Origin: a virus
IMG/VR virus record: IMGVR_UViG_3300047471_000079
Span: 1-44,213 of that record
Length of the DNA: 44,213 bases
Direction: 5' to 3' (one strand)
The translations under genes and the position numbers were made by a program. Shown here in pieces: positions 1 through 44,213 of the stretch; position 1 is the first letter of the stretch, and the number at the start of each line of letters is the position of its first letter. Under the pieces are notes generated by a model that worked only from the letters and a program-made list of their open reading frames with translations, did no database searches and was not told the origin of the DNA.

Positions 1-127
1 GGCGCGACGCGGCAATGAAGCGTAGATACGTCGCGACGTGGTGCGACAGCTTGTCGCATGGAATGTTGTATTGCCGTCCGGTATATATGACGTCGGAATG
101 AAACGACGAAGCGACGCTAGCTAGGCC
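1..127. repeat. Terminal direct repeat, left copy
   Basis: These 127 bases are identical to 44087-44213. Identical contig ends mean the molecule closes into a circle (44,086 bp unique). A length of exactly 127 is a common assembler k-mer size, so this is most likely overlap from a circular or circularly permuted genome and not a biological terminal repeat, though the latter is not excluded. The copy carries one CGTAGATACG box of the hub array (21-30) and the TATATAT element at 82-88. Confidence 0.95.
59..88 (+). promoter_or_regulatory. Candidate early promoter
   Basis: A TATATAT element at 82-88 lies about 80 bp upstream of the first rightward gene, in otherwise GC-rich sequence. The best -35 at 17 bp spacing is TGGAAT (59-64), which is weak. 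It is placed where the early promoter must be, between the repeat array and the first gene. The -10 is plausible and the -35 is not convincing. Confidence 0.35.
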
Positions 128-167
128 ACGACGAGGCGTAGGGCGGCGCGGCAAAAGGAGAACGGGC

Positions 168-356
168 ATGACACTAGAGAAGCAAGCCATTGCAGCCGGC
201 AATTGCATATTCCAACTGTGGCTGGAAGGCGATAAGGCGGTCAAGAAAATGGTCGAAGATGCTGTGATCAACAGGCATGCCGTGCCTGCCACAGAAGGCG
301 GACGATTGGCTGCTGAATACGCTGCCAGCCTCATCATTCACCATTGCCTGCATTGA
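168..356 (+). CDS. Hypothetical early protein (62 aa)
   Basis: First gene of the rightward arm. An AAAGGAG Shine-Dalgarno sits just upstream (aaaggagaacgggcATG), which fixes the start. The product is a small, mostly helical soluble protein with alternating charged and Ala/Leu-rich stretches and His residues near the C-terminus (IIHHCLH). I recognise no family. By position it would be made immediately after infection, where phages commonly encode host-takeover or anti-host proteins; that role is only inferred from place. Confidence 0.7.
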   Translation: MTLEKQAIAAGNCIFQLWLEGDKAVKKMVEDAVINRHAVPATEGGRLAAEYAASLIIHHCLH

Positions 357-367
357 GGGGAACGACA

Positions 368-574
368 ATGACACAGATACGTACACTGCTACGCTGCAAT
401 CCGAACGGTCATGGAACGCTCGCGCTTAAGCATGACGTCGAAGCCGAGTGCTACTTTGTAGTCACACCCGATGATGAGGATGGATCGGACTTTGACGGCG
501 ATTTAGAGGCCGCCCGCGCCTATTACGAGGAGAAGCGTACCCAATGGTATGAATTGCCCAATCGAGAGTTTTGA
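368..574 (+). CDS. Hypothetical early protein (68 aa)
   Basis: The start is the ATG at 368, 12 bp after the previous stop, chosen over an in-frame ATG at 344 because GAGGGG lies at the right distance. The protein is acidic, with a DDEDGSDFDGD stretch around residues 37-47, and ends in a short aromatic tail. No known family is recognisable. The acidic composition could fit a DNA-mimic or a binding inhibitor, but nothing in the sequence proves this. Confidence 0.7.
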   Translation: MTQIRTLLRCNPNGHGTLALKHDVEAECYFVVTPDDEDGSDFDGDLEAARAYYEEKRTQWYELPNREF

Positions 575-583
575 GCCTAACAA

Positions 584-607
584 GAGTGCAGTCTCAACCC
601 TGCACTC
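584..607 (+). ncRNA. Intercistronic hairpin, copy A of a recurrent leader element
   Basis: GAGTGCAG (584-591) pairs with CTGCACTC (600-607) around an 8-nt loop, followed by CTTTCGGCC and then the leader CAAAGGGAAAACGACAATG of the next gene. The same layout recurs at 2509-2533 (same stem) and 3897-3921 (different stem). It is preceded by CTAACAAG, which is also shared. Confidence 0.7.
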
Positions 608-647
608 CTTTCGGCCCATGACAAACCTCAACAAAGGGAAAACGACA

Positions 648-839
648 ATGCGCACCATCCTCGAAATTGCACAAGATCTGTCCGACCTCGACCTGAAATC
701 ATGGATCAGCACATACCGACACAATGTCCGAGTGCGCAGAATGCGCCGTGATGATCCACGATTGCAAGAGCAAGAGGAACTGCTAGCAATGTGCATTGCC
801 GAGCAAGCGCGCCGTGAAGCGGCAAAGAAAGGGGAGTAA
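648..839 (+). CDS. Hypothetical small basic protein (63 aa)
   Basis: The start at 648 follows the AAAGGGAAAACGACA leader shared by several early genes; the in-frame upstream ATG at 549 would run through the hairpin element and is rejected. The product is helical and highly charged, with an Arg-rich centre (RVRRMRRDDPR, residues about 26-36), a Glu/Gln stretch and a Lys/Arg/Glu C-terminus. This suggests a nucleic-acid or protein-binding helix pair, but no family is recognised. Confidence 0.65.
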   Translation: MRTILEIAQDLSDLDLKSWISTYRHNVRVRRMRRDDPRLQEQEELLAMCIAEQARREAAKKGE

Positions 840-844
840 CGAAC

Positions 845-1045
845 ATGACACAAGAACGCGAACAAGAACTCGTATGGATGGCTCAAAATTACGACATGCG
901 AGCAAGAAAGGAGGATGACCGGACTAGGGCATTCAAAGCCCTAGGCGAGTATCGTGCTGCAACACGTTCGAAGACATTGGCAGATGGCCTTTGGCAGGCA
1001 AAAGTGATTTGCCTTAAGGCAATCCAAAACGGGGAGTTTGACTAA
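845..1045 (+). CDS. Hypothetical small charged protein (66 aa)
   Basis: It starts 5 bp after the preceding stop with a GGGGAG Shine-Dalgarno. The protein is almost entirely helical and charged, with an Arg/Lys/Glu-rich first half and a hydrophobic amphipathic helix near residues 48-60. It ends by TAATG overlap with the next gene, so the two are probably translationally coupled. No known domain is evident. Confidence 0.7.
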   Translation: MTQEREQELVWMAQNYDMRARKEDDRTRAFKALGEYRAATRSKTLADGLWQAKVICLKAIQNGEFD

Positions 1046-1278
1046 TGCACACCTATGACGCACTGCGCACTGAAATCGGCGAGACCGTGACAATCGACAC
1101 TGCGAACCACGAAAAGGAATACATGACGGCATTCCGCCTTGTGGTGCGCCACAAAGAGCTAGTTTCAACCAAAGCGATACAGCGGCAGATTGAACGCTGG
1201 CTAGACGGAAAGGTTGACGGTATGTCAGCTTATCAGAATTTGTTCGGCCTCATTGACGTTGATTTGTTCGACGAGTGA
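1045..1278 (+). CDS. Hypothetical protein (77 aa)
   Basis: The start overlaps the stop of the preceding gene (TAATG) with GGGGAG upstream. The predicted protein is helical with an amphipathic C-terminal half (IQRQIERWLDGKVDG, residues about 45-59) and an acidic end. It is the last gene before an intrinsic terminator at about 1302, so it closes the first rightward transcription unit. No family is recognised. Confidence 0.7.
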   Translation: MHTYDALRTEIGETVTIDTANHEKEYMTAFRLVVRHKELVSTKAIQRQIERWLDGKVDGMSAYQNLFGLIDVDLFDE

Positions 1279-1301
1279 ACAAACACAATGTAGCGAAAAC
1301 G

Positions 1302-1330
1302 CCTCTGCCGAGCGATTGGCAGGGGTTTTA
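1302..1330 (+). terminator. Rho-independent terminator
   Basis: CCTCTGCC (1302-1309) pairs with GGCAGGGG (1318-1325) around an 8-nt loop, followed by TTTTATT. An upstream AAAAC extends it into a longer A/T-flanked stem. It lies 23 bp after the last gene of the first early operon and before an AT-rich promoter region. Confidence 0.8.
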
Positions 1331-1427
1331 TTACGTTAGTACTTACCATAATCCATACAACTTATCTTATTGGCCCCTCAGTTACACGGCCCCCCTACAT
1401 ATTTCCCTCTGGTATCTGGTATACCAC

Positions 1428-1478
1428 AGCGTTTTTTAGCCTCACAAGCGTAACTATCCCCTAGATAAGATATATAAT
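1428..1478 (+). promoter_or_regulatory. Candidate promoter with shared spacer motif
   Basis: The stretch 1331-1525 is non-coding and AT-rich. It contains AGCCTCACAAGCGTAAC (1438-1454), matching the AGCCTACAAGCGTAC element of the promoter at 2864, and a perfect TATAAT (1473-1478). The -35 is weak for either possible -10. It sits between a terminator and the first HTH gene, where a promoter is needed. Confidence 0.45.
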
Positions 1479-1525
1479 ATGGTTTATGGGTTCTAATATT
1501 GTAATACATCCGAAAGGTCTGACAA

Positions 1526-2104
1526 ATGTCGCTCGTCATCCCAATGTGCCTGCAAGTCCCACGTTCGATACCAAAAGAGAAAACCACGTTCGATGAGCGC
1601 TGCGCCATATTCGCGCTGTATCACACTCATCGACCCGGAGCTAAACCGCTGGCAATCGTATTCTCGTTGCATCGTGTCGTCATTCATCAAATTGCTGCCA
1701 TCAACGGCCCATTGTATCGAAACGTCAAAGCCGTCTATCACGATATCGGCCTGTCCAAGATGTATGAAAAATACGTCAGACAGGATTACCTTGATCGTTT
1801 GGCCGCGTGCTTCGTTGATCCGGAACAAAATCAAACTGATTTCGATACGGAGCATCGTAACCAAATAGGGCACGGCCCCTCTAACCGCGCTGCGAAGCGT
1901 CGTGGTGAGCATCTCATCAAAGAGCACCGTTTCACCATTCAATGGCTTGAAGCCGGTCAGCACTCGCCTGACGCGAAAGAAGGCTGGTATTTCATGGTAC
2001 CGGACAAATTTCCCGATCAATGGCTCGGCGGCGACAAAGGTGCACCATTCACCACGTCAACAGAGTGCTATGCATTCTGCAAAGACCTCGCAGAATACTG
2101 GTAG
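1526..2104 (+). CDS. Putative HTH DNA-binding regulator, paralogue 1 (192 aa)
   Basis: A region around residues 22-60 reads as a homeodomain-like helix-turn-helix (ERCAIFALYH then PLAIVFSLHRVVIHQIA). It matches residues about 22-60 of the protein at 4661-5194, and both then continue with a YxxVKA helix and a C-terminal domain ending in an E/K-x-GWY-F/W motif (EGWYFMV). The pair therefore arose by duplication. Its own promoter region precedes it, and GAAAGG supports the start. A role as an early transcription regulator acting on the shared operator-like sites is attractive but inferred; the C-terminal domain is unknown. Confidence 0.65.
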   Translation: MSLVIPMCLQVPRSIPKEKTTFDERCAIFALYHTHRPGAKPLAIVFSLHRVVIHQIAAINGPLYRNVKAVYHDIGLSKMYEKYVRQDYLDRLAACFVDPEQNQTDFDTEHRNQIGHGPSNRAAKRRGEHLIKEHRFTIQWLEAGQHSPDAKEGWYFMVPDKFPDQWLGGDKGAPFTTSTECYAFCKDLAEYW

Positions 2105-2181
2105 GTGCGACAACCTGCCACATATACAAAGAAAGGTTACAGGCATATAGTCTAATCATCGAAGCAAAGGGAAACAAGTCG

Positions 2182-2493
2182 ATGACCGCGAAAACCTCCT
2201 ACTTCATGATCTCCTTCGGCCTTCAGGGCTGCTACATGCCTGACAGCTATACGGGAGCATATTCCGCCACAACGCGCCGTGAAATAGTCGCTGCGTTGAA
2301 AGACGCAATCGACTTCTACGACTTCCCCAAAACTTCGATCCGGCAGGTAAGCCTGAAGCGCTTATGGGATCATGCCAAAAAGCACGGCACTAGCTCGCTA
2401 CATTTCTGCATAGGCCATAAGCACAACATGATCGAATTCCACGGCCTCACAAAGTCGGAATACGACGAACATAACGAAAATTACGATTGCTAA
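2182..2493 (+). CDS. Hypothetical protein (103 aa)
   Basis: The start at 2182 is set by an AAAGGGAAA Shine-Dalgarno; the open frame extends upstream over the end of the HTH gene without a better signal. The protein begins with a beta-rich segment (SYFMISFGLQG), followed by a helix and a segment with clustered His residues (HFCIGHKHN, residues about 75-83). The compact mixed fold matches no family I know. It lies 77 bp after the HTH gene and ahead of hairpin copy B. Confidence 0.65.
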   Translation: MTAKTSYFMISFGLQGCYMPDSYTGAYSATTRREIVAALKDAIDFYDFPKTSIRQVSLKRLWDHAKKHGTSSLHFCIGHKHNMIEFHGLTKSEYDEHNENYDC

Positions 2494-2508
2494 CCTTGGC
2501 GCTAACAA

Positions 2509-2533
2509 GAGTGCAGCATGGGAAACTGCACTC
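2509..2533 (+). ncRNA. Intercistronic hairpin, copy B
   Basis: GAGTGCAG (2509-2516) pairs with CTGCACTC (2526-2533) over a 9-nt loop CATGGGAAA, followed by CTTTAGGCCAATG and the CAAAGGGAAAACGACAATG leader. The stem equals copy A and the loop resembles copy C (CTTGGGAAA). It is preceded by GGCGCTAACAA. Confidence 0.7.
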
Positions 2534-2568
2534 CTTTAGGCCAATGTTTCAACAAAGGGAAAACGACA

Positions 2569-2844
2569 ATGGGTATCAAAGTCACAACCGCGCCCGCGCC
2601 CTCGTATTGGGCTTGCTACCTAATCAACGGCGATGCGGGCGACATGTCCAATAAGGAACTACGCGAGGCCGATTTGTGGGCCGAAGACCAATCCCCTTGG
2701 TACGTGGTGGATGTTGTCGAAGATAGCGAGCGGTTCACCAACATGTACGATCTGTACAATCCACGCTCGTCATATCGTGGCGGCGACGTGTGCGACTACG
2801 TGCTGCACCGCCAAACACGCAAATACACCCGTAAGGCAAAATGA
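2569..2844 (+). CDS. Hypothetical protein (91 aa)
   Basis: The ATG at 2569 directly follows the AAAGGGAAAACGACA leader; an in-frame ATG at 2518 lies inside the hairpin loop and is rejected. The product is Trp/Tyr-rich with an acidic middle and a basic C-terminus (RQTRKYTRKAK). The sequence suggests a small globular protein of unknown family. A putative promoter lies 20 bp after its stop, so it ends a transcription unit. Confidence 0.65.
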   Translation: MGIKVTTAPAPSYWACYLINGDAGDMSNKELREADLWAEDQSPWYVVDVVEDSERFTNMYDLYNPRSSYRGGDVCDYVLHRQTRKYTRKAK

Positions 2845-2863
2845 GCCTGCGACAATTTGGCAC

Positions 2864-2892
2864 TTGACCCTGTAAGCCTACAAGCGTACAAC
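2864..2892 (+). promoter_or_regulatory. Promoter with operator-like spacer
   Basis: TTGACC (2864-2869), a 17-bp spacer and TACAAC (2887-2892). The spacer CTGTAAGCCTACAAGCG contains TGTA-AGCC-TACA and matches 13 of 17 positions of the spacer at 9806-9822. Transcription would start near 2899, just upstream of the structured leader at 2911. The best-placed promoter for the DUF932 gene. Confidence 0.6.
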
Positions 2893-2910
2893 ATTAATCG
2901 TCAACCGAAC

Positions 2911-3003
2911 GGCGCGACTAAGGAATGCACTGACAACCATGTAGCGTAACCTACCGGACATTAGCTTAGGCGTGTCGCGAAGCCAGTGCAGCCCCTAGTC
3001 GCC
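2911..3003 (+). ncRNA. Long structured 5' leader RNA upstream of the DUF932 gene
   Basis: A two-part stem closes a roughly 90-nt element: GCGACTA (2914-2920) with TAGTCGC (2996-3002), GG with CC, then TGCACTG (2926-2932) with CAGTGCA (2984-2990). The 51-nt inside holds a small hairpin (GTAG-cgtaac-CTAC, 2941-2954) and CCTA/TAGG segments that could pair across it. It begins about 12 nt after the predicted transcription start and ends 25 nt before the start codon. Regulatory role inferred. Confidence 0.6.
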
Positions 3004-3028
3004 TCGTTCAAACAAAGGGAATACCCCA

Positions 3029-3877
3029 ATGACCGTCTACACAAACACCGCCCGTTTCGACACCGCCCGCGCTCTTACCGAAGATGAGATGTTCAAGATC
3101 GCGCCCTCGATCTTCGCAACGTCGGCCCATGAAAGCCGTTCCGAGCGCTTCCAGCCCATCCCGACGATCGAAGTCCTGCGCGGTTTGGAGAAGGAGGGTT
3201 TTGTCCCCGTTGGTGTCAAACAGTCGGTTGCCCGCGATGCCGACAAGGTGAATTTCACCAAGCACCTCATTCGCCTGCGCCGTCTCGGCAATGAGGACAG
3301 CTATCGGGTCGGTGATACCGTATGCGAAATCTTGCTCAAGAACGCCAATGACGGCACCTCGGCCTATGACCTGATGGCCGGATTGTTCCGCATTTGCTGC
3401 CTGAATAGCCTTGTCACGCAGACCGGCACGATCGACAGCGTCAAGGTGCGCCACAGCGGCGACGTCACTCACAAGGTTATCGAAGGTACCTACCGCGTCC
3501 TGGGAGAAGCACAGCTTGCATTGGCCGCGCCGCAGGATTGGTCACAGATTGCACTCAACAATGACGAGCGCCGCATCTTCGCGGAAGCGGCCCACATCGC
3601 TCGTTTCGCTGACGCCGAGGGCAATGTAGAAACGCCTATTCAACCCGCTCAATTGCTTCGGCCCCGCCGTCGTGAAGATACTGGAGCGGACCTCTGGACC
3701 ACGTTCAACGTCACACAGGAAAACGTCATTCGTGGCGGCCTCCGTGGTCAGCATGGTCGTGACCATAACTACCGCCGCGTCACCACTCGCCCGGTCAACG
3801 GTATCGATCAGGACGTCAAGCTCAACAAGGCAATGTGGCATCTCGCCGAGCAGATGGCCGCACTCAAGGCCGCGTGA
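3029..3877 (+). CDS. DUF932 family protein (282 aa)
   Basis: The length, the N-terminal pattern (ALTEDEMFKIAPSIFA), the FVPVGVKQS segment, the paired strand His/Arg segment HLIRLRR (about residues 79-85), and the run LMAGLFRICCLNSLV (about 116-130) followed by VKVRHSG (138-144) fit the DUF932 family found in many phages and plasmids. Its biochemical function is unknown; members often sit in early or replication-proximal regions. It has its own promoter and a long structured leader, suggesting dedicated control. The start is supported by CAAAGGGAA 10 nt upstream. Confidence 0.8.
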   Translation: MTVYTNTARFDTARALTEDEMFKIAPSIFATSAHESRSERFQPIPTIEVLRGLEKEGFVPVGVKQSVARDADKVNFTKHLIRLRRLGNEDSYRVGDTVCEILLKNANDGTSAYDLMAGLFRICCLNSLVTQTGTIDSVKVRHSGDVTHKVIEGTYRVLGEAQLALAAPQDWSQIALNNDERRIFAEAAHIARFADAEGNVETPIQPAQLLRPRRREDTGADLWTTFNVTQENVIRGGLRGQHGRDHNYRRVTTRPVNGIDQDVKLNKAMWHLAEQMAALKAA

Positions 3878-3896
3878 TCCGAGTTGGCTCTAACAC

Positions 3897-3921
3897 GTGC
3901 GCCCCTTGGGAAAGGGCGCAC
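3897..3921 (+). ncRNA. Intercistronic hairpin, copy C (covarying stem)
   Basis: GTGCGCCC (3897-3904) pairs with GGGCGCAC (3914-3921) over CTTGGGAAA, then CTTTAGGCCAATG and AAAAAGGGAAAACGACGATG. The stem sequence differs from copies A and B yet pairing is kept and the flanks are conserved, which argues that the structure itself is selected. Confidence 0.75.
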
Positions 3922-3959
3922 CTTTAGGCCAATGAGGACGACAAAAAGGGAAAACGACG

Positions 3960-4427
3960 ATGACAACCACAATGAACGAACAAGAGGTTTATGCGTGGCT
4001 CGGCGCATTGCGTAATGAGATTGGCGATAAGGCTTGGCTCAATGTCGGTGTCGGCATTGGCAGCACACCGGAGAAGCCGGTCAATTGGTCGCTGTATCCA
4101 CTCGGCATACTCCAGAGTGTGAACCTGTACGGGTATTCGGCGACTTTCACCGACGCCTTGGGCGACATGATGAGGGCGTGGACTGAATATCGCGACACGC
4201 ATAACGAAGCGCTTATCGACAAGATTGCTCTTGCGCTCATTACGACATACGCGAAGCACGGTGAATGCACCGACGTTCAACTGCGCGTTGAGTGCGGATT
4301 GGACCAAGATACAATCGAGCGGCTTGCGCCGCTCGCCGAAGAGCGCGCGAACCGTCTCGCCATGAACATGCCGTTCCATATCACGTTCACCGATCTGCGC
4401 GACAATGGCGCGCCTATAGACGAGTGA
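3960..4427 (+). CDS. Hypothetical protein (155 aa)
   Basis: The start follows the AAAGGGAAAACGACG leader of hairpin copy C. The protein has an aromatic N-terminal helix (EVYAWLGALRNEIG), a central beta-rich part and a helical, charged C-terminal half with an acidic end. I recognise no family. It lies directly after the DUF932 gene and probably shares its transcript. The hairpin between them may adjust relative expression. Confidence 0.65.
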   Translation: MTTTMNEQEVYAWLGALRNEIGDKAWLNVGVGIGSTPEKPVNWSLYPLGILQSVNLYGYSATFTDALGDMMRAWTEYRDTHNEALIDKIALALITTYAKHGECTDVQLRVECGLDQDTIERLAPLAEERANRLAMNMPFHITFTDLRDNGAPIDE

Positions 4428-4460
4428 TCCACAATCCTGTAATGATGAAAGGTATTAGTC

Positions 4461-4664
4461 ATGCGTCATGATTTGCGCTTAGTGGACGGCGTTATGTTCG
4501 AACTGCGTGGGGACGGCAATTGGCACACGCAAGGCGGCGCAATGGTCAAGACGCATGGCGATGACCGCTTCACATATACCGTGCCGAACGACCCTTTCAG
4601 CATGGTGTATCATTCGTTCGTATTGGCCGCGCGGCGGGCAATGAGTTACAGGAAAAGAAAATGA
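4461..4664 (+). CDS. Hypothetical protein (67 aa)
   Basis: A GAAAGG Shine-Dalgarno supports the ATG at 4461. The small protein starts with a beta-hairpin-like segment rich in Gly and Asp (VDGVMFELRGDGNWHTQGG) and ends with a basic tail (RRAMSYRKRK). Its stop overlaps the next start (ATGA), coupling it to HTH paralogue 2. It may be an accessory of that regulator; no family is recognised. Confidence 0.6.
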   Translation: MRHDLRLVDGVMFELRGDGNWHTQGGAMVKTHGDDRFTYTVPNDPFSMVYHSFVLAARRAMSYRKRK

Positions 4665-5194
4665 GTGACATAAACCCTGCTGCGTTGCGCAAGGCTACTG
4701 ACAAATACGCGCCGCGCCTCGACTTTCGCACACGCGCGGCGATATACGCCCTGTATCATCACAAGGGCGTTGCGCGCGGTCCGCTTGCTACCGCATTCGG
4801 ATTGGCTCGCATCACGGTCGCGCATATCACGGATACATCCGAGCGCTACAAGAGCGTAAAAGCCAAATGCGCGCAAATGGGCTTGGAAGCCTTCTACACG
4901 GCCTATGTCACTGAGAGCGACATACTCAGCGTCAACTCAACTTTGGCCGCGCAGACCCCTTTAAAACCGAAGCAATCACGCATCGTGGATGCATCCGACT
5001 ATGAGGGCCAACACGTTGTCAACGGAATAACAGTCGATATCCAATATCTCGGATACGACAATGGGCGGCGCGACAAAAAAGCCGGTTGGTATTGGCGCAT
5101 GTGGGATAGCGCAGAGTTCAACGGCATACCGGCACGGGCGGGCGAGACGTCCGCTGAAGTTTACAAATTTCTGGAGGAAAATCTTAGGCCATGA
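4661..5194 (+). CDS. Putative HTH DNA-binding regulator, paralogue 2 (177 aa)
   Basis: Residues about 20-55 form a homeodomain-like HTH (RAAIYALYHHKG then PLATAFGLARITVAHIT), followed by a YKSVKAKC helix. The C-terminal part (about 110-177) has a beta segment VDIQYLGYDNG and the AGWYWRMWD motif. Both halves align with the protein at 1526-2104. Start and stop overlap neighbours by ATGA on both sides, so it is part of a coupled cluster of at least four genes, unlike paralogue 1. Probably a regulator of phage transcription; the DNA target is not known. Confidence 0.65.
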   Translation: MSDINPAALRKATDKYAPRLDFRTRAAIYALYHHKGVARGPLATAFGLARITVAHITDTSERYKSVKAKCAQMGLEAFYTAYVTESDILSVNSTLAAQTPLKPKQSRIVDASDYEGQHVVNGITVDIQYLGYDNGRRDKKAGWYWRMWDSAEFNGIPARAGETSAEVYKFLEENLRP

Positions 5195-5460
5195 CACACA
5201 ATCCATTCGCACCGCCTGACGATATGCAAGCCGCGCCCAAAGGTGGATATCTTAGGCCAGAGCCGCCAACACTAAAGACGCCGGTAGGCACAATCGTGTA
5301 TCTGGCCGCGAACACAAAGCCGCTTATGACAGTAAGTGGTGTCCGGCTCGCGGATCGGGAAGCCGGCTCGCCTAATCTGCTAGAGGTGCTTTGGATCACG
5401 GATACGGGCGACCTCAAGACGTTGGCCGCTCCGTTGTCAGTCTTTCGGGTGTACAGATGA
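5191..5460 (+). CDS. YodC/DUF2158-like small protein (89 aa)
   Basis: After a Pro-rich N-terminus, residues about 31-88 follow the pattern of YodC-like (DUF2158) proteins: G-x-I-V-Y-L, K-P-L-M-T-V-S-G-V, then a strand carrying VLWITDTG and an end LSVFRVYR. These are short SH3-like beta proteins of unknown role, common in phages. It overlaps the upstream HTH gene by ATGA and the next gene by ATGA, so all are likely co-translated. Family assignment is by pattern only. Confidence 0.5.
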   Translation: MTHNPFAPPDDMQAAPKGGYLRPEPPTLKTPVGTIVYLAANTKPLMTVSGVRLADREAGSPNLLEVLWITDTGDLKTLAAPLSVFRVYR

Positions 5461-5846
5461 CACCGACCGACATAGATGACATCGACACAATTCGCGCGGA
5501 AAATCACCGAAAGGTGGATGTTCACATCAATAAGTTGATGACGGACTATGAGGCCGAACATGGATGGTCGATAGGGTTACGCCTAATAGATAAGGTACTG
5601 CGACCTTATGCGAAGTTAATTGGTGACTGTCATCTCGATAAGGTGGACCCGGACGAGATTGCGGGCATGGTCGAACAAATGGTGGCATACATGCTTACGC
5701 GCCTACTGCGCCATACCGTTCCCGCGAATGATCAGGTTATGGCAATGGAAATCGCAGCCGCAATGATGCAGAACATAGCGGATGCAGTAGGCACGACGAT
5801 TATCGGCGACTTCAAGGCAAAGCCTAGAATTATTCTAGATAGCTAG
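5457..5846 (+). CDS. Hypothetical helical protein (129 aa)
   Basis: The start at 5457 overlaps the previous stop (ATGA). The protein is helical and acidic at the N-terminus (TPTDIDDIDTIRAEN), with amphipathic helices through the middle and a Met-rich helix near residues 90-110 (MAMEIAAAMMQN). It may oligomerise. The stop codon lies inside a strong AT-rich hairpin (5843-5852) that precedes the secreted protein gene. No family is recognised. Confidence 0.65.
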   Translation: MTPTDIDDIDTIRAENHRKVDVHINKLMTDYEAEHGWSIGLRLIDKVLRPYAKLIGDCHLDKVDPDEIAGMVEQMVAYMLTRLLRHTVPANDQVMAMEIAAAMMQNIADAVGTTIIGDFKAKPRIILDS

Positions 5847-5852
5847 AATAAT
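5824..5852 (+). promoter_or_regulatory. Overlapping alternative AT-rich hairpins or operator
   Basis: Three related arms lie in 29 bp. CTAGAAT (5824-5830) can pair with ATTCTAG (5832-5838), or ATTATTCTAG (5829-5838) can pair perfectly with CTAGAATAAT (5843-5852) over the loop ATAG. The two pairings exclude each other. The element overlaps the stop of the previous gene and lies 22 bp before the start of the secreted protein gene. It could be an RNA switch or a repressor operator. Confidence 0.55.
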
Positions 5853-5873
5853 ACTTCACAGAAAGGGAATGAC

Positions 5874-6569
5874 GTGAAGACAATCACAGTACTACTAGCG
5901 TCAACTATCATCACGCTAAGTCATGGCGCATATGCTGCGCAGCAGGGGCAATGCAGTTGGAAACTGCTCCCATTCGAGGTATCGACATGTCCGACACAGA
6001 CGCTACGCGGCAACGGCGAAGTGCGGCACAACGTAGGAGGCGTCTCCGCGAAGCCTTCCTCGACCTCTATTGGCGCGAGCGCACAATCGCAGCCTTCTAT
6101 GAGCAACTCGCCCACGAGCAACGTCTCATCATCAAACAACGCGAAATCGACAGCCAATTCGCAGGGCGGGAATAATGGCGCGGGAACGTCAACGGGAAAC
6201 AATTCGGGCGGCTCAAAAACGGGTACGGGCGGCGGAACGTCAACGGGAGGCACATCAGGTGGAACGGGCGCGGGCGGCGGCGGATCGGGCAGTGGCACGG
6301 GAACTGGAACCGGAACCGGAACCGGAGGCGGATCGCCGGGCGGGTCTTCGTGCGGGGGCGATAATCATCATAGCGGCGGTGATGGGGGCGATCACGGTCA
6401 TGAGCATGGTGGCATGGGGAGCGATGGAAATAGCGGGCATGTAGGGCACGGGGACGGGCCGGGGAACGGCAACGGAAACAACCCCAACCACGGCAACGGC
6501 GGCGGCAATACGAACGGCAGCGGGCCGGGCACGGGGAACAACGGGCACAACAATGGTCACGGGAAATGA
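5874..6569 (+). CDS. Secreted Gly/Ser/His-rich low-complexity protein (231 aa)
   Basis: The GTG start is chosen because AAAGGGAA sits upstream and the nearby ATG at 5870 stops at once. Residues 1-22 are a clear Sec signal peptide: basic K2, hydrophobic core, AYAA cleavage site. Residues about 55-100 are Ser/Asn/Thr/Gln-rich, about 100-155 Gly/Thr/Ser-rich with a GT-repeat from a GGAACC microsatellite, and about 160-231 Gly/His/Asp/Asn-rich (HHSGGDGGDHGHEHGG). The His/Asp-rich tail could bind metal or act as a flexible surface layer; no family is recognised. It is odd for an early phage gene to be exported. Two other plausible genes lie inside in different frames. Confidence 0.65.
   Translation: MKTITVLLASTIITLSHGAYAAQQGQCSWKLLPFEVSTCPTQTLRGNGEVRHNVGGVSAKPSSTSIGASAQSQPSMSNSPTSNVSSSNNAKSTANSQGGNNGAGTSTGNNSGGSKTGTGGGTSTGGTSGGTGAGGGGSGSGTGTGTGTGTGGGSPGGSSCGGDNHHSGGDGGDHGHEHGGMGSDGNSGHVGHGDGPGNGNGNNPNHGNGGGNTNGSGPGTGNNGHNNGHGK
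5987..6175 (+). CDS. Possible overlapping gene: charged helical protein (62 aa)
   Basis: This lies inside the secreted protein gene in another frame. The ATG at 5987 has GAGG 7 nt upstream. The product is strongly helical with Arg-rich (RQRRSAAQRRRRLREAF) and aromatic/aliphatic segments (DLYWRERTIAAFYEQL) that look like a natural coiled or amphipathic protein and not a by-product of a low-complexity frame. It ends TAATGG, overlapping the next internal start. Whether it is translated is uncertain. Confidence 0.45.
   Translation: MSDTDATRQRRSAAQRRRRLREAFLDLYWRERTIAAFYEQLAHEQRLIIKQREIDSQFAGRE
6175..6444 (+). CDS. Possible overlapping gene: charged helix plus C-terminal membrane segment (89 aa)
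   Basis: It starts by TAATG overlap with the internal gene at 5987, with GGGCGGGA upstream. Residues 1-45 are an Arg/Glu/Ala-rich helix, 45-52 an EP repeat, and 61-84 a hydrophobic stretch (IIIIAAVMGAITVM) long enough for one transmembrane helix. A Gly-rich frame shifted by one or two bases yields Ala and Arg codons, so part of this composition may be a shadow of the host frame. The coupled start and clean membrane segment argue for a real gene. Confidence 0.4.
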   Translation: MARERQRETIRAAQKRVRAAERQREAHQVERARAAADRAVARELEPEPEPEADRRAGLRAGAIIIIAAVMGAITVMSMVAWGAMEIAGM

Positions 6570-6772
6570 TGGATAAGCCCAAACGCAAGAAAATGCCGCG
6601 TTTCCGGCGCAAACCCGCCAACCGCTCGCGTTGGGAGATAAACGGGCCGGACGGTATAGAGGTTATCGTGGACCTAGCGCGTTGGTGCAAGCGTCATGGG
6701 TTCGATTACAAACAGACATGGCGAGACAAGTTCGCGGGTGATTACACGATCACGAAGGTTGACACAGACTAA
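6566..6772 (+). CDS. Hypothetical basic protein (68 aa)
   Basis: The start overlaps the stop of the secreted protein gene (ATGATG; a second ATG at 6569 is possible). The N-terminus is very basic (KPKRKKMPRFRRKPANRSRW). Residues about 27-68 (GPDGIEVIVDLARWCK, HGFDY, GDYTITKV) loosely resemble the small helix-bearing DNA-binding modules found beside homing endonucleases, where a P-G motif precedes a DL-x-x-x-C-K helix. That resemblance is weak; nucleic-acid binding is the most I would infer. Confidence 0.6.
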   Translation: MMDKPKRKKMPRFRRKPANRSRWEINGPDGIEVIVDLARWCKRHGFDYKQTWRDKFAGDYTITKVDTD

Positions 6773-6799
6773 ATAGACGGCTCAATATCGGCTCGCTGC

Positions 6800-6865
6800 G
6801 TGAGAGGCGAAGCGAGGGGACAAAGCGCGACGGCGCTCCCTCGCACTCTCACTTAATCCTCTCAC
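6800..6865 (+). ncRNA. Leader RNA with alternative pairings before the primase-helicase gene
   Basis: GTGAGAG (6800-6806) and GCGAGGG (6812-6818) pair with CCCTCGC (6838-6844) and CTCTCAC (6846-6852) in one long hairpin. The same GTGAGAGG (6800-6807) can instead pair with CCTCTCAC (6858-6865), 10 nt before the start codon. The start has only a weak Shine-Dalgarno. A translational switch is possible. Confidence 0.5.
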
Positions 6866-6875
6866 GGATAATAAG

Positions 6876-9449
6876 ATGACATTCAAATCCTCAACGTCGC
6901 CGTTCACTCTGAGTTCGGCGCAGCTTGAACTTGTGCACCAACAGCGCGCGATCACGGCGGCGATCAACAAGAGTTTTATTCAGGTAGCGGCGATCTACCT
7001 CGCATCGAACGCAAAATCGCCCACGGAAGAAGGTTGGCAGAAAAAGACCTATCTATCGACCGATTTACAGGAATGGATAGATGACGAGGACAAACGCTTT
7101 TTCAACGTTGGTTTTAACCTGCAACTCGGATGGCTCGATATCGATATTGACGCAGCAGACGGAGCCGACAGAACGTTTAATCAACGGATGGTGGACGGCT
7201 TGCGTGCCTGCGGAATTGACACCCGGTTCGCGTTTGGCCGTCAATCAGTGGGCGCTCCAACCCATATCTTGGTCCAATTGGCCGAAGCGGATCATGAAAA
7301 CTTCGACAAACTTAAAGCGTTTTCGCCGAAGGAATTCAGGCTTAACGGCAACCGATACGAAAATCAGCTAAGGGCATATCCGCCGTCATTGAAAGACAAG
7401 GCGCTCGCGGACGGCGCAAAGCAAACCGTTATGCCGGGGAGTGTCTACACTCATAAGAAGCTGGCAGCGACGGCGGACCCGTCTGTGTGGTGGACGGCGG
7501 ACGGTAAGGTAGCCTCATCGGTTAAGGATATCGCCGCCACAACGGCGCGGCGCGCTTCGTTCCGCGATATAGTAAGGGGTATCGCTTTTGGCGTTGTTCT
7601 GTATCTACTGGAACCCCATTGGATCGAAGGGCAACGGCAGAATGTAGCTTCGAAGTTTACCGGCTGGCTCGCTCGCGTCGTCGGGGATAGCGCGGCGCTC
7701 AACACACATGACCGGCTCAACAATGAAGTGTTCTGCTGTGTCGATAGTGACGAACATGCGCGGGCGCTCATTGAGTTCGTTTGCAGCATGCTAGGCGACG
7801 ACGAGGCGTCTATGCGATACCGCGCCTATTACGATGCGCGGCGCAAGCTAGAGCGTAACCCGGAGGCCAAGATACCCGGATGGAACGCGCTCGGCGATAT
7901 CCTGACAACGCCGGGTATGAACGCGCTTAGGGCCGTGTTCATGCCGGGATCGGATGTTTCGCCGCTCGCCAAATTCGCGGAGCAATACATATACGACCGG
8001 GAAAGCGGGCAATATATCGACGTTTCAGCGTTCAAATCCCGGCGCAAATATATGTTTGAGGCGGAAAAGCTAATGCGCCGCCATATGGGCGAAGTGATCC
8101 GGGTAGCGGACAAAAGCGTTGATGCGTTCGTGATTTACGAGCGTTCGAAGATGCGCAAGTCAGTCAATGCGGTTGACATGTATCCTGACCTTGATCCCGG
8201 TCGCATCTATGTCCGCGATAGCCTTGGCGACATCCTTAACGAAGATGAGGAAATGCCGCCAGAGGCGTACACCTTCTTCAACCAATGGGAAGGCTGGCAA
8301 ATAAGTCCTGTCGAGGAAGTTAACCTCGAATTGATGAAGGAATGCAACGCCAAACTGGATCGGCTCTTAGGCTATCTGACATGCGACAATAAGGAGCAAA
8401 TCGAATGGATCAAAGATTGGTTTGCTTGGACGCTGCAACACCCGGCCACAAAGCAGCAAATTGCATGGGTTGTGGTTGGCGGTATGGGAGTTGGCAAGTC
8501 ATTCATCGGGAATACCTTCGCGAAGGCGGTATTCGGACATTTATGGGGATCAGCTTCGCCGCAAATAATCGACCAAAAATTCAACGTGAGTTCGTTTTTG
8601 GGCAAGATGATGGTCTTCATCGATGAGGCGCGCTTTAACGGGGAAGCGGCGGGCGACGAAGTTAAAAAGCTAATCCGCAACGTCTCGTTTCACGGTATGG
8701 AAAAGGGCGTGGACGCAAAGGATTATAACATCTACGCGCGGATCATGTTCGCCGCCAATAAGTTCAATCTCAACCTTGGGAACGGTGACACGCACGACCG
8801 GGCTCTTTTCTACACCAAGGCTTATACCCGCGAATATCTCGGCATGTCCGATAGGGCCTTCAAGGAATGGGCTGAGGGCCTCAAGCCATTTTTCGCGGAG
8901 TATGCGGCCTTCCTCGAACGTCGCGACGTCAAGCGGCATTATATGCGCATGCTCATGGATCGGCCCGTTGTCTTGACAACCGTCGAAAGCACACAGCACA
9001 GCGCCTCCAATGATGTTGATCTTGTAGTCCATAACATGACCTACGCTCGCCAAATCGCGCGGAGCATAGTGCAATCAGGATGGATAATCGAGCATACGGA
9101 TATATCAACACCGTTCACTAATGTTGACCTGAATAACCGCATTACCGCCGTCAACAAAGAATTGGGGCTGTCGAATGTGCCCGTGAGCCGAGTTCTCGCT
9201 GAGTTCACGGCGGCGGATATGTTGGAAGATGTTATCGCGGGCGGTAGCATTGGGCGGCGATTTAAATGGAAGATCGGCGCATTACATGAGAAATTCGGCG
9301 ATGCGACGGGAGCGCCTATTGCATCACAGTACGTTTTCAATGAGAGTGATTACGAGCGCAACGAAGCGACGACAGTTGTGCAACCGCGCCCGAAGCTAGG
9401 GCGTACCTCATCCTTTAGCGTTGTCGAGGGTGGAAGAGGCAAAGTATGA
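6876..9449 (+). CDS. Primase/polymerase-like and SF3-type helicase fusion (857 aa)
   Basis: The N-terminal third resembles archaeo-eukaryotic primase-polymerase domains: GWLDIDIDA places acidic residues D88, D90 and D92, H130 lies in APTHILV, and a MPGSVY segment follows. The C-terminal part is a DUF5906/D5-like ATPase with Walker A GGMGVGKS (535-542) and Walker B MVFIDEA (579-585). Such fusions prime and unwind DNA at phage forks. It opens the replication module and is coupled by ATGA to a small basic gene. The primase residues are assigned by pattern; the helicase call is firm. The leader at 6800 may control it. Confidence 0.8.
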   Translation: MTFKSSTSPFTLSSAQLELVHQQRAITAAINKSFIQVAAIYLASNAKSPTEEGWQKKTYLSTDLQEWIDDEDKRFFNVGFNLQLGWLDIDIDAADGADRTFNQRMVDGLRACGIDTRFAFGRQSVGAPTHILVQLAEADHENFDKLKAFSPKEFRLNGNRYENQLRAYPPSLKDKALADGAKQTVMPGSVYTHKKLAATADPSVWWTADGKVASSVKDIAATTARRASFRDIVRGIAFGVVLYLLEPHWIEGQRQNVASKFTGWLARVVGDSAALNTHDRLNNEVFCCVDSDEHARALIEFVCSMLGDDEASMRYRAYYDARRKLERNPEAKIPGWNALGDILTTPGMNALRAVFMPGSDVSPLAKFAEQYIYDRESGQYIDVSAFKSRRKYMFEAEKLMRRHMGEVIRVADKSVDAFVIYERSKMRKSVNAVDMYPDLDPGRIYVRDSLGDILNEDEEMPPEAYTFFNQWEGWQISPVEEVNLELMKECNAKLDRLLGYLTCDNKEQIEWIKDWFAWTLQHPATKQQIAWVVVGGMGVGKSFIGNTFAKAVFGHLWGSASPQIIDQKFNVSSFLGKMMVFIDEARFNGEAAGDEVKKLIRNVSFHGMEKGVDAKDYNIYARIMFAANKFNLNLGNGDTHDRALFYTKAYTREYLGMSDRAFKEWAEGLKPFFAEYAAFLERRDVKRHYMRMLMDRPVVLTTVESTQHSASNDVDLVVHNMTYARQIARSIVQSGWIIEHTDISTPFTNVDLNNRITAVNKELGLSNVPVSRVLAEFTAADMLEDVIAGGSIGRRFKWKIGALHEKFGDATGAPIASQYVFNESDYERNEATTVVQPRPKLGRTSSFSVVEGGRGKV

Positions 9450-9625
9450 AAAAGATTGGTGGAGCGAAAAGCAAGGCAATGAAGCCATTCGCAGGCGGCA
9501 AGGCTATGAAGACACCGCCGCCGAAGATGGATGCCAAAAAGACGGTATCGCGTTCGGGGCTGAAATCAATGTCTATGCCGGTTGGATCGGCTGTGATGCG
9601 CGCACCGTCGAAAGGCCGCTTCTGA
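9446..9625 (+). CDS. Small Lys-rich protein coupled to the helicase gene (59 aa)
   Basis: It starts by ATGA overlap with the primase-helicase stop and ends by TGATG overlap with the next gene. The translation starts MKKIGGAKSKAMKPF and ends MRAPSKGRF. It is very basic (about ten Lys), rich in Met, Gly, Pro and Ser, and probably disordered. A competing frame from 9421 covers it, but that has no start signal. Probable nucleic-acid binder or helicase accessory; no family is recognised. Confidence 0.6.
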   Translation: MKKIGGAKSKAMKPFAGGKAMKTPPPKMDAKKTVSRSGLKSMSMPVGSAVMRAPSKGRF

Positions 9626-9825
9626 TGGGCAAGATCAAGCTATCGGGCTCGTTCAAGGGTAAGTCCAACAAGCTTGGACACGGCGGGCGCGCGGCGCAGT
9701 TGAAAGCGCAAGGCGTCCCCGGTGGAGTAATCGGCGAATTGGCGCGTAAGGCGCAAGCCGCACCCGGACAAAAGAATTATCACGGCGGCAAAAAGGCCGT
9801 TGACATTGTAACCTTACAAGCGTAG
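9625..9825 (+). CDS. Small basic Gly/Lys-rich protein (66 aa)
   Basis: The start is the second half of a TGATG overlap, so it likely depends on reinitiation after the 59-aa gene. The sequence is basic and Gly-rich (SGSFKGKSNKLGHGG at the N-terminus, NYHGGKKAVD near the end) with one short helix. It resembles its neighbour in composition, suggesting a paired role in DNA or RNA binding. Its last codons overlap the promoter-like element at 9800-9828. Confidence 0.6.
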   Translation: MGKIKLSGSFKGKSNKLGHGGRAAQLKAQGVPGGVIGELARKAQAAPGQKNYHGGKKAVDIVTLQA

Positions 9826-9828
9826 CTT
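9800..9828 (+). promoter_or_regulatory. Promoter with perfect palindromic spacer
   Basis: TTGACA (9800-9805), a 17-bp spacer and TAGCTT (9823-9828). The spacer holds the perfect inverted repeat TTGTAA-CC-TTACAA (9806-9819) followed by GCG, which closely matches the spacer at 2870-2886. A dimeric regulator could bind here and block or recruit polymerase. It would drive the second part of the replication module, with a start near 9835. Confidence 0.6.
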
Positions 9829-9874
9829 CTCCATCACGCCTTACAAGAACGTTCGGCGGTTCATGGAGCAAGCT

Positions 9875-10366
9875 ATGCGCGACAGCACAAAGCACAAGCT
9901 GAGGTTCGTATGCGACGAGATCGCGGACCTCGTTAAGCTAGTACAGGAAGACACGATAGCTGCGGCGCGTGTCGATCACGTCGAACTGATCCGCCATTAT
10001 TACGACCTGTCGGACGGCATGGATCGGATCAAGGAAGCACGCAAGACGCTCGAAAATATCGAGACGGCTCTTTCCCGCAACACAATCCCCGACGCATTGC
10101 GGGAAGTTGGCGTGAAATCGCTGCGCATCGATGGCGTCGGCATGGTCAAGGTGTCGCACAAGTGGTCTGCCTCCATCATTCCGGGGCACACAAACGACGC
10201 CTATCTCTGGCTTCGCGATAACAAGCTCGGCGGCATTATCAAGGAAACCGTATCCCCTCAGACGCTCGCCGCGTCGGCGAAGGCGTATTCCGAAGAGCAA
10301 GGCAAGGACCTCCCCGACACTGATTTCAATGTCGGACGCATGGCCTACACCTCAATCACGAAATAA
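9875..10366 (+). CDS. Coiled-coil protein of the replication module (163 aa)
   Basis: GGAG seven nt upstream favours the ATG at 9875 over an in-frame ATG at 9863. Residues 1-70 form long charged helices (a likely coiled coil). The second half carries beta strands and the segments AYLWLRDNKLGGIIKETV and TLAASAKAYSEEQGKDLP, a pattern I have seen in phage proteins that lie beside single-strand-binding or annealing genes. A Gp157-like role is conceivable but unproven. The next gene is the candidate ssDNA-binding protein 15 bp downstream. Confidence 0.6.
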   Translation: MRDSTKHKLRFVCDEIADLVKLVQEDTIAAARVDHVELIRHYYDLSDGMDRIKEARKTLENIETALSRNTIPDALREVGVKSLRIDGVGMVKVSHKWSASIIPGHTNDAYLWLRDNKLGGIIKETVSPQTLAASAKAYSEEQGKDLPDTDFNVGRMAYTSITK

Positions 10367-10381
10367 ACGGGAGTTAAGACA

Positions 10382-11212
10382 ATGAACGCAATCGTTCCTA
10401 AGAGCGATAGCCTTCCTGCGCACCTTGGCGCGGGCAAGACAACCGGCTTCGGCAACACCGACAGCACGGACCTCATCATTCCCCGGATCAAGCTGCTACA
10501 GCCGCTTTCCCCGGAAGTGGAGGCATTCAACGAGGCCAAGGCCGGGCATTTCTGGCATACGATCTTGGCTGAAAATCTGGGGCGTGAAATGGTCGCCATT
10601 CCCATCAACGTGCGCAAGTCGTACGTGCTTTGGGCACCGCGCGGCGATGACCGGGGCATACTGGCACGCGCCAATGACGCCATCCATTGGGACCCGCCCG
10701 AAGGCGAGTTCAAAGTGAAGTTCAAGCAGGACCCGGCCACGTATACGTGGAAGCTGGCAAAGACCGTCGCGGAAAGCGGGCTTGGGGATTTCGGCTCGTC
10801 ACGTCCGGGCGATCCTAAATCGGTTCCGGCTGCGGCGCTCACGTATGAGTTTCTTTTCTACTTCCCCGAATTGGGCTCGTGCGCGTTGATCATCAATACT
10901 CGCGGTTCCGTAAAGGCGGGGCAGAGGTTGATCAGCATGGTAGAGGCAAAGCCTCGCGACCACTATTTGCAGCGCTACAAGATCGGCGTCAAGAAAGAGA
11001 CGGGCTCAGGCGGCGACGATTACGACAACTACGTATATGCGGGCGACGGATACGTTGACGCGGATACCGCCGAGATTACGTCTGCGCTGTACGCCAAGTT
11101 CAACAAGGCCGTATACAAGGCCAACGATGAACATGACGACACCGACGCCGGGCCTGCGACCGACAAGGCTTCTCCACCGAAGGCGGCGCGTGATGGCAAG
11201 AGCAAATTCTGA
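10382..11212 (+). CDS. Candidate ssDNA-binding or recombination protein (276 aa)
   Basis: GGGAG supports the start. The protein has a conserved-looking N-terminal block (LIIPRIKLLQPLSPEV, residues about 31-46), then segments AGHFWHTILAENLG and REMVAIPINVRKSYVLWAPR and a beta-rich core. It ends with an acidic, Pro/Lys-containing disordered tail and a terminal Phe (DEHDDTDAG then KSKF). Acidic tails ending in an aromatic residue are typical of phage ssDNA-binding proteins such as T7 gp2.5, which recruit polymerase and helicase. Position before the polymerase fits. The assignment is inference from composition and context. Confidence 0.5.
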   Translation: MNAIVPKSDSLPAHLGAGKTTGFGNTDSTDLIIPRIKLLQPLSPEVEAFNEAKAGHFWHTILAENLGREMVAIPINVRKSYVLWAPRGDDRGILARANDAIHWDPPEGEFKVKFKQDPATYTWKLAKTVAESGLGDFGSSRPGDPKSVPAAALTYEFLFYFPELGSCALIINTRGSVKAGQRLISMVEAKPRDHYLQRYKIGVKKETGSGGDDYDNYVYAGDGYVDADTAEITSALYAKFNKAVYKANDEHDDTDAGPATDKASPPKAARDGKSKF

Positions 11213-11399
11213 TCTGCGGGCGCTCCTTCAAGCGCAGTGTGACAAGAAAGGGATGGCCTTCGCGGGCCATCTCGCTCGGTGGAAAGTTGTGAATGGATAT
11301 CTGACATGTACCAAGGGATCAATGCGGAAAGGGCGCTCCGTATCGTCCGTGAAAGTCCGCTCATTGCGTTCGACACGGAAACAACGGGCCTCGAACTGA
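11191..11399 (+). CDS. Possible short overlapping gene (68 aa)
   Basis: An ATG at 11191 lies within the end of the preceding gene and opens a 68-residue frame (MARANSDLRALLQAQCDKKG start) that fills the gap before the polymerase and overlaps its first 94 bp. The first 45 residues look protein-like, the basic tail less so. The Shine-Dalgarno is poor. It may simply be the non-coding gap read in frame. Confidence 0.3.
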
Positions 11400-13093
11400 A
11401 GGATAGGGCAGTTGGATACGTTATCACTGACGCTGACAATTCACTATACGTCCCCGTCCGGCACGAAGCGGGCGGTAATATACCCAATACGACTGAGTTC
11501 GAAAGCGCTCTTAACCACGCTTTCCTTGTCAGAGGACGATTGGCTTACCGCACCGTTGGCCACAATCTTGGATTTGACCTTAGAATGGCCGGACGGGAAA
11601 ACATTCGTCCTCAGTACCCATTAGAAGATACCCTCATCAATGAAGCGCTTATCGATGACACAACGGCAAGTTACAGCCTTGAAAACTGCTGCAAACGGCA
11701 CGGCGTTGCAGCGAAAAAAGGAGAAGCGCTTTATTCTGCCATTGCGGCTCGTTTCGGCGGACTGCCCGACCGCAAATCTATGTCTAATTTCTGGCGCATG
11801 CCGGGAGATGACGCCGATGTGGTGGATTATGCCTGCGGTGACGGCGTGTCAACGCTCGCGCTACGCAACGCGCAACAGAAGTACCTTGACGAAGAAGACC
11901 TAAGACGTGTCTGGCATCTGGAATGCCAGTTGCTACGATACGTCGCGGATATGCACCTTCGCGGCCTCAAGGTGGACATGGCCTACGCTGATGAACTGCT
12001 AGGCGAAAGCGGGATCATGGCGAGCGCCATAGCGGCGGGTATGAAGAAGTTCGAACCGGGCTTTAACCCGTACTCACCTAAGGATGTGGAGGCGCTGTAT
12101 CGGGCCAATGGCTACGATGATGGGCGCTTCATGCGGACTGCGACCGGCAAGCCTTCGTTTACAAGCTACTTTCTGGAAACCAACGAGATAGGCGACGCCA
12201 TCATGGCGGTGCGCAAGCTGCGCAAGGCTCGCGATGCGTTCGCCTCGAACATTGTGGGCAAGTTCAATGTGGGCGGGCGCGTGCATCCTATTCTGCATCA
12301 AAGCCGCAATGACGAGTATGGCGTCGCGGGCGCTCGCTTCTCGTGCTCTGATCCTAACTTTCAGGCTATCCCCAAACGCAACGCCTACATCGGCAAGATG
12401 GTTCGAAAGCTGATCATCCCCGATGATGGAATGGAGCTATTCGAGGCCGATGCAAAGCAGCAAGAGCCTCGCTTTTTCGCTTATTACAGCGGCGACGAAA
12501 ACCTCTTACAAGGCTACAGGAACGAAACAATTGATATTCACGACATTGCTTCGGCTGGTCTTGGCATTGATCGGAAGGTGGCTAAGACGTTGGGTCTCGG
12601 CATCCTGAACATGATGCAGCCTAAGACACTCGCCCGGCATATGCGTTGGGAAGTGCCGAAAGCTGCGGAGTTCCATCGGGGCTTTCTGGACCTCATGCCG
12701 CGTATCCGTGATTTTCAGGATCACGCTAAGGCGATCTTCGCTTCCACGGGATACGTTAAATCGATACTGGGGCGGCGTGCGCGGCTAGAGAACGGCGACA
12801 AGTGGCTCGCCTACCGGGGATCAAACCGTGTCATCCAGAACAGCGCTGGCGACCATCTAAAGACCTGTATTCTGCGTGCATGCGAGTATGCGGAGGCGTA
12901 CCCTGACAAGCTGCAAATGCTCATGACGGTGCATGACAGCATCGTGGGGCAGAACACAATCGGCTTTGACCGGTCCGAGTTGATCAGGATCATGGAGGCC
13001 GTACCGTATGAACCTGAGTTCGACTTGGACTTACCTATCCCGTTCGATGTTGGCGTTGGTATGGATTGGTGTGAAGCGAGTTATGGCAAATGA
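11306..13093 (+). CDS. polA-like: Family A DNA polymerase with 3'-5' exonuclease (595 aa)
   Basis: Replicates phage DNA. The exonuclease motifs are FDTETTG (D23, E25), GHNLGFDLR and VDYACGDGVST. Polymerase motif A is EADAKQQEPR (D382, with E387 in the ribose-gate position). Motif B is R423-x3-K427-x3-L431-G432. Motif C is H543-D544-S545. Relative to E. coli Pol I, L431 replaces F762, N435 replaces Y766 and S545 replaces E883. The catalytic Asp residues and the motif B Lys are intact, so it should be active. The length fits phage PolA lacking a 5' nuclease domain. An earlier in-frame GTG at 11279 is possible. The stop overlaps a small membrane-protein start. Confidence 0.88.
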   Translation: MYQGINAERALRIVRESPLIAFDTETTGLELKDRAVGYVITDADNSLYVPVRHEAGGNIPNTTEFESALNHAFLVRGRLAYRTVGHNLGFDLRMAGRENIRPQYPLEDTLINEALIDDTTASYSLENCCKRHGVAAKKGEALYSAIAARFGGLPDRKSMSNFWRMPGDDADVVDYACGDGVSTLALRNAQQKYLDEEDLRRVWHLECQLLRYVADMHLRGLKVDMAYADELLGESGIMASAIAAGMKKFEPGFNPYSPKDVEALYRANGYDDGRFMRTATGKPSFTSYFLETNEIGDAIMAVRKLRKARDAFASNIVGKFNVGGRVHPILHQSRNDEYGVAGARFSCSDPNFQAIPKRNAYIGKMVRKLIIPDDGMELFEADAKQQEPRFFAYYSGDENLLQGYRNETIDIHDIASAGLGIDRKVAKTLGLGILNMMQPKTLARHMRWEVPKAAEFHRGFLDLMPRIRDFQDHAKAIFASTGYVKSILGRRARLENGDKWLAYRGSNRVIQNSAGDHLKTCILRACEYAEAYPDKLQMLMTVHDSIVGQNTIGFDRSELIRIMEAVPYEPEFDLDLPIPFDVGVGMDWCEASYGK

Positions 13094-13230
13094 CACCCCT
13101 ACTTATCACTCACAATTGCGGACCCGTATGCACCGGATGGGAATGCACGCCGATATGGATAGGCATAGCCGTATGGGTGGTTACGGTAGCGGGCACGGCG
13201 CTCCTATTCGCATATAATAAATGGCTGTGA
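13090..13230 (+). CDS. Possible small membrane protein coupled to the polymerase gene (46 aa)
   Basis: The ATG overlaps the polymerase stop (ATGA). The product has a Cys-containing N-terminal part (three Cys between residues 10 and 19) and one hydrophobic segment, residues 21-42 (IWIGIAVWVVTVAGTALLF), followed by YNKWL. A competing frame at 13083-13217 would give a 44-residue His/Met/Gly-rich basic peptide. I favour the membrane frame for its coupling and clean helix. Confidence 0.45.
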   Translation: MTPLLITHNCGPVCTGWECTPIWIGIAVWVVTVAGTALLFAYNKWL

Positions 13231-13242
13231 CATTCTGTCGCA

Positions 13243-13273
13243 TTGACTGCAACATTGTAAGCCTACATTATAC
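13243..13273 (+). promoter_or_regulatory. Candidate promoter with the shared motif
   Basis: TTGACT (13243-13248) lies 18-19 bp from ATTATA/TTATAC (13267-13273), with TTGTAAGCCTACA (13256-13268) between. TTGTAAGCCTACA matches the spacer elements at 2871 and 9806. It opens the transcription unit beginning at 13299. Confidence 0.5.
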
Positions 13274-13298
13274 ATCTTGTTCGAAAGGGAATTGACCG

Positions 13299-13508
13299 AT
13301 GGGCATTCGCGCAGGCGACGAAATGATCGAGATCGAGGCCGAGATAAAAGCCACGACCGCGAAGGCTTGGTTGGTTGAAGACCAATTCACGATGAAAGAG
13401 GCATGGCTCGCGAAAAGCATCGCTGAGATGATGGGGCCAGCCGACAAGGAAGGCATTACGACATTCTCTGTCCCAGAATGGTGGGCAAAGAAAAACAGTT
13501 TGATTTAG
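13299..13508 (+). CDS. Hypothetical protein (69 aa)
   Basis: A GAAAGGGAA Shine-Dalgarno and an upstream promoter-like element support it. The protein begins with an acidic helix (DEMIEIEAEIKATTAKAW), followed by two further amphipathic helices and a Trp-rich end (VPEWWAKKNSLI). It is probably a small helical bundle that binds another protein. The stop codon is part of the inverted repeat TAGCCCG/CGGGCTA that continues downstream. No known family. Confidence 0.65.
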   Translation: MGIRAGDEMIEIEAEIKATTAKAWLVEDQFTMKEAWLAKSIAEMMGPADKEGITTFSVPEWWAKKNSLI

Positions 13509-13551
13509 CCCGCCTTTCTCCTTTCCCAGCAGCCGCGACGGCAACGGGCTA
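13506..13551 (+). ncRNA. Nested hairpin between early genes
   Basis: TAGCCCG (13506-13512) pairs with CGGGCTA (13545-13551), enclosing the hairpin GCCG-CGA-CGGC (13532-13542). It starts at the stop codon of the 13299 gene. No U-run follows, so it is not a standard terminator. It may protect the upstream RNA end or adjust expression of the next gene 109 bp downstream. Confidence 0.45.
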
Positions 13552-13659
13552 GTGTGCGAGGCACTACAAGGCAGAGTTCGGTGGCGGGCGCGCGCAAGCG
13601 TAGGTGTAGGCCGTGAAATTCTGCAAGCCGTCACTTCCTCCAACAAAAGGATTGCGATT

Positions 13660-13929
13660 ATGGCTATCCACAAAATCGGCAAGCTGACCATCAGCACCGA
13701 AAACGTCTACCCGCCGATCCCGACGCGCAACCACGATTGGATCGCCATAGACGATGATACCTATGACGGCGAAGGTTGTCCGATTGGCTGGGGAGCGACC
13801 GAAAAGGAGGCGATTTCCGATCTGCTGTTTCAGCTCGAATGGTACGAGGAAGAGCCGGACGTTGATCGCCTCCGTGACGACCGCGACGAGCGCCGTAGGT
13901 TGGCGAAGGAGTATCCTGACAATGACTGA
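13660..13929 (+). CDS. Phage protein with PPIPTRNHDW motif (89 aa)
   Basis: The start at 13660 has AAAAGG about 9 nt upstream; the open frame upstream of it covers the hairpin region and is not coding-like. The segment VYPPIPTRNHDWIAIDDDTYDG (split here as VYPPIPTRNHDW and AIDDDTYDG) followed by GWGATEKEAISDLL is a pattern common to many small phage proteins of unknown function. The C-terminus is charged (DRLRDDRDERRRLAKEY). It overlaps the next gene by 8 bp. Confidence 0.7.
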   Translation: MAIHKIGKLTISTENVYPPIPTRNHDWIAIDDDTYDGEGCPIGWGATEKEAISDLLFQLEWYEEEPDVDRLRDDRDERRRLAKEYPDND

Positions 13930-14554
13930 TCTGGACCCGAATGCGTTAAATAGGGCGCTCGTTATATACGAGAAGTCTTTTCCAGATGCGGCCAACATCA
14001 CCTATGACGGGGTAATAGCGGCGATAAAAGTCTACCTCGCCGCCCTTCCCCGCGCGTCTGGCACGCCGGAAGCTGAGGCGGTGGCGTGGCGCTATCTATG
14101 GAAGAATGACGGTCCAACAGCCCGTTGGCGTTATGTGGACGCAGATCAGAGAGCGACATTCCTGCATAATTTGGAAGAGCAACCGCTATACGCTGCGCCC
14201 CCGCCCGTTGCTGCGCCGCCCGTGGATCGTCCTGATATAGAGGGTATGAAATCTGAGATAGAGGGCTACCCCTATCCAGGTATGCAGATGTATTCATACG
14301 ACGAAGCGCAGTTCGATGGCTGGACTACGGAGACGGCTATGTCGCTCATTAAGTATGCCGAAGTGTTAGAAGTCACTATTTCTGCGCCGCCCGTGGAAAG
14401 TCAGGAGATGACGAGGGAAGATCAAGCCGATGCGCTTCATGGTCCTTTATGGCGGACGGCTCCAGACAACAGAACGGCGTATGAAATCGTTGACTGTCTG
14501 CGCAGAGATGGTTTTCGCATCGTTCGCGGCGCGCCGAAGAGTGGGGGGGAGTGA
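13922..14554 (+). CDS. Hypothetical modular phage protein (210 aa)
   Basis: The start at 13922 lies within the end of the previous gene. The N-terminal part is helical. A middle segment has AVAWRYLWKN, then RWRYVD and EQPLYAAPPP, a combination frequent in phage proteins of unknown role. Two Pro-rich linkers with the same APPV motif flank a third domain, and the C-terminus has DALHGPLWRTA and IVDCLRRDGFRIVR. It is probably several small domains joined by linkers. It ends by TGATG overlap. Confidence 0.65.
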   Translation: MTDLDPNALNRALVIYEKSFPDAANITYDGVIAAIKVYLAALPRASGTPEAEAVAWRYLWKNDGPTARWRYVDADQRATFLHNLEEQPLYAAPPPVAAPPVDRPDIEGMKSEIEGYPYPGMQMYSYDEAQFDGWTTETAMSLIKYAEVLEVTISAPPVESQEMTREDQADALHGPLWRTAPDNRTAYEIVDCLRRDGFRIVRGAPKSGGE

Positions 14555-14712
14555 TGACCGCGCCGGATCAATATGTGTTCGTGGGCAACCTAGCAGAAGT
14601 GCAGGAGCACCTTTTGTCGCGAACCGATTGGCGCATTGTATCGCTAAATTGCCAGCGTTGCGGCTGGTTCTCTTGGTGTTGGGTTCTAATAATGGAGCAA
14701 GAGAAGCCATGA
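14554..14712 (+). CDS. Small Cys/Trp-rich protein (52 aa)
   Basis: The start is coupled to the previous stop (TGATG) with GGGGGGAG upstream, and the stop is coupled to the next start (ATGA). The translation begins MTAPDQYVFVGNLAEV and contains LNCQRCGWFSWCW near residues 33-45, a C-x2-C-x5-C arrangement that could bind a metal. No family is recognised, and a folded zinc site of this size would need a fourth ligand. Confidence 0.5.
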   Translation: MTAPDQYVFVGNLAEVQEHLLSRTDWRIVSLNCQRCGWFSWCWVLIMEQEKP

Positions 14713-14798
14713 CCGATGGGGACGTCATGATCGCCGTAATTGGCGCTGCATTGATTGTCGGTATTTGGATCGGGCGTTATGTTGAGAGGAAGCCATGA
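14709..14798 (+). CDS. Single-pass membrane microprotein (29 aa)
   Basis: Coupled by ATGA on both sides. It is only 29 residues: an acidic N-terminus (MTDGD), a hydrophobic segment at 7-22 (MIAVIGAALIVGIWIG) and a basic tail (RYVERKP). This charge pattern suits a membrane helix with the C-terminus inside. The neighbouring coding chain and coupled start support it despite its size. Confidence 0.5.
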   Translation: MTDGDVMIAVIGAALIVGIWIGRYVERKP

Positions 14799-15139
14799 CC
14801 GATGTTGACGACGAGGGACTGATAGATCAATTCGAAGTATCTGTTATTAGGGCGCTGAGTGGCGTCAACGGCGAGCCAGACTATGACGAGGCGAAGGCGG
14901 CTCTTGCAGACCGCCTGGAAGCGCAAGCGCACGAGATCGCGGAACTGAAATCCGCCCTTGCGGAGGCGCTAAAAGTCATAGCGCCGTTCGCCTCGATTTC
15001 CGAGCATAACGCCACATTTCATTATACCTCTGATATTCCCGCATGGGGCTTCAACGGAGAACTTCTGACGTGGGGCGACCTTCGCGCAGCCGCCGCATTT
15101 GCCAAGAAGCATGGAGGGAAGGGCAATGACCGATGCTGA
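14795..15139 (+). CDS. Coiled-coil protein, tandem paralogue 1 (114 aa)
   Basis: It begins MTDVDDEGLI and has a coiled-coil heptad region (ADRLEAQAHEIAELKSALAE, residues about 32-51) and then EALKVIAPFA and LRAAAAFAKKHGG. The same blocks, in the same order, occur in the next gene, including an almost identical 38-bp DNA stretch around 14956 and 15364, so the two are a tandem duplication. This type of small protein with an APFA block is common in phages and has no known role. Confidence 0.65.
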   Translation: MTDVDDEGLIDQFEVSVIRALSGVNGEPDYDEAKAALADRLEAQAHEIAELKSALAEALKVIAPFASISEHNATFHYTSDIPAWGFNGELLTWGDLRAAAAFAKKHGGKGNDRC

Positions 15140-15536
15140 CGACGAGGGGCTGATCAAACGTGTTAGAACGTGGGCGCAGCAAGAAGCAGAATGGGGCGAG
15201 AGCCTATGGGCCGATGCATTATCTAATGTCGCTGACCGTCTCGAAGCGCAACGCAAAGAGATATCGGATCTGCGATACGAGCGCGACGAGGCGCTTAAAG
15301 AACATACGGACATGATGTGGCAGCGCATACGTGCAGATGACGGCACCGCCAATGCCGAAGCCGCCCTTGCGGAGGCGCTGAAAGTCATAGCACCGTTCGC
15401 TGAGACTGCGCAATATCTGGAAGATAATTTGGGAAACTTAAACGTCTTTCCAAAGTTTCATGCTGTTCCTTGCTCCTTGTCTAGCGTTCGCGCCGCCGCC
15501 GCATTCGTCAAAAAGCATGGAGGAACAAATGCCTAG
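15126..15536 (+). CDS. Coiled-coil protein, tandem paralogue 2 (136 aa)
   Basis: The start at 15126 has GGAGGGAAGGG just upstream, a strong ribosome-binding site lying in the previous gene (14-bp overlap). It shares MTDxDDEGLI, ADRLEAQ, AEALKVIAPFA and RAAAAFxKKHGG with its neighbour but carries a longer central coiled coil (EISDLRYERDEALKEH). Heterodimerisation of the pair is an obvious possibility. No enzymatic motif is visible. Confidence 0.65.
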   Translation: MTDADDEGLIKRVRTWAQQEAEWGESLWADALSNVADRLEAQRKEISDLRYERDEALKEHTDMMWQRIRADDGTANAEAALAEALKVIAPFAETAQYLEDNLGNLNVFPKFHAVPCSLSSVRAAAAFVKKHGGTNA

Positions 15537-15831
15537 CATTCACATCGCCACACCTACCGGGCTGTACGATATGGCAAGCTGGTATCTTACCGACAATTTG
15601 CCCCCGGACGTCGCTGCTGTGTTCGCACAGCTAGGGCCGCGAGATAAATGGATCAAGTCGTCCTTGGATGATGTGTTGGATTGGCTAGCGTCCGCACCTA
15701 CGACTGCAACGCCTTTCGGCCATTGGGAGGATGTTCTGCCGCTCCTGAAGAACGCCATCAACCTAGACGAGCACGAGCTAATGCGCGATCCGCACAGCGG
15801 CTTTTTCATTCTGGAACCGGTGCAGCCATGA
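15529..15831 (+). CDS. Hypothetical protein (100 aa)
   Basis: GGAGGAA directly before the ATG at 15529 fixes the start inside the end of the previous gene; that ribosome-binding site derives from the same KKHGG-coding DNA that is duplicated upstream. The protein is Trp-containing and mostly helical (DMASWYLTDNL, DDVLDWLASAP, WEDVLPLLKNAI). No family is recognised. The stop overlaps the next start (ATGA). Confidence 0.65.
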   Translation: MPSIHIATPTGLYDMASWYLTDNLPPDVAAVFAQLGPRDKWIKSSLDDVLDWLASAPTTATPFGHWEDVLPLLKNAINLDEHELMRDPHSGFFILEPVQP

Positions 15832-16115
15832 AGATACCTGAAGTTCGTAAGGAGATGCAGAAAATAGTCGATGAACTCGTGGCGATGGACCACGAGGCCA
15901 TAGCGGAACGGCTGGCTGAATTGATCTATGAGCTATATCGCCGCCCTTCAATTCATCGCAGTGGCCCGAAAGCCGTACCCATGAGCCCGCTTGTGCGTGA
16001 GCGGATATTGAACATCTATTCGCAAAATCCGACGATGCTGCACCGCGAGATAGGCCGCGCCGTAGGCGTGGATGGTGGCCGCGTGAGTGAAGTGATCAGA
16101 GGTAAGCGTAAATGA
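15828..16115 (+). CDS. Small HTH protein (95 aa)
   Basis: The N-terminal half is an amphipathic helix pair (MQKIVDELVAMDHEAIAERL), and the C-terminal half from about residue 52 reads as a helix-turn-helix: VRERILNIYSQNP, HREIGRAVGVDGGRVSEVIRG. The recognition helix would be GGRVSEVIRG. It is probably a DNA-binding regulator of the phage or host. It is coupled by ATGA to both neighbours, the next being the nuclease. Confidence 0.65.
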   Translation: MKIPEVRKEMQKIVDELVAMDHEAIAERLAELIYELYRRPSIHRSGPKAVPMSPLVRERILNIYSQNPTMLHREIGRAVGVDGGRVSEVIRGKRK

Positions 16116-16501
16116 AACTTGAAGCCGAATATAAGTCGCTGCTGATCAAGCAGGCGCGGAACGCGGGCGCATACGCCCGACGCATCGAAGATAAATATGC
16201 CGTTGGCATTCTCGATATCGTCGTCATCCCCACAAGCGGGCGCGTGTACTTTATCGAAGGAAAGCGCATCGCCGGGAACCTGTTTCATCCGACTGAGCGG
16301 CAATGGGTAGAGGGGCAGCGCATCATTCAAACGCGCGGCTACGCCCGGCCTATGCTCGTAGGATGGGATAAGGAAGGCCAAATGCACATTGCCCACGGCT
16401 GGCCTAAGCAGGCGGACAAGCGGCAATGCTGGTCTAGCTCTGAAGGCAATTATTACAACCAACTCACGGAGTATCTAGATCATGTCGGACGTCAACCGTA
16501 G
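16112..16501 (+). CDS. VRR-NUC domain nuclease (129 aa)
   Basis: A stand-alone VRR-NUC (PD-(D/E)xK) nuclease of normal length. The pattern is an N-terminal Glu (E4/E6), GILDIVVI with D35, FIEGK with E49 and K51, and ERQW with Q64. Viral members of this family cleave branched or flapped DNA, for example Holliday junctions, before packaging. All the catalytic positions are present. It lies in the replication module and overlaps the next gene by 20 bp. Confidence 0.8.
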   Translation: MKLEAEYKSLLIKQARNAGAYARRIEDKYAVGILDIVVIPTSGRVYFIEGKRIAGNLFHPTERQWVEGQRIIQTRGYARPMLVGWDKEGQMHIAHGWPKQADKRQCWSSSEGNYYNQLTEYLDHVGRQP

Positions 16502-17090
16502 AAATACAGCGGGCTGGCTCACGGACGAAGCCAAGCGCCTCATCACGACCGAGCGTGCGGATCAGCACGGCGACGCTGCGGAAAGTTTCGCGATGATCGC
16601 GGAACTTTGGACCGTCTACCTCGCACACACGAACAAGATGGGGTACGGCAGTCCGCGATCTGTCGTCATTACCCCGCGCGACGTCGCGGAGATGATGAGC
16701 CTCCTGAAGAAGGCGCGGAAGGTGTACGGCTCTGGCAGCGCGGAAAACTACATAGACGATATCGGTTACACCGCTTTGGGCGGATCGATGGTCGTGCATG
16801 ATATCATCAAAGAGGAGGCGCATAAGGCCGTGAATGAGGACAACGCAGCGCAACAAGCGGTGCAATACGCCGGAAGTCCTGTGAATGATTTGCGCGCTCT
16901 TAAGGAGGCAATGGCGGCCAAAGCGCGAGCGGAGCAGCGGGATTTCGACCAAGCCGGACCGTATATCAGTAAGGAAGAGGTAGACCGGATCACCAAACTC
17001 CAAACGAAGCAACAGCAGGATGCGTACAATAGCGCCGTTGCCGCGCAGGAATACCCCTACACCCCTCCCAAAGGACTTACGCCTAAATGA
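16482..17090 (+). CDS. DUF6378-type phage protein (202 aa)
   Basis: GGAG about 11 nt before the ATG supports the start. Residues about 21-105 follow the DUF6378 pattern: RADQHGDAAESFAMIAELW, then ITPRDVAEMMSLLKKARK and NYIDDIGYTALGG. The fold is helical and thought to be related to MazG-like nucleotide pyrophosphohydrolases, though activity is not established. The C-terminal third is a charged extension. Nucleotide metabolism would suit the neighbourhood. Confidence 0.7.
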   Translation: MSDVNRRNTAGWLTDEAKRLITTERADQHGDAAESFAMIAELWTVYLAHTNKMGYGSPRSVVITPRDVAEMMSLLKKARKVYGSGSAENYIDDIGYTALGGSMVVHDIIKEEAHKAVNEDNAAQQAVQYAGSPVNDLRALKEAMAAKARAEQRDFDQAGPYISKEEVDRITKLQTKQQQDAYNSAVAAQEYPYTPPKGLTPK

Positions 17091-18505
17091 GCACCCTTGA
17101 CGAAGTACAGCGCAAAGCCCTCGCCGCGAGCGAGGGTAAGCGCGGCTTTGGCTATTTCATGGAAATGGGCTTAGGCAAGACATTGACGGCGCTGGCTGAC
17201 TTTCAGCGCGCTCTGGATGATGGTGACGCAACGCGTATGCTCGTCGTCTGCCCGAATAGCTTCAAGGGCGGATGGCGCGCGGAGATAGCCAAGCACGGCT
17301 TTGATTTCGACGCCCATATCTATGAGACGGGTTCGAAGACAAGCAAGGCATGGCTGCGGGGTTCGTTCGACAAGCCCCCGGTGCTGATCATGCACTATCA
17401 GGGGTTGCGGACGGCGGGCGGCATTGCCGATGCGTGCGCCTTCGCCGACGCCAAGCCTACCTTTGGCGTGTTCGATGAGAGCATTCAGATTAAGACCTTC
17501 GATAGCTCGCAGACCAAGCGCTCTATCGAGCTAGGCAAGCATTTGGAGTTCTCCCGCATTCTGTCCGGCAAGCCCACGACGCAAGGCCCGCATGATCTGT
17601 GGGCGCAGATGCGCGCAATTGGGAAATTGAACGGCTTCAATTACCACTCCTTCAAGACGCAGTTCACGGTCAAAGGCGGATGGGGCGGCGAGCAAGTTAT
17701 AGGCGTGAAAAACGAGGAATATCTCGCCGAGTTGATCGAGCCCCACGTGTTCCGCGCACTCAAGGCGGACTGGACCGACTTACCGCCGAAGAGCTACACG
17801 ATCCGAGAATACGACATGAGCGCCGAGCAAGCGGCGCAGTATGCCAGCATGCACGACGATTTCGTTCTCTGGCTCACCGAGACGGACGGCGTGACAATCG
17901 AGCAAGCGATCACGCGTTATATGAAGCTGGCCCAAATTCAAGCCGGGTTCATCATCGATGAGGAAAAGAAGGTTCACGAGCTAGTGCCGCTCGCGCGCAA
18001 CCCGCGCGTCAACATCCTGAAGGAAGTTCTGGATACCGAAGTGACTGGGAAGGCAGCGATTGTCTACCATCACCGCTATTCCGGGGACATACTGCTAAGG
18101 GCGCTCGTAGAAGGCCGCCCGGCATATATCACGGGCGGGATGCCTGCCGAAGTCATAGAATACCAAAAATCACGCTTCAACGACGATCCGAGTTGCCGCT
18201 ACATCCTGCTACAGGATCAGGCTTCTAAGTATGGACACACTTTGCTAGGAGGCCCGGAGCCGGACAATAGGTGCGCGACAACCCTATTCTTCGAAAACAC
18301 CTATTCCCTCGACACCCGGTCGCAAGTCGAAGACCGCATTCATCGGAGAGGCCAAACCGCCGATAATGTGCTATATGTGGATTTAGCGGGCACGCCACTT
18401 GACAGGAATTGCATAGAAGCGCTGCAACGAAAAGAAGATTTGTATCAAGCCGTGTTCTCGCTAATCCGCCGCGCCGTTCCCGGCCAAAAGGCGGTTTTCG
18501 CTTAG
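17087..18505 (+). CDS. SNF2-type superfamily 2 helicase/translocase (472 aa)
   Basis: Motif I is MGLGKT (K31, T32), motif II is DESI (130-133), motif III is SGKPT (160-164) and motif VI is QVEDRIHRRGQ (about 413-423). The spacing and RxHRxGQ ending are those of SNF2/SWI2-like translocases, and the length is typical for phage members. It probably remodels protein-DNA complexes or aids recombination during replication. It is coupled to the previous gene by ATGA. Confidence 0.85.
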   Translation: MSTLDEVQRKALAASEGKRGFGYFMEMGLGKTLTALADFQRALDDGDATRMLVVCPNSFKGGWRAEIAKHGFDFDAHIYETGSKTSKAWLRGSFDKPPVLIMHYQGLRTAGGIADACAFADAKPTFGVFDESIQIKTFDSSQTKRSIELGKHLEFSRILSGKPTTQGPHDLWAQMRAIGKLNGFNYHSFKTQFTVKGGWGGEQVIGVKNEEYLAELIEPHVFRALKADWTDLPPKSYTIREYDMSAEQAAQYASMHDDFVLWLTETDGVTIEQAITRYMKLAQIQAGFIIDEEKKVHELVPLARNPRVNILKEVLDTEVTGKAAIVYHHRYSGDILLRALVEGRPAYITGGMPAEVIEYQKSRFNDDPSCRYILLQDQASKYGHTLLGGPEPDNRCATTLFFENTYSLDTRSQVEDRIHRRGQTADNVLYVDLAGTPLDRNCIEALQRKEDLYQAVFSLIRRAVPGQKAVFA

Positions 18506-18514
18506 GAGGCGACG

Positions 18515-18781
18515 ATGGGCATGATTACCGCAGTATGTCTTTCATTCTTCGCAAGCCTCATCATTGGGGCGTTGCTACAGGCGTTCGAGATATCCGATAA
18601 GAAGCAACTAAAGCGCTTCCAAGAGTTGAGCGGCCACAAAGAGCCGTTCAATTTTGGTTCGAATACATCCCAGCCATTAACGCCGTCAGCCGATCCCTTG
18701 CTGACGCGCTATTTACGGCGTCATAACCGGGATACGTCGCTGCGGGCGTACCAGTCGCAACACGTCGCGCGTCTTCCATAG
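18515..18781 (+). CDS. Small membrane-anchored protein at the convergent junction (88 aa)
   Basis: AGGAGG just upstream of the ATG is a strong ribosome-binding site. Residues 4-24 form a hydrophobic helix (ITAVCLSFFASLIIGALL), followed by a charged helix and a basic, disordered C-terminal half. It is the last rightward gene, and its final 134 bp overlap the 3' end of the leftward ejection-type gene on the other strand. Whether the overlapped tail is conserved is unknown. Confidence 0.55.
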   Translation: MGMITAVCLSFFASLIIGALLQAFEISDKKQLKRFQELSGHKEPFNFGSNTSQPLTPSADPLLTRYLRRHNRDTSLRAYQSQHVARLP

Positions 18782-20324
18782 CTGCGCGCGTGGTGCTGCG
18801 GGATATGGATTTCGCCGCTTGCTGTGTAAGCACGGAACCCGCAATGCCGCCGAGCGCGCCGACCGGGCCACCTAAATGAAAGCCCAATGCCGCCGCTGCC
18901 AATGGCCCGACGCCGCCTAGCGCCCACGGGCGCTGTGCGAAATAATCGGCTGTGCGGCTCAACTTCGTTCCCTGCGTAACGGGGAATAGCGCGCCTTCTT
19001 CCTCTGGAGTAAGGAAGCGTCGCGCCGCTGATCCGTCGTCAAGCGTCGTGGCGATCTTATTTGGCGTGTAGTTTTGCTGCGACGGGCGAAGCGTCTGCCC
19101 CCGTTCCACACTATCGATCAATTGCGAGTTGCCGAGTTTGCGGTTGGCCTCGCGCGCCGCGATATCCTGAGCGCCGAGATTGGTGCCGTGGATCGTGTCT
19201 GTGTTCTGGATGAAATTGTTCAGATGATCACGCATGGCGGTACCCGCCGCAATCTCGTCTGCGTCGTTCGTGGTGGCGAGCGCTTTAGAAATCTTGCTGC
19301 GAATGTTGTCAACTTGGCTCCACGTCTGCCCTCCACGCATCGGTGCGGCATTGGGAGCGCCCGGCATAGCGCCTCTACCCGCCATAAATTCCAGATGGGC
19401 GTACATCTTGGGCGTGACGAGCGGGCCAAATGGCCCGGCAGCATTAAGATTTTGACGCAAGTCCGCAACAGAGCTATTCCAGTCCCGCGCGCTGTACGGC
19501 TCATTGCTGGCATTGAGCGGCGCGTATGCCGCTTCTTTCCGAGCCATCATTTCCGCTGTGTTCGGTACGGCAGCGTTGAGCGTCATACCGGGCAACCCGC
19601 CGATAGCTGTACCAACGGCGCGCGTCGCAAGAGGTATGCCTACCCCGAAACCCGCACCGGCAGCGAGCGCGGGCAATGCCCCCTCCTGCGGGTTCTTCCC
19701 TTGTGAGATATTGTTGGTTGCGTTGAGAATTTCGTTCTCTCCCGCCCCTGCGACGCCGCGCCCAATGAAGCGCGTGACATACGGGGAAACGAAGTTCGAC
19801 AGCCTGTTTGCACCTTCAACGGCAAGCTGCTCCCCGCGCATGATTTTACCGGGACCAAGGATAGAGCCAGCAGCGCCAGCAAGAGTACCGCCCCAACCCT
19901 GACGAATAGCAGCGTCGGCGTCTCCTTGGTTAAGCGTATCAAGAGACTGCCCATAATCACCGCCTATCGCCTTATTCAAGCCCGCCGCCGCGACCTTGTT
20001 AAGACCGCCCGTGAAGTTACTGGCCGCAAGGCGCGCATCGTCGCCGCCAATAGTGGCGAGCTTCTGCCACCACGGCTGCGCTTCGAAGGCAGCATGCACC
20101 GCCGCCGTATGGGCCGGATCGCGATCCACAGCGGGCGGGTTGACGTTGCCCACAGCGCCGCCGCGCGGGAATGTGGGTTGCGCTGGCTGTGTCGTCTGCG
20201 CGGGCTGCGACGCTAATCCCTGCCTACGTTGGATTTCAGCGCTGAATGCAGCCGCGTCGTCGGCATTCCCCGCTTTGTCGGCAGCGTTGAAGGCGTCTAC
20301 GAGGTCTTGATCACTGTAATCCAT
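18648..20324 (-). CDS. Putative internal virion/ejection protein (558 aa)
   Basis: The N-terminus (DQDLVDAFNAADKAGNADDA) carries an AFxAADxAG motif often fused to the front of phage virion and DNA-transfer proteins. The rest is Ala/Gly/Asn-rich with several hydrophobic Gly-rich stretches (LGGVGPLAAAALG near residue 490, GGPVGALGGIAGSVL near 505) that could insert into membranes. It is the last gene of the late arm, after other large Ala/Gly-rich proteins, as in podovirus ejection modules. The start is supported by AGGAAATAGGCG. Confidence 0.55.
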   Translation of the reverse strand: MDYSDQDLVDAFNAADKAGNADDAAAFSAEIQRRQGLASQPAQTTQPAQPTFPRGGAVGNVNPPAVDRDPAHTAAVHAAFEAQPWWQKLATIGGDDARLAASNFTGGLNKVAAAGLNKAIGGDYGQSLDTLNQGDADAAIRQGWGGTLAGAAGSILGPGKIMRGEQLAVEGANRLSNFVSPYVTRFIGRGVAGAGENEILNATNNISQGKNPQEGALPALAAGAGFGVGIPLATRAVGTAIGGLPGMTLNAAVPNTAEMMARKEAAYAPLNASNEPYSARDWNSSVADLRQNLNAAGPFGPLVTPKMYAHLEFMAGRGAMPGAPNAAPMRGGQTWSQVDNIRSKISKALATTNDADEIAAGTAMRDHLNNFIQNTDTIHGTNLGAQDIAAREANRKLGNSQLIDSVERGQTLRPSQQNYTPNKIATTLDDGSAARRFLTPEEEGALFPVTQGTKLSRTADYFAQRPWALGGVGPLAAAALGFHLGGPVGALGGIAGSVLTQQAAKSISRSTTRAAMEDARRVATGTPAATYPGYDAVNSASARDRLTALMAGMYSNQN

Positions 20325-20327
20325 CGC

Positions 20328-21935
20328 CTATTTCCTGTACTTTTTCATACGCTCTGCCAAGGACGGATCGCTAAGCGGCGACGTTGACGGACCCGCGCCA
20401 GCCTTATCGACAGGAATAGCATTAAGTTTATCGAGCGAGCCGAGCACATCGGCGGGCGGTTGTTTCCCAGACCTGAGATAGGCGCTTTCTATGGTCCGCT
20501 TTAGCGCATCCCGCGCTTCAGAAAGTGCCTGCTTGAAATCATCGGTTGACATTTCCTGATGGGAAAGCTGATTGATCGCAGCCATAGCCGCTTCTTCTTC
20601 AGGGGGCGTAATCGATCCGCCGCCCCGTAGCGTTGAATAGGCTTGCTTAAACGTCGTTCCTGCAAGCTGCGCAAGCTGCGCTTGTGCCTTTTTAGCGTCG
20701 TCACTGTTCATGAGGCCGCCTAAGAATGTGTCGGGCGCGGGCATGCTGGTGTAATATTGCCCGGTACGTCCCGCCAAGCCATTGCTCATGCGCGCGTAGT
20801 CCGGGTTGGTTTTCGGGTTGTCATCCAAGAATTTGTTGATGGTATTGATACCGGATCGCAACGTGCTTTCCGTATCATTGAGAGCCTGCGACGACTTGAC
20901 TTGATCAGCAGCCAATTGCTGCGCCTTTGACACGTCGCCTTCATTGTCGGCATGCGTGCCGCCAACGAGGGATGCGCCCGGTGGGCCACCAACTTGGGGC
21001 GCACTTGCGCCCGGCGCGGGTTGAGTGCCCGGAGTAGGTTGCGCGCCCGGAGGCGCTTCACTGAAATACCGGCCCCCCGGAGGTATAGGCTGATTTTTCG
21101 GCACGATTTCATGCTGCCCATTGGCGAGCACAATGTCCATCATGGGCGTGGCAAAGTGCGTTCCGGGCGGCGGCTGTATCATGCGCCCATCGCCGAGACT
21201 GTTCGTCTGATACATGACAAGGTTGCCCTTATCGTCATACGCCGGTATGGGCGAATTCGAGTACCGCGCCGCCGAGCTATATTTCTGGCGAAATTCCGCA
21301 ATATTGACATGCGGCAAACCGGACGCTGTTTGCTCCTTAACGTAGTCGTTATACTCCTTCATGATCGGATCGGGAGTGTTGTATTGCTGCAACAGATTAT
21401 CGAGCGTACCGTTATTGTACATCGTCGTGACCTGCTCCATCGGCACGCCAAGCTGTTTGGCGATGTTGGGCAGGTTCGCAAGATCGGTTTGACGCTTGCT
21501 CGCGGTCAAAGCGTCATTCGACAGCTTTTCCGAATTGCCGACAAGCGAGCTTGCATCGGGAACCTGATTTTCCATCGCCGTGAGCATGCCCGCGCGATCC
21601 GCTGGCTTGGCGAACGCGCCCGCGAGCAATCCGAGCCCCCGGTTAAAGCCTTCCTCATTCTTGGACCTGTCCGCAAGCTGAGTGTACAGCGCCACCATAT
21701 CGGGCGGTGACTGATACGCCTGAGGCTGCTTCGCCATCTGCTGCTGTACGGCGTCCGGAGGCGCGACAGGCTGGCTTTGCGGGTTGCCCGCGCTCGCGTC
21801 CGGCTGTCCGTTGGCCCGGCCCCACGCCGCTTGCGTCATCGGATTAGGGTTGTTCTGCATTGCCAGCGCAGCCGCAATTTTCTTCTGCGGATCATCCTGT
21901 CCCGTCAAACCGGCAATGAGATCAAACAAGGCCAT
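20328..21935 (-). CDS. Putative internal virion/ejection protein (535 aa)
   Basis: A large, Ala/Gln/Pro-rich protein with long helical segments (KAQQLAADQVKSSQAL) and a Pro-rich linker rich in PGAQPTPG-like repeats (about residues 296-325). Its composition and place among other late genes between tail and genome end match podovirus core or ejection proteins that leave the capsid with the DNA. No enzymatic motif is visible. An AAGGAG site lies before the ATG. Its stop is 3 bp from the next start. Confidence 0.5.
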   Translation of the reverse strand: MALFDLIAGLTGQDDPQKKIAAALAMQNNPNPMTQAAWGRANGQPDASAGNPQSQPVAPPDAVQQQMAKQPQAYQSPPDMVALYTQLADRSKNEEGFNRGLGLLAGAFAKPADRAGMLTAMENQVPDASSLVGNSEKLSNDALTASKRQTDLANLPNIAKQLGVPMEQVTTMYNNGTLDNLLQQYNTPDPIMKEYNDYVKEQTASGLPHVNIAEFRQKYSSAARYSNSPIPAYDDKGNLVMYQTNSLGDGRMIQPPPGTHFATPMMDIVLANGQHEIVPKNQPIPPGGRYFSEAPPGAQPTPGTQPAPGASAPQVGGPPGASLVGGTHADNEGDVSKAQQLAADQVKSSQALNDTESTLRSGINTINKFLDDNPKTNPDYARMSNGLAGRTGQYYTSMPAPDTFLGGLMNSDDAKKAQAQLAQLAGTTFKQAYSTLRGGGSITPPEEEAAMAAINQLSHQEMSTDDFKQALSEARDALKRTIESAYLRSGKQPPADVLGSLDKLNAIPVDKAGAGPSTSPLSDPSLAERMKKYRK

Positions 21936-21946
21936 AACGGCACTCC

Positions 21947-22558
21947 TTACTTAGCTGCGGGCGCGGCGGCTTGGCCGGGCTGGCCCGCTGCAAGACCATT
22001 TAGCATGGTTGCGAAACTAGGGGGCAGATTGATCGGCGTCAGGCTTCCCTGTGTGCCGCCCGCCTTGAGCCCCTGCAACATGCTCTGGAACCCTGCCGGG
22101 CTGTTGACCGGCATTGACGATCCGCCACCAATGCCGGGCGGCGGTGCGGCGATTGGTGCCCCTACACCCGGATTACCGGAGGCTTGCCGAGCCTGCATCT
22201 GAGCGAGGTACTGAGCCAGAACATTGTTTGGCGGGGGCCCCGCTTGGGGCGCAGCAAGCATGCCGCCATAGTGGTTCGTACTCACCGGGCCGCTACCGCC
22301 TTGCGCGAGCTTGGCGATCAAGCCGGGATCGGTAAGCTGGCTTTGCGGCGGCGCAACGGGCGCAACGGGCGCAGCGGAATAGGTATACAGCGGATTACCA
22401 TACTCATCCTTACCGTACTGCTGCTGTAGCTGCGGCTGTCCGTTGATCATGACATTCGTGCCGGTAGGCTTATCGCCCTGCATGGCCTGCATGCGAGCGA
22501 TCATGTAAGCGCTATCCGGTACGATCAAGTTCTGTCGGGCGTTGTCTTCGAAAGCCAT
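21947..22558 (-). CDS. Putative virion-associated protein (203 aa)
   Basis: Starts by TAATG overlap with the upstream peptidoglycan-hydrolase-like gene. It is Pro/Gly/Gln/Ala-rich and probably disordered, with repeats such as LPPSFATMLNGLAAG and SPAGFQSMLQGLKAG near the C-terminus, which look like a duplicated short helix. It is likely an internal or ejection-complex component by context; no family is recognised. Confidence 0.5.
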   Translation of the reverse strand: MAFEDNARQNLIVPDSAYMIARMQAMQGDKPTGTNVMINGQPQLQQQYGKDEYGNPLYTYSAAPVAPVAPPQSQLTDPGLIAKLAQGGSGPVSTNHYGGMLAAPQAGPPPNNVLAQYLAQMQARQASGNPGVGAPIAAPPPGIGGGSSMPVNSPAGFQSMLQGLKAGGTQGSLTPINLPPSFATMLNGLAAGQPGQAAAPAAK

Positions 22559-23568
22559 TATGCCATTCCCCCAATCGACATACCCGGAATGCGCCGTCGC
22601 GCCATGAGTTGGGCCATAAGCTGCGGCGCGGCCTGAGCAATTGCGGCGCTATTTGTATCAAGGTTCGGCGGTGGCGGCGGCCCGGCTTTCTGCGCCTGTC
22701 CTGCGCCCGATGCACCGCCTCCCGTCATGGTCTTTGCAAGGCCCCCGGCTGCATCCATGAAGCCTTGGCTCGATCCGAGCGCGCCGAGCGCACCTATCGG
22801 GTTCCCAGATTGGACTTGATCAGCGATACGTGTGCCGAGCGGTTGTGCGTCATATGTTTTTTGAGCCGCGTCTATGGGCGACCCTATGGGCTGGCCTTGG
22901 ACAGGCGGCGGGACCGGCGCTGTTGTAGGAACGCCGCCATCCGAAGGCTGCATGAGAGGCTGCGGCGCTGACGCGGGCGGCGGTAGAGCAGGCGGCGGTG
23001 CGCCCCCTCCCGCTACATTTACGCCTCCCCCGCCCCCAAATAGGTTCGTACCGTATATGGGCTGACCATTCGCGCCCATCATAGGAGCGGAAGGAGGCGC
23101 AGGTGCGGGAACAGAGCCGAGCAACCCCTGTGCAATTCTACGGCTTGGCCCCATCTGACTGTTTACCTTATCCATAACTGTTCCGGGAGCCCCACCATTG
23201 CTGGCATCTGAGGCATTGTACATGCCCACATGGCCCGCATTAATGGCCGAATATAAATCCGGCATACCCATTCCGGGCTTAAATCCCCGGTCTTGAAGGT
23301 ATTTCCCGACCGCCGAGACTTGATCCTCTACGGGCGTGTTCATGGTTATGCCGTATTGCTTTGCTTGCGGCTCGCCCCATTGGATAAGCCCGTGATGCGT
23401 GCCCCATTGCGTTGTCGGGCCGGTTTTCCACGGATCGAGCGTGTTTGCTGTCTCATACGTCATGGCTGTTGCGAGGTCTTCCGGGTTCGCGCCTATACCC
23501 CCCGCTGTTTGCTGAATAGCCGCCGCCAAACGTCGCCTGTAATCGTCATCGCCATATAAATTAGCCAT
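22558..23568 (-). CDS. Putative virion peptidoglycan-degrading protein (336 aa)
   Basis: The N-terminal 130 residues look like a lysozyme-like domain: LATAMTYETANTLDPW supplies a Glu in the position expected for a transglycosylase acid, followed by THHGLIQWGEPQAKQYG and VGKYLQDRGFKPGMG. Podoviruses carry such domains in internal virion proteins to cut the wall during DNA entry. The C-terminal 200 residues are Pro/Gly-rich and disordered. The ATG at 23568 overlaps the upstream stop and has GGAG at 9 nt; a GTG at 23583 is an alternative. Catalysis is unproven. Confidence 0.55.
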   Translation of the reverse strand: MANLYGDDDYRRRLAAAIQQTAGGIGANPEDLATAMTYETANTLDPWKTGPTTQWGTHHGLIQWGEPQAKQYGITMNTPVEDQVSAVGKYLQDRGFKPGMGMPDLYSAINAGHVGMYNASDASNGGAPGTVMDKVNSQMGPSRRIAQGLLGSVPAPAPPSAPMMGANGQPIYGTNLFGGGGGVNVAGGGAPPPALPPPASAPQPLMQPSDGGVPTTAPVPPPVQGQPIGSPIDAAQKTYDAQPLGTRIADQVQSGNPIGALGALGSSQGFMDAAGGLAKTMTGGGASGAGQAQKAGPPPPPNLDTNSAAIAQAAPQLMAQLMARRRIPGMSIGGMA

Positions 23569-24883
23569 TGGCGAGCGCTCCACTCATGCCGCTAGGCCCG
23601 ATAGCGAGCCGATTGCGTAAAGGACGCGGCGGACGTCCGAATGCACGCCCTAATACGCCGGTTGGATTGAGGCCGCTTGGCGGGTTGCCGGTGGCGGGCG
23701 TCGGTGCAAGCCCGGCTGCGAGGCTTGGTCCGATTTGGGCCGAAATTTGCGGGAGATTGACATGCAGCTTGCCGCCGATACGCGGCGCGGCGGCGGGGCC
23801 GAGCGCCTTGCGGACGTCCTGAGCCATCGGGCCAATCATCTTCGCGCTCTTCGGGGTTCCCTTGAAGTTGTACGAGTGGATAGGGATACCCGTAGGATGC
23901 ACACCTACCTGTTTGATGTTTGTTTTCAAGGTACGATCAGATTTTGGCACAAGCGCGCCGAAGATGGACAGCGCGCCCAAGCCCGCTTGAGCCCAATCGG
24001 TGCCTTGATCCGGGCCGCCGCTCGTTGTGCTGTTCGTGGTCTGCGTCTTGCCATAGGGCGACATGCCGAGAGACGACAGGAGGATGTTGAGGCGGTTGAC
24101 GTCGTAATTGTTGGCTTCGTCGAACTTGGCTTTGTTCGCATCCAGAACGGCTTGTTCCTGCGCTTGCTGGCCTTGCCCTGCCTGCGACTGCATCATGAAA
24201 TTCTGGACGTTGTTTCGGTTCAAGCTGTCGCCGATGCCGCTGAGGCCCTGCGATGCAGCAATAATGTCCTGCTTCTGCGCTTGGTCCGCCGTTTGATTGG
24301 CGAGCGCGCCTGAGAACTGGCGGTTGATATCGCCCGTCGCACCGGCTTGTGCCTGTGTGAAGTTCTGCGCGTTCAATTGGGCGGCCAATTGGCCTGCTGC
24401 CATCGCAGATTGACTATTTGTCACGGCGTCGGTGATGCCTTGCCGCGATCCGCCGAAGGCATTGGCCGAGCTTGCCTTGTCCGCGTTGCCCATGATGGCT
24501 TGCTCGCGCTGCTGATTGAGCGCGGCAAGGCTCGTATTCACGACATCGTTCGTGTACGGGTTCATGTAGGGTGCAAGATCGGTATTGGCGAGCATGCCGG
24601 GCGTGACATAGGACGGCCCGGACCCGCCCACATTGGCGTAGCCCGCTTCAGCCGCGTTGTAATCGGGCTGGCCTGTCGCGCCGCTGTTTGCTGCCGTGTC
24701 CCAAGCCTGCTGTGTCCCGCTCGATACGCCCGCGACCGTTGGTCCGCCGTACTGGACGAGCGGCTTGGCGGCGATCTGCTGCGCGAACTTGTAGTTGTTC
24801 TGTGAGGCATCCGTTACCCATTGGGGTAGCTCTACCTTTGACACCTGCGTCGTCGTAGTCGGTTGACCGCCCCCGCCGCTCAT
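23561..24883 (-). CDS. Virion protein with S74-like chaperone domain (440 aa)
   Basis: Residues 1-310 are Ala/Gln/Asn-rich and helical, typical of internal virion proteins. Residues about 315-362 (KSDRTLKTNIKQVG, IHSYNFKG, IGPMAQDVRKALG) match the peptidase S74 intramolecular chaperone signature, with S315 and K320 as the possible self-cleavage dyad. S74 domains usually end tail spikes and fibres and trim themselves after folding. Here the domain lies among ejection-type genes and is followed by an extra 80-residue tail, so it may be a folding or assembly device in another setting. An AAGGAG site supports the start. Confidence 0.65.
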   Translation of the reverse strand: MSGGGGQPTTTTQVSKVELPQWVTDASQNNYKFAQQIAAKPLVQYGGPTVAGVSSGTQQAWDTAANSGATGQPDYNAAEAGYANVGGSGPSYVTPGMLANTDLAPYMNPYTNDVVNTSLAALNQQREQAIMGNADKASSANAFGGSRQGITDAVTNSQSAMAAGQLAAQLNAQNFTQAQAGATGDINRQFSGALANQTADQAQKQDIIAASQGLSGIGDSLNRNNVQNFMMQSQAGQGQQAQEQAVLDANKAKFDEANNYDVNRLNILLSSLGMSPYGKTQTTNSTTSGGPDQGTDWAQAGLGALSIFGALVPKSDRTLKTNIKQVGVHPTGIPIHSYNFKGTPKSAKMIGPMAQDVRKALGPAAAPRIGGKLHVNLPQISAQIGPSLAAGLAPTPATGNPPSGLNPTGVLGRAFGRPPRPLRNRLAIGPSGMSGALANG

Positions 24884-25239
24884 GCGCTCAACTCCTTATG
24901 ATACACACGACCGAGCGAATGCCAGCCGTACTTGTCCGTAAACGTTGCCCATCCGTCGCGCCCGTAAGCCCGTATCAGGGTTACACCCGCACCTCGCGCG
25001 AACTCCGTCACTTCAGGCTCTAATAGCTGCGCATCGGCCAATTCGCCGATGAGGTAGAGGATATCGAGCACCTTGCGCCGGGGATATTGGCATACTTGCG
25101 TGATAACCCATGTATTGTTGCGCGTGAATGACTGCATGTCGCCCGTATCGAGCGCGGCAAGGATATCCGAGAGGGCATAAATGTCCCCGGAACGCTTGAG
25201 TGCACGGGCTAGGCGGGAATGGAAAATGTCGTGCATCAT
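24880..25239 (-). CDS. Podovirus conserved protein with YPRRK motif (119 aa)
   Basis: The layout of two helical blocks (LSDILAALDTGDMQSF; VITQVCQYPRRKVLDILYLIGEL) followed by EFARGAGVTLIRAYGRDGWATF is a pattern shared by small podovirus proteins encoded near tail and ejection genes. Its role is unknown. Start and stop both overlap neighbours. The first of two adjacent ATGs is taken, with GGAAG upstream. Confidence 0.6.
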   Translation of the reverse strand: MMHDIFHSRLARALKRSGDIYALSDILAALDTGDMQSFTRNNTWVITQVCQYPRRKVLDILYLIGELADAQLLEPEVTEFARGAGVTLIRAYGRDGWATFTDKYGWHSLGRVYHKELSA

Positions 25240-25475
25240 GGCGAAGTCTTCCCCGGAACAACAAGGGTCGTCGTCAGCGTACCGGTATCGCCCACGGTCA
25301 ACTGATACACCTTATTCGAGGGCGAAATCAGGAACAATCCCGGAACTGCCTCATCGCGTGGTATTTGGCGTGCCAGTGACTTATGAGCCCAATTCGATAG
25401 CTGCGCGAGGTACGTGGTCATTTCACGTGAAACATTCGTCATCGGCGGCGGCAGGGGCGGGAGTACAACGGCCAT
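25236..25475 (-). CDS. Hypothetical structural protein (79 aa)
   Basis: Coupled to the upstream nozzle-like gene by TAATG overlap, with GGGGGAG before it. It has a Pro-rich N-terminus (LPPLPPPMTN), an amphipathic helix (LAQLSNWAHKSLARQI) and a C-terminal beta segment. Its context suggests a minor tail or head-tail component; no family is recognised. Confidence 0.55.
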   Translation of the reverse strand: MAVVLPPLPPPMTNVSREMTTYLAQLSNWAHKSLARQIPRDEAVPGLFLISPSNKVYQLTVGDTGTLTTTLVVPGKTSP

Positions 25476-27028
25476 TATCTGCTCCCCCTTGGCGTGATAT
25501 CGATGAGATGCTGCCCAAGCGTGTAGGGTGTGACGCTTGCGCTGATACTTGAAATTCTGAGCCGAAAATCACGGGCAGTCGTGCGGAAATCCACATATCC
25601 GCCGTCGCGGATCATCCTAACCGGCGTGATCTTCTCAACCGTCTTATCCGTCCGATCATTCTTATAATAGAGTTGAAAACCGATGTTCGTGCTGTCCCCG
25701 TCAAGGTCCGGCATCATCTGCTTGAAGGTCGTAAGGCCCGCGCCAGAGCCCATATTGATGTTGAATGTTTCCGCCCACGGGAGTTCTGTCCCGTCCGGGT
25801 AGTTGAAACCACTCTCATGCTTATATGCGACCGTACCGTTCGCCATGATCGTGAAGCTATCGAAGTCGGACGAAAGGCCCGCGCTCCGCGCCATGCGCCC
25901 CTGAGACCACCAGCCTTCGCGATAGTTGTAGATCACGCAGCGCGTGTTGTAAGGCTGTCCTTCTTGTGGGAAAAACCACCAAAATTCGGAATACTCGCCC
26001 ACATGGACGCAGCATGCTTGCTGCCGCACCTTGATCACGTCGATATCGTCGTTGATCCAGTCACGCACGAGGCACTGCACGGGCGTGATCTGCGTGCCGT
26101 CGAAAGTCCATGCGCCTTGCTCTGACATCCAGAACATTTGCATGGATGTGTTCGTGATCGAAGCGGGCGACCACGGCGTACAGTCTTCGGATAGCTCTTC
26201 CTGCGTGTAGATGTAGGGCAAACCGGTGTAGCGGGCGACATACGCCTTGCGCGCCGTGAAGAACAGGACGCCGTGCTTGCCGTTGCACGCCGTAATGAAG
26301 GGCGAAGCAGGCTCTAGGTCGTAAAAACCGGCCTTATTCGTGGTCGAGGCGAAATTCCAGTCGGAATAGTTCTCTTGATCGCACCAACCCCAGCGCCGGA
26401 ATGAACCGCCGCCGCTCGTAATGCCAAACATGATCACGAAGCGATCCGGCGTGACCACGAAGCCGCGCCCGGTCGGTGACGTCGGGACTGCCTGAAGGAG
26501 CAACCCGGCCCCGGATATCACCGTGGGGTCCCAATAGAGCAGCCGCCCATCAACGCTCGTCATCACGAGCAACTGCTGGCCCCAATTGTCGATGGAAAAC
26601 CAATAGGGGACGGTTTTAGCGCGGGCCGCGCCGCCCGTGTGCCGGGCCGTGCCGTAGGCGTCTGATGGGTCTGGGTCCGAGCCGTAAGCACCGTCACCAT
26701 AGCCGCCTAGCGTCGGGTCTGGCGAGGGGGCGATCATGCCACCGGTGGGCGTGATTTCCGTGATCACGCCGCCTGTATCGACATAGACGTTCGCCTCGCA
26801 CAGGTAGGCAATATGGGTAACGCCGAGTGTATCGATCCACGCATGCACCTTGCGGCAGCGCGACGCGAATGCGGCGTACCCATAGCGCTCCTGCCCGCCA
26901 ACGGGGACGAATGAGCCCTCTACCCAACGCACGAGGTTCACTTCCGCATACGAGGAAGAGTTCATCTTCTTCGTCGGCTTGGCGACAACCCCCGGCGGGA
27001 TTTCCATAGGTTGGAAATTAGTACTCAT
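25475..27028 (-). CDS. Putative tail nozzle/hub protein, beta-propeller type (517 aa)
   Basis: The N-terminus PPGVVAKPTKKMNSSSYAEV followed by NLVRWVEGSFVPVGGQERYG is the pattern of a large podovirus tail protein family (PPGV, NLVRW, PVGGW). The remainder is a series of beta-rich Trp/Tyr/Gly segments, as expected for a propeller like the T7 gp12 nozzle. It forms, with the adaptor at 30517, the short tail. The start overlaps the previous stop (ATGA). The family role is inferred from pattern and position. Confidence 0.65.
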   Translation of the reverse strand: MSTNFQPMEIPPGVVAKPTKKMNSSSYAEVNLVRWVEGSFVPVGGQERYGYAAFASRCRKVHAWIDTLGVTHIAYLCEANVYVDTGGVITEITPTGGMIAPSPDPTLGGYGDGAYGSDPDPSDAYGTARHTGGAARAKTVPYWFSIDNWGQQLLVMTSVDGRLLYWDPTVISGAGLLLQAVPTSPTGRGFVVTPDRFVIMFGITSGGGSFRRWGWCDQENYSDWNFASTTNKAGFYDLEPASPFITACNGKHGVLFFTARKAYVARYTGLPYIYTQEELSEDCTPWSPASITNTSMQMFWMSEQGAWTFDGTQITPVQCLVRDWINDDIDVIKVRQQACCVHVGEYSEFWWFFPQEGQPYNTRCVIYNYREGWWSQGRMARSAGLSSDFDSFTIMANGTVAYKHESGFNYPDGTELPWAETFNINMGSGAGLTTFKQMMPDLDGDSTNIGFQLYYKNDRTDKTVEKITPVRMIRDGGYVDFRTTARDFRLRISSISASVTPYTLGQHLIDITPRGSR

Positions 27029-27228
27029 TGCAGTAAGTGCACTCCGCCGCCACTAAGCTGTAGCAGGAATATGATAGCCACAATCGCCACTACCGCGACC
27101 ATAGCGATGATGATGATCTGACGTATCGGGTCCGGCAAGGGGATTTGGCTAAGAATGTACCACACGGCAACGATTACGATGACGATTACCGCCAACCATA
27201 TGATCAAGTGAATGAGTTCGCCGCCCAT
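27025..27228 (-). CDS. Two-helix membrane protein, Thivi_2564-like; holin candidate (67 aa)
   Basis: A strong AGGAGG site precedes the ATG. There are two hydrophobic helices, about 6-27 and 36-57, joined by SQIPLPDPIRQ, a loop with the PLPxP pattern of the Thivi_2564 family. Small two-helix proteins of this type lie in phage tail regions and may act as class II holins, but this is not shown. It stands apart from the lysis cassette. Confidence 0.6.
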   Translation of the reverse strand: MGGELIHLIIWLAVIVIVIVAVWYILSQIPLPDPIRQIIIIAMVAVVAIVAIIFLLQLSGGGVHLLQ

Positions 27229-27237
27229 TGAAACCTC

Positions 27238-28107
27238 CTATGTCTTGATGCAGAAAAGCACAGCGTAGTTACGCGGTTTGCTTTCCGGCGATCCTGCATT
27301 TCGGTCTTGTCCGGGATTGGACATCGTGGTCGTGGTCGAGGTCGTGGCGGTGTGGGCGTGGTTGCCTTGCGTGTCCGTTACCGTAAGGTTCTGGACTTGC
27401 GGATAACCCATCACGTTGAAGGTAGCGCCCGGCCCGGCGTAGGAGTTGGTAAGGTTCTGGCCCAAGACGTTATGGCTATGCGCACCCGCCGCCGCGACGC
27501 TTGTGCTTGACGAAGACGAGGCCGTGCTGTTGTGCAGATGGTCTTGGTTCGCGTGCTCCTGAAACGATCCGAAAGTACGGCTCGTATTCGTAAGGTCGCG
27601 CGTTGATCCGTGGTTCCAACCACGCAGGAACATGCCCCGGAAGTCGGGCAGCGTGAAGTGTGTGCCGTCAACTGAGCCCCATACCGTGCCGATTGCGGTG
27701 AACAAGGCCGGGTAAGTCGCGCGCAGAACTGAAGCGCCGTTGCATTCAAGCCAGCCGCCCGGAACGGTCGCCATAGCGAACGATTGGACAGCGCCGGGCG
27801 GCATAAGGGCAATTGTCGCGGCTTGGACAAAAGCGGTCGTAGCTACGTCAGTCGTGTTCGTACCCGCCGCCTTGGTGACGGCGGTTGTCGCCCCGGCGAA
27901 GTTCACCGCCCCGGTGAAATTGGCTGCGGCTGCTGTGACCGTGCCGGTGAACGTCGGCGATGCTAGATCGGCCTTGCTGGTCTGCAACGCGCCAACAATC
28001 GTGTCCTGAGAGGCGAGCGTCGTATTCCATTTGGTGCCCCACGTATTTTGCGAGGCCCCGACTTCGGGCATTACCCAAGAATAAATTGCGGTTAAGGTAT
28101 CGGCCAC
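27238..28107 (-). CDS. Phage tail collar domain protein (289 aa)
   Basis: Residues about 103-165 hold a tail collar signature: PPGAVQSFAM, GGWLECNGASVLRATYPALF, GTVWGSVDG, FTLPDFRGMFLRGWNHG. Such domains sit at the junction of tail fibres. The N-terminal part is a short Ala/Thr-rich region, and the C-terminus carries His-rich beta strands (AAGAHSHNV, NHAHTATT). The GTG start at 28107 has GGAG and follows a stop directly. Probably a short tail fibre for host binding. Confidence 0.8.
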   Translation of the reverse strand: MADTLTAIYSWVMPEVGASQNTWGTKWNTTLASQDTIVGALQTSKADLASPTFTGTVTAAAANFTGAVNFAGATTAVTKAAGTNTTDVATTAFVQAATIALMPPGAVQSFAMATVPGGWLECNGASVLRATYPALFTAIGTVWGSVDGTHFTLPDFRGMFLRGWNHGSTRDLTNTSRTFGSFQEHANQDHLHNSTASSSSSTSVAAAGAHSHNVLGQNLTNSYAGPGATFNVMGYPQVQNLTVTDTQGNHAHTATTSTTTTMSNPGQDRNAGSPESKPRNYAVLFCIKT

Positions 28108-28111
28108 CTAC

Positions 28112-30076
28112 TCAACTCCAATTCGACGGCGGAACTGCCGCAGGTATCCAGTTTTTAGGCTCGCCCGGTCCCGGTGCCCACGCGCCGCTTGTAGGCGGTG
28201 CCTTGTGCCATTGATCTGAGCCGGTCAAAGATGGGCCGATGATGGCAAGAAGAACGCCGATATCGGTACCGGATACAAAGACGTCTGCCGGGCTCGCGCC
28301 GATTACAGTGGCGTTGACGATGAGGCTTATGCCCGAAACACTGACATTTGGCGTGGTTGGCGAGCCGGGAACGATAATCGCGCCTACCGGCAAATCCACG
28401 CCGTTTGGCTGCACGCCGATAATGCCGCGCACAATCGCCGCCGTGGCCGAAAGCGTTGCACCGGTGCGCGAAATGGGGATATTCAGCGCCCCCGGCTGCA
28501 CGGACGGGGATGCTACTATGCCCACGCCCGTCAAAATCTGCTGCGTGACGAGGTTCCCCTTCACGACAGACGCCGTAGAGGTCAAAGCGGCCCCAGAGCG
28601 CACTTGATCGACAAAGTGCGTGCCGATCTGCATGCTCGCGGTCGAGGTAATGTTCACGCCCGTGCGCGATACACCCGTCGCAGCCACGCCAGATGCGATG
28701 GAAGCGTTGACGGTGAGCGCCGCGCCCGATACGGACACGCCCCCGGACACCGACACAGCGCCGCCCGCTTGGGTAGCGGTAACGACGAGGGTCGCGCCCG
28801 TTTCGGACTGCGAAATCGTCATCGCACCCGCCGCCATCGTCGCGGTAGACGTCAGCGATACGCCCGGATTGGTGCGATCCGCCGTCATGACGCCTGATTG
28901 GACGCTTGCGGTCGAGGTTAGGTTGACGCTCGCCACATTGTACGAGGTCGTGATTACGCCCGATGTGACGCTTGCAGTTGAGGTAAGCGCCGCGCCGCTC
29001 GCATTGACATTGGTTGTGACCGATGCGAGGCCCGGAACCATAGAAGCGGTTGAAGTGAGCCCCGCGCCGTTCAAGCTGACGCCGGTTGTCACCGAGCCTG
29101 CGCCCACAGAAGCATTTGATGCTAGCCCAACACCAGATACGTTCGCGGTGGCCGAAGCTGCGCCCGCCGTCATGGAGGCGTTCACGGTGTAGGCGAAGCC
29201 ACTCATGGGGGCGTCGCCCGTACTCGTCACCGAGCCCGCACTCACTGAGGCGGTCGAGGTAAGCGCCGCGCCGGATGTGTTGGCGTTCGCCGTCGCGCTG
29301 CCCGCTGTCATGGAGGCGGTAGCAGTAAGCGTGGCCCCGGATACGGAGTTATTGACGGAGGCGGTACCCGCCGACATAGTCGCATTTGCGGTTAGGCTCG
29401 CACCACTAAGCGCGGCGTCTGTGGCACGAGTACCAGCGGCCATAGACGCCGTGGAGGTAAGCGCCGCCCCTGAAACGCTTGCACCCGTACTCGCGTTGAT
29501 TTCGCCGAAGCCAGAGGGCGGTGTTCCAGTCCACGAGGCGCTGCTGAAATACAGCGTGCCGTCATTGCCCGTCGCAGCCAAACAAGCTGCAATGTACAAT
29601 GTGCCCGTTACACCCGTGAGTACGAGGCCGCCCGTGCTTGTGGCCGGGTTCTGCGAGCCGATGGCGGCGTTGTTCCAGTTGCCCGCCGTGCCCGCGCGTA
29701 CCCAGAACTTATTCGTGCTCTGCTCGTAGCAATAGCAGTTGCGCGTGCCTACCGCCGCAGAGGCGTATGTCGTTACGAGCGCCCCGTTCCGGTAGACGAC
29801 GCCCGTATCTGGGAAGTAGCCGTAACCGTTAGCGTTATCGCCGAGCCAGTCGGTAAGGCTGATCGTTGAATTGGCGATACCAACGCTGAAATCACTGGAA
29901 CTGTCAGTGATCGTACGGTTGCTTTCCCAGTAGATTTTGTTGTTCGTCGCTACCGCATCGACGGACAACACCGTTCCAAACGAGCCCGCGCCCCCGGAAT
30001 TCCACGCAATCGTGGTATTCCCGTTACTAAGGGTGATTTTACCACCCTTTTTGGAGGGGTCGAGGGTCGTGCTCAT
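28112..30076 (-). CDS. Repeat-built tail fibre protein with SPRY-like head (654 aa)
   Basis: Residues about 10-195 resemble a SPRY/concanavalin-like domain (KIYWESNRTI, SVGIANST, YFPDTGVVYRNGALV, FWVRAG). From about residue 200 to 560 there are roughly 16 imperfect 22-residue repeats with core SGAALTSTASMAAG. Each is 66 bp at the DNA level. Thr/Ala/Val/Ser composition suits a rod-shaped beta fibre. The gene lies between the collar protein and a small virion protein, so it likely adsorbs to the host. Start coupling is by proximity to the previous stop; the Shine-Dalgarno is weak. Confidence 0.7.
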   Translation of the reverse strand: MSTTLDPSKKGGKITLSNGNTTIAWNSGGAGSFGTVLSVDAVATNNKIYWESNRTITDSSSDFSVGIANSTISLTDWLGDNANGYGYFPDTGVVYRNGALVTTYASAAVGTRNCYCYEQSTNKFWVRAGTAGNWNNAAIGSQNPATSTGGLVLTGVTGTLYIAACLAATGNDGTLYFSSASWTGTPPSGFGEINASTGASVSGAALTSTASMAAGTRATDAALSGASLTANATMSAGTASVNNSVSGATLTATASMTAGSATANANTSGAALTSTASVSAGSVTSTGDAPMSGFAYTVNASMTAGAASATANVSGVGLASNASVGAGSVTTGVSLNGAGLTSTASMVPGLASVTTNVNASGAALTSTASVTSGVITTSYNVASVNLTSTASVQSGVMTADRTNPGVSLTSTATMAAGAMTISQSETGATLVVTATQAGGAVSVSGGVSVSGAALTVNASIASGVAATGVSRTGVNITSTASMQIGTHFVDQVRSGAALTSTASVVKGNLVTQQILTGVGIVASPSVQPGALNIPISRTGATLSATAAIVRGIIGVQPNGVDLPVGAIIVPGSPTTPNVSVSGISLIVNATVIGASPADVFVSGTDIGVLLAIIGPSLTGSDQWHKAPPTSGAWAPGPGEPKNWIPAAVPPSNWS

Positions 30077-30079
30077 GGA

Positions 30080-30517
30080 TTAAAGCTGATACGTCAGTGT
30101 CGAGGACGAAAGCGAATAAGTGCCGCCCGTTGACGCGAACGATCCGCCGAAGTCGATATAGCAGACCAAGTTATCCGCCGTGTTCGCGCCGCCTCTACTC
30201 TTGTAGACGACCGCGCCCGACGCCGTGATCGTGGCCGTAGTCCATGACACCGCGCCGATGGTAATCACCGTCTTGTTGTTCGCGGTATCCTTGGCGATGG
30301 TGACGGTCGAAGTCGTGCCGCCCGCCGTGTAGCCGGTACCCGTTACCTCATTGGTATCGACGTCAGAGCGCTTCAGATGGCTGTCTCGCTTGGTTTCATC
30401 GGCGACAGCCGCACCGGTGGCGTTGAGCAGCAAGATTTTGAACGTATCCGTGCCGGGAATGATAACGCCCGTGAGCAGTTCAAGGTTCGCCGAGTTGTAG
30501 ATAAGGGAGATAGTCAT
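30080..30517 (-). CDS. Virion-associated protein, Ig/beta-rich (145 aa)
   Basis: Starts by TAATG overlap with the adaptor gene, with AGGAG upstream. The segment DVDTNEVTGTGYTAGGTT followed by VTIAKD is a recurrent pattern in phage structural proteins, often encoded beside head-tail connectors. It appears beta-rich without hydrophobic helices. It may decorate the capsid or attach fibres; position suggests tail. Confidence 0.55.
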   Translation of the reverse strand: MTISLIYNSANLELLTGVIIPGTDTFKILLLNATGAAVADETKRDSHLKRSDVDTNEVTGTGYTAGGTTSTVTIAKDTANNKTVITIGAVSWTTATITASGAVVYKSRGGANTADNLVCYIDFGGSFASTGGTYSLSSSTLTYQL

Positions 30518-31125
30518 TAGCCGAAGCTCCTAAGCCGGGTGCGCGTTAGACGAGAGCCACTCGCCTTGGAAACTAGGTGTTGGGCGTTGAGTTTTTGGAC
30601 CATTTCATCGACAGCCATTTTGTAGACTTGGGCTGTCTGCTCTTCCCCGACAGCATGGCCTTTGGCGATCATGCGAGCGGCATTGAGGTACATGCCGGGG
30701 AATTTGGTATAGAGCCACGACGGGTTGTCGTCCGCGAATACGGGGACCTCCGCATAGTAGCTCATGAAAAGCTGAATACCGTTGAGCGGATCAGGCGTGC
30801 CGCCAAGGATCAATTCGCGCCCGGTGATGGTGTAATAGCCATACATCTGCGCATCCGACGAATTATAGAACTCGTCACGCGACTTATAGCGGATCGGGAG
30901 GCCGTCTTGGTTGCGGATTAGGTCGGCCATCAACCAATCATCCGGCAACGTCACGGCGCGATCAACGAGGGTGCCTATGGTGCTTGTGATCTGCCAATCA
31001 ATGCGGAGGTCGCGGTTAAGGTATTCCTCAGCCTGCCGAATGAAGCCGACAACAAGGGTGTCGTCCCAATCTCCGCGCGCTTCGTACTCTGCGATTTGGG
31101 CTTTGAAGTCGGAAAAGTCGGTCAT
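30517..31125 (-). CDS. Head-tail adaptor, gp11-like (202 aa)
   Basis: The protein follows the podovirus gp11/SU10 adaptor pattern: an N-terminal helix (VVGFIRQAEEYLNRDLR), LPDDWLMADLIR, a middle beta segment ILGGTPDPLNGIQLFMSYYAEVP (split as ILGGTPDPLNG and LFMSYYAEVP), then helix AVGEEQTAQVYKMAVDEM. Such adaptors join the portal to the nozzle. A GAGG site supports the start. Length is normal. Confidence 0.75.
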   Translation of the reverse strand: MTDFSDFKAQIAEYEARGDWDDTLVVGFIRQAEEYLNRDLRIDWQITSTIGTLVDRAVTLPDDWLMADLIRNQDGLPIRYKSRDEFYNSSDAQMYGYYTITGRELILGGTPDPLNGIQLFMSYYAEVPVFADDNPSWLYTKFPGMYLNAARMIAKGHAVGEEQTAQVYKMAVDEMVQKLNAQHLVSKASGSRLTRTRLRSFG

Positions 31126-31140
31126 ACAGCCTCACATAGG

Positions 31141-31437
31141 CTATACGGAGCCTTCCCAAACGCGAAATGGCTTGTTCTGGGGATCATTAAGCCAGCGTTT
31201 CCAGTCGTCATCGCCCCATCCTTCATGCACTGACTGTTCGTAGACGGTCATAGGCACTTTGGCGAGCAGGCGATTATGCTTTAGCGCGCGGCTGTAGTCT
31301 TTGGCGTGTTCGACCTGTGCAATGATCGGGTCGAGGTTCAGCGCCGTGTGGCTGTGTACTGTATACGGGTCGGCATCGTCGGTAATCAACGTCCGGCGGT
31401 ATCCGTCCTGATTATGGTACACTTTACGTCGTTCCAT
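31141..31437 (-). CDS. Conserved phage protein with WLNDPxNxxFRVWxG motif (98 aa)
   Basis: The end WKRWLNDPQNKPFRVWEGSV is a widespread C-terminal motif in a family of phage proteins of about 100 residues often encoded between lysis and connector genes. The function is unknown. The Shine-Dalgarno is poor. Confidence 0.6.
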   Translation of the reverse strand: MERRKVYHNQDGYRRTLITDDADPYTVHSHTALNLDPIIAQVEHAKDYSRALKHNRLLAKVPMTVYEQSVHEGWGDDDWKRWLNDPQNKPFRVWEGSV

Positions 31438-31453
31438 GCTTGCTACTATTGCG

Positions 31454-31891
31454 TTATGTGTTTGATTTCGTCAAGGGAAACTGCTGATTTTCCCGGCCCT
31501 CGCGTTCCCGTTGCTGGTCTTGCTGCTGTTCTCGCTGTTGTCCGCGCCGTTGGTCCCTCCGGTTGTTCACTTCAGCCTCTACCATGCGAGTGTTGATTTC
31601 ATCCACCGCATCGTTGAGTTTCCGCATTTCAATAATCATGTCCATTTCGTAGTTTCGGCGGCCTTGTCGCTCAACCGCCCAACGCTTCATTTCTTCGGCA
31701 AGATCGCGGAGCGCTTGGCTGTCCGCAATCGTCATCTGGGGGACAATAACGTCCGTCGCGGTGCGCGGCGTTATAGATCGAAATTGGGCTACAAATATGC
31801 CGTATGCTGCGAATGCGAGGCCAAGAATTGTTGCTAGAATTTGCACCCAAAGGGGCAAGTCACTTGCTATCTGTGCCAAATCTGGGTGCAC
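31454..31891 (-). CDS. Membrane protein with coiled-coil tail (145 aa)
   Basis: A GTG at 31891 with GAGG at 6 nt is preferred over an upstream TTG at 31906. Residues 15-36 form one transmembrane helix (WVQILATILGLAFAAYGIFV). Residues about 60-145 are charged, Glu/Arg/Gln-rich and likely coiled coil, ending in a Gln/Arg/Glu low-complexity tail. This topology resembles a spanin or other envelope-spanning lysis protein. It overlaps the preceding four-helix membrane gene by 32 bp. Confidence 0.55.
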   Translation of the reverse strand: MHPDLAQIASDLPLWVQILATILGLAFAAYGIFVAQFRSITPRTATDVIVPQMTIADSQALRDLAEEMKRWAVERQGRRNYEMDMIIEMRKLNDAVDEINTRMVEAEVNNRRDQRRGQQREQQQDQQREREGRENQQFPLTKSNT

Positions 31892-32315
31892 TTGACGCCT
31901 CTTCAAGGGCAGACGCTAAACGATAATCCACTAGGGCCTTGTAAGCTGCGTACAAATCACCGAACAGCAATGCAGGGAATATAGCCGCGCCAAGCCCCTG
32001 CGTGTTGAAAAATACAGCGCCTAGGGCAAGCTGTATCCAAAAAATAGTCGATAGCACGGCTAAGGCCGAACGAAGCCGATATGACGGCAGCCAGAGGCCG
32101 TTGATGAATAATACGATAATCCGTGCGGAACCGACAATAAGACATACCCATCCCCAGACGTCCTCAGACGCGATACGAGCCAGCGGTATGTAAGTCGGTG
32201 TATGGAATGTGACAGATGGCTCTAGGAAAATCAAGCCAGAACAGAAGATTATATAGGCACACATCCATTCCGATATGCGTTCTCGGAAGCGCAGCCTGAA
32301 GTGGGCGATCATCAT
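31860..32315 (-). CDS. Four-helix membrane protein of the lysis region (151 aa)
   Basis: The ATG at 32315 overlaps the o-spanin stop (ATGA) with GGGG before it; longer in-frame starts would run through the o-spanin gene. Hydrophobic helices occupy about residues 18-38, 53-72, 82-102 and 103-126. The segment DVWGWVCLIVGSARIIVLFIN is typical of a family of phage membrane proteins of unknown role near lysis genes. A holin or antiholin role is possible. Confidence 0.55.
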   Translation of the reverse strand: MMIAHFRLRFRERISEWMCAYIIFCSGLIFLEPSVTFHTPTYIPLARIASEDVWGWVCLIVGSARIIVLFINGLWLPSYRLRSALAVLSTIFWIQLALGAVFFNTQGLGAAIFPALLFGDLYAAYKALVDYRLASALEEASSAPRFGTDSK

Positions 32316-32581
32316 GGAGAACGCCCCGTTCGACATACCCCCGACGCGTCGTTTAGGCGTTCCCATTCTGTCGCTAGCGTGTCTAGTCCCTTGTCTGGGG
32401 CCGCCTTGTCTAGGTATCCCAAAATTGCGGCTTGCCCGGCGGCTGAGGTCTGCGTTGGACATCTGGCGGCCCCCTGCGCTATACGGTCGGCCTTAAGAGC
32501 CGAGACCACTACCGCCTTGTTTGGCAAGGTGCTCGCGCAGCCGAGCAGCAACATCGGCAGCAGTACCGCGATCCACGGCAT
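32312..32581 (-). CDS. o-spanin, Rz1-like lipoprotein (89 aa)
   Basis: The ATG at 32581 begins a lipoprotein signal: MPWIAVLLPMLLLGC, with lipobox LLLGC and C15 as the lipidated residue. The start lies in the i-spanin gene in another frame (89-bp overlap), as in lambda Rz/Rz1. It would sit in the outer membrane and fuse with the inner membrane through the i-spanin. The mature part is longer and less Pro-rich than Rz1. Confidence 0.65.
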   Translation of the reverse strand: MPWIAVLLPMLLLGCASTLPNKAVVVSALKADRIAQGAARCPTQTSAAGQAAILGYLDKAAPDKGLDTLATEWERLNDASGVCRTGRSP

Positions 32582-32750
32582 TGTTCGTCGCCTGTGCGTC
32601 GGCGATTTCAGAGGTATCCTGCGCAGTCTGACTTGCGGCATTGCTTACAGCCTCGTTGTCTGCAGATGATTTAGCTTGCTTCTGATCGAAGTAAGCTAAC
32701 ACCATCTTGCCCAACATTGTCATGAGAGTGACGAGAATACCCTCCAACAT
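32493..32750 (-). CDS. i-spanin candidate (85 aa)
   Basis: Residues 3-20 form an N-terminal hydrophobic anchor (EGILVTLMTMLGKMVLAY) and the rest is a charged, helical periplasmic domain, ending with VDRGTAADVAARLREH, a pattern typical of i-spanins in phages of Proteobacteria. Together with the overlapping lipoprotein gene this makes a two-component spanin. It is short for the family, and no proof of coiled coil is offered. Confidence 0.6.
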   Translation of the reverse strand: MLEGILVTLMTMLGKMVLAYFDQKQAKSSADNEAVSNAASQTAQDTSEIADAQATNNAVDRGTAADVAARLREHLAKQGGSGLGS

Positions 32751-32776
32751 TGCTCAAACTCTCATCAAAATCACGA

Positions 32777-33181
32777 TTAATTAACGGCAGGCGCGGGCGG
32801 AATGGAAGGCGTGCCCGGATCGGCAATATTCAGTTTGGCAGCCAACATTGTCCTAAGTGCGTCCGGCGTCAGCCCGAAGTGCTCGATAGCGCCCGGAACG
32901 CTTGTCTCAGCGTAGGTTAGCGCCGTGGCAATGGTTTCATTCTTGGTATCGACGCTGAGTTTGCCGGCCATCGGCTCAACCTTGGAAAGGCCGAGATTGA
33001 TACCCGTTTCGAGCGCCTTATGGAGCGCGTCGCGGCTCGATTGGTCCAAAGCGATACCGGTATACTTCTTCAGGATCGTGCCAACCCACGCGATCAGCGC
33101 GGAGGCGAGCAGCGCCAGCAGCGCAGCGATATACGGCATCAAAGCGTCTACAAGCGGCTGAAATGTGACTGTCGTATTCAC
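32777..33181 (-). CDS. Holin candidate, LLH-like (134 aa)
   Basis: The GTG at 33181 has AGGAG at 7 nt and follows the endolysin stop; the longer frame from 33277 lies within the endolysin. Residues 12-36 are a single hydrophobic helix (DALMPYIAALLALLASALIA), followed by a charged helical domain (SSRDALHKALETGINLGL, ALTYAETSVPGAIEHFG) and a Pro-rich end. This matches the layout of phage LLH-type holins. It is directly downstream of the endolysin, as expected. Confidence 0.6.
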   Translation of the reverse strand: MNTTVTFQPLVDALMPYIAALLALLASALIAWVGTILKKYTGIALDQSSRDALHKALETGINLGLSKVEPMAGKLSVDTKNETIATALTYAETSVPGAIEHFGLTPDALRTMLAAKLNIADPGTPSIPPAPAVN

Positions 33182-33183
33182 GA

Positions 33184-33636
33184 TTACGCTCCTGCGTATG
33201 GGGTGTGAAACTGCGTGATTTCGGAAGCGCGGCGTCTGATTAGGCCCTGAATAACGCGGCCCCCGGCCTTTTCCCACATCGTGAAGGCGTCGGCTGCCCC
33301 CTGCTTGTCGCCAGCCTTGAGGCGGCGGGCTACAGTGGAACTCCTGAAGGCCCCCGCGCCGATGTTGAAGGCGAGCGATACTAGGGCGTCAAATTCGTGG
33401 TCCGCGAGGGTCACGCCGAGCGAATTAACGGCGTCTTCGAACTGATGGAGGTCTTGAGCAAGGATGCTATCGACTTGAGCCTGTGTGATGACCATGCCGG
33501 GCGTGACGCGCGGAAAGCCAGCGGCGCTTGTGTGGCCCACGCCAATTGTCCAAATACCGACGCTATCCTGATATGCCCGCGTGCGCGATCCTTCGCGCTG
33601 CTCAATGGCCGCGATACCTTTAGCCGATGTTTTCAT
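33184..33636 (-). CDS. Endolysin, GH24 lysozyme (150 aa)
   Basis: T4-type lysozyme. The catalytic triad is visible: E15 (REGSRTRAY), D24 (YQDSVG) and T30 (IWTIGVGHT), with T4-like spacing of 9 and 6. Length is normal, and the later segment ALVSLAFNIGAGAF fits the family. The ATG at 33636 with GGAG is chosen; the upstream in-frame ATG at 33696 would overlap the preceding gene and adds a Cys-rich segment without a signal. No signal peptide, so release needs a holin. Confidence 0.88.
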   Translation of the reverse strand: MKTSAKGIAAIEQREGSRTRAYQDSVGIWTIGVGHTSAAGFPRVTPGMVITQAQVDSILAQDLHQFEDAVNSLGVTLADHEFDALVSLAFNIGAGAFRSSTVARRLKAGDKQGAADAFTMWEKAGGRVIQGLIRRRASEITQFHTPYAGA

Positions 33637-34190
33637 AGGTAATGCTCCGCTACAAATGCACAGCCCCACGCAGCGCCCGCTATAGGTTCTGCCCAAGGTA
33701 TACCATTCAATCTATTAATGTTCCATCCTATTATGTAGCAGGCTGTCAATGCGGTACCCATGAGTATCCATTGCACGCCGAAAAATAGGCCCATTGGGAT
33801 GAGGAAAATCGTCATGCGCAGCCAGAAGGCTACGAGCATCGATCCAGAGCCAATTTCTAGGAAAAGTTGCTCATACCACTCACCGGGGCGGTCTGGTCCG
33901 GGGATGAAATCGAGCCGATAGAGCTTCCCCCAAGCAGGTGTAGACCACGCGAGATAGGCTAGTATGAAGAGTACGGCACTGGGGATAAGCCGGTAATCCC
34001 AGCCCGATGGCAGAAGCCAATCCAGTGCGCTATGAACCCACGGCGACACTGATACGCCACTCAGCCATGCCATCAGGCCGTAGAAGGGCGCGACATAGAA
34101 GTCTGGCGCGCCCCGCACGTGTTGTCCTCCCCATCCGCCTCCCCGGAAGCGATTTAGCCATGCCGAGAAGGGGATGAAGAGGAAATACAC
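33633..34190 (-). CDS. Multi-pass membrane protein before the endolysin (185 aa)
   Basis: Several hydrophobic segments occur, about residues 36-51, 66-82 and two within 115-155 (LVAFWLRMTIFLIPMGLFFG, WILMGTALTACYIIGW), with a positively charged N-terminal loop (NRFRGGGWGGQ). It couples to the endolysin (ATGA overlap). It may be a holin-like or host-envelope protein, but its size and four or more helices fit no holin class I know. It is close after the capsid gene. Confidence 0.5.
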   Translation of the reverse strand: MYFLFIPFSAWLNRFRGGGWGGQHVRGAPDFYVAPFYGLMAWLSGVSVSPWVHSALDWLLPSGWDYRLIPSAVLFILAYLAWSTPAWGKLYRLDFIPGPDRPGEWYEQLFLEIGSGSMLVAFWLRMTIFLIPMGLFFGVQWILMGTALTACYIIGWNINRLNGIPWAEPIAGAAWGCAFVAEHYL

Positions 34191-34191
34191 T

Positions 34192-35175
34192 TTACGCCTT
34201 GATACCGTTGAACAGGATATGTCCGAGCGGGTTGCGCATTTCGATACCCCATTCCGCGACGATCATGCGGGTTTCGGCATCGCCAACCTTGGCAAGGAGG
34301 TACTGCCGGAAGTTGCGGAAGTAGCTCACGGCAAGGTAGTCGGGATCGAGCAGCAGGCCGACGTCGGCAGCAACCCAACGGGACGGCATGACCTTGATAC
34401 GCCCGAAGTCGGTTGCGACGATATCCACCGTCGAAATGACCTCAGTCTTGCCCACGAGGACCTGCGTGGTGCTGCGACCGACGAAGCCGGAAACAGTGTG
34501 ACGCGGGCCGGGCGGCAGGATGAGCATGGAAGGCGAGCCGCCCATGACATAGGAGTTCTGCATCGCGGTGTTAAGCATCGCTTCCGTGATGCTGACCTGC
34601 GAACCACCCGCAACAGCGGTAAAGGCATCGGTCGCGGCGGTCGGAAGGCCAGAGGCCGTAAATCCAACAACGGCGGCGTTTGCCACGGCATTCTTATCCG
34701 CAGCGCGCCCGATCCAATGGGCAATAGCTTCGGTCTTTCTGGCGGTCGGCGTGCTGTCGTCACCGGCAACGAGCGCCTGACGCGAGCAAGCGATGAACTC
34801 CATATCGGACTTCAGCACCTTGGCCGAAATAGCCATCTGATGGGCCATTTCCGAGCCCTTACCAGCCGCATCTACCTCTTCCTGCGAGCCGGAAACGGTG
34901 GCGTCGCGCTTGGAAATCTGCGTTACGTTGGTAAGGCGGACGGTCGCGGTAGCGGTCGTGTTGGCAAGCTGAAAGCCTTCAACCTGCGCATTGTTGCCGT
35001 CCACGACGGGCAGAAATTCAGTCTGCCAATCGAAGGAGCGGTTCTTTACGTTGCGGCGGCGCGACGCCGAGACAACGGGAGTGTCGAACGGATCAATGTT
35101 GTAGATGGCGTTCGAAAGGTCTTCGCGGTTGCCCTTAGCGGAATAGGTCGTAAAGGCACTGGTAACTTTAGCCAT
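34192..35175 (-). CDS. Major capsid protein, SU10/DUF5309-like (327 aa)
   Basis: The opening FTTYSAKGNREDLSNAIYNI with DPFDTPVVSA, then NVKNRSFDWQTEFLP and QISKRDATVSGS, and later WIGRA and NVDIVATDFG-type strands fit the SU10 major head protein family (HK97 fold). Length is normal. It follows the scaffold gene by 9 bp. No separate head protease gene is visible, so maturation may not need one. Confidence 0.85.
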   Translation of the reverse strand: MAKVTSAFTTYSAKGNREDLSNAIYNIDPFDTPVVSASRRRNVKNRSFDWQTEFLPVVDGNNAQVEGFQLANTTATATVRLTNVTQISKRDATVSGSQEEVDAAGKGSEMAHQMAISAKVLKSDMEFIACSRQALVAGDDSTPTARKTEAIAHWIGRAADKNAVANAAVVGFTASGLPTAATDAFTAVAGGSQVSITEAMLNTAMQNSYVMGGSPSMLILPPGPRHTVSGFVGRSTTQVLVGKTEVISTVDIVATDFGRIKVMPSRWVAADVGLLLDPDYLAVSYFRNFRQYLLAKVGDAETRMIVAEWGIEMRNPLGHILFNGIKA

Positions 35176-35184
35176 GATGGGGCC

Positions 35185-36288
35185 TCATCGGAGAAATTTA
35201 CGGAACACGTCAGTTGCGGCATCAATTGAGCCTGTGCGCGCCAAATTCTTGAGCGCCTGACTGTCCCGATTATTCGTTGATGTGCCGTTGCGGCCTTTAC
35301 CAACGCCCGGTACCAGTGTCTTGCCTTTGCCGGGGATCGCAGCTTTAGGCTTTGCCGCCATCATCCGGTCATATTTGCTCGCCTTACGCAGCACGGACAA
35401 CATCCGGCTGTCGTATACTTGGGCGATTTCTTGCTCCGTAAAGCCAGCCGCAAGGCCGGTTTTCCGCATCGAAGCAATGTCTTTCTTCAAGGCTTCCTCG
35501 TCCGGTATACGGCTGTTCTCAACGAACTTGGCAAATTCCGCTTTCGCGAATGCCTCCGTAGACCGTTTGATTTCCTCTTGCTTCTCTTGCATAACCTTAT
35601 TTCGGTTTTCTTGCAAGGTAGTGAGCTTGCCTTTGTAGGCATCGTAATCCTTGCGCAGCTTGTGAGCGGCGGCGGGATCAGTCGCAAACAAATCGTCCCA
35701 ATCGGGCTCTTTCGGGATCAACTCAGCGAGCGTTGCTTCCAACTCCGCGTTCATCTGCGCATAGCGGTCGCGGTCGGCGGCTACCTTGCTCGCTTCCTCG
35801 CCTACGGTCTTCGCGGCCTCGTTAACCTGCGACATGCGTCGATGGAACGTTTCGGTGCGAATGTAGCCCGCAACGGCCTCTTTTACCGATACTTCCTCTT
35901 CCTTGCCGTCAATGGTGATGCCTACTTTGGTGTCGTAGAAGGCTTTGGTTTCCGGCTCTTCCTCGCCTTCCTCCTCTACTTCTTCGTCAGGCTCGCCCTC
36001 ATGTTCTCCTTCGTCTCCTTCAGGATGTTCTTCATCCTCTGGCTCTTCAGGATCGGGCTCATCGTCGTCTCGTACCACCTTATTGCGTTCAGGCTTACGC
36101 TCGATTTTAGGCTTGATCGTAGTGTCATCGCCACCGTCATCGTCCCCTTCAATGTCGTTGTTCAGATTGGCGAACATGCGTTCGACCGGCTGGCTACCCT
36201 TTACAGGCGCGTCCGAGCGCGTCGATCCGGGGTTCAATTCGGCATCGAATGCCGCTGCGGCGTTGTCCATTGCGCTGATTTCGCTCAT
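35185..36288 (-). CDS. Scaffolding protein (367 aa)
   Basis: A very acidic segment lies near residues 50-115 (DDDEPDPEEPEDEEHPEGDE), and long coiled-coil helices follow (about 145-300: LEATLAELIP, LTTLQENRNKVMQEKQEEIK). The basic Gly/Lys-rich end (GKGKTLVPGVGKGRNG) would bind the capsid shell. The order portal, small gene, scaffold, capsid is the usual one. AGGAG supports the start, and the ATG overlaps the previous stop. Confidence 0.75.
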   Translation of the reverse strand: MSEISAMDNAAAAFDAELNPGSTRSDAPVKGSQPVERMFANLNNDIEGDDDGGDDTTIKPKIERKPERNKVVRDDDEPDPEEPEDEEHPEGDEGEHEGEPDEEVEEEGEEEPETKAFYDTKVGITIDGKEEEVSVKEAVAGYIRTETFHRRMSQVNEAAKTVGEEASKVAADRDRYAQMNAELEATLAELIPKEPDWDDLFATDPAAAHKLRKDYDAYKGKLTTLQENRNKVMQEKQEEIKRSTEAFAKAEFAKFVENSRIPDEEALKKDIASMRKTGLAAGFTEQEIAQVYDSRMLSVLRKASKYDRMMAAKPKAAIPGKGKTLVPGVGKGRNGTSTNNRDSQALKNLARTGSIDAATDVFRKFLR

Positions 36289-36536
36289 TTGCGGCTCCTA
36301 TTTTGGCTCGCGGCGTAGTTGTTGATCATGATTGTGAGTTCATCAACGATGGCAGGCAGGACCTTCAGCATGGAATGCAGTTCACATGCCCTGCTTGATC
36401 CTACTTCCGCGTTGATCATTTCATGGAAGAGCCGCTTGCGGCACTCCATCACAGCCTTGGCAAAGGCCCCGTCCTTACCGTCGCGCATGGCGATGGCTTC
36501 AGCGGCCAATTCCCGCTTTTCGGTGTTATCGCTCAT
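36285..36536 (-). CDS. Hypothetical head-region protein (83 aa)
   Basis: A small helical protein between portal and scaffold, coupled by ATGA to both. It is charged at the N-terminus (SDNTEKRELAAEAIAM) and has a central amphipathic helix with Cys and Met. It could be a minor head or portal-associated protein; no family is recognised. Confidence 0.6.
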   Translation of the reverse strand: MSDNTEKRELAAEAIAMRDGKDGAFAKAVMECRKRLFHEMINAEVGSSRACELHSMLKVLPAIVDELTIMINNYAASQNRSRK

Positions 36537-38692
36537 GGTTTACTCGCGGCGGCGTTGCGCGCGAGATTTTCCTCGTGCGTCATCTGATTTCGTTCTGCCT
36601 CTAGCTCAAGGCGGCGGTTAGTCTGCGCCGTGGTAATGGCAAGCTGCTTTTCCTTGAAGTCTTGGCTTTCCTTGAACTGCTCTGCCTGCGCTTGCTGCTT
36701 GCCGATATCGGACGCGGCGACCTGCTTGACCTTCTCCATGCTCGCCTTGGCGGCGATGGTCATGGCATCCGGTTCCTTCGGTGCCTGTTCAATTGCCGCG
36801 AGCGTCTGAGGATCGGGACGCTTGAAATACCGGTCCATGTTCTGGATATTGCTCAATTCGAGCAGGTCTTCCACCGTGTTCAACATTTCGTTGATACCTA
36901 CGACAGGGTTGCCCGGCCCGAATTGCGTGAAAATGGTCTGCTGATCCTGCTTAATCCCTTGCAAGACCATCATCCGCATCATCGCGGTGCCCTTGCCCAT
37001 ATTCGGGTTGACGATGACGCTCATGCTCTCGTCAAACAGGCTCGTGTCGAACTGCGCGAACTGCTTGTTGATCCGCAGCATGCGTGTTTCGTTGGGGTTC
37101 TCGCAAACCTCGTTGTAAAGCCCTTCGAACAGGTCACGGAACCCGGTTTCAGCGAGGATGCGCGCGATCAACTCGATACGCTCCTGCGCGCCGTTGATAA
37201 TCGCGTCAACGCCGATCTGCGTGGATGACTGCAACGCCTTCGGATCAAGCCCCTTGCTGGCATCTGATACACCAGTACGCCGGTCCCGCGCGTCATCCAA
37301 AGCCTGAATGAAGGGGAGCAATTGCTGCCCGACGAAGGGGATTTGCGTATACCCGATTGACGCGTTGATATCGCCGCGCGTGCGCACAATCGCGCCCAAT
37401 TCGTCGTTCTGCACGTCGTCCATGTTGACGAGCAGTTCGTTGACTACCGAACGTGGATTGAGTGTGTCCACGAGGTTATCAAGGACCCCCCGGTACATGT
37501 TGGTTTTGATACGCTGTATGTCCATCGTATCATCTGCCGATGAATTTCCGATAAGTGTATGCGATACCGGGTCGCACTGGAATAAGGCGAATTTGACGCG
37601 ATTGGCAGGCTCGTCATGGACGATATCGTAGTCCTCGCCCATTGTGCAGATGTGCCGCAGTTCGGCGTATCCGTCCCCATCCTTGTCAAGTCGGACATAC
37701 CATTCTCCGTAGATCACGTTGTCGCCTAGGCCCCGGACATTGGCGTCCAAGCCCGCGTTCCGAAAGAAGCGTTCATCGGAATAGACGTTGCTGTCGCCGG
37801 ACGTCAGATATTGCTCGATCAGTTCCTCGTCGTAGCCCATTTCACGCACGACATCCGAGTTGACCGAGCGGACATGGCCGATAATGCGCGCGTCTCGCGG
37901 GCGGCTTCTGGCGAAGCGATCAACCCGCATTTCCTCGTTGGGCACGCCTTCGACGCGCTGCCGTGGACGGGATACCTGATATTTGATCGTGACGCTCTCC
38001 GCGAGCCCGGTATTCGGGTCCACGTCGCCGTGATCTGTCAGCGTAGGCGGCTGCATGCCGGGCTTTTCCGGCTGCATCAACGCTTGCACTTGCTCCTGCG
38101 ACACATTCTTGAAGGTCTTCACGGCGTAGCAATCGTGATCGTCCGTCCACCACTTTACCCATCCGGCCTTGACCATAAGCGCATCCTTGAACGCGCCGTG
38201 AAGGATCAGAAAGCCCGGATTGTCGTTCCAGAACACATAGTTTATGTAATCTGTAGCCTGCTTGGCGATATCGACTTCTTGAGGAGAGCGCGGATCGAAC
38301 GTGACCACGTTCTCGCTTGAAGCGTAGATACGGATCAGCGCGGGCAGGATCATTTTGATGACGTCTTTGACGTCTGTGCTGACATACGTGCTCTTCGAAC
38401 TCTCGTCGCCTTCCGGCACGCCAAGAATGTCATCGAACGTCGCATTCGGGTCCTGAATGACCTCGCCACTGTCCCCGGTCGGGTTCGTCAGCCCCGGCAG
38501 CGCCCCGTAATAGTACTTGGTCGCAATGTCGCGGGCCGGTGCAAGGGTCGAACGTTCGAAGTCGGTGCAGTCGTCCGCGAGCGCCTTGAACTTGGCCGTG
38601 TAATCGTCCATGTCGGACGGGTTCTGCGACCGGAAGAGATCGTTGCTGTAGCCAATACGCTCAATTGGCTCATTCTGTTCGACCGCGCTCAT
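36533..38692 (-). CDS. Portal protein, P22-like (719 aa)
   Basis: The length, the N-terminal AKFKALADDCTDFER and ATKYYYGAL segments, the middle part with WKNDG-type features and the C-terminal coiled-coil barrel (QAQAEQFKESQDFKEKQLAI) fit the P22-type portal family. It lies just after the large terminase gene, coupled by ATGA. The dodecameric portal is the DNA gate of the head and contacts the adaptor. The long C-terminal helix may project into the capsid. Confidence 0.85.
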   Translation of the reverse strand: MSAVEQNEPIERIGYSNDLFRSQNPSDMDDYTAKFKALADDCTDFERSTLAPARDIATKYYYGALPGLTNPTGDSGEVIQDPNATFDDILGVPEGDESSKSTYVSTDVKDVIKMILPALIRIYASSENVVTFDPRSPQEVDIAKQATDYINYVFWNDNPGFLILHGAFKDALMVKAGWVKWWTDDHDCYAVKTFKNVSQEQVQALMQPEKPGMQPPTLTDHGDVDPNTGLAESVTIKYQVSRPRQRVEGVPNEEMRVDRFARSRPRDARIIGHVRSVNSDVVREMGYDEELIEQYLTSGDSNVYSDERFFRNAGLDANVRGLGDNVIYGEWYVRLDKDGDGYAELRHICTMGEDYDIVHDEPANRVKFALFQCDPVSHTLIGNSSADDTMDIQRIKTNMYRGVLDNLVDTLNPRSVVNELLVNMDDVQNDELGAIVRTRGDINASIGYTQIPFVGQQLLPFIQALDDARDRRTGVSDASKGLDPKALQSSTQIGVDAIINGAQERIELIARILAETGFRDLFEGLYNEVCENPNETRMLRINKQFAQFDTSLFDESMSVIVNPNMGKGTAMMRMMVLQGIKQDQQTIFTQFGPGNPVVGINEMLNTVEDLLELSNIQNMDRYFKRPDPQTLAAIEQAPKEPDAMTIAAKASMEKVKQVAASDIGKQQAQAEQFKESQDFKEKQLAITTAQTNRRLELEAERNQMTHEENLARNAAASKP

Positions 38693-40026
38693 CGTGTTAC
38701 CCTTATACGCCTACGCATAGGCTTGCCCCGGTTCATGCCCGTAAGTGCCGTCACCAGATTGAAACTGATGCACCCTGTACGTATACCATCGGCAGGATGC
38801 GAGGCCCAATTATGCACGGGCTTGCCCATTTTACTACGGTGATAGTTCTGTAGCGCCGAGCGCCCTACTTTCGTGGCCTCTTCATCAAACCACGACATCG
38901 GCAACAGGCTGCGCACCGCCTGAATGCCGTCTTCGATGGAGGTAAGCGGCGCGATGATGATCTTGTCGTAGGGGATCAGCTTGCACAGGACCTCGTACCG
39001 GCTCGTACCCGTGCCCAACTCCCGCGCCTTGATATCGTGCGGGAAGATATGCCCTCGGTAGTTATAGCCGATGCGCGTTGCCCGCTCATCCAACATGGCG
39101 GCGTAGTGCGCGAGGTCCTTGCCTTGCTGCTGGTAATAGTCGATCCAGTGAACTTCGCGCCCGACGAGTTGGAAAAACCAACACGGCATCATGTCGTGGA
39201 TACCGATATCCCAACACGTGAAGACCGGCGCATTCGGGTCCCAAGGAACGCCCGTAACCCGCCCCATACCCTTCAACTTGTTGAGCATTTCGCCGTAATA
39301 GCTGCCCTCAATCGGCGCGTCGAAAGAGCACAGCATTTCGCGTGCGTACTCTTCCGGCGTCATGTCCGTTGTCATATCCTCGACTTCATCGGGATGCAGC
39401 GCATCCGTCTCAGTCACCGGGATGATATGGAAATCCCATCCGCCCTTGCCTTCATGCTTCTTCTTCAAGGCATGAAAATGATCATCGCCATTGGAAGTGC
39501 CGCTAATAATAGCAAAGCCACGATAATCTGCGAGGCACGGACGAACGACGGATGAGAACACAGCCGGATTAAGGAGGGGGTACTCATCCAACACAATCCC
39601 ATCGAAATACAGCCCGCGCATACGCTCATATGCCGCCGCACCGCCGTACAGTTTTATACTCGCTTTGTTGTGCGGCAAAACAACCTCAAGGTCGCCCTCC
39701 TTGAATATGACGCCCGGTATCTCCCCGGCGTACTGCTTGCAGTAACCCCAAATCAAATCCTTGGTCTGATCAAACGAGGGGCCCACATAGGCGTATCGCG
39801 GCGGCGGTTCCTTGCGTTGGTTGGTCGCTGCCGCCTTCAGAAGATGGTTGAACTCCGCGACGCTCTTCCCGGCCCGCCTATGCGCCACAACGAACTGAAA
39901 GCGCCGCTCTGAAGCGTGCAAAGGCATGAAATGCTTGCGCGGCACATACGGCACAACCATCTTGATCTTCGCCGATTTGGTCGGCGTAGCGTCGAACTCT
40001 TCTGGGCTCTCTTCGGCGAGCGTCAT
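38689..40026 (-). CDS. terL: Terminase large subunit (445 aa)
   Basis: The ATPase has Walker A AHRRAGKS (48-55) and Walker B GIVLDE with D147 and E148; the RNase H-like nuclease begins at CWDIGIHD with D273 and D278. The C-terminal half has FPHDIKARELGTG. Length is normal. The motor cleaves and packages DNA through the portal. It is coupled on both sides to the small subunit and portal genes. Together with the circular contig, this would suit headful packaging, though packaging mode cannot be read from the sequence. Confidence 0.92.
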   Translation of the reverse strand: MTLAEESPEEFDATPTKSAKIKMVVPYVPRKHFMPLHASERRFQFVVAHRRAGKSVAEFNHLLKAAATNQRKEPPPRYAYVGPSFDQTKDLIWGYCKQYAGEIPGVIFKEGDLEVVLPHNKASIKLYGGAAAYERMRGLYFDGIVLDEYPLLNPAVFSSVVRPCLADYRGFAIISGTSNGDDHFHALKKKHEGKGGWDFHIIPVTETDALHPDEVEDMTTDMTPEEYAREMLCSFDAPIEGSYYGEMLNKLKGMGRVTGVPWDPNAPVFTCWDIGIHDMMPCWFFQLVGREVHWIDYYQQQGKDLAHYAAMLDERATRIGYNYRGHIFPHDIKARELGTGTSRYEVLCKLIPYDKIIIAPLTSIEDGIQAVRSLLPMSWFDEEATKVGRSALQNYHRSKMGKPVHNWASHPADGIRTGCISFNLVTALTGMNRGKPMRRRIRVTR

Positions 40027-40487
40027 TTGTCTTCTTCATTCGGCGTGACGTCGATAGTCGGGCCGCCCGCCCACGAGAACTCTATGGGCCCCTGTGGCAC
40101 CCGGTTGATAAGCGCCACCGTGGACGACGAAGAGAAGCCGCGCTGCTTGCCGAGCGTCGTCAGCACGAATTTCGACATGCTGTCGCGCCGCGCATAGTCC
40201 TCATCGTCGGTGAGCGCGTCCAGAATGTTTGCTTCGGCGATATCCGCAAGCTGTTCGCGCGCCTCGCGCTCAACTTCCCGCAGCCGAGCCGACTTATTGA
40301 CGAAGCGCCGAAGCCGAGACGGATCAACCTTGAGCAGCCGCGACGCTTCCAACACATTCCCGCGCTTCAGCCATAGCGCCGTCCGGCATTCCTCCGCATC
40401 TAGTGGCAATTCAGCCGGGCGCTCATCCCAAGGCGCGGTAGGCAATGGAACAAGATCAGTCGGGTAATGATCTTCCTCGTCCGTCAT
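40023..40487 (-). CDS. terS: Terminase small subunit candidate (154 aa)
   Basis: It immediately precedes the large subunit gene. Residues about 34-65 look like a helix-turn-helix (CRTALWLKRGNVLEASRLL, PSRLRRFVNKS), followed by a charged helix (LREVEREAREQLADIA) for oligomerisation and a beta-rich C-terminus. Length and layout fit small terminases, which recognise the packaging site. Sequence is not diagnostic, so context carries the call. Confidence 0.7.
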   Translation of the reverse strand: MTDEEDHYPTDLVPLPTAPWDERPAELPLDAEECRTALWLKRGNVLEASRLLKVDPSRLRRFVNKSARLREVEREAREQLADIAEANILDALTDDEDYARRDSMSKFVLTTLGKQRGFSSSSTVALINRVPQGPIEFSWAGGPTIDVTPNEEDK

Positions 40488-40804
40488 TTCTTTCCAAGAC
40501 CACCAAAGAACGAACGCGCCCCGCCAACGGTGAAACCGCGCCCCATAACGCTAAAAAGCTGGTGCGAGTTGGGCGTGTCCGGGCTCATCACCACGAGCAC
40601 GTTGTACAACTCCATCAACCCCTTCGGATCGTTTTCTGACGGCTTGGTCAAACCTCTGGCCTTCGCCATCTCCACGTGCTCGTCGCGCGCAATAGCTTCC
40701 GAGTTGGTGTTATTCGACGTCGGCACATCGTGGCGCGGATCATACGCCTTCTGTCTCGCTTCCTCCATCTGTTCTGAGGTCGAGGACGCTTTCTGCCTGC
40801 TCAT
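40484..40804 (-). CDS. Hypothetical protein (106 aa)
   Basis: The ATG at 40804 has GGAG at 7 nt; the first 65 bp overlap the end of the Tad2-like gene in another frame. The N-terminal half is charged and probably disordered, followed by a helix (PKGLMELYNVLVVM) and a Gly/Phe-rich end (RSFFGGLGKK). It precedes the terminase genes and might take part in packaging or regulation; no family is recognised. Confidence 0.55.
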   Translation of the reverse strand: MSRQKASSTSEQMEEARQKAYDPRHDVPTSNNTNSEAIARDEHVEMAKARGLTKPSENDPKGLMELYNVLVVMSPDTPNSHQLFSVMGRGFTVGGARSFFGGLGKK

Positions 40805-41012
40805 TTTCAACTCCCTTGTGTTCGTATCCCGTGATGCGCCAGTCTTCAGCCATCACGTCATCGATATTGAACGTTCCAACCGATGTGGAAACGCCGTCTT
40901 TTCCTACAAATACGCAATTTCGCAGTACCGAATACCGATACACACGGCCATTGCGAATAACCGCCATTCCCGCCTTTAGCGCCTCTATCGCGCCGCCAAA
41001 ATTCATAGCCAT
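40740..41012 (-). CDS. DUF2829/Tad2-like protein (90 aa)
   Basis: The ATG at 41012 has AGGAG at 8 nt. The opening MNFGGAIEALKAGMAVIRNG and later DDVMAEDWRI match the start and end blocks of DUF2829, the family of the Thoeris anti-defence protein Tad2, which captures the cyclic ADP-ribose-type immune signal. The usual GWNG, PW and SQxD blocks in between are absent or changed, and the middle is shorter, with an extra 20-residue C-terminal tail that overlaps the next gene. So the fold is likely the same but ligand may differ. A double palindrome lies upstream. Confidence 0.7.
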   Translation of the reverse strand: MAMNFGGAIEALKAGMAVIRNGRVYRYSVLRNCVFVGKDGVSTSVGTFNIDDVMAEDWRITGYEHKGVENEQAESVLDLRTDGGSETEGV

Positions 41013-41037
41013 TGCTATGCTCCTAAGCCAAAGAGAC

Positions 41038-41077
41038 GCGGATATCCGGAACACTTGGTGAGTACTCGGATATCCGC
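41038..41077 (-). promoter_or_regulatory. Double palindrome/hairpin upstream of the Tad2-like gene
   Basis: GCGGATATCCG (41038-41048) and CGGATATCCGC (41067-41077) form a perfect inverted repeat over an 18-nt spacer; each arm is itself a CGGATATCCG palindrome. It lies 26 bp upstream of the start codon of the Tad2-like gene. It could be a pair of operators for a dimeric regulator or an RNA hairpin before the ribosome-binding site. Confidence 0.65.
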
Positions 41078-41086
41078 GCCAGTCCT

Positions 41087-41125
41087 CAAGCCCCCGCCAA
41101 AAGGGAAGGGAAAAACGAGGGCTTG
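41087..41125 (-). other. Inverted repeat after the SGNH hydrolase gene
   Basis: CAAGCCC (41087-41093) pairs with GGGCTTG (41119-41125) around a pyrimidine-rich loop on the transcribed strand. It is 17 bp after the stop of the SGNH gene. Without a U-run beyond the stem it is a poor terminator; it may act as an RNA processing or attenuation hairpin. Confidence 0.4.
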
Positions 41126-41141
41126 GAACACTACAGAACTG

Positions 41142-42296
41142 CTACTTAATAAACGTCAAAGCGTTGATCTGCCCCGCCGCAGCGAGGGCCAGATACCCCG
41201 TCTGATTTGGATGCAGATAGTCCGTCGAATATGAAGCCGTCCACACGGGTTGATCCGGCACCGCCTCAACGACAACCGCGCTATCCACGACTTGTTCCGT
41301 GAGTGTGTCGGCCCGGTTCCGCGCCATCCGGTTGAATGCAACCCGCACTGCCTCAAACCCGGCGTTGTTCGCCGCCGTGTTGCCGCCATTGGCATGCGGC
41401 AGAATGGTGCTATGCAGCATCGGCAAACCGGTAAGGGCCGAAATCTGCAACCGGTCGTTCATGACCTGATTTGCGTTCCGGCTGAATTGCTCGATATCGT
41501 TGATACCGTAATTGCACGTCATATGCGTGAAATACTTCTGCGCCAGCGTCACCCGGTTCGTGCACGAAGCGAGGAATTTGCTGGCACCGTCACCGCGCAC
41601 GGCGTAGTTCGCATATGCGATGCTTGGCGCAAGCGAGCGGGCATGCTCACCATAAGCCCCCGTCGCGTCCGACGTATCGCTCTCCACACCCCGGCTGTCC
41701 GTGATGCACACGACAGAGGGACGCGTCGTCTGCGAGACGATGGCGAGCGGCGCGAAGCTATTATTAATATCGTCCGTGCCATACGCGCCGGACATCGTGT
41801 TGTCCGTGATGCCGGACACCGCCGCCGTAAGCTGGTCGCCGCCCGTATTATAATGCGTGGACGCCTTGTCGATGAAGATCACGCCCGCCGTGTTCGTGTA
41901 ATAAATTCGAACGAAGAAGGTTGCACCGCGAGGGATGAACAATCCCGTTACCGCGTCACTTTCGACAAAGCCCCCGTCCGGGCATGTCACCGTCGCAACG
42001 CCGTTCCATTTGACCTGCGTCATCGTGCCGGACGGGTATTCTATGGCCGCCGTATAAATGCTGTTCGCCCCGATCTTGGTTTCCTGATACGTCGCGCCGT
42101 AGCTGAAGTTGGCGACATAAAAGCCCGGCAACACAATCTTGGGCGTCACGATATCATCCATCGCGACGTGGAAGCTGCGCGATTGGAACTGCTTGTTCGT
42201 TGCGAAGAAGCCTACCGGCAACTTGCACCGCGTCGCTACCTGCCCTAGCTGCGCGGTCCTGCTCGCCGATACGCCGGGAGTGGCAAAGAAAGCCAT
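41142..42296 (-). CDS. SGNH/GDSL hydrolase virion protein (384 aa)
   Basis: The catalytic domain is C-terminal: block I is VVCITDSRGVES with S201, block III is NYGINDIE with N266, and block V is STDYLHPNQ with D359 and H362. The N-terminal 180 residues are beta-rich (carbohydrate-binding or virion attachment). Such esterases remove acetyl groups from capsule or LPS and appear on phage tails. It is encoded at the start of the late arm, away from the fibres. AAGGAG supports the start. No signal peptide. Confidence 0.75.
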   Translation of the reverse strand: MAFFATPGVSASRTAQLGQVATRCKLPVGFFATNKQFQSRSFHVAMDDIVTPKIVLPGFYVANFSYGATYQETKIGANSIYTAAIEYPSGTMTQVKWNGVATVTCPDGGFVESDAVTGLFIPRGATFFVRIYYTNTAGVIFIDKASTHYNTGGDQLTAAVSGITDNTMSGAYGTDDINNSFAPLAIVSQTTRPSVVCITDSRGVESDTSDATGAYGEHARSLAPSIAYANYAVRGDGASKFLASCTNRVTLAQKYFTHMTCNYGINDIEQFSRNANQVMNDRLQISALTGLPMLHSTILPHANGGNTAANNAGFEAVRVAFNRMARNRADTLTEQVVDSAVVVEAVPDQPVWTASYSTDYLHPNQTGYLALAAAGQINALTFIK

Positions 42297-42328
42297 TCAC
42301 ATTACTCCTTTGCCACTCAGTGATAGTA

Positions 42329-42712
42329 TCAGGACGCGGGCGGGGTGTCGGTCGCCGGTGCTGGCGTCTCAGCCGGTGCAGCCGGTGCTGGGGTATTGTC
42401 CGTAACGGCCTTGGCGAGCCCGGCGCGATCCGCCTCAAGTCCCATGATGATCTGGGTAGCATCCGCTTCCGAGATGCCACCGCCAGCGCCAGCGTTCGCG
42501 GCGAGCGCATCGCGCAACTGCTGCGCAATACCGTTGATCAGCGCAATGGCGCTTTCCTCAGTACCCTTCACTGAGGCGACTTCTGCTTTCAGGTCGTCAA
42601 GTGCTGACATCTGTGCTCTCACAAGTTGGAGGATTTCGCGAACTATCTCTAGCGTTTCCGTAATCACAAGGGATTGCACATACGGAATTTGGCGACCGCC
42701 GAATAGCGACAT
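42329..42712 (-). CDS. Coiled-coil phage protein with Pro/Ala tail (127 aa)
   Basis: A strong AAGGGGG site lies 8 nt before the ATG at 42712, so the longer start is chosen over an internal ATG at 42610. Residues about 15-90 are helical with heptad character (EIVREILQLVRAQMSALDDL, GTEESAIALINGIAQQL), followed by a Pro/Ala/Thr-rich tail (APAAPAETPAPATDTPPAS). The DLKAEVASVKGTEESA block is common in small virion-associated phage proteins of unknown function. Confidence 0.6.
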   Translation of the reverse strand: MSLFGGRQIPYVQSLVITETLEIVREILQLVRAQMSALDDLKAEVASVKGTEESAIALINGIAQQLRDALAANAGAGGGISEADATQIIMGLEADRAGLAKAVTDNTPAPAAPAETPAPATDTPPAS

Positions 42713-42763
42713 AGGCGAGCCCCCTTATAAACGAACAGACCTTGGCACATTCGCAGTGTAATA

Positions 42764-43060
42764 TCAATGCGCCCCGGCAGCTATCATCTGATTACTGAAG
42801 TCCGAGCGGGTAAATAAGTACGCCCCCGACGTTGGATCGAGCCACAAGTCCCTAACGCCCCGTGTAGCGAGGTCGTATACCCACACAGCCCAGACCGGTT
42901 GAGCAGCCATAAATGTAGGTAGGTCCCCCGCCGTACATGATCCGATAGGGCCAAGCGCACTCAGGATTATCGCTGCGGTGCTCGACGCCTCTAACGCAGT
43001 CGGGTCGAGAGTGCTCGTCGCGGCCATGCCGTTGGTGTTGAACATATAAACTGGCTGCAT
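42764..43060 (-). CDS. Hypothetical protein (98 aa)
   Basis: Second gene of the leftward arm. It is beta-rich and Ala/Thr-containing, with Trp residues (PVWAVWVYDLATRGVRDLWL) and no hydrophobic anchor. No family is recognised. It is likely a minor virion or host-interaction protein; the Shine-Dalgarno is poor (GGAT). Confidence 0.55.
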   Translation of the reverse strand: MQPVYMFNTNGMAATSTLDPTALEASSTAAIILSALGPIGSCTAGDLPTFMAAQPVWAVWVYDLATRGVRDLWLDPTSGAYLFTRSDFSNQMIAAGAH

Positions 43061-43062
43061 TT

Positions 43063-43719
43063 CTATTCATCCGTTGAAGCGCCCCCAAGCGGTTCGACGT
43101 ATGCGAGCATATCACGGAACTTGTAGCTACTCATAACCCCAATTGCCGATCCTGATACCGTTTGAGATATAAATTCGAAGCGCACCGTAGTCTGCTGTTT
43201 GTCGAGTGGGGCGACGAGCGTTATCTGTGGCGCGCCGGACCAATGCGCCCTCAACGTGTCTTCTTCAGTGACTTGCGTCTGGTCGGTGTTGTCACGCATC
43301 AGCGGGCCGGGGAATAACGGGTCGTAATTGTCTTTCACGTACGCTGTGTCAGTCTGCGCGTATCCGAGAATGCTTTTAGCGGCTTCTTCGTCCACATCTT
43401 TGTTGAAGACACATTTGCCGTCGAACCAAATTCGAAGCGGCTTCATGGCGGGGTTTATCAGGACGTCGGGCATTGGTGCTGCAACTGTTGGCTTGCGCCC
43501 CATGCGTTCGAGGTCAACCTGCTCCTGAGTGCCTTTAACGAGGTCCATGAACATGTCTAGATTTTTGGAGTTGGGCGAATATGCGTCGAATTCGAGCTTG
43601 AGCATGTAGCCGTAATCGTTTGGCAGCTTCGTATCCATCGTGACGGTATGCGAGCCGTTGTCGTGCTGCATGATGGTTATGAAAGCGTCGTTCTTATATA
43701 CGGGCATTGTTTTGGTCAT
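43063..43719 (-). CDS. Hypothetical protein, first gene of the late arm (218 aa)
   Basis: A GAAGGG site supports the start. The protein is soluble, of mixed beta/alpha type with an acidic C-terminal half and many Asp and Met residues (YGYMLKLEFDAYSPNSKNL, MFMDLVKGTQEQVDLERMG, EDTLRAHWSGAPQ). No family is recognised. Being nearest the late promoter it is probably highly expressed and may be structural or regulatory. Confidence 0.6.
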   Translation of the reverse strand: MTKTMPVYKNDAFITIMQHDNGSHTVTMDTKLPNDYGYMLKLEFDAYSPNSKNLDMFMDLVKGTQEQVDLERMGRKPTVAAPMPDVLINPAMKPLRIWFDGKCVFNKDVDEEAAKSILGYAQTDTAYVKDNYDPLFPGPLMRDNTDQTQVTEEDTLRAHWSGAPQITLVAPLDKQQTTVRFEFISQTVSGSAIGVMSSYKFRDMLAYVEPLGGASTDE

Positions 43720-43743
43720 GTTTATCCCTTCCGTGGATGCTTG

Positions 43744-43772
43744 TTCGTAGCACGATTGTTAATAGGTTGCAA
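43744..43772 (-). promoter_or_regulatory. Candidate late promoter with related operator motif
   Basis: Read leftward: TTGCAA (43767-43772), 17 bp, TACGAA (43744-43749). The upstream part reads CATTGCAACCTATTAACAA, close to the CATTGTAACCTTACAA of the promoter at 9800. The -10 is weak. It is the only promoter-like site before the first leftward gene. Confidence 0.45.
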
Positions 43773-43829
43773 TGTGCTTTTATACGCCGAGCGATGAGCG
43801 ACGGGTCCCCTTGGCCCCGGCCCGCTGAG

Positions 43830-43844
43830 CCACCCTCCCGGTGG
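43830..43844. other. GC-rich hairpin beside the repeat array
   Basis: CCACC-CTCCC-GGTGG forms a small perfect hairpin at the late-gene side of the array, within a very GC-rich stretch (43803-43848). It could be a transcription pause site or part of the hub architecture. No function is assignable. Confidence 0.4.
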
Positions 43845-43846
43845 GG

Positions 43847-44127
43847 GTCATCTACGCTGCCGCGCCGTAACTACGCTCAACGCCGTCACTACGCCGCATC
43901 ACCGTAACTACGACACCACGCCGCGACGCGGCAACGCAGCGTTGTTACGCTCAACAGCGTAGATACGCAGCCATGCCGTAACTACGGACCTGGAGCGCGG
44001 CGCGTTGCCACGCTGTAACTACGGCGCACAGCCGCGACGCGGCGACGTGCCGTAACTACGATGGCACAGCGATGCTACACCACGACGGCGCGACGCGGCA
44101 ATGAAGCGTAGATACGTCGCGACGTGG
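43847..44127. repeat. Phased 18-19 bp tandem repeat array (iteron-like), putative origin or master control region
   Basis: About 14-15 direct repeats follow each other without gaps at 18 or 19 bp. Units start at 43847, 43866, 43884, 43903, 43922, 43940, 43958, 43977, 43996, 44014, 44033, 44051, 44070, 44089 and 44107. Each opens with a 10-bp box: CGTAACTACG (43866, 43903, 43977, 44051), TGTAACTACG (44014), CGTAGATACG (43958, 44107), CGTCACTACG (43884), CGTTGTTACG (43940) or the GC-rich CGCGACGCGG (43922, 44033, 44089). Units at 43847, 43996 and 44070 are degenerate. The commonest box is a dyad, CGTA-NN-TACG. The array fills the non-coding gap between the divergent arms. Iterons of this kind bind replication initiators or regulators; origin function here is inference. 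Confidence 0.85.
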
Positions 44128-44213
44128 TGCGACAGCTTGTCGCATGGAATGTTGTATTGCCGTCCGGTATATATGACGTCGGAATGAAACGACGAAGCGA
44201 CGCTAGCTAGGCC
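44087..44213. repeat. Terminal direct repeat, right copy
   Basis: Exact copy of bases 1-127. It holds the last two units of the hub repeat array (boxes at 44089 and 44107) and a small inverted repeat, GCGACA-GCT-TGTCGC, at 44129-44143. Confidence 0.95.

Follow-up and report, generated by a model that had tools for sequence, protein, structure and literature searches.

Iteron origins such as those of lambda O and P1 RepA are made of repeated sites of about 18-19 bp. The sites are usually spaced by close to two helical turns, and AT-rich DNA adjoins them. In phage P4, the alpha protein combines primase, helicase and origin recognition in a single protein, and the ori and crr iterons lie away from its gene. 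In SaPI and SCCmec elements, iterons are bound by the C-terminal domain of a helicase (PMC7581432). The origin of pRN1 has a variable stem-loop interior set between conserved flanks, and the authors of that work propose likewise for phage BIP-1 (PMC4234260). The PrimPol of NrS-1 recognises TTTGGTTA and starts at TTTGGTTA or GTG (PMC8718748). A search for an origin or regulatory map of podoviruses related to phage OH found none.

The locus compared with these systems lies in the window, the whole 44,213-nucleotide stretch of IMG/VR record IMGVR_UViG_3300047471_000079. The record closes into a circular map (44,086 b), its bases 1-127 being identical to 44087-44213, so the array described below, which runs into this repeat, sits within the circular map. 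Kinship with the cultured Ochrobactrum podovirus vB_OspP_OH (terminase 64%, primase 47%, together with gene layout) points to an uncultured podovirus related to OH as the source. More distant relatives, designated here by L numbers, were gathered by terminase and primase alignments (60 and 53 loci, some on the same contig). Relatives at ~60-66% TerL identity to the window are not close, and a DNA search, which may leave out very near records, returned no closer one. Elements in these relatives were located by regular expressions, with part of them inspected by eye, and promoter and winged-helix assignments were made by pattern. Rfam and ARAGORN gave no match to a known RNA element or tRNA. In OH (L004), 16531-17583 is annotated as a PurZ-like 2-aminoadenylosuccinate synthetase; the matching part of the window showed no similarly sized ORF.

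The region between the divergent arms is laid out as follows.

1..127, no strand: terminal repeat, 127 b, by its identity with the window end
43063..43719, minus strand: first late-arm gene, 218 aa, flanking the gap; a relative was sought and none found
43744..43772, minus strand: predicted weak late promoter, TTGCAA-17-TACGAA, its position matched to relatives
43803..43847, minus strand: bipartite element of 45 bp, C5 - 33 bp - GGGACCCG, known from ~25 relatives and abutting the late side of the array
43847..44127, no strand: lattice array of 15 positions (12 clear boxes, 3 weak), period 18.57 bp, from comb scan, lattice fit and shuffles
44128..44144 (= bases 42-58), no strand: palindromic operator TGCGACAGCTTGTCGCA (TGCGACA-N3-TGTCGCA), abutting the early side of the array and the promoter -35
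44145..44173, plus strand: predicted early promoter, -35 TGGAAT, 17 bp, -10 TATATA, with a geometry common to other operator sites

The array thus occupies exactly the interval between the late-side element and the early-side operator and promoter. Its boxes, as read from the sequence, start at these positions.

43866, 43884, 43903, 43940, 43958, 43977, 44014, 44051, 44107, no strand: class A boxes, CGTANNTACG
43922, 44033, 44089, with a variant at 44118, no strand: class B boxes, CGCGACGCGG
43847 (GTCATCTACG), 43996 (CGCGGCGCGT), 44070 (CGATGCTACA), no strand: weak lattice positions

The earlier note had counted 14-15 dyad-symmetric units at an 18/19-bp period. The period stands: the 15 positions fit a lattice of 18.57 bp with an rms residual of 0.31 bp and no drift, although three of them are weak. 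Permuting the 18 and 19 bp steps gives a mean rms of 0.49, with P(rms<=observed)=0.019. A comb scan of the whole genome peaks at the array, at P=18.5-18.6, and the array is still the maximum after codon correction; it is the strongest non-codon periodicity of the genome (z=7.9 against Markov shuffles). Exact copies of CGTANNTACG number six in the 292-bp array against three in the other 43.8 kb, and CGCGACGCGG occurs three times in the array and nowhere else. The suggestion that box variants are selected sites is borne out by information content, which is mostly 0.8-1.65 bits in box columns and mostly 0.07-0.76 in spacer columns; it is the boxes that are conserved, not whole repeat units.

The dyad symmetry fared less well. 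Central AC is found in nine of the ten AC/GT-centred boxes. This polarity makes the units as much direct repeats as dyad-symmetric sites. The two box classes do share one lattice, as had been proposed, but the dyad axes of class A and class B are offset by half a base pair. The period corresponds to ~1.77 turns of B-DNA, which places adjacent boxes on different faces of the helix. The same array was not found elsewhere: the two-box pattern was matched by 24 viral stretches and 109 genomic ones, none of which has this array, and the denser two-box matches are short tandem or unrelated repeats. The array is a lineage-specific row of selected, putatively protein-binding boxes on an 18.57-bp lattice. 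An unrelated phage contig (L133, 10620-10880) carries eleven irregularly spaced CGTACCTACG / CGTAGGTACG boxes.

The gap that holds the array is the longest non-coding one in the window, but not the only long one as had been stated, since 1279-1525 is non-coding too. A terminator-like hairpin lies in this second gap, as does the genome's AT-richest stretch (spot at 1451); the gap is possibly an alternative origin or a promoter region. The array does lie where both divergent arms start, between two promoters, and this position is conserved across relatives. The cumulative GC-skew minimum predicted near 43.9 kb is absent; skew follows gene direction.

What surrounds the array is conserved, and what fills it is not. 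The late-side element, with C5-9, a gap of 26-33 bp (mode 32) and GGGACCC, is present in ~25 non-redundant relatives, at the same place in every one whose surroundings were inspected. In six of these relatives (L082, L083, L088, L090, L104 and L113) its interior, though unrelated in sequence, forms a perfect hairpin; the window's own hairpin is weak. In many relatives the element is followed by a strong promoter, TTGAC-17-TATAMT, of which the window has a weak version. On the early side, the operator stands directly before the -35, with the same promoter geometry, in the window, OH, L083, L104, L113 and L114. It recurs in OH at 344, 781, 932, 2969 and 5226, at three OH sites one helical turn further from the -35. 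A search of 1.63 Mb listed 15 sites, one window site being counted twice among them, against ~0.3 expected by a rough estimate. The early promoter matches 7 of 12 consensus bases, and a generic promoter scan found none at 44145..44173. The window holds two further copies.

2106..2122, plus strand: operator copy 2, followed by TATACA-17-TATAGT, from a pattern search
13226..13242, plus strand: operator copy 3, followed by TTGACT-17-CATTAT, from a pattern search

By its sequence, the palindrome TGYGACA-N3-TGTCRCA, which abuts a sigma70-like -35 or precedes it by one turn, is a putative phage regulon operator, and where it abuts the -35 the arrangement looks like that of an activator site. The ORF 2020-2493 overlaps both 1526-2104 and the operator at 2106; a start at 2183 is more likely. 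The whole makes one control region of ~530 bp with a conserved frame, which could be excised and tested across podoviruses related to OH.

Between these flanks, relatives carry other words. GGTTG words lie between the element and the early promoter in L020, L021, L022, L024, L025 and L031, and the corresponding gap holds GCTGGC words in OH, GTCCTA boxes in L082, L088 and L090, ATGTTATAACAT palindromes in L008, L010, L014 and L063, and very little array in L083. Periods in these gaps differ or are absent, and OH lacks the 18.6-bp one. The expectation that period and box would be conserved thus failed at ~60-66% TerL identity; this weakens the lattice as a shared feature, but such relatives are not close. 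Across these sequences, the position and frame of the gap are conserved, and the sequence and period of the boxes are not. In a comparison made post hoc, after the data had been seen, the word RGTTR is common to the window array and the relatives' GGTTG arrays (5 observed against 0.8 expected, on one strand only); the OH gap has none. Upstream of the C-run, the arrays of L022, L025 and L031 have very few A on the late-sense strand (L025 2/280, L031 6/330), which makes the two strands strongly asymmetric.

What could bind such a row of boxes? The earlier note had looked for an initiator among the HTH proteins and the primase-helicase. The latter is a credible candidate and the former are HTH-like, their binding to the boxes being a prediction from sequence and models.

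6876..9449, plus strand: PrimPol-helicase, 857 aa, candidate initiator, from a sequence profile and a structure model
1526..2104, plus strand: HTH-like early protein, paralogue of 4661-5194 by sequence comparison
4661..5194, plus strand: HTH-like early protein with N-terminal helices at 22-35, 39-46 and 50-57, from a model of pLDDT 85.5

The PrimPol-helicase model (pLDDT 86) consists of PrimPol, helicase and C-terminal winged-helix-like domains, the last having, in our reading of the model, its helices and strands (residues ~714-796) ordered as in a winged helix. The model matches the C-terminal region of NrS-1, AsfvPrimPol and SaPI PriRep1 bound to dsDNA, and the sequence profile also finds NrS-1. 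We infer, with a probability of roughly 40%, that the array is the initiator-binding part (the iterons) of the phage replication origin, and that the PrimPol-helicase binds it through its winged-helix-like end. Together, the probabilities of this and the other readings fall short of one, the remainder belonging to readings we have not thought of. The C-terminal domain would bind the boxes, possibly with help from the two HTH paralogues. Rings of the helicase would form there and unwind the DNA, perhaps at the neighbouring C5...GGGACCCG element, and the PrimPol domain would then prime two forks, one into each arm, along transcription. From lineage to lineage, the boxes and the specificity of their initiator would evolve in step. 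Should the array be an origin, its exchangeable versions would let one ask how the specificity of a primase-helicase and its sites co-change.

The case for an origin draws on the position at the junction, the type of replication protein (AEP primase plus ring helicase), the precedents and the iteron-like turnover, as well as on the kept boxes in their driftless lattice and the RGTTR word in common with GGTTG arrays. The array is a tandem of direct repeats of a short site, as in iteron-type origins, and forks leaving the junction of the divergent arms would be co-directional with nearly all genes. Repeat size is similar to that of lambda O and P1 RepA, but the two-turn phasing and the AT-rich DNA are missing: the array and the element are 20-46% AT, with no AT-rich unwinding region beside the repeats, and a period close to whole helical turns is usual, though not universal, in iteron-type origins. 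The near-absence of an array in some relatives, such as L083, also counts against an origin, as do the missing skew minimum, the lack of RGTTR words and of the 18.6-bp period in OH, the weak hairpin of the window's element, the absence of TTTGGTTA from the array and the candidate initiator gene, which is 7 kb away, unlike in SaPI, SCCmec and pRN1. The layout, with repeats away from the gene, makes phage P4 a candidate parallel, no box similarity being claimed.

Near parallels are SaPI Rep and SCCmec Cch2 (PMC7581432), which like the window pair a primase-helicase-type protein with direct repeats bound by its C-terminal domain, a binding that in the window is predicted. Their origins directly follow the rep gene, whereas the window array lies at 43.9 kb, is GC-rich and has more boxes, at 18.57 bp; the end of the PrimPol-helicase gene is overlapped by the ORF 9421-9825. 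pRN1 ORF904 and Bordetella phage BIP-1 combine an AEP primase and a helicase with a winged helix, which in the window is predicted, and their element with conserved flanks and a variable interior may have its counterpart in the element of these phages, which forms a hairpin in some members. The pRN1 stem-loop, however, is ~100 nt and lies 3' of the rep gene, whereas the window element is ~45 bp, stands in the divergent gap and has a weak hairpin; a short-loop search of 9.4-9.9 kb, 3' of the PrimPol-helicase gene, found no strong inverted repeat. NrS-1 (PMC8718748, PMC7102993) resembles the window in a related ring helicase domain and in the RGTTR word of the window's and its relatives' arrays, but its genome has two TTTGGTTA copies and no array, and the exact 8-mer is absent from the window array.

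A stronger version of the origin reading would have the PrimPol-helicase or a partner form a continuous helical lattice, with a unit of 18.57 bp (~1.77 turns), on two box classes that share it. This would define a class of origins in which a promoter-operator-hairpin frame is conserved and the boxes are replaced between lineages; we consider it improbable.

Alternatively, the array may be no origin but an operator array. Cooperative binding of its boxes by the HTH paralogues (1526, 4661), either or both, would switch early against late transcription or silence one promoter. On its own this is doubtful, yet it comes close to the origin in likelihood because the array has a promoter on each side and the HTH family is at hand, being present in nearly all relatives, with two copies in the window; the 4661-5194 model has no confident PDB match. 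The array ends exactly at the activator-type operator and early promoter and begins beside the element near the late promoter, and the ATGTTATAACAT palindromes in the gap of other relatives resemble repressor operators. Against this, the operator-promoter unit also stands at 2106 and 13226 without an array, which speaks for a role of the array that goes beyond that regulator, and 15 sites over 280 bp exceed a typical switch. The recognition-helix region of the window's HTH proteins differs from the RRTVTHI of most relatives, as the boxes differ from GGTTG. This helix comparison was also made post hoc, and OH keeps an RRTITHM helix without GGTTG boxes; several GGTTG-poor relatives also have RRT helices. 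A correspondence between recognition helix and box type was accordingly set aside as partial and broken by OH. So was a pairing of the two HTH paralogues with the two box classes: several relatives that lack the two classes also carry two copies of the gene.

It is very unlikely that the region is a packaging signal, in which terminase would bind the array and the C5...GGGACCCG element would be a cos or pac site. Terminase sites do often have repeated boxes, and the element lies at a conserved position 1-4 kb upstream of terL. However, several assemblies close to circles through overlaps of k-mer size (127 b for the window and for L006/L096, 55 b for OH), unlike fixed cos ends, and the array differs between lineages in which TerL and a neighbouring small protein stay 47-66% identical. 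Equally remote is a decaying tandem duplication without function. Duplication would give boxes of nearly all one polarity, as seen, in an array not found in other genomes, but here the boxes are kept while the spacers are randomised, the lattice is without drift, and many relatives have an array at this place. Least probable of all is a centromere-like or host-factor loading array that functionally replaces the host-type parS site found near the gap in other phages, since the boxes are unlike parS, the window gap has none (the best window match, with 2 mismatches, is inside a gene at 25419), and no ParA/ParB/ParR-like gene was found among the proteins scanned.

The parS sites themselves (TGTTYCACGTGRAACA, <=1 mismatch) occur in or near the divergent gap of eight phages: OH (L004) at 41199-41214, L021 at 160, L022 at 4405, L024 at 4336, L027 at 1837, L028 at 809, L076 at 2124 and L114 at 1956. 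By our own estimate, chance would give roughly 0.1 such sites over the 1.63 Mb searched, and their presence there raises the question of whether these phages use the chromosome-segregation proteins of the host.
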